Shown here: one piece after another, positions 1 to 33,034 of the stretch
Numbering within the stretch: the first letter of the stretch is position 1
Layout: each line of letters opens with the position of its first letter
NCBI GenBank assembly: GCA_018814355.1
Contig: JAHIZT010000046.1
Location: forward strand, 1 to 33,034
Length of the DNA stretch: 33,034 nucleotides
Origin: Candidatus Thermoplasmatota archaeon
GTDB lineage: Archaea > Thermoplasmatota > Thermoplasmata > UBA10834
Reading direction: 5' to 3'
Program-made: the position numbers and the translations under genes
The notes under the pieces: generated by a model
What the model was told of the DNA's origin: nothing
The model's input: only the letters and a program-made list of their open reading frames with translations
Databases searched by the model: none

Positions 1-1
1 C

Positions 2-1588
2 AGAAAGGACGGCGTGAGAAGCCTTCCCGCAGACTACGCAGTCGAACCGCACGCGCTCGGGAGAGGCCGCATCGCCGATCCTGAATGATCCATCGGGCAA
101 CCGCGTCATGCGCTGCTCTTTGCCCGATGGGTCCACGTACACGAGCTCTCCCTTCCGAGAGATTACCCGGAAGTTCGAAAACCATGGGTTGTAGGATCTG
201 TAATGCCCCTCATATTCCTCTGCACCTTTCGGGGATCTCGTCTTCGAAGTGTTCACGCGACCGTGCTTCTCGTATACATCTTGTCCGTGAAGTATCCTTA
301 CTACTTTCCCGTTCTCCCTCTCGAACCGCATCATGAACAGGTCGAAGCTAGGATGGTTGACCAGGAATGCATCGTTTTCGCGTTTCTCCATGGCGAAGTC
401 CTTCTTTCCAACGTTGAGGAAGAGTCTGTCACTGCCCGCCTTCACGCGCAAGCTCCTGCTCCCGCCGTCGAACAGGCCGGAGTATTCTCCTGCGTTCCCC
501 ACGCTAGGTTTGTCGGAAAGCCTTGGCACTTCAGGCAGTCTCATCCCAGCAGCCGCCGTCCTCAGGACTGAGAGGGCGAACCGTGCGACATCATCCACTT
601 CAGCCGGATTGCTCACATTTGTGAAAGCTCCGACCCCGAAGCCGTCATCCATATCCATTCGAATCGACGAGGTGTGACCCACCATGCCGCCAGTATGCCC
701 GACGTAGGTGTGCCCATCGGACTCTTCGATGCTTATCCCATAGCCGTAGGCGCCTTTGTGCAGATCGTCATCTGGAAAGATGGCTTTCTGGGTCAGGAGC
801 TTGAACCCCTTATCTGATATCACCATGCCATTCGCACACTTACCCCGGTTCATCAGCATCCGCATGTAGGTGGCCATGTCCGATGGGGTCGAGCATATCG
901 ACCCGTCTGCGGTGTCACTCTCGATCCGGGTCGCGCGCACGAGCGGCCCTCCTATCGGCGAAGGCCTGTCGTCGTAGAACGGCAGATAACAGACCGCCAG
1001 CCGTTTCCTGATGTCATGAGTGATCGTGGCAACGGAAGTGTTCATGCCCAGCGGGTCGAACACCCTCTCCTGGATGGCCTTGTCGCAGCTCTTGCCGAGA
1101 AGCTCCTCGATGACCAGACCAACGACCTTGTATCCCACATTGGAGTAGTAGAAGTGTTCGCCAGGAGACGTCGATGTCTCGGTCTCTGCCAGGGCCAGAA
1201 CCTCGGGGACCCCGGAGAGCCTGCATTCTGTCCCCATGATTATCCCAGCCGTGTGGGTGAGCAGATGATGAAGGGTGATTGGTTCGAACTTGGATTTCAC
1301 AGAGAACCAGGGCAGGTATTCGATCACTGGTCGGTGGAGGTCGACCTTGTGCTCGTCATGGAGCTGCATCAGGACGATACTCGCGAAGGATTTGCTGATC
1401 GAGCCGATTTCCCACATCGTGTTGGGGCGTACTGGGAACCCTGATTCGATGTCAGAGTAACCATATGTCGATTGTCTCAGGAGTCTCTTCCTGTCAGTGA
1501 TCGAGACGCCCAGACCAGGAATGTTCCATAAGTCCATCCACTGCTTCACGTACTTGTCGATTCGTTCGAAGGCGGGTCTTAGATTCAT
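2..1588 (-). CDS. Serine beta-lactamase-like hydrolase (class C / penicillin-binding-protein fold), partial
   Basis: The frame is open from an ATG at 1588 to the left edge, so the C-terminus is missing and 529 codons are visible. The family motifs of class C beta-lactamases, DD-peptidases and related esterases are present: SISK (S63, K66), YSN (about 148-150) and GHTGG near residue 300. The last 150 or so residues are beta-rich, like the C-terminal lipocalin-like domain of many of these hydrolases. The final visible residues contain a Cys-x-x-Cys pair. A GGTGAT Shine-Dalgarno site lies 5 bases before the ATG. No signal peptide is visible, so a cytoplasmic esterase, amidase or peptidase role is more likely than antibiotic resistance. 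Archaea lack murein, so the substrate is unknown. The tRNA-Gly gene lies just upstream on the same strand. Confidence 0.88.
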   Translation of the reverse strand, partial: MNLRPAFERIDKYVKQWMDLWNIPGLGVSITDRKRLLRQSTYGYSDIESGFPVRPNTMWEIGSISKSFASIVLMQLHDEHKVDLHRPVIEYLPWFSVKSKFEPITLHHLLTHTAGIIMGTECRLSGVPEVLALAETETSTSPGEHFYYSNVGYKVVGLVIEELLGKSCDKAIQERVFDPLGMNTSVATITHDIRKRLAVCYLPFYDDRPSPIGGPLVRATRIESDTADGSICSTPSDMATYMRMLMNRGKCANGMVISDKGFKLLTQKAIFPDDDLHKGAYGYGISIEESDGHTYVGHTGGMVGHTSSIRMDMDDGFGVGAFTNVSNPAEVDDVARFALSVLRTAAAGMRLPEVPRLSDKPSVGNAGEYSGLFDGGSRSLRVKAGSDRLFLNVGKKDFAMEKRENDAFLVNHPSFDLFMMRFERENGKVVRILHGQDVYEKHGRVNTSKTRSPKGAEEYEGHYRSYNPWFSNFRVISRKGELVYVDPSGKEQRMTRLPDGSFRIGDAASPERVRFDCVVCGKASHAVLS

Positions 1589-1620
1589 AGCAATCACCAG
1601 CTAACACTTGAACGCTAGCG

Positions 1621-1692
1621 TGCGGCCGCCGGGATTTGAACCCGGGTTTGAAGCTTGGGAAGCTTCAGTCCTAACCGCTAGACTACAGCCGC
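1621..1692 (-). tRNA. tRNA-Gly (anticodon CCC)
   Basis: A complete cloverleaf can be drawn on the minus strand. The 7-bp acceptor stem pairs GCGGCTG with CGGCCGC, with one G-U pair. The D arm begins GTCT and contains AGCGGTT. The anticodon stem GAAGC/GCTTC encloses the loop TTCCCAA, giving anticodon CCC. The T arm is CCGGG-TTCAAAT-CCCGG and the discriminator is A. There is no intron and CCA is not encoded. A TATA-like box lies about 28 bases before the 5' end. Confidence 0.95.
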
Positions 1693-1717
1693 TCCGCGGC
1701 GAAAAGGCGCAAAATCG

Positions 1718-1727
1718 CATTTAAACT
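1718..1727 (-). promoter_or_regulatory. TATA box of tRNA-Gly
   Basis: The minus strand reads AAGTTTAAATGC, centred about 30 bases upstream of the mature tRNA 5' end. This is the expected archaeal TATA-to-start distance if there is a 5' leader of a few bases. Confidence 0.6.
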
Positions 1728-1777
1728 TATCCGGCTCAGAGTGTCCCTTTCTCACTGAGCCTCTTTCGTAGAGCCCC

Positions 1778-2035
1778 TCACTTGACGGTCTCTAGCTGGC
1801 TTATTATGTTCCAAATGAGGGTCCTGCCATGCAGGGGGATGTTGGGGTCGTTCGCCAATTCGTCCAAAATCATTATCGCGCTCGCGCTTCTGACGTCCAG
1901 GGCCTCGCTCTTTCGCATCAGCCTCTCCTTGGCATCAGATGCTCCTCTCCTGATATTTCTCGGCACGGAGTTGTCGTCAGCTAGCTGGTCCAACACCTCC
2001 ATGATCTGCCTCAACCTTGTTTCCATGTCTGCCAT
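1778..2035 (-). CDS. UPF0147 family protein
   Basis: This small (85 residue) all-helical protein matches the archaeal UPF0147 family in length and in hallmark stretches such as DNSVPRNIRRG, LDVRSASAI and LANDPNIPLHGRT. Its function is unknown. A GTG at 2044 and an ATG at 2041 are also in frame. The ATG at 2035 is chosen because an AGGTGA Shine-Dalgarno site ends 5 bases before it, and the upstream candidates overlap that site. It lies downstream of the RAM-domain gene with a gap of about 47 bases and probably shares its transcript. Confidence 0.9.
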   Translation of the reverse strand: MADMETRLRQIMEVLDQLADDNSVPRNIRRGASDAKERLMRKSEALDVRSASAIMILDELANDPNIPLHGRTLIWNIISQLETVK

Positions 2036-2082
2036 AATCATCACCTGAGATGAACCTAGCCGCGATTATCGTTCCAGGCCTC

Positions 2083-2424
2083 CTACTTCTTGGATTCTTC
2101 TTCGAGTTCCTTGATCTTGCCCCGCTCCTTGAAGGTGGTCACGACCATGAACGTGCGCGTCTCCTTCACGCCATCTATGTCAGCTACATCGTCCACGATG
2201 AACTTCTTCAGAGCGGCGTAGTTCGGGAACCTGGCCTTCGCGATGATGTCCGTGTCGCCAGTGACCAAGAACACGTCCTCGATGTGCTCAAAACTTGCAA
2301 TCTTCTGTGCCACTTGGTCCGAACCCTTGGTGTCTATCTTGAACGTGACCAGTGCTGCAACCTGCTCTTCGCCGTAGTACGACGATATGACTTCCTCGTA
2401 CTCCTTCTTGTCCTTATCTTCCAT
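2083..2424 (-). CDS. Stand-alone Lrp/AsnC ligand-binding (RAM) domain protein
   Basis: The 113-residue product has the beta-alpha-beta-beta-alpha-beta RAM (AsnC_trans_reg) domain at residues 24-105. Characteristic segments are VTFKIDTKGSDQVAQKIA, DVFLVTGDTDIIAKARF and VKETRTFMVV. There is no helix-turn-helix, so it cannot bind DNA alone. Members of this group usually bind an amino acid or act as an oligomerisation partner of full-length Lrp proteins. The N-terminal 20 residues and the last 12 are charged. A GGGGGCG Shine-Dalgarno-like run precedes the ATG. It follows two tiny ORFs and precedes UPF0147 on the same strand. Confidence 0.88.
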   Translation of the reverse strand: MEDKDKKEYEEVISSYYGEEQVAALVTFKIDTKGSDQVAQKIASFEHIEDVFLVTGDTDIIAKARFPNYAALKKFIVDDVADIDGVKETRTFMVVTTFKERGKIKELEEESKK

Positions 2425-2425
2425 G

Positions 2426-2560
2426 TCAACGCCCCCTTCTTTGGTGCGTCCAATTCCGCATTTGGTGCCTTCTAAGTGGTGTCAAAAGCTGGCGGATGAA
2501 CAAGGGCGTTTCGAGCTCCTCCCCAACGGACTTCCTGAACCTGCCGGACCTTAGGGTCAC
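2426..2560 (-). CDS. Possible 44-residue basic peptide
   Basis: A GTG-initiated frame overlaps the stop of the 56-residue ORF as GTGA and ends TGA one base before the ATG of the RAM gene, so it exactly fills the gap between them. The product is Arg-rich (11 Arg in 44) with no recognisable family. The nearest Shine-Dalgarno-like run (GGAGGAG) is about 18 bases away, which is too far for good initiation. The tight fit suggests translational coupling, but the composition could equally reflect GC-rich spacer DNA. Low confidence. Confidence 0.22.
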   Translation of the reverse strand: MTLRSGRFRKSVGEELETPLFIRQLLTPLRRHQMRNWTHQRRGR

Positions 2561-2727
2561 AGCCGGGCCGCCTCGAACTCCTCCTGAAGGTCTATGATGA
2601 CCTGCTCCAGAATCTCTTCGAGGCTTCCACTTCTGTATTCTCGTATCCCGCCAAGGTCGCTCTGTACTCTAGCAAGGTATGTCGAGTTGCTTTTCAGAAA
2701 CTCCACGTTGCACAAGGGCTCTTCCAT
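2557..2727 (-). CDS. Small helical hypothetical protein, 56 residues
   Basis: An ATG at 2727 follows an AAAGGTGA Shine-Dalgarno site by 7 bases. The 56-residue product is rich in Glu and Leu, with a predicted amphipathic helix in the second half (SLEEILEQVIIDLQEEFEAA). It has no family I recognise. It looks like the first gene of the run 56-aa ORF, 44-aa ORF, RAM, UPF0147, with a TATA-like box about 75 bases upstream. Good initiation signals and natural protein composition favour a real gene. Confidence 0.5.
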   Translation of the reverse strand: MEEPLCNVEFLKSNSTYLARVQSDLGGIREYRSGSLEEILEQVIIDLQEEFEAARL

Positions 2728-2798
2728 CGGTGTTCACCTTTCTCGGCCTCAGGCACCACCCCAGGCCATGGGTTGCACGGGCGCGCTATACGTGCTCT

Positions 2799-2808
2799 CG
2801 TATTTAGT
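2799..2808 (-). promoter_or_regulatory. Candidate TATA box for the small-ORF/RAM/UPF0147 run
   Basis: The minus strand reads ACTAAATACG. Transcription would start near 2776, giving a leader of about 50 bases before the ATG at 2727. Confidence 0.35.
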
Positions 2809-2898
2809 ATTTTCTTATCGCATGATTCTAGTGCCAGCATGTGCCGGACACCTCCGGGTTTGCCCTTTGCCGTGGCAACGATGCGCACACGGCCAAGG

Positions 2899-2906
2899 AT
2901 TATATA
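2899..2906 (+). promoter_or_regulatory. TATA box of ileS
   Basis: ATTATATA lies in a GC-rich context. A start 25-27 bases downstream falls near 2930, right at the first arm of the inverted repeat in the leader. The ileS leader would then be about 97 bases, long for this genome. Confidence 0.5.
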
Positions 2907-2932
2907 TCGCGCCGGCGGTTTCATGTGTGATG

Positions 2933-2993
2933 AACTCGGCAGACCAGCTTATAATCATCATGATTAGCTGATTCTTGCTATCAGTGCCGAGTT
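2933..2993 (+). promoter_or_regulatory. Inverted-repeat leader of ileS
   Basis: A perfect 9-base inverted repeat (AACTCGGCA at 2933-2941, TGCCGAGTT at 2985-2993) encloses a second, imperfect hairpin with CAGCT at 2945-2949 and AGCTG at 2966-2970. The element lies between the predicted transcription start and the ileS Shine-Dalgarno site (GGAGGAG, 3011-3017). It could be a structured RNA controlling ileS, or a DNA operator. No known riboswitch class is recognised. Confidence 0.4.
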
Positions 2994-3026
2994 TGTGATG
3001 GAGTCCTTCTGGAGGAGTCTGTTGCG

Positions 3027-6000
3027 ATGATAAAGTACTACAGGGAACCTGAAGGGAAGACCTTCCCGCAGCTGGAGGAGGAGATCCTCCGCGGCTGGGA
3101 GGACCAGGGCATCCTCCAGAAGGTGAAAGAGCGGATGAGCGGTGGAGAACCGTTCGTGTTCTGCGAAGGACCTCCGACTGCAAACAGCCGCCCCCACATT
3201 GGGCACGCGCTCACGCGCGCTGTCAAGGATGCCTTCCTGAGATACCATGTGATGAACGGTCGCAAGATAGTCCCCTACATAGGCGGATGGGATTGCCACG
3301 GTCTGCCGGTCGAGCTCGAGGTCGAGCGCTCGCTCGGCATCCAATCGAAGAGGGACATTGAGGCTCTCGGAGTGGAGAAATTCAACCAGTTCTGCAGGGA
3401 GAGCGTGGTCAGGTACATGGCCGAGTGGGAGCAGATGAGTCGGAGGATAGGATACTGGGTCGACTTCGAGAACGCCTATCTGACCATGTCCAACAACTAT
3501 ATCGAGAGCGTCTGGTGGTCTCTGAAGCAGCTGCAGTCGAAAGGCCTACTCACGAAGGGCCACAAAGTCGTGCCGTACTGCCCGCGTTGCGGCACCACTC
3601 TGAGCACTCACGAAGTCGCCCTCGGGTTCAAGGAGACCGAAGACCGGTTCATCGTCGTGAAGTTCAGGCTGAAGGGAACGGACATGAGCCTCCTGGTTTG
3701 GACCGCCACTCCATGGGCATTGGTGGGCAACGCCCTTTTGGCGGTCGACAGGGACCAGGAGTATGCGGTGTTCGAGCACGCCGGCGAGAAGCTTGTCGTA
3801 GCCTCATCCAGGAAGGATTCGTTCGCTCAAGGTGACAGAACCCTGTCAACCGTCCGAGGGGCAGATCTGATCGGCATGGAATACGAGCCCCCGTTCAGGT
3901 ATCACGAGTTCTCCGGGAAAGGCTTCAGAGTGGTCCACTCGGCCGAGGCGGCGCACGAGGAGGGCACGGGCATCATGAGCGTCTCCCCAGCCTATGGCTC
4001 AGCCGATTTCGAAATTGGTGCCTCAGAAGGACTTGAGATATTCGATCCTCTGGATTCCGCCGGAAGGTTCACTGACGTTGTGCCTGGGCTCTCAGGAAGA
4101 TCTGCCAGGGATTCCGACTCTGAGATCATGCGCGTGCTCGAATCGAAAGGACTGCTCTTCAGGTGGGGATTGCTCAAGCACTCGTATCCGTTTTGCTGGC
4201 GATGCGACACCGCCCTCATCTACAAGGCCCTCGATTCGTGGTTCGTCCGGACCTCCGACCAGAAGGCAAGGATCATCGAGCTCAACGAGGAGATTGAGTG
4301 GGTCCCCGAGACTTTCAAGCACGGACGGTTCGGGAACTTCCTCGCGGACATCAAGGACTGGGCGATCAGCAGGAGCAGGTATTGGGGCACGCCGTTGCCG
4401 ATTTGGCGCTGCTCAAACGGGCATGAGATCTGCGTGGGAAGCCGGGAGGAGCTGAGCGAGCTGGCCACCGGTCCGGTCCCCGAAAGTCTGGACCTCCACA
4501 GGCCGTTCCTGGACGAAATCACGCTCAGATGCCCTAAGTGCGGGTCGGACATGAAGAGGGAGGAGGCAGTCATCGACTGCTGGTACGACTCTGGTTGTGC
4601 TCCCTTTGCCCAGTATCACTACCCCTTCGAGAACACCGAGCAGTTCGACACACACAAGTCGGTTGATTTCATCGCTGAAGGTGTAGACCAGACCCGCGGA
4701 TGGTTCTACACTCAGCTGGCGCTGGGGTCTCTCCTGTTCGACGAACCCGCTTTCAAGTCAGTTCTCGTCCTCGGCCAGGTCCTTGACGACCAAGGGAAGA
4801 AGATCTCCCGCGCATCCGAGAATGTCGTCTATGCCGACGAAGTGTTCTCCAGTGTCGGTGCGGACGCATCCCGACTCTTCTTGCTGGAGAATCCGGTCTG
4901 GCAATCCGTCCAGTTCTCCAAGGAGAGAGTGCGGGAGACGATGGTCGGCACGCTCAACACCCTCCTGAATGTCTACGTCTTCTTCGAGTCGAACGCGAAC
5001 CCCTATGAGTTCAGGATGCAGCACGGCTATGAAAGAACCCATGACCTGGACCGATGGATCGTCTCGCGGTTGCACACAACCACCAAAGAGGCAAGGGCCG
5101 GTTTCGAGTCACTCGAGGTCCACAGGACCGTCAGGGCCCTCAGGGGCTTCGTGGACGACCTGAGCAACTGGTATGTCCGGAGGTCAAGGAGGCGTTTCTG
5201 GGAGGAGAACGACCCACAGGATAGGCTTTCGGCTCACTGCACCCTGTATGAATGCCTCATGGAGCTGTCGAAGATGATGGCTCCGATCACGCCGTTCATC
5301 TCTGACTGGCTGTACAAGAGCCTGATGGGCACGAAGGAAAGCGTCCATCTCGAAGAATACCCGAAGGCTAACGAGAATCTGATCAACGGAACGCTCGAGA
5401 GGCAGATGGCCCTGGTCATGACAGCTGTGGAAGCTGGCAGGCTGGCCCGACAGAAGGTCAATGCGAAGCTCCGCCAACCGCTACCAGAAGTTGTGATAGC
5501 GGCGGATTCGGACAAGGCCTGGACCCTGCGAAGGTTCGAGAAGATGATCTCCGAGGAGCTCAATGTCAAGAAGGTCGAGTGCCTTGAGAGCAGGGACAAG
5601 ATGGTTCAGTACGCGGTCCACCCGAACCTCAAGACCCTGGGCCCGAAGCTGAAGGAGGGCGCCGGGGAGGTCTCGAAGCTGTTGTCCAAAGTGAACGAGA
5701 ACGACCTCGTGAAGCATCTCAGGGAGAAGGGCAAGATTCGTTTAGGCGGGTACGACCTCACTGAGGAGGACGTCATCGTCTCCGAGAAGGAGAAGCCGGG
5801 GTTCTCGCATGCTAGCATCGGGGACATACATGTCTATGTCGCATTGGAGGTCACCCAGAACCTCAAGCTCGAAGGCCTGTCCAGAGAGGTAATCAGGCGG
5901 GTTCAGCACATGCGAAAGGAGCAGAGGCTCGAGTTCGAGGATCCCGTGGACATCGAGTACTCTGGTCATCCCGACGTGGAGACCGCGATATCCGTTAGCA

Positions 6001-6119
6001 AGGAGCACATCATGAAGGAGACCCATGCCCGCAGCATCACAAAGAAGGAGTCGCCGGAGGGCGCTCGGAAATGGATCATCAACAAGCTGCAGTTGGATCT
6101 CGCCGTCAGGCGCTCCTGA
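3027..6119 (+). CDS. ileS: Isoleucyl-tRNA synthetase
   Basis: This class I synthetase charges tRNA-Ile in the cytoplasm. Its 1030 residues match archaeal IleRS length. The HIGH motif is PHIGH at 56-60, followed by GWDCHGLPVELEVE, the typical IleRS segment. The editing (CP1) domain spans roughly residues 190-390, and zinc-binding Cys pairs occur at CPRCG (about 186) and again in the C-terminal half (CPKCG, about 505). The signature-loop region reads KISRAS at 592-597 in place of the usual KMSKS; the tubular fold around it (LVLGQVLDDQGKK) is otherwise normal. The anticodon-binding helical domain follows from about residue 680. A GGAGGAG Shine-Dalgarno site lies 9 bases before the ATG. The 3' end overlaps the convergent acetyltransferase gene by 14 bases. 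Confidence 0.97.
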   Translation: MIKYYREPEGKTFPQLEEEILRGWEDQGILQKVKERMSGGEPFVFCEGPPTANSRPHIGHALTRAVKDAFLRYHVMNGRKIVPYIGGWDCHGLPVELEVERSLGIQSKRDIEALGVEKFNQFCRESVVRYMAEWEQMSRRIGYWVDFENAYLTMSNNYIESVWWSLKQLQSKGLLTKGHKVVPYCPRCGTTLSTHEVALGFKETEDRFIVVKFRLKGTDMSLLVWTATPWALVGNALLAVDRDQEYAVFEHAGEKLVVASSRKDSFAQGDRTLSTVRGADLIGMEYEPPFRYHEFSGKGFRVVHSAEAAHEEGTGIMSVSPAYGSADFEIGASEGLEIFDPLDSAGRFTDVVPGLSGRSARDSDSEIMRVLESKGLLFRWGLLKHSYPFCWRCDTALIYKALDSWFVRTSDQKARIIELNEEIEWVPETFKHGRFGNFLADIKDWAISRSRYWGTPLPIWRCSNGHEICVGSREELSELATGPVPESLDLHRPFLDEITLRCPKCGSDMKREEAVIDCWYDSGCAPFAQYHYPFENTEQFDTHKSVDFIAEGVDQTRGWFYTQLALGSLLFDEPAFKSVLVLGQVLDDQGKKISRASENVVYADEVFSSVGADASRLFLLENPVWQSVQFSKERVRETMVGTLNTLLNVYVFFESNANPYEFRMQHGYERTHDLDRWIVSRLHTTTKEARAGFESLEVHRTVRALRGFVDDLSNWYVRRSRRRFWEENDPQDRLSAHCTLYECLMELSKMMAPITPFISDWLYKSLMGTKESVHLEEYPKANENLINGTLERQMALVMTAVEAGRLARQKVNAKLRQPLPEVVIAADSDKAWTLRRFEKMISEELNVKKVECLESRDKMVQYAVHPNLKTLGPKLKEGAGEVSKLLSKVNENDLVKHLREKGKIRLGGYDLTEEDVIVSEKEKPGFSHASIGDIHVYVALEVTQNLKLEGLSREVIRRVQHMRKEQRLEFEDPVDIEYSGHPDVETAISVSKEHIMKETHARSITKKESPEGARKWIINKLQLDLAVRRS

Positions 6120-6585
6120 TCTTGGTCTTCTTCGGCTCGATGTTCTTCTCCATGATATGAGCGGGTCGGCCGACTCCATAGAAATCCTGAATGGAGGTCT
6201 TGACCTCGTACCCCCTTGAGGTATACAGCGAGATGGCTGGTTTGTTCATCACGTCGACCTCGAGGGTGTACTTGGTGAGCCCATGCGACTGAAAGACCTT
6301 CTCGCACTCGTCCAGTAGCGCAGAACCGACTCCGCCCCCGCGGTACTTCTTGAGCACGGCTATCGATGCGATCTTGCCTTCCCTGCCAAGGTCCGAGATC
6401 ATGCACATTGCCGAACCGACAATCTCCTCCTTGTCTATGGCCAAGAGAACGAAGGCGTCGTCTCTGACGACGAATGCGCGGACAGTCTCGGCATTGAACT
6501 TCTCGGTCCCAAAGCACTCCTGCTCGATCTCGAGGAGCCCCTCCATGTCCCACTCGTCGGCCGCCCTGACTCTCACGACCAGCAT
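6106..6585 (-). CDS. GNAT-family N-acetyltransferase, RimI-like
   Basis: The 159-residue product has the GNAT fold, including the acetyl-CoA-binding motif A with KKYRGGGVGSALL and the later NKPAISLYTSRGYE segment shared by RimI and archaeal protein N-terminal acetyltransferases. A role in acetylating protein N-termini (ribosomal proteins or Nat-type substrates) is the likely function; exact substrates cannot be read from sequence. An upstream in-frame ATG exists at 6597, but a GGAGGTG Shine-Dalgarno site lies between it and the ATG at 6585, so 6585 is chosen. Its 3' end overlaps the end of ileS by 14 bases, in convergent orientation. Confidence 0.85.
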   Translation of the reverse strand: MLVVRVRAADEWDMEGLLEIEQECFGTEKFNAETVRAFVVRDDAFVLLAIDKEEIVGSAMCMISDLGREGKIASIAVLKKYRGGGVGSALLDECEKVFQSHGLTKYTLEVDVMNKPAISLYTSRGYEVKTSIQDFYGVGRPAHIMEKNIEPKKTKIRSA

Positions 6586-6627
6586 AAGCACCTCCATGAA
6601 ATATGTCCGTTACGCCTCATCCGAAGG

Positions 6628-6637
6628 GCTTATATTC
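6628..6637 (+). promoter_or_regulatory. TATA box of asnS
   Basis: GCTTATATTC is centred about 28 bases before the asnS ATG at 6661, so the transcript is predicted to be leaderless or nearly so. No Shine-Dalgarno site is present, which agrees with this. Confidence 0.6.
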
Positions 6638-6660
6638 AGTGTGTCTCTTCCAGCATCCAG

Positions 6661-7950
6661 ATGGTTTCAGTCAAAGAAGCTTTGTCCAAGGACCGTGTCG
6701 GTAAGAAGGTCCAGGTCAATGGATGGATTTACAGGACGCGGAGCAGCGGCGGGATAGTGTTCGCCGTGCTCAGGGATTCGACAGGCATCATCCAGGTCAC
6801 CGTCAAGAAGGGCACTGTCCCGGACGCGGAGTTCGAGAACGCGACCAAGTCCGGGATAGAGTCATCGGTGATCATCGAGGGCGAGATCGCAGAGGACAAG
6901 CGTGCCCCAGGCGGGTTCGAGATAAGGGCGAGTAAGTTCCAGCTCGTTGGCATCTCAGAGGCCTTCCCCATTACAGAGTACCAAAGCACGGAGCTTCTGC
7001 TCGACCTGAGGCATCTCTGGATCCGTTCGAGAGAGCAGACGGCCGTGTCCAAGGTGAAGGCCTCGCTCCTCAGAGGAGCCAGGGAGTGGTTCCACGATAA
7101 CGGCTATACAGAGGTCACTCCGCCCATAATCACCGCCGTTGCGCCGGAGGACAGCACGACATTGTTCCAGATCAAGTACTTTGACAGGATCGCATACCTT
7201 TCCCAGAGCGCCCAGTTCTACCTTGAGTCGCTCATCTATTCGCTCGACAAGGTCTATTCGCTCACACCATCGTTCCGGGCGGAGAAGTCCAGGACTCCCA
7301 GGCACCTCGCGGAATACTGGCATCTCGAGATGGAGGCCGCATGGATGGGGAACGAGGGAAACATGGCGGTCCAAGAGCAGCTTGTGAGCGCCATGCTGCA
7401 CAACGCGGTGAGAGAGTGCACAGATGAGCTGAAGCTGCTCAAGCGCGACCCTGCGACCCTGAAGAAGATAGAGCCGCCGTTCGAGCGCATGAAGTACGAA
7501 GAGGCCATGGACTTCCTCCAGAAGAAGGGCCACAGCGTCACCTGGGGCAGCGATCTCGGGGCGATAGAAGAGCGCGCGATCACGACCGACAGGGAGATTC
7601 CGGTCTTCATCGTGAACTATCCGAAGGAGCTCAAGCCGTTCTATATGAAGGAGAACCCGGACGATCCGAGGACATACGAGAACAGCGACCTGCTTGCGCC
7701 TGAGGGCTTCGGCGAGATCATCGGCGGGAGCGAGAGGGAGACGGACATGAACCTGATGATCGAGCGACTAGAGGAGAAAGGCGAGGGCCTCGATAACTAT
7801 CAGTGGTATCTAGATCTCAGAAAATACGGCTCGGTCCCTCACTCCGGATTCGGACTCGGCCTGGAAAGGATCGTGACATGGGTCTGCAAGCTGGACCACA
7901 TAAGGGATTCGATCCCGTACCCGCGTACTGTAGCGCGCGTGTACCCGTAG
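6661..7950 (+). CDS. asnS: Asparaginyl-tRNA synthetase
   Basis: This class IIb synthetase has an N-terminal OB-fold anticodon-binding domain (residues 1-105, VQVNGWIYRTRSSGG) and a catalytic domain. Motif 2 begins FRAEKSRTPRHLAEYWHLE at about 205, and motif 3 is GFGLGLERIV at 396-405. The AsnRS-specific features are KPFYMKEN, LLAPEGFGEIIGGSERE and LDLRKYGSVPHSG; an AspRS would differ at these places. Length (429) is normal. The cell therefore charges tRNA-Asn directly and need not depend on tRNA-dependent amidation of Asp. Monocistronic, it converges on the M20 gene with a 5-base gap. Confidence 0.93.
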   Translation: MVSVKEALSKDRVGKKVQVNGWIYRTRSSGGIVFAVLRDSTGIIQVTVKKGTVPDAEFENATKSGIESSVIIEGEIAEDKRAPGGFEIRASKFQLVGISEAFPITEYQSTELLLDLRHLWIRSREQTAVSKVKASLLRGAREWFHDNGYTEVTPPIITAVAPEDSTTLFQIKYFDRIAYLSQSAQFYLESLIYSLDKVYSLTPSFRAEKSRTPRHLAEYWHLEMEAAWMGNEGNMAVQEQLVSAMLHNAVRECTDELKLLKRDPATLKKIEPPFERMKYEEAMDFLQKKGHSVTWGSDLGAIEERAITTDREIPVFIVNYPKELKPFYMKENPDDPRTYENSDLLAPEGFGEIIGGSERETDMNLMIERLEEKGEGLDNYQWYLDLRKYGSVPHSGFGLGLERIVTWVCKLDHIRDSIPYPRTVARVYP

Positions 7951-7955
7951 TGATT

Positions 7956-9020
7956 CTAGTCTCCTGCCATTCTCGTGCAGAATTCCGTGTACAGCTCCGC
8001 AGCCCTGACTATCTGAGACACCTCGACGTACTCATCGTTGCAGTGGCAGATGTCGTTACTTCCGGGGCCGCAAATCATCAGGACGTCGTTGGCTGGCTTG
8101 AACATGACCATTTCGGTAGCGTAGGGCACCGCGGTGACCTTCGCCTTCGGCCCGATGACGCTTTTCATCGTACGAACTGCGAGCGAATTCGGATCCGTTC
8201 CGACCGGGTCGAGCTCATGGATGATCTTCAGGTCGTATCCCTTCTTGCCGATCCTGTCCTTGACCAGCTTGAGAACCCTTTGTGTGTTCATGTGCGGCGG
8301 ATATCTCACGTCGATTTCCACTTCGCAGCTATCGGGTATGACATTGATCCTTGTGCCTCCCTTGATGGTGTCGATGCACATTGTCATCTTGTCGTTCGGA
8401 GTCCTCGATGTTGTGACGATGTCGTCCAGTCTGTATAGCATCCTGAGCATCTTCACGATCGCGTTGTCCCCCAGATGGGGCATGCTTGCGTGGGCCGATA
8501 CGCCCTTGGTGCTGAGGGTGAAGTGCAGTAGCCCCTTCTCATGAACGACTATGTCGAATTCTGTCGGCTCAGTCACCACGACTGCGGGTGCGCCCTTTAT
8601 GGTAGGACTCTTCGAAGCCGCGCCCGCACCGATCATTGTGGTCTCCTCATCAGTTGTGAAGCAGAGCGAGAACGGAACATTTGCAGCGACCAGGTTCTCG
8701 GCTGCGAGCAGCATGGCCGTGCACCCCCCTTTCATGTCGCACGTTCCTCGGCCATAGACACGATTACCAACACACTGTCCCTCGTCGAACTTCCAGCCCT
8801 CACCATGGGGTACGGTGTCGAGATGGCCAGACAGTGCGACTCCGCCCTTTCTGAACTGCGCCACTATCGCGGGGAACCTCTTGTCGCCATAGTACTTCGG
8901 CTGCAGTCCGAGCTTCTTCAGCATCGACGACACATAGTCTACCATCGGTCTCATGTCGTCCTCGGACGTGCTCTTCATGAGGACGAGGTCGGTTAGGACC
9001 TTCTTCGCCTTCTCCTTCAG
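7956..9020 (-). CDS. M20 family metallo-deacylase/peptidase (ArgE/DapE-like), probable CTG start
   Basis: The co-catalytic zinc ligands are visible, numbered from the ATG at 8978: GHLDTV (H52, D54), GRGTCDMKGG (D81), DEE (E111, E112) and a late CHCNDEYV His. The middle dimerisation domain carries KGVSAHASMPHLGDNA. The family includes acetylornithine deacetylase, succinyl-diaminopimelate desuccinylase and carboxypeptidases; the substrate is uncertain. The first ATG (8978) would remove the conserved first helix, which is encoded upstream as KEKAKKVLTDLVLMKSTSED. An in-frame TGA lies about 12 bases before the only plausible start, a CTG at 9018-9020, preceded by an AGGTGA site with a 4-base spacer. 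I therefore place the start at CTG, giving 354 residues. It lies 4 bases after the M42 stop. Confidence 0.88.
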   Translation of the reverse strand: MKEKAKKVLTDLVLMKSTSEDDMRPMVDYVSSMLKKLGLQPKYYGDKRFPAIVAQFRKGGVALSGHLDTVPHGEGWKFDEGQCVGNRVYGRGTCDMKGGCTAMLLAAENLVAANVPFSLCFTTDEETTMIGAGAASKSPTIKGAPAVVVTEPTEFDIVVHEKGLLHFTLSTKGVSAHASMPHLGDNAIVKMLRMLYRLDDIVTTSRTPNDKMTMCIDTIKGGTRINVIPDSCEVEIDVRYPPHMNTQRVLKLVKDRIGKKGYDLKIIHELDPVGTDPNSLAVRTMKSVIGPKAKVTAVPYATEMVMFKPANDVLMICGPGSNDICHCNDEYVEVSQIVRAAELYTEFCTRMAGD

Positions 9021-9024
9021 AGTA

Positions 9025-10065
9025 TCACCTGCTCTTCACGCCCTTGGCGATTCTCTCGGCGATCCTCACGAGGAGCTTCGACGCGTTCTCCATGTCCTTG
9101 ATGCTGGCGATCTCGACCGGGGAGTGCGTGTACCTCATGGCGATCCCGATGGGCATCATCAGGCATCCGAAGTCCTGCATGGCGGCGCCGTCGGTCGCTC
9201 CGCCTCCGGTGCCGTACTGGAGCGGTATCCTGGCTGCTTTAGCGACCTCCTCCACGAGCCTCCTCATCTTGGGAGATGCGATGGCCTCGTTGTCGAACAT
9301 CCTCATTGCGGGGCCTCCGCCGATGAGGACCTTCTCGAAAGTCTCGCCCATGCCAGGGCCGTCAGTGGTCGTCATCGTGTCGACTGCGAAGACATAGTCC
9401 GGTCTGAGGTTGAACCCGATCACCTTAGCTCCCTTCAACCCTGTTTCCTCTTGGACGCTCCATGCAAAGGTCAGTTTGATCGGCAGCTTGGCGTCCTTCA
9501 CCTTCTCCAGCACATCAAGTATGATGGCGCACCCCATCCTGTCATCCACAGCGCGAGCGCATATGAGATCCTTCCCGATGTATGTGATATCCTTCTTGAA
9601 CACCATCGGGTCGAGGACGCGTATCCCGAGCTTCTCAGTCTCCTTCTTGCTCCTCGTCCCGACATCCACCCTGACCTCCTGCCAGGTCATGACCTTCTTG
9701 CGGTCGTCGGCATCTGTCATCAAGTGCGGTGGTTTCAGCCCGAGGACACCTGTGACCATCCCTTTCTGGGTCTTGATCTCGACCACCCTTCCGACCAGTG
9801 TGCGGTCATCGATCCCGCCGACTTTGCGGATCCTGATGGAGCCGTCTTCCTCTATTTTGGAAACAATCAATCCGAGCTCGTCCATGTGGGCAATCATCAC
9901 CACCGAAGGTCCCCTGTCCCCCACAGTCACGAGCAGGTCGCCCAAGTTGTCCTCTGTGGCATCGAGACCCATGGCCTCGACCTTCTCCCTGATGCAGTCC
10001 CTGATGTCGTCCTCGAACCCGGAGACCCCGGGCACCTTGATCATCTCTTCCAAGAGTTCCTTCAC
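9025..10065 (-). CDS. M42 family aminopeptidase (tetrahedral TET / endoglucanase M-like)
   Basis: The M42 metal and catalytic residues are in place: IAHMDE (H60, D62), AVDD (D174), QEETG (E206/E207), AVDT (D229) and YTHSPVE near residue 318. The TGGGATDGAAM segment is typical of the family. These are cytoplasmic, self-compartmentalising dodecameric aminopeptidases that finish peptide degradation after the proteasome. Length (346) is normal. The start is GTG, one base after the gcvT stop, with a GAGGGAT Shine-Dalgarno site. Its own stop codon is part of the AGGTGA site that appears to serve the M20 gene downstream. The trio gcvT-M42-M20 therefore looks like one translationally linked operon. 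Confidence 0.93.
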   Translation of the reverse strand: MKELLEEMIKVPGVSGFEDDIRDCIREKVEAMGLDATEDNLGDLLVTVGDRGPSVVMIAHMDELGLIVSKIEEDGSIRIRKVGGIDDRTLVGRVVEIKTQKGMVTGVLGLKPPHLMTDADDRKKVMTWQEVRVDVGTRSKKETEKLGIRVLDPMVFKKDITYIGKDLICARAVDDRMGCAIILDVLEKVKDAKLPIKLTFAWSVQEETGLKGAKVIGFNLRPDYVFAVDTMTTTDGPGMGETFEKVLIGGGPAMRMFDNEAIASPKMRRLVEEVAKAARIPLQYGTGGGATDGAAMQDFGCLMMPIGIAMRYTHSPVEIASIKDMENASKLLVRIAERIAKGVKSR

Positions 10066-10066
10066 A

Positions 10067-11218
10067 TCAATCCCTCTTTACGAACGGTGGCTTGACGATT
10101 TCTGCCGTCACTAGGTTGTCTCTGATCTTGATCTGCAGTTCAGTTGCTGTCTTCGCCGTCGCTAGCGGGACATAGCCCATGGCGATGCCCTTCTTCAGCA
10201 CTGGCGAGAGGGTCCCGCTCGTGACCGTGCCGATCTGCTTTCCACCAGTCATGATATCATACCCGTGTCTCGGAATCCCTCGTTCCTCCACGAGCATGCA
10301 CACAAGCTTGTCGTAATCGCCTGCCGCCTTCTGCTGCAGCAGCGGCTGCTTGCCTATGAAATCGTGCTTCCAGTCGATGACCCAGCCGGGCCCGGTCTGG
10401 AGCGATGTCTGGGAGCCGTCGAAGTCCGTGCCCGACAGCAACAGGGCCTTCTCGAGCCTCAGGGTGTCTCTCGCGCCGAGTCCGATAGGCTTGAGACCGA
10501 ACGCCTTTCCCCTCTCGAGAACCGCATTCCAAACCGCTACAGCGTCTGCGTTCTCGCAGACTATCTCAAACCCGTCCTCGCCCGTGTAGCCCGTCCTCGA
10601 AACGAGCGCCATGATGCCATTGACTGGGCCGTTCTTCGGTTTCCGGCCTTTCATCAGCACCGTGGTCGGGTTCGTGTCCTTGGTCGTGATCCTGTCCATC
10701 CTGACGAACCCGCCCCAGAAGAACTTGAGCGACGAGAGATCGGCCGAGGTCAGCTCTGCAACGACATCCTGTGCCGTTGGTCCCTGGACGGCTATCGTCG
10801 CGAGGTCCATCGACATGTCGTAGAACTCCTGCCCGTGCAGATGGCCTTCGACCCACTTCCTAATCTTCGGCGTCGTCGCGGCGTTAGGTACCACGAAGTA
10901 CTCGTCTTCACCGAGTACCGTGACGATTGTGTCATCCAATATCCTACCTTGGTCGTCGAGTATGTGCGCGTACACGCATCTCCCGACAGGCTGGCCTTGG
11001 ATGTCGTTAGTGCAGAACGTGTTGACCAGGTTTCCTGCACCCTGACCCCTGATGATGAAGTCGCCCATGTGGGAGACATCGAACGCTCCAGAACGCTCCC
11101 TCACAGCCATATGCTCGTCTATTATCGATGTATATTGGGTCGGCATGTCCCAGCCGGCGAACCAGACCATCTTTGCCCCAAGCGCCACGTGCTGGTCGTG
11201 CAACGGAGTCTTGTGCAT
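10067..11218 (-). CDS. gcvT: Glycine cleavage system T protein (aminomethyltransferase)
   Basis: The 383-residue product aligns along its whole length with GcvT: TPLHDQHVALGAKMVWFAGWDMP at the N-terminus, the DVSHMG motif containing the key Asp/His region, TGYTGEDGFEI, and LGARDTLRLEKALLL in the folate-binding domain. It transfers the aminomethyl carbon to tetrahydrofolate or an archaeal pterin. The partner proteins P, H and L are not in this window. An AGGTGA site (11234-11239) lies 15 bases before the chosen ATG and only 4 bases before an out-of-frame ATG at 11229; an in-frame TGA just upstream fixes the start at 11218. It is followed directly by two peptidase genes. Confidence 0.93.
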   Translation of the reverse strand: MHKTPLHDQHVALGAKMVWFAGWDMPTQYTSIIDEHMAVRERSGAFDVSHMGDFIIRGQGAGNLVNTFCTNDIQGQPVGRCVYAHILDDQGRILDDTIVTVLGEDEYFVVPNAATTPKIRKWVEGHLHGQEFYDMSMDLATIAVQGPTAQDVVAELTSADLSSLKFFWGGFVRMDRITTKDTNPTTVLMKGRKPKNGPVNGIMALVSRTGYTGEDGFEIVCENADAVAVWNAVLERGKAFGLKPIGLGARDTLRLEKALLLSGTDFDGSQTSLQTGPGWVIDWKHDFIGKQPLLQQKAAGDYDKLVCMLVEERGIPRHGYDIMTGGKQIGTVTSGTLSPVLKKGIAMGYVPLATAKTATELQIKIRDNLVTAEIVKPPFVKRD

Positions 11219-11293
11219 GGGGCCTGCATGACGTCACCTGCCCAAAAGGATTGTCGACGTAAGCGATGTGTACGCGATAGAAACTAGGCGGGC

Positions 11294-11866
11294 TCATCTG
11301 TATTGGTCTATGAGCGTCGTGAAGTCCTTCTCGAGGCTGATGCTCATCGAGGGCTGGTCGATGGCCTCGACATTCCTCTCAAGAAGCGCCAGTTCCTTCT
11401 CGCTGAACGCGTTCGGACTTATTGGTATCAGGACGGTCGAGCGGCTCTGCATGACCTGTTCGTTTATGTGCTCGGCGAACCTGAGCACTTGCTGGAACCC
11501 GTTGTTGATCACGAGATATTCGAGGCCGTCTATGAGCACGACACACCTCTTGTAGCGCTCGATGAATGATGAGATGACGGTTGCAAGGGTGCCTATGCTC
11601 GTCGGGTTGTGGTGGTCCTTGCCCGGGGTGTGGCTGAGCCACAGAATCCGGGTGTCCTTGAGCTCGAACGCCTCCCTCACCTTCTCTGGGAACTGGCGGG
11701 TTACGCACAGGCCCGGGACATCATCGGATAGGCTTGATTCGAAGAGCTTGTACGCGAGGAAGGGCTTCCGCTCTTTTACAACATAGCAAAGACCTTCCTG
11801 TATGCGGACTAAGTCGTCAGCTGGCTTGTCATCGTCAGTAATAAGCCGCCCCTCCCTTCTAGGCAT
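11294..11866 (-). CDS. DUF835 domain protein
   Basis: The 190-residue product matches DUF835, a domain found mainly in euryarchaea, often attached to PAS or kinase modules but here alone. Recognisable parts are GLCVTRQFPEKVRE, ILWLSHTPGKDHHNPTSIG, VVLIDGLEYLVINNGFQQVL and LIPISPNAFSEKELALLER. The fold resembles a RecA/P-loop-like ATPase core without a Walker A motif; that resemblance is my inference. Function is unknown. It lies just downstream of orc1/cdc6 on the same strand with a 62-base gap, which holds a possible promoter, and 75 bases upstream of gcvT. Confidence 0.8.
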   Translation of the reverse strand: MPRREGRLITDDDKPADDLVRIQEGLCYVVKERKPFLAYKLFESSLSDDVPGLCVTRQFPEKVREAFELKDTRILWLSHTPGKDHHNPTSIGTLATVISSFIERYKRCVVLIDGLEYLVINNGFQQVLRFAEHINEQVMQSRSTVLIPISPNAFSEKELALLERNVEAIDQPSMSISLEKDFTTLIDQYR

Positions 11867-11897
11867 ATGACGGAAGCGATTGTATATAAGGATTCTG

Positions 11898-11907
11898 ACT
11901 TAAAGTA
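11898..11907 (-). promoter_or_regulatory. Candidate TATA box for the DUF835 gene
   Basis: The minus strand reads TACTTTAAGT, centred about 36 bases before the ATG at 11866. A second TATATA run (11881-11888) lies too close to the ATG to serve this start. Confidence 0.3.
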
Positions 11908-11928
11908 CAGGTACCGTTCGCAAGATGT

Positions 11929-13098
11929 TCAACGCCTGACATTCAACATCTGACGCACGCGCTCCTCCAGCACCCTTGCGGGAATGTCCAAGAGGGTTAT
12001 GACGGTGGTCTTGCCCGATATGCCAGGGCCGCTCTTCTTGGCGCTGACCACTCCCAGCATGTCCAGGTCCTTCATGAGCCCCCAGAAGGCCGTGTGCGCC
12101 CTGTGTTTCTCGTCGTATTCTTCGCAGGCCACCTTGTAAGCAGACTCGGCGACCCCCGTGGTTATGTACGCCTTTCCTCTGGAGGCCCTCGCTATGCCCA
12201 GCAAGGCGAGCTTCTGGTGAGTGTCAAGACCCACTAGCTTCGACTCAGTGATCGAACTGTACGCCTCCGCCTTGGCAGCGCGGACATGCTCGACCGATAT
12301 CTTGCCCGCGTTCTCCTCGTCGGCGAGCATCCCGGACTTTTCGAGGATCTCGATCGCAAACCTCGCATCTCCCCACTCCGAGGAGACCTCCGCAACAAGA
12401 TCGATCGAGTCCTTGTTGATCGCCTCCTCGTGCAGGGCTAGGTCCGCCCTCTGAGAGACAATGTCTCTCAGCTCCTCGACCGAATACCTCCCGAACTCGA
12501 TGATGTTCGTCCGCTTGAAAGTGCTCGCGCTCGACGCGTCGAGCATCTCGAACACGTTTTTCTGGGAGATGAGCATGAGCGAGACGAGCTCCTTGCTCTC
12601 TACCTTCTCCTCGCCGAACCTTGTGAGCTTGTAGATGATGTCCGAACCGGCTTTCTTGAGGAGCATGTCGGCCTCGTCGAGCACGATGACGAGATGCATC
12701 TTGCGCTTCTCCAGGTCCTTCCTCAGAATCCTGAGCATCTCCGTGATCGAGAAGCCTCTGTCGGGAAAGTTCGGCTGGAAGTGGTTCACTATGTGCAGGA
12801 CGGCGCTCGATTCGCTGTTCCTCTGCCTGCAGTTCACGAGCACCCAATCGACCGCCTTCTGCTGCTTCTCGGCATGATCCTTCAGGTCCATGCAGAAGCG
12901 CTTGGCGGTGGCGGTCTTTCCCGTGCCCACACTTCCCGTCAGGACGGCGTTTTGGGAGGAGTTGGACTCGACGACTGGCCTGTACAGCATGGCCAGCTTC
13001 TTCATCTGTGCTTCCCTGTGGACCAGCTTCTGAGGCACGTAGTCGAAAGACAGTGTGCGCTGGTCCTTGAAAACGCTCTTCCCTATTGTGTCCCACAT
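11929..13098 (-). CDS. Orc1/Cdc6 family replication initiator
   Basis: This AAA+ protein of 389 residues has Walker A GSVGTGKT (55-62), Walker B IVLDEAD (about 138-144), a sensor 1 region LMLISQKN and sensor 2 GDARFAIEIL. A C-terminal winged-helix domain starts near residue 290. In archaea these proteins bind origin recognition boxes and load MCM. They are often encoded next to the origin they use, but I see no clear origin recognition boxes in the flanking 130 bases. The family also includes regulatory paralogues, so an initiator role is likely rather than certain. A TATA-like box lies 45-50 bases upstream. A weak inverted repeat (AGATGTT/AACATCT, 11923-11951) spans its stop codon. Confidence 0.9.
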   Translation of the reverse strand: MWDTIGKSVFKDQRTLSFDYVPQKLVHREAQMKKLAMLYRPVVESNSSQNAVLTGSVGTGKTATAKRFCMDLKDHAEKQQKAVDWVLVNCRQRNSESSAVLHIVNHFQPNFPDRGFSITEMLRILRKDLEKRKMHLVIVLDEADMLLKKAGSDIIYKLTRFGEEKVESKELVSLMLISQKNVFEMLDASSASTFKRTNIIEFGRYSVEELRDIVSQRADLALHEEAINKDSIDLVAEVSSEWGDARFAIEILEKSGMLADEENAGKISVEHVRAAKAEAYSSITESKLVGLDTHQKLALLGIARASRGKAYITTGVAESAYKVACEEYDEKHRAHTAFWGLMKDLDMLGVVSAKKSGPGISGKTTVITLLDIPARVLEERVRQMLNVRR

Positions 13099-13140
13099 CG
13101 GCTTCAGCTTCTGGATTCCGAGCGGCTATCGGCACGGTTG

Positions 13141-13150
13141 GTTTTAAAAG
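13141..13150 (-). promoter_or_regulatory. TATA box of orc1/cdc6
   Basis: The minus strand reads CTTTTAAAAC. Transcription would start near 13120, leaving a leader of about 20 bases before the ATG at 13098. Confidence 0.5.
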
Positions 13151-13198
13151 ATTCGTGTGATGTCAGCGAAACACCTCATGTCAAGCAAAACGATTTAA

Positions 13199-13207
13199 GC
13201 TATAAAT
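13199..13207 (+). promoter_or_regulatory. TATA box of the 115-residue helical protein gene
   Basis: GCTATAAAT is centred 27 bases before the ATG at 13230, predicting a leaderless transcript. It lies in the 131-base divergent region shared with orc1/cdc6. Confidence 0.55.
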
Positions 13208-13229
13208 GCGGTCGATGGCCGGGTAGACA

Positions 13230-13577
13230 ATGGCATCGGATGATGACATCATAAGCTCCGTCTTGAAGGGGACAAAGACAATGCTAAGCTCCGAGACGCT
13301 CCTCCTCGAGGCCATCCAGGATCTGGTCAAGGACGAGGTCAAGAGGACGATCAGGGATAAGCTGGATGCGAACCCGGAGCTGAAGAAGGAGCTCAAGGCG
13401 GCTATCCAGGACCTGATGGAGGCCAAAGTGCACGAGGCTTATGCTGTGCTCAAGATCGGCAAGGTCGGCGCCAAGATCGGTATCGAGATGGTGCCCCCCA
13501 AGCTCAGGAAAGAGATCGGGCAAGAGCTCGTGTCGATGTTCGAGAAGGAAGTTAACAGGATGCTCGAGCAGACCTAG
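13230..13577 (+). CDS. Helical hypothetical protein, 115 residues
   Basis: I do not recognise a family. The product is almost entirely predicted alpha-helix, acidic and basic in alternation, with no membrane segment, Cys or signal peptide. A central stretch (KDEVKRTIRDKLDANPELKKELKAA, residues 34-58) suggests a coiled-coil or helical-bundle protein, and a Gly-containing hinge (KIGKVGAKIGIEMVPPKLRKE) separates it from a final helix. It is divergent from orc1/cdc6, with a leaderless-type promoter of its own and no Shine-Dalgarno site. Natural codon use and the promoter support a real gene. Confidence 0.7.
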   Translation: MASDDDIISSVLKGTKTMLSSETLLLEAIQDLVKDEVKRTIRDKLDANPELKKELKAAIQDLMEAKVHEAYAVLKIGKVGAKIGIEMVPPKLRKEIGQELVSMFEKEVNRMLEQT

Positions 13578-13665
13578 GGCTGCAGCTCACATTCGACTTC
13601 GAACTGGTTCTGCGCGAACCATGGTCTTCTTCTAGTTCAGTCTTGTTTAAAGGAGACTCTGGAAG

Positions 13666-13680
13666 AGGTTTGAAAAAGAA
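13666..13680 (-). terminator. Oligo-T terminator of the L1-L10-L12 operon
   Basis: On the minus strand, CCTTCTTTTTC follows the L12 stop by about 12 bases, and a second T-rich run lies further on. Archaeal RNA polymerase terminates at such U-rich tracts. Confidence 0.5.
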
Positions 13681-13690
13681 GGATGGGGGG

Positions 13691-13996
13691 TTACCCGAAC
13701 AGAGCGCTGAGACCCGCTGCGGCCTCGGCCTCCGAGACTCCCTTCTCCTCTTTCTTCTCCTCTTTCTTGTCATCCTTCTTGTCGGATGGTCCTGCTGCTG
13801 GTGCGGCTGCGACTGGCGCTGCCACCGCTGTGGCTATCGCCTCGTCGATGTTGACGCCGTCCAGGGCCGCAATGAGCGCCTTGACGCGGGCGGCATCCAC
13901 GCTGACGCCGGCTGCCTTCAAGACACTCGTCAATCCCTCTTCCGTCACGGGCTTCTTCGCCGCGTGCAGGACCATCGCGCTGTATACATATTCCAT
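13691..13996 (-). CDS. rpl12: Ribosomal protein L12 (P1/P2 type stalk protein)
   Basis: This 101-residue protein has the archaeal/eukaryal P1/P2 fold. The N-terminal helical dimerisation domain begins [13 protein letters not shown]. An Ala/Pro-rich hinge (about 60-72) and a Lys/Glu-rich segment follow, and the C-terminus is [10 protein letters not shown], the elongation-factor-binding tail. It binds as dimers to L10 and recruits factors to the ribosome. GGAGG precedes the ATG. It is the last gene of the L1-L10-L12 run, 21 bases after L10, and ends before an oligo-T terminator. Confidence 0.96.
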
Positions 13997-14017
13997 TCTT
14001 CTGCCTCCTTACATCGG

Positions 14018-15022
14018 TTATCCGAACAGTGCTCCCAGGCCGGCCGCTGCCTCTTCCTCGGAGACCTTCTCTTCCTTCTTCTCCTCTTTCTTGGCTTCCT
14101 TCCCCTCTCCGCCCTTGTCCTTGTCCGGTTTCGGCGCGTTGCTCAAGGCTCCCTTGAGCTCGTCGTCAAGTGCGGCCGGTACCTTGGATGCCAGAGATAG
14201 CATCTGGGCGTTTGCCTTCGCGAGCATGAGTCCGATGGTTTCCTTGTTCGCGATCTCCGCGTTCACCGCGAGGTTGATCGCCTTGTAGTGAGCGTTCGCG
14301 AGCATCGGCCTGATGGACTGTTTTGTCGGGTACGAGATGAATACTGCAAGGTTCATCGCGCCTGCGGCTGCAGCGTTCATCCGGTCAAGTATCTGGACAA
14401 AATCGACCGCGAGCACGTCCCTCTTGTATATCATGCCGTCCTCGTAGGCGGCGTGAAGGTCAAGGCCGACCGTGAGCGGGAAAATCTCGAGCTTGGAGAG
14501 GACGAGAGCGACATCCCTCGGTATCTTGTCGCCCTTCTTGACGACAACCTTGTCTTTCTTGATGACGACCTTGCCCTGTTCGATAGCGGCGGGCAGACCC
14601 GCCTTCTGCAGCTCGCCCACGACCGGGCCTGGCTTGAACGGCGTATCGCCGGCCTTGATCTCGATGTCGTCCGGGGAGATCTCGCCCCCTCTCGCGGGCA
14701 TCTTCGTCTTGGTCGAATCTAGCTGCTTGAACAGTCTGAACGGATTGAGGTCGGAGGTGACTATCGCACACTGGCCATCGATGCTCTCCGCCAGCATCTC
14801 AAGCCCTTTCTTTTCCTTGCCTGCCTGCTTCAGGGCGATCTTGAGCAGTGTGTTCTTGAGCATTACGATATCTGCCTTGCCCCTGAGGTTCGTCCTCATG
14901 GTCTGGAAGGCGGGTGCGGGGACGCCGTGCACATCTATCACGCCGACAACCCTGCTCTTGGTGATGAGCTTCGTGAGATCCGCCACGGCCTCCTTCTTCC
15001 ACGGGGCTATGTGTGCGGTCAT
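14018..15022 (-). CDS. rpl10: Ribosomal protein L10 (P0), stalk base
   Basis: This 334-residue archaeal L10/P0 has the rRNA-binding N-domain (VGVIDVHGVPAPAFQTMR), the archaeal insertion domain (about 105-185), helices that carry L12 dimers (about 215-300), and an acidic/basic tail ending AAAGLGALFG. The tail is nearly the same as in L12, as expected for the family. The ATG is one base after the L1 stop and is preceded by AGGTGA inside the L1 coding end, so translation is probably coupled. Confidence 0.96.
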   Translation of the reverse strand: MTAHIAPWKKEAVADLTKLITKSRVVGVIDVHGVPAPAFQTMRTNLRGKADIVMLKNTLLKIALKQAGKEKKGLEMLAESIDGQCAIVTSDLNPFRLFKQLDSTKTKMPARGGEISPDDIEIKAGDTPFKPGPVVGELQKAGLPAAIEQGKVVIKKDKVVVKKGDKIPRDVALVLSKLEIFPLTVGLDLHAAYEDGMIYKRDVLAVDFVQILDRMNAAAAGAMNLAVFISYPTKQSIRPMLANAHYKAINLAVNAEIANKETIGLMLAKANAQMLSLASKVPAALDDELKGALSNAPKPDKDKGGEGKEAKKEEKKEEKVSEEEAAAGLGALFG

Positions 15023-15023
15023 C

Positions 15024-15662
15024 TTACATCACCTTGTATGAAGGGCCCATAGTGGTTTTGACATAGGCCGACTGGATGTTGTTCTTGCCCCTCTCGAGCT
15101 TGGTCATGAGCCTCTTCAGGACTGCATCGAGGTTCTCCGCCAGCTTCTCAGGGGACATGTCCTTAGTGCCGATCGCTAGGTGGAATGTCTTCTTGTCTCT
15201 CGTCCTCACAGTGACGCTGCTCCGCAGCTTCTCGATTGCCGCCTTCGGGTCCGAGCCCGGCGGTATCGGCTTCGGCATCTTGCCCCTCGGGCCTAGGACG
15301 ACACCGAGGCGCTTACCGATCGTGGGCATGAGCGGTGCCTCTGCGAGGAAGAAGTCTCCTCCGCGTGCGAATTTCCTGGCCTTCGCCTTGTCAGATGCGA
15401 GCGCCTCGATCTCCTCCGGCTGTATGATGAGGTCGGCCAAGCCCTTCGCCTTCACGGCCATCTCGGAGCTTCCGAAGACGCCGATTCTGATGGGCTTGCC
15501 TCGGCCGTTCGGGAGTATGATCTCCTCCTGAAGCCTGTTCTTCGGGTTGGTCAGGTCGATATCCTTGAGGTTGATAGCGAGTTCAACTGACTCCAAAAAC
15601 TTCCTCTGCTTCGACTCGGCTTGAAGCTTCTTGATTACGTCGACGAGGTGTTGGTCTACCAA
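15024..15662 (-). CDS. rpl1: Ribosomal protein L1
   Basis: This 212-residue archaeal L1 has diagnostic segments NPKNRLQEEIILPNGRGK, VFGSSEMA, LGPRGKMPKPIPPG and LAIGTKDMSPEKLAENLDAVL. It binds the mobile L1 stalk of 23S rRNA and in several archaea represses its own operon by binding its mRNA. The start is TTG at 15660-15662 with GGAGGG 8 bases upstream. A leader of about 60 bases follows a TATA box; I could not identify a convincing L1-binding mimic in it. In the common euryarchaeal order L11 would precede it, but here a plus-strand gene pair intervenes. Confidence 0.95.
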   Translation of the reverse strand: MVDQHLVDVIKKLQAESKQRKFLESVELAINLKDIDLTNPKNRLQEEIILPNGRGKPIRIGVFGSSEMAVKAKGLADLIIQPEEIEALASDKAKARKFARGGDFFLAEAPLMPTIGKRLGVVLGPRGKMPKPIPPGSDPKAAIEKLRSSVTVRTRDKKTFHLAIGTKDMSPEKLAENLDAVLKRLMTKLERGKNNIQSAYVKTTMGPSYKVM

Positions 15663-15740
15663 TTTGTGATCCCTCCGGTGTAGTACATGCGAGCGCGTGG
15701 CTCTCCTACATGCCTAGGGAAGTGAGCGAATGCAGAAGGG

Positions 15741-15750
15741 GTTTATAATG
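15741..15750 (-). promoter_or_regulatory. TATA box of the L1-L10-L12 operon
   Basis: The minus strand reads CATTATAAAC. Transcription would start near 15720, about 58 bases before the TTG start of L1. This separate promoter fits the split from L11. Confidence 0.55.
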
Positions 15751-15830
15751 CTTTGGAGGCTGTCGCACGACCGTCTGGACGGGCCTACGGGAGAAGATAT
15801 CTCAATGCAGCTATGGCAACATGTATGCAA

Positions 15831-15840
15831 ACAATTTAAC
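15831..15840 (+). promoter_or_regulatory. Candidate TATA box of the flavin oxidoreductase gene
   Basis: ACAATTTAAC lies about 45 bases before the ATG at 15880, predicting a leader of about 18 bases containing a GGGAG-like site (15869-15873). It is a weak match. Confidence 0.3.
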
Positions 15841-15879
15841 GGTAACGATGTTATTCGCGACGTTGCTGGGAGATAGTTC

Positions 15880-17283
15880 ATGGTCAGGAGGATTGTCATC
15901 GTCGGCGGCGGGTGTGGTGGAGCCACGGCTGCGCAGTTCGCGAGGAAGACGGATAGGACATCTGAGATAACTATTATCGAGAGGGAATCCTATCCGCAGT
16001 ATTCCCGGTGTGGCCTTCCGTACGCCATCTCAGGCATCATTCCCGAGCTCACGAACCTTATAGAAGCGCCTGAGGAGAGGCTGAAGAAGAGTAGAATCAA
16101 CATCCTTCTCGGCAGCAGCGCGACCTCGGTGGACAAGGAGAAGAAGATCGTCCATGTCCAGACCCCGGACAAGAAACTCGAGCTGCCCTACGATTCACTC
16201 ATACTGGCCACTGGTGCGAAGGCCGTCGTCCCTCCGATCAAGGGAGTCTCCAAGGAGGGGAAGCCTGAAGAGCTCAAGCAAGGAGTCTTCGTTCTGAGGA
16301 CCATCGAGGATGCGAGAGGGATCCAGTCCATTGGCCACAAGGGTAAGCGCGCAGTCGTGATAGGCGCCGGTCTTGTCGGACTCGAAGTGGCGGAGGCGTT
16401 GATGGTCAGAGGTTGCAGGGTCACTATCATCGAGTACCTTCCGAACTGCATACTCGCTATGGTCGACGATGATATGGCACAGATGATGGCCGATGCGATC
16501 GCGAAGCACGGCGTCAAGATGTTCACCGAGTTCCAGGTCACCGAGCTCCTCGGGGATGGGAAGGCTAACGGTGTCGTGGCAAAGGACAGAAAGACTGGCG
16601 AGGAGCGGGAGTTCTACGCGGACCTCATAGTCGTCGCAACTGGTCAGCGCGGCGAGACGGAGCTGGCTAAGCAGCTAGGATGTAGCGTTGGTGTGACGAA
16701 GCAGATCGTCGTGGACGACCGGTGCATGACCTGCGAGAAGGATGTGTACGCAGTTGGCGACTGCACTGAGTACCCTGACCTCGTCACTGGCAAGCCGGTA
16801 GTTAGCGGCCTCGGGACCATTGCAGTCAAGATGGCGATGGTCGCAGGAGTGAATGCAGCGGGCGGAGAGGACCACCTGCCAAAGGGGTTCCTGCTTACGC
16901 GAGCGACAGAACCGTTCGGATGCCAGGTCGCTGCGGTCGGCCCCACAACTCCTCAACTGGAGGCCTTCGGGATCAAGCCGCTGGTCGGTAAGGTGAGGTC
17001 GTTCACGCTTCCTGACTATTACCCCGGAAGAAAGGAGATTTACGTCAAGGTCCTCGCCCACCCGGTGACCGGCAGGATACTGGGCGCGCAGATCGTCGGT
17101 GAGGAGCGCGTCCACATGAGGATAAACGCGTTTGCAGTGGCAATCCAGGCGGGGATGACCGTCGGTGACCTGTCCAAGGTGGAGACCGCCTACTGTCCTC
17201 CTGCCGCGCCAACCGTCGACCCGATAACCATCGCATGCGAGGCCGCGAAGCTCAAGCTGGCTAGGGGTGTAGTACTCCGCTGA
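15880..17283 (+). CDS. FAD-dependent pyridine nucleotide-disulfide oxidoreductase (CoA-disulfide reductase / NADH oxidase family)
   Basis: The 467-residue enzyme has an N-terminal FAD site (IVIVGGGCGGATAA), a single redox Cys in SRCGLPYAISG (about residue 46) as in CoA-disulfide reductases and NADH oxidases, and an NAD(P)H-binding site (VVIGAGLVGLEVAEAL, about 162-177). The second FAD motif is DVYAVGDCTE, and the C-terminal dimerisation domain ends near ETAYCPPAAPTVDP. Reduction of CoA, polysulfide or other disulfides, or of oxygen, is possible. The substrate cannot be fixed from sequence. The stop overlaps the ATG of the next gene as TGATG, so the two are translationally coupled. The pair sits between L11 and L1 in the opposite orientation. 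Confidence 0.92.
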   Translation: MVRRIVIVGGGCGGATAAQFARKTDRTSEITIIERESYPQYSRCGLPYAISGIIPELTNLIEAPEERLKKSRINILLGSSATSVDKEKKIVHVQTPDKKLELPYDSLILATGAKAVVPPIKGVSKEGKPEELKQGVFVLRTIEDARGIQSIGHKGKRAVVIGAGLVGLEVAEALMVRGCRVTIIEYLPNCILAMVDDDMAQMMADAIAKHGVKMFTEFQVTELLGDGKANGVVAKDRKTGEEREFYADLIVVATGQRGETELAKQLGCSVGVTKQIVVDDRCMTCEKDVYAVGDCTEYPDLVTGKPVVSGLGTIAVKMAMVAGVNAAGGEDHLPKGFLLTRATEPFGCQVAAVGPTTPQLEAFGIKPLVGKVRSFTLPDYYPGRKEIYVKVLAHPVTGRILGAQIVGEERVHMRINAFAVAIQAGMTVGDLSKVETAYCPPAAPTVDPITIACEAAKLKLARGVVLR

Positions 17284-18575
17284 TGTCAATAGCTGAAATG
17301 GCGAGCAAGTGCCCGAACTGCGGTGCTGAGAACCCGGAGAACGCTTACTATTGCGGCTGGTGTGCTGCGAGTCTGCGAGAAGAACCTCCTGTCGAGGAGC
17401 CTACCCAGGAGATGATTTCTCAGGTAGCTGCGCTGACTCAGACCGCCGTGGTGAGGAGCGCGGTTCTCAAAGTCCATCGCACCACATTGATTTGGTCTGG
17501 GCTCATGGCGCTATTGACCGCCCCATCGCTCTTCGACGAAGACAAGGATGTGTATGTATTGAAGGCTTCCTTCTTCCTGTTCCTGTCCTTGTTCTTCATT
17601 GGGCTCTATTACCTCCGGACGGGTGTGGCCGACAAGTACCTTCGGTTCATCAGGCATAGGGATTTCGTCGGGAAGCTGCTGGCTGAGACAAAAGGTTACA
17701 ATGCGGTCCTGGCTCCTCAAGGCCTCGCGGCCGTTCTTGTAACTCTGGCGTTTGAGATGATGCTTGGGGTCGATTGGTCGGATCCTGTCTCGCTGGTCTT
17801 GTATGCGGCACTGCCTGTAATATTCGCTGCATTGTTCGGAGCCATCATACTCAGATCGAGGATCACTATTGAACCCGCCGGCATATGCACAGGGAACCCC
17901 AATGGGCCAATGAGGCCCTTCATCCCCTTCGAAAGCATCGAGCACATCGCGGTCTCAAACCGCATGCTAACGGTAAGACTCAACAGGCAGTCTCCTTGGA
18001 ACATCTTCACTAGGAGACTGATTGTCCGCGGGGATGTGGCTCCGCTCGCCTCAGTCCTGAAACGAGAGCTGCCCCCGAGCAAGCTATCGATTGAAGGATC
18101 CATAGACACGATCTCTGTTACGACTCCCACCCAGACATGCCCTCAGTGTGGCGAAGAGTATCTGGTATCCGAGAACGCATGTCCAAAGTGCGGAACCGAA
18201 ATACCAAGCACAGGCTATCTGTATGTTAGTGGAAACCTCAGCCAGCGTCCGATCTACGCCGGGATCGCGCTAATCGTTGCGGCATTTTTCCTGGCTCTTA
18301 CAGGGTTCATCTTCATCGTCATGGAGGACGCAATCGTCGACGTCTACGGCAGCAGCCCAGGCATTTTCGGCTTTTGCGGGTCGATCGAGTGGCTTCTTGC
18401 TGTCATCGCGCTGTTCGGGGGCCTCTCGGCCATGGCTAGAAGACACTATGGTATGGCGAGGGCAGGAGCAGCAGCTGCGATAATCGGCATCGGAGGCCTT
18501 GTATCCTTGGTCCTGGGATTTGCGGCCTTGTTCTGGCTCAAGAAGTCGTCAGATGAGTTCGAAAAGAGTAGCTGA
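17283..18575 (+). CDS. Zinc-ribbon membrane protein
   Basis: This 430-residue protein carries an N-terminal zinc ribbon (C10, C13, C24, C27). A variable linker and two or three hydrophobic segments follow, at about 67-85, 95-115 and 150-195. Next is a soluble beta-rich stretch (about 197-270) resembling a bacterial PH-like domain, then a second zinc ribbon (CPQCGEEYL...CPKCGTE, about 284-304), and at least three further membrane helices to the end. Archaeal proteins of this architecture are common, but no function is known. It starts at the ATG inside TGATG; an ATG at 17298 (MASKCPNC) is an alternative. Its stop directly abuts the L11 stop. The coupled flavoenzyme suggests a membrane-associated redox or sensing pair (inference). 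Confidence 0.8.
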   Translation: MSIAEMASKCPNCGAENPENAYYCGWCAASLREEPPVEEPTQEMISQVAALTQTAVVRSAVLKVHRTTLIWSGLMALLTAPSLFDEDKDVYVLKASFFLFLSLFFIGLYYLRTGVADKYLRFIRHRDFVGKLLAETKGYNAVLAPQGLAAVLVTLAFEMMLGVDWSDPVSLVLYAALPVIFAALFGAIILRSRITIEPAGICTGNPNGPMRPFIPFESIEHIAVSNRMLTVRLNRQSPWNIFTRRLIVRGDVAPLASVLKRELPPSKLSIEGSIDTISVTTPTQTCPQCGEEYLVSENACPKCGTEIPSTGYLYVSGNLSQRPIYAGIALIVAAFFLALTGFIFIVMEDAIVDVYGSSPGIFGFCGSIEWLLAVIALFGGLSAMARRHYGMARAGAAAAIIGIGGLVSLVLGFAALFWLKKSSDEFEKSS

Positions 18576-19049
18576 TCAGAACAATCCTTGGTAGCCGCCC
18601 TTCTCTATCTCCTTGATGATTGCCTTGGGGTCCTTGCCGTCGACCGTGACGCCCATCGAGACGCACGTGCCGACGACCTCCTTGAACCTGGCCTTCTTGT
18701 CCTTGCCGAGCATCGAGTCCTTCTTCATCTCGGATATCTTCTGGACCTGCTCGACGGTGAGGTTGCCGACCTTGGTGGCCTTCGGGCTCCCGCTGCCCTT
18801 CTCGATCTTGATTTCCTTGAGTATAAGCGCAGACACCGGAGGCGTGCCGACCTTGATCTCGAACGCCTTCGTCTTGGAATCCACCAGAAGTGTCACAGGG
18901 ACCTTCATGCCCGTGAATGCCTTGGTCTTCTCGTTTATCGCGTTCACGACCTGGATGACGTTGACCCCCATCGGACCCAGTGCAGGACCAAGGGGCGGGC
19001 CAGGTGTGGCCTTTCCGCCGTCGACCAGGACTTCGAGTTTCTCTGCCAT
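18576..19049 (-). CDS. rpl11: Ribosomal protein L11
   Basis: The 157-residue product begins MAEKLEVLVDGGKATPGPPL, the L11 signature for the factor-binding N-domain, and has the C-terminal rRNA-binding domain after about residue 70. It binds the GTPase-associated region of 23S rRNA with L10. An in-frame ATG at 19058 overlaps the Spt5 stop as ATGA; 19049 is preferred because AAGGAGA lies about 10 bases before it and because the family starts there. It follows spt5 directly and converges, with no spacer, on the zinc-ribbon membrane protein gene. Confidence 0.96.
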   Translation of the reverse strand: MAEKLEVLVDGGKATPGPPLGPALGPMGVNVIQVVNAINEKTKAFTGMKVPVTLLVDSKTKAFEIKVGTPPVSALILKEIKIEKGSGSPKATKVGNLTVEQVQKISEMKKDSMLGKDKKARFKEVVGTCVSMGVTVDGKDPKAIIKEIEKGGYQGLF

Positions 19050-19054
19050 TGTGT

Positions 19055-19972
19055 TCATCTCTCCTTCTCAAGGACTCTGACGTGATCTCCTCTGATCGTA
19101 ACAGGTATGGGCACCATCGCCTCGAACAGCTCGACCGTGATCTCCTCTTTGTTCTCGTCGATCTGCTGGACCCTCGCCTTCTCACCCTTGAACGGGCCCG
19201 CGATGAGCTCCACAATGTCGCCCTCGACGATGCCCGACACTATGGGCTTCGGGGTCAGGAAGTGCTCTATCTCCGCGAAGCTCGTCTCGCCCTTCACGAT
19301 GCCCCTAGTCCTCCGGACACCCTTGACCAGGTCCCGGAGACTGTCCGTGTTCATCGCCTCGACGAACACATAACCTCTGATCGTTGCCGGAGAGAGTATG
19401 GCGAACACGCCCGACGGCTTCGGCTTCGCCCTGCTGGCGATCGAGTCAGCCACGGTCTTCTCGTGGCCTATCGAGGTCTTGACAGCGAGCATCGACTGCC
19501 TCGCGGTCGCCTGCAAGGTCGCTACATCATTCATGCTCGGGTTCTCTTTGAGGCTCGCGTTGACGAGCACGGTGATCTTATCGCCGTACCTCGCGCCTGT
19601 CGGTGATGTGATCTTGAGAGTGAACGACTTCTCCTGGCCGGGCATGATCTCGAACGTGCGTTCGGTGGTCTGATCAGCCGATGGAGTGTTCTCCCACACG
19701 ACACCGACCGCGTCCATGAGCTTCACGAACCACTCAGGCGCTCCCTCTTCGGTGGCCGCGAACAGCGTGTCCACCTTGACTACCAGTGTGTGAGGCTGCC
19801 CATCATCCGGCATCTTCAAGTCAAGCTCGAACTCGGAGGAATCGCCTGACGCCATCATCCTCTTCGTCTCGCCCTGAATCGTGAACTGCAGGTCCTTCGG
19901 TCCCGCAGCTGGAGCCCTGACTTCCTTCTTCGGCTCTTCCTTCTTCTTCGGTTGAATGTCGAAAAGTCCCAA
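19055..19972 (-). CDS. spt5: Transcription elongation factor Spt5 (NusG) with an N-terminal beta-rich extension
   Basis: The C-terminal half is a complete archaeal Spt5: an NGN domain at about 161-240 (MLAVKTSIGHEKTVADSIA, GYVFVEA) and a KOW domain at about 243-305 (VEGDIVELIAGPFKGEKARV). It binds RNA polymerase with Spt4 as a processivity factor and links to ribosomes. Archaeal Spt5 is usually about 150 residues, whereas this one has 305. The extra 160 residues hold a Lys-rich start and then a beta-sandwich-like segment (PGQEKSFTLKITSPTGARYGDKITV) resembling Ig-like repeats of archaeal surface proteins. The start is TTG with GAGGGA 5 bases upstream. It lies between secE and L11, the normal neighbours. 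Confidence 0.92.
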   Translation of the reverse strand: MGLFDIQPKKKEEPKKEVRAPAAGPKDLQFTIQGETKRMMASGDSSEFELDLKMPDDGQPHTLVVKVDTLFAATEEGAPEWFVKLMDAVGVVWENTPSADQTTERTFEIMPGQEKSFTLKITSPTGARYGDKITVLVNASLKENPSMNDVATLQATARQSMLAVKTSIGHEKTVADSIASRAKPKPSGVFAILSPATIRGYVFVEAMNTDSLRDLVKGVRRTRGIVKGETSFAEIEHFLTPKPIVSGIVEGDIVELIAGPFKGEKARVQQIDENKEEITVELFEAMVPIPVTIRGDHVRVLEKER

Positions 19973-20010
19973 TCAAATCCCTCGTGTGTTGATCCGCATC
20001 TTGCCAGGAA

Positions 20011-20259
20011 TCACTTGAACGCGTTTATCAGATACTTCGAACCGTACTCGAAGATCCAGTATATCAGGAACCCCAGTCCGCCCAACATCAGCAGGCCTAT
20101 CGACGTTATCTGGGTCGTCCTGATGTACTCGTCCCCCGTGGGCTTACGGGCCATCTTGATGACTCTGCCGTACCTGCCCTTGCCCACGTGCTTCGTCTTC
20201 TCCTCGATCTTCCTCTGAAGATCCCAGGACTTGTCCACTATGTCTTTCATCTCGGGCAT
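20011..20259 (-). CDS. secE: Protein translocase subunit SecE (Sec61 gamma)
   Basis: This 82-residue protein has the SecE layout: an amphipathic cytosolic helix with the motif ARKPTGDEY and one transmembrane helix (about 52-72, LLMLGGLGFLIYWIF). It clamps SecY in the cytoplasmic membrane. The ATG at 20259 is used; a second ATG at 20250 is possible. It sits between ftsZ and spt5, the usual euryarchaeal position. Confidence 0.93.
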   Translation of the reverse strand: MPEMKDIVDKSWDLQRKIEEKTKHVGKGRYGRVIKMARKPTGDEYIRTTQITSIGLLMLGGLGFLIYWIFEYGSKYLINAFK

Positions 20260-20283
20260 TGCGTTCCGTTCCTAGTACCATAA

Positions 20284-21390
20284 CTACTTAATAAAGTCTA
20301 GGCCCAAGTCCCTGGCCTTCTTCTCCTTCGACGGACCCAGTATGTGCTTGGACCTGACCCCTGTAATGACCACCATCACTCTTATGGTCTTGTCAAGAGT
20401 CTCGTCTATCGCGGCGCCCCAGATTATCCTCGCTCCGGAGCTGATCTTGGACTGTATGACCTCGGCCACCTGCTGCGCCTCCGTGACGGTCATGGACGGC
20501 CCTCCTGTGACGTTCACAAGGGCGGCAGTCGCGGCGCTGATATCCATCTCGATGAGCGGTGAGTTGATGGCCTCGTTGACCGCGGCAACGGCCGCGTCGT
20601 CATCATCCGATTCCCCGAGCCCTATCATGGCGACGCCTCCGGACTTCATGATCGTCTTGATGTCGTTGAAGTCCAGGTTGACTAGCCCGGGTTTCGTGAC
20701 GACCTCGATAATGCCCTTGATCGAGCGCATGAGCACCTCGTCAGCCACTTTGAACGCGGCGTTGACCGACAGCTTCGGAACGATGTCCAGCAAGCGGTCA
20801 TTCGGTATCACGATGACAGTGTCAGCTACCGTCCTGAGCCTCTCAAGACCCCACTCAGCGTTCTCAGCTCTGACCGCTCCTTCTGCCGCGAAGGGCCATG
20901 TGCAGATTGCGATCGTGAGAGCCCCTTGCTCCTTCGCAATCTGTGCCATGAACGGAGCCGATCCAGTGCCAGTACCTCCTCCCAGGCCGCATGTGATGAA
21001 CACGATGTCAGCGTCCTTGAGTGCCGCCTTGAGCTCCTCCTCGGCTTCCCTGGCAGCCTCCTCGCCGACCTGCGGAAGCGCACCTGCACCGAGCCCGCGC
21101 GTGACGCGCCTGCCCAGCAGGATCTTGTGTGGAGCCCTCGTCATGAGCAAGTGCTGAGCGTCAGTGTTGGCAGCATACAGCTCAGCGCCGATGATGCCAG
21201 CCTCTGCCAGTCTGTTGACGGTGTTCGACCCGCCGCCACCGCACCCGATGATCTTGATGTTTGTCTTGAGACCCTGCAGTATCCTCTGCAGCTCCTCATC
21301 TTCGGCCGTCATTGACCGGAACGTCTCTAGTGCCTTCTTCTGCTGCTCTTCATCGGCAGCGGATATGATGCTATCGACGAGGGACTTCAT
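20284..21390 (-). CDS. ftsZ: Cell division protein FtsZ (copy next to secE)
   Basis: The 368-residue FtsZ has all GTPase parts: nucleotide-binding [12 protein letters not shown] (49-60), the tubulin signature GGGTGTG (137-143), and the T7 loop [11 protein letters not shown] that completes the active site of the neighbouring subunit. A short C-terminal tail ends GLDFIK, similar to the conserved peptide that binds membrane anchors. It polymerises into the division ring. It lies 24 bases upstream of secE, as in many euryarchaea. GGAGG precedes the ATG by about 10 bases. A separate TATA-like box and an 8-bp inverted repeat precede it, so it may be expressed apart from the other copy. Confidence 0.96.
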
Positions 21391-21438
21391 TCGTGTCGAG
21401 CCTCCGAGAATGTTTCAACCTAATGTGACAAAGCACAG

Positions 21439-21457
21439 CGGTGAGCCCAGCTCACCG
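21439..21457. promoter_or_regulatory. 8-bp inverted repeat upstream of ftsZ (operator or leader hairpin)
   Basis: CGGTGAGC and GCTCACCG form a perfect 8-bp inverted repeat around a 3-base spacer. It lies between a TATA-like box at 21485-21493 and the ATG at 21390, about where transcription would begin. It could be an operator for a dimeric regulator, an mRNA hairpin, or an attenuator between the two ftsZ genes. Confidence 0.45.
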
Positions 21458-21484
21458 ACTGAGAGCACCGTAGCTGATTAGGTG

Positions 21485-21493
21485 TCTTAATAG
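21485..21493 (-). promoter_or_regulatory. Candidate TATA box for the secE-proximal ftsZ
   Basis: The minus strand reads CTATTAAGA. A start near 21462 would place the inverted repeat at the transcript 5' end. Confidence 0.35.
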
Positions 21494-21518
21494 TTTCGGC
21501 CAGTATCTGGACGGGCTC

Positions 21519-22643
21519 TTAGCGGACCAGGTCGACCTCGCCAACGCCTCTGTACCTCTTCTCCGTCTGAGGCTTTCCGAGGATCTGCTTCGACTTCACC
21601 CCGGTCGCTACGATCATGACCCTTACGGTCTTGTCCATTGCAGGGTCGATTGCAGCTCCCCAGATTATCCTGGCGTTCGGTCCGACTCTTGCTTGGATCT
21701 CCTCGGCAGCCTTCTCCGCCTCAGAGATGGTCATGTCGGTTCCGCCGATGACATCCACGAGCACTCCGCTAGCCTCGCTGATATCGACCTCGAGCAACGG
21801 GGAGTTGAGCGCCTGGTCAATCGCTTCCTGAATCCTTTCTTCACCGGGGGCATCAGACTCGCCGAGTCCGATCATCGCAACGCCTGCTCCCTTCATGATA
21901 GTCTTGATATCGTTGAAATCCAGGTTGACGAGCCCTGGCCTGGTGATGACCTCGGTCAGTCCCTTTATGGACCTCATTAGGACCTCGTCCGCGACCTTGA
22001 ATGCCGCGTTCAGAGACAGCCTCGGGACGACCTCGAGCAGCTTGTCGTTCGGAATTATCACCACTGTGTCAGCAGCGTCCCTCAACCTCTCTAGTCCCCA
22101 CTCGGCGTTTTCCATCCTCATCTTGCCTTCGCCGCGGAATGGCAGAGTGGCGACCGCGATCGTGAGTGCACCCATCTCCTTGGCGATCTTGGCAACGACG
22201 CCTGCGCCGCCAGTCCCTGTGCCTCCGCCCAGGCCGCAAGTCACGAAACAGATGTGAGTGTCAACCAGGATCTTCTTCAGCTCCTCTTCGGCTTCTCTTG
22301 CGGCCTCCTCGCCGATCTGAGGCAAAGCGCCCGCACCAAGCCCTCTGGTGACTCTCCTTCCGAGGAGTATCTTGTGCGGTGCGTGAAGTGTGAGCAGGTG
22401 CTGCGCATCTGTGTTCGCAGCGTACAGCTCTGCGCCGATGATTCCCTCGTCATAGATTCGTGCGATAGTGTTCGTGCCGCCGCCGCCAACGCCTATGATC
22501 TTGATGTTTGTCTTCAGGCTCCTCAGTATCTGCTCAAGCTCGGCATCGACGCGCTGGTCGGCGCCGAGTGCTGCGGCTTGAGCCATGCTGGCTCCTTCGG
22601 TTTCTTCACGGGCAAGTGCGTCTTCGACTAGGGATCTCATCAT
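21519..22643 (-). CDS. ftsZ: Cell division protein FtsZ (distal tandem copy)
   Basis: This 374-residue FtsZ has [22 protein letters not shown] and the T7 loop [11 protein letters not shown]. It shares long identical stretches with the downstream copy, for example [19 protein letters not shown], apart from one residue, and [15 protein letters not shown]. Its N-terminus is longer and Ala-rich, and its C-terminal end (EVDLVR) lacks the GLDFIK-like peptide. Many archaea carry FtsZ1 and FtsZ2 with different roles in ring assembly and constriction; the tandem arrangement here may be such a pair, but I cannot assign which is which. AGGTGA lies 8 bases before the second ATG (22640). A TATA box lies near 22730. 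Confidence 0.96.
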
Positions 22644-22724
22644 TTTGGGTCACCTTGGGGGACGTGTTGGTGGACACTCTTCCTACTCGCTGGAAGTGCA
22701 TCCCTCACGCGCGCGTCGCGTGTG

Positions 22725-22735
22725 CATATTAAATC
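22725..22735 (-). promoter_or_regulatory. TATA box of the distal ftsZ
   Basis: The minus strand reads GATTTAATATG. The predicted start lies near 22704, giving a leader of about 60 bases that overlaps a GC-rich inverted repeat (CACGCG/CGCGTG at about 22706-22722). Confidence 0.5.
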
Positions 22736-22745
22736 AAAGTGTGAG

Positions 22746-22753
22746 TATAAAAT
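22746..22753 (+). promoter_or_regulatory. TATA box of the acylphosphatase gene
   Basis: TATAAAAT is a good consensus box. It lies back to back with the ftsZ box, about 15 bases away. The predicted leader to the GTG at 22834 is about 60 bases. Confidence 0.5.
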
Positions 22754-22833
22754 GGTTTGGTAAAGCCTGTCGGAGGGTTATCTCTCACGGGGAATTGGGC
22801 AATTTTCTTCTCGTTCCACGGGGATACGGGGGC

Positions 22834-23109
22834 GTGAAGGTCCGAGCGCACGTCTTCTTCGAAGGATCGGTCCAGGGCGTCTTCTTCAGGGCGAACACGA
22901 AGAAATGCGCGGACGCTCTCAGGCTCACTGGATGGGTCAAGAACACCTATGACGGACGAGTAGAAGCCGTGTTCGAGGGCGAGGAGGAGAAGGTGCACCA
23001 GGCGATTGAATGGTGCGCCTCAAAACAACCACATGCTAAGGTCGACAACAAACATGTCGATATCTCAGAAGCCAAGGGCGAATTCGAGGAATTCATCATA
23101 CGCTATTGA
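22834..23109 (+). CDS. acyP: Acylphosphatase
   Basis: The 91-residue product is a typical acylphosphatase. The phosphate-binding loop is GSVQGVFFRANT with the catalytic Arg in FFR, and the partner Asn lies in LTGWVKN. The NxxDG(R)V-like segment (NTYDGRVEAVFEG) follows. It hydrolyses carboxyl-phosphate bonds such as acetyl phosphate in the cytoplasm. The frame is open further upstream, but family length and the GGGG runs before the GTG at 22834 support this start. It overlaps the end of the convergent TatD-like gene by 7 bases. Confidence 0.93.
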   Translation: MKVRAHVFFEGSVQGVFFRANTKKCADALRLTGWVKNTYDGRVEAVFEGEEEKVHQAIEWCASKQPHAKVDNKHVDISEAKGEFEEFIIRY

Positions 23110-23948
23110 CCGAACGCATCCCCGTAGGTGTCGAGCGGGTTGTCGTGGTGGATCTTGTACGCCTGCTCTTCCGTCATTAGCCCTTGTCGCAGGAAATTGT
23201 TGGTTCTCTTGGGGACCGTTGCGATGGCGAGTACGGCTCCAGGTCTTCTCGGGTCGTCCAGGAAGTCCGTCTCCATCAGGAATCTCGTTCCTTTCCTCAG
23301 CGCGTCCTTGATCGCATTCTTCCCAGCGAGTACCGATGGCATCAAGCCGAAGTTCTCCTCGGGTCGGATCAGAGGCGGTGCATAGTGCTTCACGACTTTG
23401 CATCTCTCGAGCCCGGCCTTGTCCGCCATCTCAGCGAGCTCCTTCATGGAGGCCGTGGTCGCACTCTCCGTGTGAAGCACGATAGCGCATCCGACTTCTC
23501 TTGACAGTCTCATCGCGTGCATCAGAATATCGTTCGATGCTCGCCAAACCTCGGTCGTGACGGGGAAGTGCGGTCTTCCCACTTCGCCTATTGCGAGCGC
23601 CCTTCCTTCCTTGACGTACTCGGCGGCGATGTCCATGCCTGCGAGCATGATCTCCTTTGCGCTCTCCAGCCCGTGGAGCTTCTCGAGCTCCAAGATCTCT
23701 GCGGGATAGGGCCCAACGGTCGCGTACGCCTTCACCCCAGTTATCCTGTTGACTCGATCTTTGAGCGATATGGTCAGGTCGAAGCTCGTCCGGAAGTCGG
23801 CCGCCGACTTGACCGGGACCTCTTCATATGGGAGGTGGGAGATGATTACGTGCGTTCCGCCATGTTGTTCGAACTCCCTTACGGAATCGACGTTGTGTCC
23901 CCTGAATGGTTCGAGGTGCAAGTGGTTGTCTAGGATGGGAAGCGACAT
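23103..23948 (-). CDS. TatD-related metal-dependent hydrolase
   Basis: This 281-residue TIM-barrel hydrolase has the first metal motif DNHLHL, a Glu ligand in GEVGRPHF, His ligands in VLHTES and VKHYAP, and a late Asp in METDFLDD. The sequence resembles the archaeal TatD-like group rather than classical TatD nucleases. A phosphoesterase, nuclease or amidohydrolase activity is likely; the substrate is unknown. The ATG at 23948 has an AGGTGA site 13 bases upstream that overlaps the TBP stop, longer than the usual spacing. It is the second gene after tbp, with a 13-base gap. Confidence 0.88.
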   Translation of the reverse strand: MSLPILDNHLHLEPFRGHNVDSVREFEQHGGTHVIISHLPYEEVPVKSAADFRTSFDLTISLKDRVNRITGVKAYATVGPYPAEILELEKLHGLESAKEIMLAGMDIAAEYVKEGRALAIGEVGRPHFPVTTEVWRASNDILMHAMRLSREVGCAIVLHTESATTASMKELAEMADKAGLERCKVVKHYAPPLIRPEENFGLMPSVLAGKNAIKDALRKGTRFLMETDFLDDPRRPGAVLAIATVPKRTNNFLRQGLMTEEQAYKIHHDNPLDTYGDAFGQ

Positions 23949-23961
23949 GGGTGCGACCGGC

Positions 23962-24510
23962 TCACCTCAATAGGCTGGCAGCCTTGAGCTCCTCTGTGAT
24001 CTTGTCCACCGCAGTCTCGACATCCTCGGGCTTCTTTGCACCAGTACAGACCATCTTGCCGCTTCCGAAAAGCAGGATGACGACCTTCGGTTTGTCGAGC
24101 CTGTAGACCAGACCAGGGAACTGCTCAGGCTCGTACTCGACCTTCTCCAGTCCAAGGCTGATTGCGATTGCGTTGAGATTGATCCGAGCGCCCAAGTCGC
24201 TGCACGCGACTATGTTCTGAACCTCTATCTTGGGCTCTCCCTTGATCGTAATGCCCGCTGCCTCGATCTGCTTAGCGACCTTGCTTATCGCGATCTTCAC
24301 CTGCTCCAGGCTCTTGGCACCTGTGCAGACTACCTTTCCGCTCCTGAAAAGCAGCGTCGCGGTCTTCGGTTCCTTCAGCCTGTAGACTAGGCCGGGGAAC
24401 TGCTCCGGCTCATACTCCGCGCCGTCCAGCGCGAGCGCGATCGCCTGCAGATCCAACTCACTTCCTAGAGATGTCGAAGCGACAACATTCTCTATCTTGA
24501 TGACTGCCAT
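23962..24510 (-). CDS. tbp: TATA-binding protein
   Basis: The 182-residue TBP consists of two direct repeats of about 90 residues. The core EYEPEQFPGLVYRL occurs in both halves, each followed by a beta strand and a copy of (K)VVCTGAK or MVCTGAK. It binds the TATA boxes seen throughout the window and recruits TFB and RNA polymerase. Phe residues for DNA kinking are present in FPGLVYR and LLFRSGK/LLFGSGK. GGGGGGAG precedes the ATG, and two TATA-like boxes lie upstream, so it may be self-regulated. Confidence 0.97.
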   Translation of the reverse strand: MAVIKIENVVASTSLGSELDLQAIALALDGAEYEPEQFPGLVYRLKEPKTATLLFRSGKVVCTGAKSLEQVKIAISKVAKQIEAAGITIKGEPKIEVQNIVACSDLGARINLNAIAISLGLEKVEYEPEQFPGLVYRLDKPKVVILLFGSGKMVCTGAKKPEDVETAVDKITEELKAASLLR

Positions 24511-24812
24511 ACTATCTCCCCCCGGCGCTTTCTGTATTTAAATAGGCATTTAAAAAGGTTTCTTGGTTTTCCTTCATTTCTAGTGGAACTTTCCATGCTA
24601 GCTGGCTTCTGTTCCTGCCGAACTCGGATGGAGAAAATCGGCGCGCTTATCGAGAGCCCGCGTAATCTCGCTTCACGCTGGGCTCTTGTTCGCGAATTGC
24701 CGTACGCATCTTCGGAGCAGGCAGACATGCGCGGGATTTTATCGAAGATTGGTCTTCTCTCAATCTCCCACTCTCAAATAGTCAGTACGCGATTCCCGAG
24801 CGGGGGAGGAAT
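24511..24812. other. Intergenic region between tbp and the clostripain-like gene
   Basis: The tbp-proximal 50 bases hold the tbp promoter. The rest (about 24560-24790) has a 77-codon plus-strand frame and a 78-codon minus-strand frame, neither with a credible start signal or protein-like composition. I see no RNA gene, repeat or clear plus-strand TATA box; GATTTTATCG (about 24735) is the closest. The last 20 bases carry the GGGGGAGG Shine-Dalgarno site of the protease gene. Confidence 0.4.
24534..24557 (-). promoter_or_regulatory. Double TATA box of tbp
   Basis: CTATTTAAATAC (24545-24534 on the minus strand) and a second TTTTTAAATG (24557-24547) are spaced about 12 bases apart. The first would give a leaderless start; the second would give a leader of about 16 bases containing the Shine-Dalgarno site. 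Confidence 0.55.
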
Positions 24813-26009
24813 TTGAGAATCTCTGCATCGAAGATTTGTGTGCTAGGAGTCTGTGCGTTCCTCGCGCTCGGAGCCTTTTCATTCTCAGGCTCGGCGGGAG
24901 GACAGGGAGCGAAGTGGACCTTCGCCATCTACATGTGTTCGGACAACGACCTCGACGAGTGGGGCGTCGTGAACACGGAGTGGCTGATGGAAGCGCCGAC
25001 CAGCAAGAAAGTCAACATCGTCGTGCTCTGGGACACTTCGACAGGACCGGCGAAGCTGTTCAAGATCACGCACGACAAGATGACCGAGATCACCGACTTC
25101 GCGCTCGACGGCAAGGAAGTCAACATGGGTGATCCGGCCGTGTTGGTCGCGTTCGTGGACTACATCAATATGAAATTCAAGGCCACCAACGTCCTGGTCG
25201 ACCTCTGGGACCACGGAGACGACTTCAGAGGAATTTGCTATGACTACAACACCGGGACGGGTTCGGATTTCGATCTCTTGAGTCACCAAGAAATCGGGAC
25301 CGCGCTCGCAGGAAAGCGTGTCAACATCATCGCAGGTGACGGGTGCGGCATCGGAGTGGTAGAGGCCGCGTACGAGTATGTCGTGCGAGGAGTGACGGCT
25401 GAGTGGTTCGTCGCCAACGAGAACTATGTTCCTCTCCAGGGCTTCCCGTATGACGTGATCGCCAAGGACCTGGTCGCGAACCCGGACATGACACCTGAGC
25501 AGTTGTCAGAGGACATGGTCGTAAGATATGCTGAAATGTACCAGGGCGGATGGCTCACCGAGCTCAGCGCGATCAAGCTTTCGGCGATTGCGAAGGTCGT
25601 GGACGAATTGTGGGACGTGACATCGATCCTTATCAACAACATGAAGGACTACAGAGGACTCGTCGCGTCTGGAAAGGCCAAAGCCACGATGGGCTGGTCG
25701 CAGTACGGCTGGGAGGGATTCGTAGACTTCCCGACGGTGTTCGAGGTCGTCTATGACGGCGCTCCCGCGGGATCCGATCTCAAGGTCCAGACCGGAGAGC
25801 TCTTGGACGCTGTCCATGCGGCCGTGCCGTACATCGGCATGTCCACTCCGGGATACGTTTGGGACTTCGGCGGCATCGCAGTGTTCTTCCCGGGTTCGGA
25901 AGGGTCGTACGTTCACAACACGTTCTGGTACGGCTCGCTGTATCCGACGATGCAGTTCGCGCAGGACGGGTGGTTGGCCTTCCTCGATTCGTACTTCGGC
26001 GGGAACTAG
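24813..26009 (+). CDS. Secreted clostripain-like cysteine protease (family C11)
   Basis: The 398-residue product has a signal peptide (Lys-containing n-region, hydrophobic 8-27) and then the C11 start WTFAIYMCSDNDLDEWG. The catalytic His lies in DLWDHGDD (H134) and the nucleophile in GDGCGIGVVEAAYE (C178), with the usual preceding Asp (D176). It ends in an aromatic-rich segment. These enzymes cleave after basic residues outside the cell. The start is TTG with GGGGGAGG 3 bases upstream. It is likely a scavenging protease, together with the cytoplasmic M42 and M20 enzymes in the window. T-rich DNA at 26041-26062 may terminate it. Confidence 0.87.
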   Translation: MRISASKICVLGVCAFLALGAFSFSGSAGGQGAKWTFAIYMCSDNDLDEWGVVNTEWLMEAPTSKKVNIVVLWDTSTGPAKLFKITHDKMTEITDFALDGKEVNMGDPAVLVAFVDYINMKFKATNVLVDLWDHGDDFRGICYDYNTGTGSDFDLLSHQEIGTALAGKRVNIIAGDGCGIGVVEAAYEYVVRGVTAEWFVANENYVPLQGFPYDVIAKDLVANPDMTPEQLSEDMVVRYAEMYQGGWLTELSAIKLSAIAKVVDELWDVTSILINNMKDYRGLVASGKAKATMGWSQYGWEGFVDFPTVFEVVYDGAPAGSDLKVQTGELLDAVHAAVPYIGMSTPGYVWDFGGIAVFFPGSEGSYVHNTFWYGSLYPTMQFAQDGWLAFLDSYFGGN

Positions 26010-26147
26010 TCTGTTCGAGATCGGCCGCGGCGCAAACCATTTCCATCGTTTTCTGTTCTCTCAGCAATTGTATTGTCAGGAATGATTTAGTGGTCAAGGG
26101 TCCACGAACAATTGCCGGCAGTCGAACGTCCAGCTCCTCCAAGAAAG

Positions 26148-26156
26148 TTATAAATA
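26148..26156 (+). promoter_or_regulatory. TATA box of the ribbon-helix-helix/ftsZ3 operon
   Basis: TTATAAATA matches the archaeal consensus closely. Transcription would begin near 26178, inside the first palindrome. Confidence 0.6.
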
Positions 26157-26172
26157 CTAACGAGTTCATACA

Positions 26173-26207
26173 TTCGTCAGACGAAAATGCCGTATTCGTC
26201 GGACGGC
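26173..26207. promoter_or_regulatory. Paired palindromic operator candidate
   Basis: TTCGTCAGACGAA (26173-26185) is a perfect palindrome around one central base. A degenerate copy, TTCGTCGGACGGC (26195-26207), lies 22 bases on, that is, two helical turns. The pair sits on the predicted transcription start of a gene for a double ribbon-helix-helix protein. These proteins bind short palindromes or direct repeats as dimers, so autoregulation is likely (inference). Confidence 0.55.
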
Positions 26208-26220
26208 AGAAGGTGACCAG

Positions 26221-26535
26221 ACGGTAGAATCAGAACGGGTCACAATCAGGTTGCCAGATGAGAGGATTCAGGCATTACAGGCTCTCGTTGACCAGGGCAA
26301 GTTCTCGACGATCTCCGACGCGATCCGCGCGGCGATAGATAAGTTCGTCGAGGGAGAGTTCACGCCCGAGTACATCGAGAAGATCACCGTGGAGTTACCC
26401 AAAGGCAATGTCGTCAACCTGAGGCAGCTCGTCCAGGAAGGCGACTCCGTCTCCGTCGACGACGCGATAAGGAACGCGGTGCGCGAATACATACGCAAGC
26501 GAGTGTCAAAAGCAATGGAAGAACTGGAAAGGTGA
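26221..26535 (+). CDS. Tandem ribbon-helix-helix regulator, probable ACG start
   Basis: Two ribbon-helix-helix units occur in one chain: ERVTIRLPDE...FSTISDAIRAAIDKF (residues 5-42) and EKITVELPKG...SVSVDDAIRNAVREY (53-90). The single chain may therefore behave as a dimer-like DNA-binding unit. The first unit needs the strand RVTIRLP, which lies upstream of the first canonical start (TTG at 26251). The only well-placed start is ACG at 26221, 4 bases after AGGTGA (26211-26216); GTA at 26224 is another possibility. An in-frame TAA lies at 26158-26160. The gene is just upstream of a divergent ftsZ, like the CdrS/ftsZ2 arrangement described in haloarchaea. It probably controls its own promoter and ftsZ3. 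Confidence 0.8.
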   Translation, partial: TVESERVTIRLPDERIQALQALVDQGKFSTISDAIRAAIDKFVEGEFTPEYIEKITVELPKGNVVNLRQLVQEGDSVSVDDAIRNAVREYIRKRVSKAMEELER

Positions 26536-26617
26536 CGCTCTAAACTCAAAGGGGATGGGATCATAGTCGCACACGCACACACACATGAGCTCATGCGCTC
26601 GAGGGGGCGGGCATAAG

Positions 26618-27670
26618 ATGCTCGACAAGCTCATCAAGGAGGCCCTCGACAGCGGGTGCGATTTCGAAGCACACCTCACCCCGAAGATGTGCGTCATTGG
26701 TTGCGGCGGCGGAGGCTCGAACAGCGTCCACAGACTGGGCAGGCTGGAGCTCGAAGGCGTCGACACCATAGCTATCAACTCCGACAGATTCCACCTCGCG
26801 CGCACTGAAGCGGACAAGCGCCTGCTTATCGGCGAGCACATTACCAACGGGTTCGGCACCGGAGGCGATCCTGCGGTCGGCGAGAAGATGGCCTACGCCG
26901 ACATCGACAAGATCGATGCTATCGTCCGAGATTACGATGTCGTATTCATCACAGCTGGCATGGGCGGAGGCACCGGCACCGGAACAGCACCAGTCGTCGC
27001 TGAGACCGCCAAGAAGCACGGTGCGGTCGTAGTCGCTCTCGTCACACTACCATTCGACATCGAGAAGAGCAGGTTGAAGACTGCGCTCATGGGCATCGCG
27101 AAACTGAAAGGACGGGCTCATAGCACGATAATCCTAGACAACAACAAGTTGCTAGAGATAGTGCCGAAACTGCCCGTAGAGCAGGCCTTCATGGTGATGG
27201 ACCAGCTCATATCCGAAGTGATCAAAGGGATCACTGAAACGATCTGCCAAACGAGCATGATCAACCTGGACTTCGCGGACTTCCGGACCATGATGATTCA
27301 TGGCGGAGCCTCGACCGTTCTGTACGGCGAAAGTGAGGATCCAGAGAAAGTGGTGCTGGAAGCGCTCAACAACCCCTTGCTCGATGTCGACCTTGAGGGA
27401 GCAACAGGCGCCCTGATACACATCACGGGCGGCCCCTCCCTCTCCCTGAGGAAGGCCTACCAGGTCTTCAACGGGGTCACGAGCGAGCTCAGCGACCGCG
27501 CGAACGTGAAGCTAGGCGCGAGGATCGAACCGGAGTTCGGAAACAACATCAAGCTCATCGGGATCGTGACCGGGATAACCTCCATGGATTCTCCGAGGCG
27601 GTCGATCGGAATCGACGAGATCGGTTATGATCAACCAGCTGGCCTAGCTGGCATCGACATGTTAGGATGA
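26618..27670 (+). CDS. Third, divergent FtsZ paralogue
   Basis: This 350-residue protein keeps the FtsZ core: [15 protein letters not shown] (25-39), GGGTGTG (117-123) and T7 loop NLDFADFRTMM. GTP binding and subunit-activated hydrolysis are therefore expected. It departs strongly from the tandem pair: INSDRFHLART replaces the NTDAQHLL region, GEHITNGFGTGGDPAVGEK replaces [15 protein letters not shown], and no GLDFIK-type tail is present. It is not CetZ, which lacks NLDFxD. The ATG at 26585 is in frame, but 26618 has a G-rich Shine-Dalgarno site and fits the usual FtsZ N-terminus. It follows the ribbon-helix-helix gene with an 82-base gap, probably on one transcript. Confidence 0.93.
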   Translation: MLDKLIKEALDSGCDFEAHLTPKMCVIGCGGGGSNSVHRLGRLELEGVDTIAINSDRFHLARTEADKRLLIGEHITNGFGTGGDPAVGEKMAYADIDKIDAIVRDYDVVFITAGMGGGTGTGTAPVVAETAKKHGAVVVALVTLPFDIEKSRLKTALMGIAKLKGRAHSTIILDNNKLLEIVPKLPVEQAFMVMDQLISEVIKGITETICQTSMINLDFADFRTMMIHGGASTVLYGESEDPEKVVLEALNNPLLDVDLEGATGALIHITGGPSLSLRKAYQVFNGVTSELSDRANVKLGARIEPEFGNNIKLIGIVTGITSMDSPRRSIGIDEIGYDQPAGLAGIDMLG

Positions 27671-27800
27671 ACTAATTCCCGTTCCATGAAGCTTACCCGT
27701 CCATCCCGTGCAGGATGGCGGTGTTCACTTCCAGCTTCATCGATCCGACTCGCGGCGCCCTCGCGGGTGCCGTGGAGGTCAAATCTCCACAGGCGTTTAA
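27671..27800 (-). ncRNA. Candidate TnpB guide RNA (omega/reRNA) region
   Basis: In related elements the guide RNA overlaps the 3' end of tnpB and runs past its stop to the element right end. Here that stretch contains a 6-bp hairpin, CCATCC/GGATGG, around the spacer TGCACG on the minus strand (27702-27719), followed by GGAACGGGAATTAG. The exact ends, and so the guide, cannot be fixed from the sequence. Confidence 0.3.
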
Positions 27801-28913
27801 GGTCTCCGTGGAACTCACGGCGACCAGATTGAGAGCCGCGTTCAGGTCTCTGTCGAGGACCAGTCCGCAGTTCTTGCACTTGTAAGTCCTCTCAGACAAG
27901 GGCATCTCTTTCCTGATGTGGCCACACAAGGAGCATCGCTTCGTTGACGGGTAGAACCTTGGTGCCACAGTCAAATGGCTCCCGTAACACCGGCACTTGT
28001 ACTCGAGCTGCCGGCGGAACTCCCCCATTCCCACGTCTGAAATGGCTCGCGCCAGACGCCGGTCCTTTCCCATACCTCGCACATTGAGGTCTTCGATGAC
28101 GATCTCGCCGTGGTTTTTGGCGAGCTTCGTCGTCGCCTTGTGCAAGGCGTCCCTGCGAACGTTTCCAATGCGCCAGTAAACCTTCGCCAATCTGTCAGCG
28201 GATTTCTTCCGATTGTTGCTTCCTTCATGCCTCCTATGCAGCTCCTTTGCGAGTCTGCGTAGCTTCTGCAGGTGAGAGTGTAAGGGCTTAGGGTTCTCGA
28301 AAACGTGTCCGTCTGAGAGAGTCACCATGTGATATACGCCGAGGTCTACACCTACCGCAGGACCCGATGGCGATTGGGGATTTGGAGCATTCAGTTCGAC
28401 CGTGAAGGATACGAACCACCGGTTGGTGTCTCGGCTGACGGTCGCGCGGAGGATTCGCCCATCGAAGATTGCAGGTTCTTTGACGCGCACGTGCCCGATG
28501 CGGGGAAGGACAACGTGAGTGCCTTCTGCGCGTATAGCGCCTGCTGTGAATGCGAATGCATCCCTCCCCCTTCCCTTCTTCTTGAAATTCGGGAGCCGAG
28601 CTTTCCGGCCTGCCTTCCGCGCCTTCCGGTAGAGAATATATGCGGAGTCGAGGTTGCGGAGGGCTTCCTGTGGGATGCACTTGGATACTTCGTACATCCA
28701 TGGGAAATCCGTCTTCTTGAGGACGTTTAGGCGGCGGTGCTGCTCGATGGCATTCGTGAACCGCTCGTCACCCTGCTTTTCAAGGTACAGTCGCTGGCGC
28801 TCGTAGAGAGCCCAGTTCCACGCGAACCTGGTGACCCCAGCGCACTTGGCGAAGAGAGTCCGCTGTGCGTTGTTTGGCTTCAATTCGAAGCGGTGCGCTT
28901 GGTTAATGATCAT
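27693..28913 (-). CDS. tnpB: RNA-guided endonuclease TnpB (IS605 OrfB)
   Basis: The 406-residue protein is an intact TnpB. The wedge/REC N-terminus begins with HRFELKPNNAQRTLFAKCAG. The RuvC catalytic residues are D190 in GVDLGV, E274 in VIEDLNV and D356 in DRDLNAALN, with a zinc finger C327/C330/C346/C349 between the last two. The family cuts DNA next to a short target-adjacent motif, directed by an RNA from the element's right end. The frame extends up to 29006, but the ATG at 28913 has GGAGGT 8 bases upstream and matches the family start. The nearest neighbours are ftsZ3 and trmJ; no inactivating change is visible. Confidence 0.93.
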   Translation of the reverse strand: MIINQAHRFELKPNNAQRTLFAKCAGVTRFAWNWALYERQRLYLEKQGDERFTNAIEQHRRLNVLKKTDFPWMYEVSKCIPQEALRNLDSAYILYRKARKAGRKARLPNFKKKGRGRDAFAFTAGAIRAEGTHVVLPRIGHVRVKEPAIFDGRILRATVSRDTNRWFVSFTVELNAPNPQSPSGPAVGVDLGVYHMVTLSDGHVFENPKPLHSHLQKLRRLAKELHRRHEGSNNRKKSADRLAKVYWRIGNVRRDALHKATTKLAKNHGEIVIEDLNVRGMGKDRRLARAISDVGMGEFRRQLEYKCRCYGSHLTVAPRFYPSTKRCSLCGHIRKEMPLSERTYKCKNCGLVLDRDLNAALNLVAVSSTETLNACGDLTSTAPARAPRVGSMKLEVNTAILHGMDG

Positions 28914-29010
28914 CAGCTGAGACCTCCAGGGTGGAAACACCGCTGGGCCGTGTCGTAGTCCGTTCCCGTCCCCCAAGCCACATCCGCTAGTCTCACGCCC
29001 ATTCATGGCC

Positions 29011-29775
29011 CTACATGGTTTTGAAATCGTCTACTGCATGTAGCTCTCTTTTCGTATGCTTCTTCTTGCGGAGTTCGCCCTCGATTGACTTCTTCACCGC
29101 ACCATCGATGACTCCCATGAGCGTGTGAAACTCCCAGGTGGTCGGGACCGCCCTGGCGATCAACCTGCGGAACATGACCTTCGTCTTCTCTTTCTTGTGA
29201 GGGGGATAGTCGATCGCGTCCAGCAACATCGAGAAGTACTCGTAGAGTTTGTCCTTCTCGAGATCGCCAGCCTTCCTGGCTTCCCATTTCACCACTCCCG
29301 ACGAATGCAGTTCATAGAAAAGTATCGCGGCCGCATGACTTATGTTCAATATCGAATACGCTGGATTGGCGGGGATCGTGATGAGGAAATCGCATCTCTT
29401 GATGATCTCCTTGTCCAGGCCGAAATCCTCTCGGCCGAACAGCAGTGCGATCTTACCGTCGACATCCTTGATCTTCTCCGCAAACTCTTTCGGAGATATC
29501 GAGATACGCGAGAATTTCTTCTCGTTCACAGTGTCGACGCCAGAGGTCGCGGCGACGAAATCCGCGCCCTTCAGAGCATCATCATCTGTGAACACAGTTC
29601 GCGCGCTCCTCAGTATGTCGATGCCGTGCATAGCGCGCTTGGTCGCTTCCTCCCCGACCGCACACGGCCTCACGAGAATCAGCTCATCGAGGCCGAAGTT
29701 CTTCATCGAGCGCGCTATCGCGCCTATGTTCCCGTCGTTCAACGGCTCGATCAAGACCACTCTGAACTGGGGCAC
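29011..29775 (-). CDS. trmJ: tRNA 2'-O-methyltransferase TrmJ
   Basis: This SPOUT-class methyltransferase of 254 residues has the three knot motifs: EPLNDGNIGAIARSMKNFG, LLFGREDFGL and IPANPAYSILNISHAAAI. The C-terminal 80 residues are the TrmJ helical extension. Archaeal TrmJ methylates the ribose of position 32 in tRNA. The start is GTG, with no Shine-Dalgarno site, 27 bases from a TATA box shared with truA, so a leaderless transcript is expected. The C-terminal end lies by the mobile element. Confidence 0.92.
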   Translation of the reverse strand: MPQFRVVLIEPLNDGNIGAIARSMKNFGLDELILVRPCAVGEEATKRAMHGIDILRSARTVFTDDDALKGADFVAATSGVDTVNEKKFSRISISPKEFAEKIKDVDGKIALLFGREDFGLDKEIIKRCDFLITIPANPAYSILNISHAAAILFYELHSSGVVKWEARKAGDLEKDKLYEYFSMLLDAIDYPPHKKEKTKVMFRRLIARAVPTTWEFHTLMGVIDGAVKKSIEGELRKKKHTKRELHAVDDFKTM

Positions 29776-29797
29776 GAACCCAGCACAGATGCCCTAG

Positions 29798-29806
29798 GTA
29801 TTTAAC
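29798..29806. promoter_or_regulatory. Shared bidirectional TATA box of trmJ and truA
   Basis: GTATTTAAC reads as a TATA-like box on both strands and is centred on 29802. The trmJ start (29775) and truA start (29828) are 27 and 26 bases away on either side, so one box could serve two leaderless transcripts. Confidence 0.55.
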
Positions 29807-29827
29807 TTTGTATGAGATGACGCTGGC

Positions 29828-30631
29828 GTGGACCAGGAACGCAGGATCGCAATCAAGTTCGCATACGACGGTTCGCTCTTTCACGGCTTTCAGCGGCAAC
29901 CGAACATGGTCACCGTCGAGGGGGAGCTGGTGAGAGCGCTGACGAAGGTCGGCGCGATCAAGTCGTCGAGGGAGTGCGGATATAGGGGTTCGAGCAGGAC
30001 GGACACGGGCGTGAGCGCCCTCGGGAACATCATCTCCTTCAAGACATCCTTCAAGACGGACGAGATATGCTCTGCGATCAACTCGAAGATGGAGGGCATC
30101 TGGGCCTACTCCTCCGTCGAGGTGCCGGATGCGTTCAACCCGCGGGCGGCAAGGCAGAGGTGGTACAGATACTATCTTGCGAAGGCCGGCCAGGACCTGA
30201 GGCTGATGGATGAGATCGCCAGAAGGTTCGTCGGCGTGCACGATTTCTCAGGCTATGCGCGCAAGGACAAGCGGAACCCCATGAGGAAGATAGATTCGAT
30301 CGACATCTCCGATGCTGGGATGTTCCATGCCGTCGATTTCAGGGCCGAGAGCTTTCTGTGGAATATGGTCCGGAGGATTGTCTGGATGATGAGTGAGGGA
30401 GGTTCCGGTCGTCTTCAGCTGGATTTTATCGGGCCGGGGTCGGCGAAGAAACCGGTCCGCATAGGTCTCGCTCCTCCAGAGTATCTCGTGCTGATGGACA
30501 TCGATTGCGGCGTCGAGTTTCCGGTCGACAGGCAGGCATCGATTGGTATTGCCCGCGCAATCGAACGAAGGATACGCGAGAACGGCATGAAGTTTGCCTT
30601 CTCTCAGAGCGTCCGTGAACTGCTCAGATGA
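29828..30631 (+). CDS. truA: tRNA pseudouridine synthase A
   Basis: The 267-residue enzyme has the catalytic Asp in SSRTDTGVSALGN (D59), the FAYDGSLFHGFQRQP start, and the C-terminal block FLWNMVRRIVWMM typical of TruA. It converts uridines 38-40 of the tRNA anticodon arm. The start is GTG without a Shine-Dalgarno site, matching a leaderless transcript from the shared TATA box. The stop overlaps the next ATG as ATGA. It pairs functionally with trmJ across the divergent promoter, since both modify the tRNA anticodon region. Confidence 0.94.
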   Translation: MDQERRIAIKFAYDGSLFHGFQRQPNMVTVEGELVRALTKVGAIKSSRECGYRGSSRTDTGVSALGNIISFKTSFKTDEICSAINSKMEGIWAYSSVEVPDAFNPRAARQRWYRYYLAKAGQDLRLMDEIARRFVGVHDFSGYARKDKRNPMRKIDSIDISDAGMFHAVDFRAESFLWNMVRRIVWMMSEGGSGRLQLDFIGPGSAKKPVRIGLAPPEYLVLMDIDCGVEFPVDRQASIGIARAIERRIRENGMKFAFSQSVRELLR

Positions 30632-31200
30632 TACCGCAGTTTCCTCTGAAACTTGATATCCGCGCATCCTGGTATCCCAGTTGCATGAGGATCGCCGTCA
30701 CCGGCACTCCGGGGGTGGGAAAGACCAGTGCATGCTCCCTCGTCAGGAGGATGCTGGTTCTGCACGTCAACGACCTTGTCGAGAAGTTCGATGCAGCCTC
30801 TGGCTATGATCGAAAGCGCAAGACCCGAGAGGTGAACGTCACCAAGCTCTCCAAGGAGATATCGAAGCTGGAAGGCGACATGGTCCTTGAGGGCCACTTC
30901 TCGCATATGCTCAAACCTGATGTCGCTGTCGTGCTGCGCTGCTCCCCTGCCGTGCTTGAGAAGCGCCTTCGCAAGAAAGGTTGGGACGAGAAGAAGATTC
31001 GGGAGAATGTCGAGGCCGAAGCCGTCGACGTAGTCCTCATAGAGGCGTTGGAGAACGCGGGTGAAGTGTGCGAGATAGACACGACCCACCTGAAGCCGAG
31101 CCAGGTCGCCAAAGCCATCGAGGACATCATATCTGGAGAAAGACAGAAATATCGTGTTGGTAATGTTGACTGGAGCGAGGAGGTCCTGAGCTGGTTCTAG
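30628..31200 (+). CDS. Adenylate kinase of the AK6/Fap7 type
   Basis: This P-loop NMP kinase has MRIAVTGTPGVGKTSA followed by HVNDLVEKF and DMVLEGHFSHML. These features fit the AK6/Fap7/hCINAP group, whose members work in small-subunit ribosome maturation and have adenylate kinase activity. An ATGA overlap with truA gives a start at 30628 and a 19-residue N-terminal extension. The family normally starts at the ATG at 30685, yet neither has a good Shine-Dalgarno site. Its 3' end contains the Shine-Dalgarno site and CTG of the next gene. Confidence 0.86.
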   Translation: MIPQFPLKLDIRASWYPSCMRIAVTGTPGVGKTSACSLVRRMLVLHVNDLVEKFDAASGYDRKRKTREVNVTKLSKEISKLEGDMVLEGHFSHMLKPDVAVVLRCSPAVLEKRLRKKGWDEKKIRENVEAEAVDVVLIEALENAGEVCEIDTTHLKPSQVAKAIEDIISGERQKYRVGNVDWSEEVLSWF

Positions 31201-31811
31201 ACAGTTATCGCGGAGAAGCAGACAAGATCCTCTCCCCTGCGGCGAAGCGGCTCAGCACAATAAATCCGAACTATCTGTCACTCTCATCACTGATTCTCGC
31301 CATTGCGGCAGCGCTGTTCTACGTCATGAAATGGGACCAGGCCCTATTGATCGCAGCTGTGTTCGTCGCCCTCAGCGGCATCTTCGACGCGCTCGATGGG
31401 AAGGTGGCGCGCATCTCGTCGAAGGCCTCGAAGCGCGGCGACTTCGTCGACCACGTGATCGACAGATACTCAGATGCGATCATACTGGCGGCGATTGCCA
31501 TGAGCGCTATCTGCCCCGTCTCATTCGGTTTGTTTGCCGTCATCGGGGTCCTCCTCGCGAGCTACATGGGAACGCAGGCGCAGGCGCTCGGCCTTAGCCG
31601 GGAGTACCGTGGCATACTCGGGCGCGCTGACAGAATCGCGGTTCTGATAGCCGTCTCATTGATAATGTACCTCTTCCAGCTCGTCGGGAGCGATGTCATG
31701 AACGACCTGCTAGGATACACCTTGATGGGCTGGATGATGATATACTTCGGACTCGCGGGCAACATCACGGCCCTTCAGCGCGCGTGGCTGATATGGAAAT
31801 CACTTCCGTGA
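31191..31811 (+). CDS. CDP-alcohol phosphatidyltransferase family protein, probable CTG start
   Basis: The signature DALDGKVAR-x8-GDFVDHVID fits D-x2-DG-x2-AR-x8-G-x3-D-x3-D exactly. With five to six membrane helices it likely makes an archaeal phospholipid such as archaetidylinositol phosphate or a related lipid. The first ATG (31326) would delete the conserved N-terminal part SPAAKRLSTINPNYLSLSSL. That part is encoded in frame after a TGA at 31167, and the only well-placed start is CTG at 31191, 6 bases after GGAGGT (31179-31184). This gives 206 residues, the usual family length, and overlaps the end of the kinase gene by 10 bases. It overlaps the convergent primase gene by 12 bases. Confidence 0.88.
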   Translation: MVLDSYRGEADKILSPAAKRLSTINPNYLSLSSLILAIAAALFYVMKWDQALLIAAVFVALSGIFDALDGKVARISSKASKRGDFVDHVIDRYSDAIILAAIAMSAICPVSFGLFAVIGVLLASYMGTQAQALGLSREYRGILGRADRIAVLIAVSLIMYLFQLVGSDVMNDLLGYTLMGWMMIYFGLAGNITALQRAWLIWKSLP

Positions 31812-32852
31812 CTTGAAGCGCCTGCCTTTTGCCCTGTAGTAAGTCAACGGATGCTTCATCCAATCCCTGCCGCACAGGTCGTCAGGGTCGAAGCAGATCC
31901 CGTAGCTCTTCATCGTTGAGCATTCTGGAGTGGAGTACTCGGTTCCGGAGCTCTCGCCCGTGATGTGCTTGATCTGGTATTCAGACTTGCTGGGGTCGAA
32001 GTCGGGCGCGGTCGAGAAAGCCTCCAGAATATCGGTCGAATCCATCCCTAGGGCGTGAAGGAACGTGACGAGCGCGAACCTTCCGGAGTGGGGCACGTTC
32101 TCCCCGGCCTGCATCATCCCCAGGAGCTTCTTCATGCACGGCGGGAACCTGACGATGCTTAGCCTCCCGGTCTCCTTCGCTTTGTGCTCGGCCTTGCGCT
32201 CCTCAAGCACCCTCCTTATCTCATTGATATCCTTGGCGAACGCATCGAGGATCGCATCATTCACTTCAAGGGGCAGTTCGGAGACTATCTTGTCCGTGAG
32301 CATCTGCTGGATCAACCTGACCAGCCGATACTTCGTCACTAGCACTCTGCCGTTGACGATTCTCTGGTTCACAAGCTTCCAGCTCTTGTCACGCATGGTC
32401 GATGAGAACCTGAGGAAGTCGGCGAAGTTGACTGAGAGGTTGCCGTCATCCTGGGAGACCTCCAATCCGAACTCATTTGCCACATTCACAATGAAGGAGA
32501 TGTCCTCTGCTCGGAGACGCTCATCTGCCTTCTTTGCCTCGGCGATAGCATACCTCCTCACGAACGCGGTGTCCGCCACGGCCGAGACTATCATCCTCGC
32601 GATTGGATAGCTCAACAGCTCCACGGTCGCGTCGACCTTAGAAGCCATAGGGTGGTCGTCGATCTTGCCCTCGTCTAGGGCCTCCATCACCCTATCCCTT
32701 CCCAGATAGCGCGCGCGCTCGTACGCCACTCCAGATACGAGCTGGTCGAGCGACACCTCCGAATCCTTGAGGTACTTTGCGGACTCCTTCAAGAAAGGAT
32801 ATTTCGCCGATGTGACGACGTCCAAACCGGGCCTCTCCCCCTTCTGCTCCAC
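31800..32852 (-). CDS. priL: DNA primase large subunit
   Basis: The 350-residue PriL has an N-terminal helical domain (YPFLKESAKYLKD) and a C-terminal iron-sulfur domain. The cluster Cys residues are visible in FPPCMKKLL, PECSTMKSYGIC and DDLC, followed by HPLTYYRAK. It works with PriS to make RNA primers for replication. The start is GTG at 32852, 30 bases after the stop of a helix-hairpin-helix protein, probably in one operon. Its 3' end overlaps the lipid-synthase gene by 12 bases. Confidence 0.92.
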   Translation of the reverse strand: MEQKGERPGLDVVTSAKYPFLKESAKYLKDSEVSLDQLVSGVAYERARYLGRDRVMEALDEGKIDDHPMASKVDATVELLSYPIARMIVSAVADTAFVRRYAIAEAKKADERLRAEDISFIVNVANEFGLEVSQDDGNLSVNFADFLRFSSTMRDKSWKLVNQRIVNGRVLVTKYRLVRLIQQMLTDKIVSELPLEVNDAILDAFAKDINEIRRVLEERKAEHKAKETGRLSIVRFPPCMKKLLGMMQAGENVPHSGRFALVTFLHALGMDSTDILEAFSTAPDFDPSKSEYQIKHITGESSGTEYSTPECSTMKSYGICFDPDDLCGRDWMKHPLTYYRAKGRRFKSRK

Positions 32853-32882
32853 TCAAATCAGGAGCTACATACTAGATACTGT

Positions 32883-33034
32883 CTACTGCACCCTGTCTAC
32901 ATTCCCGATGGTCAGGTGAAACTGCGCTGACGCCAAGGCCTTCGGCTCGTCGAACAGTTGCCAGAGTTCATCAGCGTTAGAGAACGGCCTCCTCCTGACG
33001 ATCGCCATGGCTCTCTTCTTACCCACTCCGGGGA
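32883..33034 (-). CDS. Helix-hairpin-helix protein, C-terminal fragment
   Basis: The last 49 codons of a gene that enters from the right edge encode PGVGKKRAMAIVRRRPFSN, a helix-hairpin-helix motif that binds the DNA or RNA backbone. This motif sits at the C-terminus of several nucleic-acid enzymes, so the protein cannot be named. It lies just upstream of priL. Confidence 0.6.
   Translation of the reverse strand, partial: PGVGKKRAMAIVRRRPFSNADELWQLFDEPKALASAQFHLTIGNVDRVQ

Follow-up and report, generated by a model that had tools for sequence, protein, structure and literature searches.

In haloarchaea, the gene of the ribbon-helix-helix (RHH) protein CdrS lies directly 5' of ftsZ2 (VNG0194H-VNG0192G in Halobacterium salinarum and HVO_0582-HVO_0581 in Haloferax volcanii; PMC7439475, PMC8406309), and such cdrS-ftsZ2 linkage has already been published archaea-wide (PMC7439475, PMC9871819). 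Haloferax CdrS binds upstream of ftsZ1, most of its sites precede the start by 41-110 nt, and knock-down of cdrS-ftsZ2 lowers ftsZ1, ftsZ2, sepF, an smc homologue and the membrane protein HVO_0739 (PMC8406309). In the genome studied here a CdrS-type RHH gene is likewise found directly 5' of ftsZ2, so that the analogy to CdrS drawn in an earlier note on this DNA is supported. However, haloarchaeal CdrS is a 55-aa single RHH protein, whereas two RHH units are joined here in about 104 aa. The promoters differ as well: the Halobacterium operon promoter is bound by CdrL, which is absent outside Halobacteria, whereas a pair of GTCNGAC palindromes covers the operon's own start here. What is new consists of the tandem regulator, this operator and the regulon predicted for division and segregation; the papers found by our literature search described none of them.

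The window, i.e. the whole stretch of 33,034 nucleotides of a Candidatus Thermoplasmatota archaeon that was analysed, carries on its + strand a TATA box, two palindromes, the RHH gene and an ftsZ gene, in that order and at the place where the earlier note had put them. The same note had called the FtsZ divergent, but both genes lie on the same strand with a gap of 82 bp, and the FtsZ is divergent at most in sequence. The TATA box (TTATAAATA, +) is found at about 26148-26156. Palindrome 1 (CGTCAGACG, 26175-26183) is followed 22 bp (two helical turns) downstream by palindrome 2 (CGTCGGACG, 26197-26205), neither being assigned to a strand, and then by a Shine-Dalgarno-like AAGGTGA (26210-26216, +). 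Given that in relatives with a visible TATA box the TATA match starts mostly 25-32 bp 5' of the operator's first GTC, transcription would be expected to start at palindrome 1, with palindrome 2 located in the 5' leader. On the other side of the locus, an IS605-type TnpB-like gene (27693-29006, - strand) has its convergent end about 23 bp past ftsZ2.

The RHH gene is placed at 26221-26535 (+), with an inferred ACG start. Its frame holds no ATG, GTG or TTG upstream of 26251, and a start at the TTG located there, which is the expected choice of a gene caller, would cost the protein its first beta strand. The start region of relatives reads CAG-ATG-GTC-GAG, sometimes with GTG or TTG, and the one of this genome reads CAG-ACG-GTA-GAA, 3' of the AAGGTGA. 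Since the relatives' ATG aligns at ACG 26221 and the Shine-Dalgarno-like motif stands just 5' of it, this ACG is most likely the start of the gene; it may be a real start codon in use or an assembly error, and the protein is intact either way. An ACG is also seen at the start position in a relative from another family (G038, locus L025), 3' of GGAGG. A frameshift in the RHH gene, from an ATG at 26187 to a TGA, was considered as well and ruled out because the relatives start later, at the position equivalent to the ACG.

The two RHH units that had been proposed for this single chain are both recognised. Unit 1 (26233-26361, +) is matched by Pfam RHH_1 (PF01402), a DNA-binding domain, above its cut-off and with an E-value of 1.6e-10. 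Unit 2 (26377-26505, +) is identified through the match of its profile to that of unit 1 (HHalign, 97.7%, E 1.6e-12, 43 columns aligned) and, since the two halves align to each other, the regulator is on this comparison an internal duplication of a CdrS-type RHH. Furthermore, the NCBIfam CdrS model (NF058555, a haloarchaeal equivalog) matches two stretches of the protein with an E-value of 2.3e-16 and 59.5 bits, a score below the curated cut-off of 100, and the tandem chain is longer than the single-domain CdrS form of about 55-61 aa. Among 48 sequences of relatives, the residues R5, T7 and R9 of unit 1, which form the presumed DNA-reading strand R-T-R, are invariant; unit 2 displays K/R-T-E at the matching positions and is the more conserved half. 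Unit 1 would read the DNA, and the main role of unit 2 would be to join chains. The pairing of the units is not settled by the AlphaFold model of the monomer, which is poor (pLDDT 60). Another small archaeal RHH cell-cycle regulator, aCcr1 of the Sulfolobales, shows a weak match to this protein (17.8 bits against a cut-off of 60), but it is a single RHH with no ftsZ linkage, whereas the present regulator is tandem and ftsZ2-linked. The Sulfolobales divide by ESCRT-type proteins.

The FtsZ of the pair (350 aa, from the ATG at 26618 to 27670, +) scores 333.6 bits with TIGR00065, for which the cut-off is 295.2, and carries the GTPase and C-terminal domains (PF00091 and PF12327). In a tree rooted on bacterial FtsZ, from which rows on very long branches were excluded, the archaeal proteins split into an FtsZ1 and an FtsZ2 clade. 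The FtsZ2 clade, with a support of 100/100, contains this FtsZ, every RHH-linked FtsZ of the class that the tree retained, and two FtsZs from haloarchaeal plasmids which are FtsZ2-like by similarity, one of them with an RHH neighbour. The FtsZ1 clade contains FtsZ1 of M. jannaschii, a Natronorubrum FtsZ, the two minus-strand FtsZs of the window and two further copies from the same genome. By its position in this tree the FtsZ at 26618-27670 is an ordinary archaeal FtsZ2, contrary to the view that it was no ordinary FtsZ1/2. It is one of seven FtsZ/tubulin-family genes of this genome (mostly seven to nine in relatives of the same family), and the other two of the window are FtsZ1. Of these two, paralogue a (20284-21390, -) adjoins secE and Spt5/ribosomal genes and scores 392.7 bits against M. 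jannaschii FtsZ1, and paralogue b is at 21519-22643 (-). The copy number reflects mostly an expansion within the FtsZ1 clade, and divergently transcribed pairs are seen in relatives (G008:C4:184751 and 185870). The genome also has a second RHH-ftsZ pair (G000:C82, about 30026-31260; L177, 3446-4760), found in other family members too, in which a tandem RHH paralogue is followed by a short FtsZ of 276 aa. This FtsZ has a lost or diverged C-terminal part and sits on a long branch outside FtsZ1 and FtsZ2, and the pair is without the GTCNGAC operator.

One scan of public genomes provided 80 loci from Thermoplasmata, Methanomassiliicoccales or unclassified euryarchaeal records. An FtsZ gene lies directly downstream of the RHH gene, on the same strand, at 74 of the 76 judgeable Thermoplasmata loci, with one FtsZ2 clade involved, and the pairing of the two genes thus holds in relatives. 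The tandem form is widespread across class Thermoplasmata. The FtsZ2s that have a tandem-RHH neighbour form one subclade (support 96/94), which argues that the tandem regulator probably has one origin. In the sister classes of Thermoplasmatota the single RHH is kept at most loci, and the FtsZs beside these single-RHH CdrS proteins, when added to the tree, fall into the same FtsZ2 clade. The sister-class loci (L225-L238) have the gene pair, the FtsZ2 clade and an upstream palindrome in common with the present locus, but their CdrS consists of one RHH unit and a helical-looking tail instead of two units. In family f17 of class Thermoplasmata (L213-L222) the tandem RHH is kept with no adjoining FtsZ gene and mostly no upstream palindrome, and the regulator there is apparently uncoupled from ftsZ2. 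One relative (G015) displays two tandem cdrS-ftsZ2 loci (C9:653 and C69:2090), possibly as a result of a strain mixture in the assembly.

The double operator was sought, as YGTCNGACR-N13-YGTCNGACR, in the 150 bp preceding the RHH domain. The strict pair was observed at 60 of the 80 loci, and is absent at the other 20, compared to 0 of 3006 control windows taken from the same loci; the corresponding figures for a single palindrome are 77/80 and 34/3006. The spacing of the palindromes in relatives is exactly 22 bp in 61 of 65 cases. In the 2.06 Mb genome under study the exact 22-bp pair occurs once, and the reversed control pattern gives 0 matches. In the window, single palindromes are no commoner than expected (2 found for 4.2 expected), and with 1-2 mismatches allowed the 22-bp pair shows no excess elsewhere in the genome (93 matches compared to 112 for the control). 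At the single-RHH cdrS-ftsZ2 loci of the sister classes, a palindrome was found upstream in 14 of the 14 loci read, usually as one perfect copy, and in several of them a degenerate TGTC half-site follows about 21 bp on. The idea of one palindrome per RHH unit is too simple, given that several single-RHH loci retain this degenerate second half-site.

The operator is not confined to the cdrS-ftsZ2 promoter. It recurs, and is conserved, at xerA, at smc, at the gene of a membrane protein, at two small-protein genes and, in some relatives, at ftsZ1; being shared with other promoters, it does not fit the self-contained module that had been proposed, and the locus looks, from its sequences, like the centre of a regulon for division and segregation. 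The 22-bp pair is also present 5' of ftsZ1 in one relative (G037) and 5' of another ftsZ2-like gene in a second one (G032). Of 92 FtsZ genes that lack an RHH neighbour, 13 have a palindrome no more than 250 bp away, about seven times the control rate, and in the genome under study there is no site near its other FtsZ genes or the sepF promoter. A tighter arrangement, GTCNGAC-N4-GTCNGAC, with an 11-bp spacing, was compared with its reversed pattern as control: in the genomes scanned 56 exact pairs were found versus 9, and in this genome's own family 37 versus 4. Among 29 sampled loci with the 11-bp pair, 12 have it directly 5' of smc, 13 have it 5' of the membrane-protein gene and 1 has it at cdrS, 26 in all. 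In this genome alone, the 11-bp pair with 1 mismatch shows no excess in number (10 versus 8 in the control), and its copies are convincing only through their position and their conservation in relatives.

Near-exact 11-bp pairs in this genome stand just 5' of a XerA-type recombinase gene and of two small-protein genes (G000:C74:19050-19406 and C94:22395-22679). These genes were chosen for having a site in this genome, so that only the test on orthologues, which are themselves mutually related, is independent. A palindrome is found 33-51 bp 5' of the start in 17 of 18 xerA orthologues, and the operator is present in 30 of 30 orthologues of the small-protein genes (15/15 each). The small proteins diverge to 31-62% identity, and in their promoters the operator columns are conserved at 0.93-1.0 versus 0.56-0.74 in the flanks. 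For smc, 6 of the 10 genomes read from the class showed the palindrome, compared to 0 of 20 from the sister classes. The genomes counted in these tests are related and do not represent independent events, but sites at smc, xerA and the membrane-protein gene do extend beyond single families. The operator-bearing membrane protein (419 aa; L255, 427-1683; G000:C124) is conserved in the class and has no match in Pfam, NCBIfam or plasmid records; it displays several apparent membrane spans and a long polar tail. It is a candidate division protein and may be comparable to Haloferax HVO_0739. The targets also recall Haloferax in that ftsZ1 and smc respond to CdrS there, and smc and, in some relatives, ftsZ1 carry the palindrome here.

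In haloarchaea, the ftsZ1 promoter of a Natronorubrum plasmid (L173) contains CGTCAGACA-GT-CGTCTGACG about 46-66 bp 5' of the ATG. These palindromes precede a TATA-like stretch, which is the place expected for a site of Haloferax-type CdrS. This suggests one operator across two phyla, the haloarchaeal link coming from this one promoter. Most Haloferax sites are upstream of promoters, whereas the sites here are at or downstream of the predicted start, which suggests that haloarchaea place the operator upstream, for activation, and that the present lineage places it on the start site, for repression.

We consider it likely that the locus represents the archaeal cdrS-ftsZ2 operon in the form that it takes in class Thermoplasmata, and that its doubled CdrS binds and represses it and controls a regulon in trans. 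The sequences compared here establish gene identity, linkage, phylogeny, operator conservation and operator recurrence at other genes, and the binding, repression and unit pairing that we infer would proceed as follows. Tandem CdrS would bind the GTCNGAC palindromes, unit 1, with the R-T-R strand of single-RHH CdrS, probably pairing at each palindrome with unit 1 of a second chain. Unit 2 would bridge the bound dimers and so hold together sites at a distance of one helical turn (11 bp) or two (22 bp). NikR, an RHH protein in which a pair of dimers is joined by a central nickel-binding domain, offers the same geometry, since its two RHH dimers contact half-sites about 22 bp apart; the joining role of the nickel-binding domain would be taken here by a second RHH unit. 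The PDB sequence matches of the regulator include NikR chains. Given that the palindromes cover the predicted start and the leader, binding would repress cdrS-ftsZ2 and keep FtsZ2 at a set level. In trans, the same protein would act on xerA, smc, the class-conserved membrane protein and the two small proteins, and this control would tie chromosome resolution and segregation to constriction driven by FtsZ2.

Other readings have to be weighed against this one. Since the linkage is published throughout archaea (PMC7439475, PMC9871819) and the FtsZ falls into the FtsZ2 clade, the locus might be a plain member of the cdrS-ftsZ2 family, in which the doubling of the RHH is a neutral feature of the lineage and no particular regulon is attached to it. 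We regard this as unlikely, given that the operator is conserved far above background at the xerA, smc, membrane-protein and small-protein promoters and that the tandem form, throughout the class, tracks one ftsZ2 clade. The palindromes could otherwise be real operators of another conserved factor, with the RHH protein acting elsewhere: its binding is predicted from sequence, and the genome has other RHH paralogues (C82, C109). However, the palindrome tracks cdrS through the phylum in both tandem and single-RHH forms, an RHH dimer fits a site that is short and symmetric, and the palindrome is present at a haloarchaeal ftsZ1 promoter, ftsZ1 being bound by CdrS in Haloferax (PMC8406309), which together make a separate factor quite improbable.

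The direction of the control has to be considered as well. Activation of cdrS-ftsZ2 and the other genes, instead of repression, would agree with Haloferax, in which sites mostly 41-110 nt upstream are found and ftsZ1 falls on CdrS depletion (PMC8406309), and we keep it as a minor possibility; against it, the sites here coincide with the predicted start or lie beyond it, about 30 bp past the TATA box, and at xerA and the small-protein genes they are close 5' of the start codons, a position typical of repression. Finally, the earlier note's own reading had an FtsZ of a new clade and, beside it, a new and self-contained regulator. In its favour, the tandem architecture is real and the FtsZ belongs to a set of seven paralogues, but the 100/100 support for the FtsZ2 clade refutes the new clade, and with the operator common to other genes the reading is very hard to sustain.

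Returning to a repressing tandem CdrS with targets in trans, we lean slightly towards the broader view that doubled CdrS and GTCNGAC constitute a dedicated cell-cycle regulon, in which dimer resolution and segregation would be coupled to FtsZ2 constriction and in which the operator has switched position relative to haloarchaea. Its members would be cdrS-ftsZ2, xerA, smc, the membrane protein, the two small proteins and, in some lineages, ftsZ1, and FtsZ2 is predicted to act here as the constricting division ring. As regards how archaea that divide by FtsZ coordinate division with segregation, CdrS is the principal regulator known so far, and functional work on it has, to our knowledge, been confined to haloarchaea. 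For a different phylum, the present locus would add a defined DNA operator, a regulator in doubled form and a small set of predicted co-regulated genes, xerA and smc among them, and the membrane protein and the small proteins become candidate division or segregation factors.

Follow-up and report, generated by a model that had tools for sequence, protein, structure and literature searches.

Start region of the gene

Where does translation begin in a gene whose DNA-contacting strand is encoded ahead of its first canonical start codon? The question is raised by a gene for a ribbon-helix-helix (RHH) regulator in a stretch of 33,034 nt from Candidatus Thermoplasmatota archaeon, the whole of which is termed the window here. 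The sequence-only reading of this locus had suggested an ACG start or a lost start, with initiation at GTA 26224 or a +1 frameshift from ATG 26187 as further options. The features on which the analysis draws are the following.

26149-26156, plus strand: TATA box (TATAAATA), identical in all 8 sequences of the alignment, one of which is the window
26173-26185, plus strand: operator-like palindrome 1 (TTCGTCAGACGAA; GTCNGAC core at 26176), from core conservation
26187-26216, plus strand: upstream ORF, ATG to TGA, 9 codons, unconserved (absent from relatives) and judged incidental
26198-26204, plus strand: operator-like palindrome 2 (GTCGGAC core), 22 nt from palindrome 1, from spacing conservation
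26211-26216, plus strand: Shine-Dalgarno (SD) sequence AGGTGA, able to pair with the 16S 3' end ...GGATCACCTCCT
26221-26223, plus strand: probable ACG start codon in the place of the ancestral ATG, from ortholog start columns and DNA alignment
26221-26535, plus strand: cdrS-like RHH regulator, ACG as first of 104 codons, then stop TGA, from Pfam RHH_1 and orthologs
26618-27670, plus strand: ftsZ, next gene downstream, from Pfam Tubulin (PF00091, E=2.4e-37) and FtsZ_C (PF12327, E=2.2e-21)

The layout described in the earlier reading was confirmed at each point. The stop that closes the frame at 26158 is TAA 26158-26160, past which the frame remains open up to the stop at 26533-26535; the first in-frame ATG, GTG or TTG after this TAA is TTG 26251, so that RVTIRLP, coded from 26236, is indeed encoded 5' of the first canonical start. 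AGGTGA (26211-26216) does precede the in-frame ACG (26221-26223) by 4 nt, with CCAG (26217-26220) as the spacer and GTA (26224-26226) as the following codon.

Gene identity and genomic context

Residues 6-44 of the product match RHH_1 (PF01402, E=1.4e-10), and its conservation spans both halves of the protein. Examined for a second RHH fold, as expected of an RHH tandem repeat, the C-terminal half gave weak matches to the CopG-type chains 5ceg and 6x0a (E 0.05-0.08), and the AlphaFold2 model of the protein is poor (pLDDT 53.7). Orthologs were found at E<=1e-15 in 256 of 400 genomes of the class Thermoplasmata, the close named relatives being Thermoplasmata or Euryarchaeota metagenome assemblies. 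In 47 of 51 cdrS loci, a same-strand FtsZ gene lies no more than 500 nt downstream; of the remaining loci, two are on contigs that break off too early, one (L138) has no FtsZ within 1.5 kb, and another (L141) has an FtsZ match elsewhere only. Beyond ftsZ in the window, a 437-aa ORF on the minus strand (27693-29006) has, by eye, the look of a transposon protein of the TnpB/OrfB type bearing a CxxC zinc motif.

This arrangement resembles the cdrS-ftsZ2 operon of Halobacterium and Haloferax as set out in the portions of PMC7439475 and PMC8406309 drawn on here, in which a small RHH_1 protein is likewise encoded directly 5' of a same-strand ftsZ under a TATA promoter. Haloarchaeal CdrS (cell division regulator, short), cotranscribed with ftsZ2 and controlling division genes, however, has a single domain and 55 residues, whereas the window protein has about 104 residues with a conserved second half (KITVELPKGNVV...). 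Since it is about twice as long, the protein is named CdrS-like rather than CdrS, and, as judged from its domain match and orthologs, the window gene is a CdrS-like ribbon-helix-helix regulator. The two also differ in their start codon, in that the same portion of PMC8406309 gives Haloferax cdrS an ATG start.

Start codons across orthologs

In a DNA alignment of eight sequences including the window, the ACG aligns to the ATG column of 7 of 7 relatives. To extend the comparison, start codons were assigned at 144 distinct orthologous loci, comprising the better-scoring class matches and the named loci, with lower-scoring matches left out. The automatic count returned 133 ATG (77 at -5, 54 at -6, one at -7 and one at -11), 6 GTG and 1 TTG at -5, two cases of 'GTG at -8' and two of 'none'. 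The last four were relabelled by hand: both 'GTG at -8' loci (L049 of G071 and L114 of G038) became ACG at -5, one 'none' is the window itself (ACG), and the other (L056 of G034) was assigned GTG at -16 by eye. The final tally is 133 ATG, 7 GTG, 1 TTG and 3 ACG, so that the start is canonical at 141 of 144 loci and all three exceptions read ACG. The placing of the window ACG in this column thus goes beyond coincidence. One clade consists of GTG-start cdrS genes (loci L155, L156, L158, L159 and L165). A stop codon at -4, ending one base before the start, was seen in 2 of 3 ACG, 4 of 7 GTG and 15 of 133 ATG orthologs, which are small numbers from related species.

Besides the window, the ACG carriers are two genomes of the Candidatus Sysuiplasma clade (G038 and G071), which belong to another family, of which 8 genomes were searched. 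Two further members of their genus, G056 and G085 (the latter via a named duplicate, L050), keep ATG; in the order of the window, the gene is present in 15 of 21 genomes and only the window has ACG. By parsimony, ATG would thus have changed to ACG at least twice independently, because ACG occurs both in the window and in two Sysuiplasma species whose sisters have ATG. Both Sysuiplasma genes also contain, within the SD and three codons ahead of the ACG, an in-frame GTG that by its position could be a rival start for them. Among the options of the sequence-only reading, the ACG start is the one best supported, by its place in the ancestral start column and by its recurrence in Sysuiplasma.

The other candidate starts fared poorly, and the GTA start, the TTG start and the frameshift from ATG 26187 were rejected on grounds of conservation. 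GTA 26224 is merely the second codon, written GTG, GTC or GTA in relatives, and TTG 26251 is a leucine codon for which relatives write TTG, TTA, CTC, CTA and others. This bears on the possibility that the start has been lost, so that the gene either became a pseudogene recently or yields no more than a shortened protein begun at TTG 26251. The lack of any canonical start upstream speaks for such a loss, but a start at TTG 26251 would drop the DNA-contacting strand, this codon is not kept as TTG in relatives, and the genome has no second orthologous copy, its two other matches being distant paralogs (24% and 33% identity). Moreover, Nei-Gojobori estimates point to strong purifying selection. 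The window gene differs from its nearest relative (G007) by a Ka of 0.0178 and a Ks of 0.98, with all 104 codons open, and from G006, G003 and G004 by Ka values of 0.025-0.031 and Ks values of 0.95-1.43. By these substitution rates, the intact frame and the retained TATA box, paired operator cores and neighbouring ftsZ, the window gene is not decaying; together with the recurrence of ACG in Sysuiplasma, the rates make the loss of the start quite improbable. For the two Sysuiplasma genes, both with ACG, Ka is 0.0247 and Ks 1.27. Should they have inherited their ACG from a common ancestor, strong selection would have acted on a gene with that start while synonymous sites changed more than once on average. 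The properties taken here to mark a functional non-AUG start, namely a homologous start position, an open frame and purifying selection, were all found.

Shine-Dalgarno strength

In the order of the window, 6 of 6 16S loci examined end in GGATCACCTCCT at the 3' side; a search for the 16S of the window genome itself did not find it, and the anti-SD was read directly in relatives. The predicted SD duplex energy of the window gene is -8.8 kcal/mol, versus -6.3, -5.5, -7.2 and -5.8 in four ATG sisters of the same genus. The Sysuiplasma ACG genes reach -13.4 and -15.2 kcal/mol, and six ATG loci from the same family lie between -6.5 and -11.5. The SDs of these two ACG genes are stronger than those of all 133 ATG orthologs, while an SD as strong as that of the window occurs in 17-20 of the 133, depending on the setting. 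Comparing the 11 non-ATG with the 133 ATG orthologs yielded p values of 4e-5 to 1e-4 over twelve settings, uncorrected for kinship. Start-region RNA structure gave no clear separation between ACG and ATG genes among the eight folded. A coupling of stronger SDs to the non-AUG starts GUG and UUG has been described by Belinky et al. 2017 (PMC5622118), and the window gene similarly combines a weak start codon with a stronger SD. In the part of that study drawn on here, which covers annotated genes in 36 genome triplets, the switches from AUG lead to GUG, UUG, CUG and AUU; ACG, as in the window, is absent from them.

In the alignment, the GGCGG of the sisters has become GGTGA in the window, and the two SD-improving substitutions are unique to the window genome among the eight aligned. 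These changes are relevant to whether the true codon is ATG, with T read as C in assembly or sequencing. The window base comes from a single draft assembly, and one T to C difference (26222) makes the case. The SD substitutions next to this codon are nevertheless just as specific to the window genome, ACG recurs in two further assemblies, and the other starts of the window give no sign of such errors: of 34 genes of the window genome that were compared, the 19 with a start column common to all relatives are canonical without exception (19/19), the other 15 comprising 9 without a shared column, including the cdrS-like gene, which were read by eye, and 6 with fewer than two aligned relatives. 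An error at this base is accordingly an unlikely explanation.

Promoter, operator and upstream ORF

The 100 nt before the start contain a GTCNGAC core in 138 of 142 orthologs, versus 1.5% of shuffles. Two or more cores are present in 99 orthologs, and in 85 of these 99 they lie 22 nt apart; both cores of the window are intact, at 26176 and 26198. The conservation of these paired palindromes upstream of cdrS-like genes across the class suggests that they are likely an operator, and, because they are conserved at the promoter, we infer that the protein represses its own gene.

The ATG at 26187 lies in another frame than the gene and runs to TGA 26214-26216. That its 9-codon frame ends at TGA 26214 speaks for recoding, in which translation would start at this ATG and shift by +1 at AGG-TGA-C to enter the frame of the gene. 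Relatives, however, have neither the ATG nor the TGA and start directly at the homologous ATG, and an upstream ORF that ends close to the start arises easily by chance, as in 50 of 133 ATG orthologs (27 with an ATG). We give this proposal almost no credence. The same ORF could instead be translated up to its stop, with ribosomes restarting at the ACG 4 nt further on and thereby aiding a weak codon. The stop does adjoin the ACG, and of the eight aligned sequences only that of the window has ATG 26187, the TGA and the ACG; yet both Sysuiplasma ACG genes are without such an ORF, and ORFs of this kind are not above the rate seen in ATG orthologs. Reinitiation was therefore rejected as very improbable.

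Other starts in the window and relatives

Within 431,180 sampled bases of the window genome, 64 genes have homologs in the compared stretches, many of them inside the window. The 27 automatic start flags among these 64 genes include short conserved leaders and were judged by eye. A scan of starts around cdrS flagged 1 of 10 evaluated genes in G038 and 3 of 10 in G071 (codons CTG, GCG, GTT and GTC), which are probably misplaced columns.

On the plus strand, a CDP-alcohol phosphatidyltransferase gene (PF01066; loci L262-L277) whose start region is 31179-31193 and which runs to 31808 shows CTG at 31191-31193, preceded by an invariant GGAGGT. Of the 16 genomes of the order with this gene, 13 have CTG as the start codon and 3 have TTG; in one of the 16 (G015, L271) an in-frame TGA directly precedes the CTG. 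An M20-family peptidase gene (7962-9020, minus strand; loci L278-L297) has CTG at 9020-9018 behind AGGTGA (AGGTGATACT-CTG), the next in-frame canonical start lying 14 codons downstream; in this column several relatives have ATG or TTG, others having an in-frame GTG three codons upstream, and one copy (L283, G007:C72) carries an in-frame TAG near the start. A DUF835 protein gene (about 11296-11899, minus strand) presents no canonical start common to relatives; an ATT behind GGGAGGG occupies the same column in the window and G007, but the window also offers an ATG further upstream. Given the CTG starts of the phosphatidyltransferase and the peptidase, near-cognate starts probably extend beyond cdrS here.

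Discussion

We consider it likely that the CdrS-like regulator has a functional ACG start, with an output that is probably reduced and partly offset by the better SD. Because ACG stands in the ATG column and has replaced ATG in two distant relatives as well, initiation at ACG is probable in these archaea. Under this reading, the TATA promoter, overlapping the probable operator of the gene itself, would drive transcription, with ftsZ following. The ATG start would have mutated to ACG in the window lineage, and the strengthened SD AAGGTGA, 4 nt upstream, would pair with the 16S 3' end GGATCACCTCC and position the ribosome. The methionyl initiator tRNA (anticodon CAU) would then start at ACG, for which it forms a C-A mismatch at the middle position, yielding a product that begins Met-VESE-RVTIRLP. 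The first residue would thus be Met, output would fall below that of ATG, and autorepression would buffer it; low-efficiency initiation, as the earlier reading had put it, may suit a regulator. With regard to an altered initiator tRNA, considered as an alternative, the 40 sampled pieces of the window genome showed one tRNA-Met (anticodon CAT), and one SUI1 match was found for aIF1.

Eukaryotes, chloroplasts and bacteria also initiate at near-cognate codons (ACG, CUG, AUU), which the usual initiator tRNA reads with the aid of the mRNA context, and the literature, as far as drawn on here, documents ACG initiation in eukaryotes and chloroplasts. The window gene would share with these cases a non-AUG codon read in this way; the ACG case described here is archaeal. 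A search of the open-access literature, with subscription papers mostly outside it, found no report of an archaeal ACG start. ACG is outside the start list of NCBI table 11, and gene callers limited to ATG, GTG and TTG would truncate the gene, dropping the DNA-contacting strand.

The haloarchaeal counterpart of this gene could not be deleted, according to the portion of PMC8406309 considered here. A broader and more tentative proposal, which we regard as possible but somewhat doubtful, is that ATG has been repeatedly and stably replaced by ACG in cdrS of Thermoplasmata, selected as a translational attenuator in which the SD would set output and the protein would repress its own promoter, as part of a wider relaxed start choice (CTG elsewhere in the window) in archaea with eukaryote-like initiation factors. 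The recurrence of ACG at one orthologous position, together with a stronger SD, offers a clean natural test of the strictness of start-codon selection by aIF1/aIF2 in archaea.
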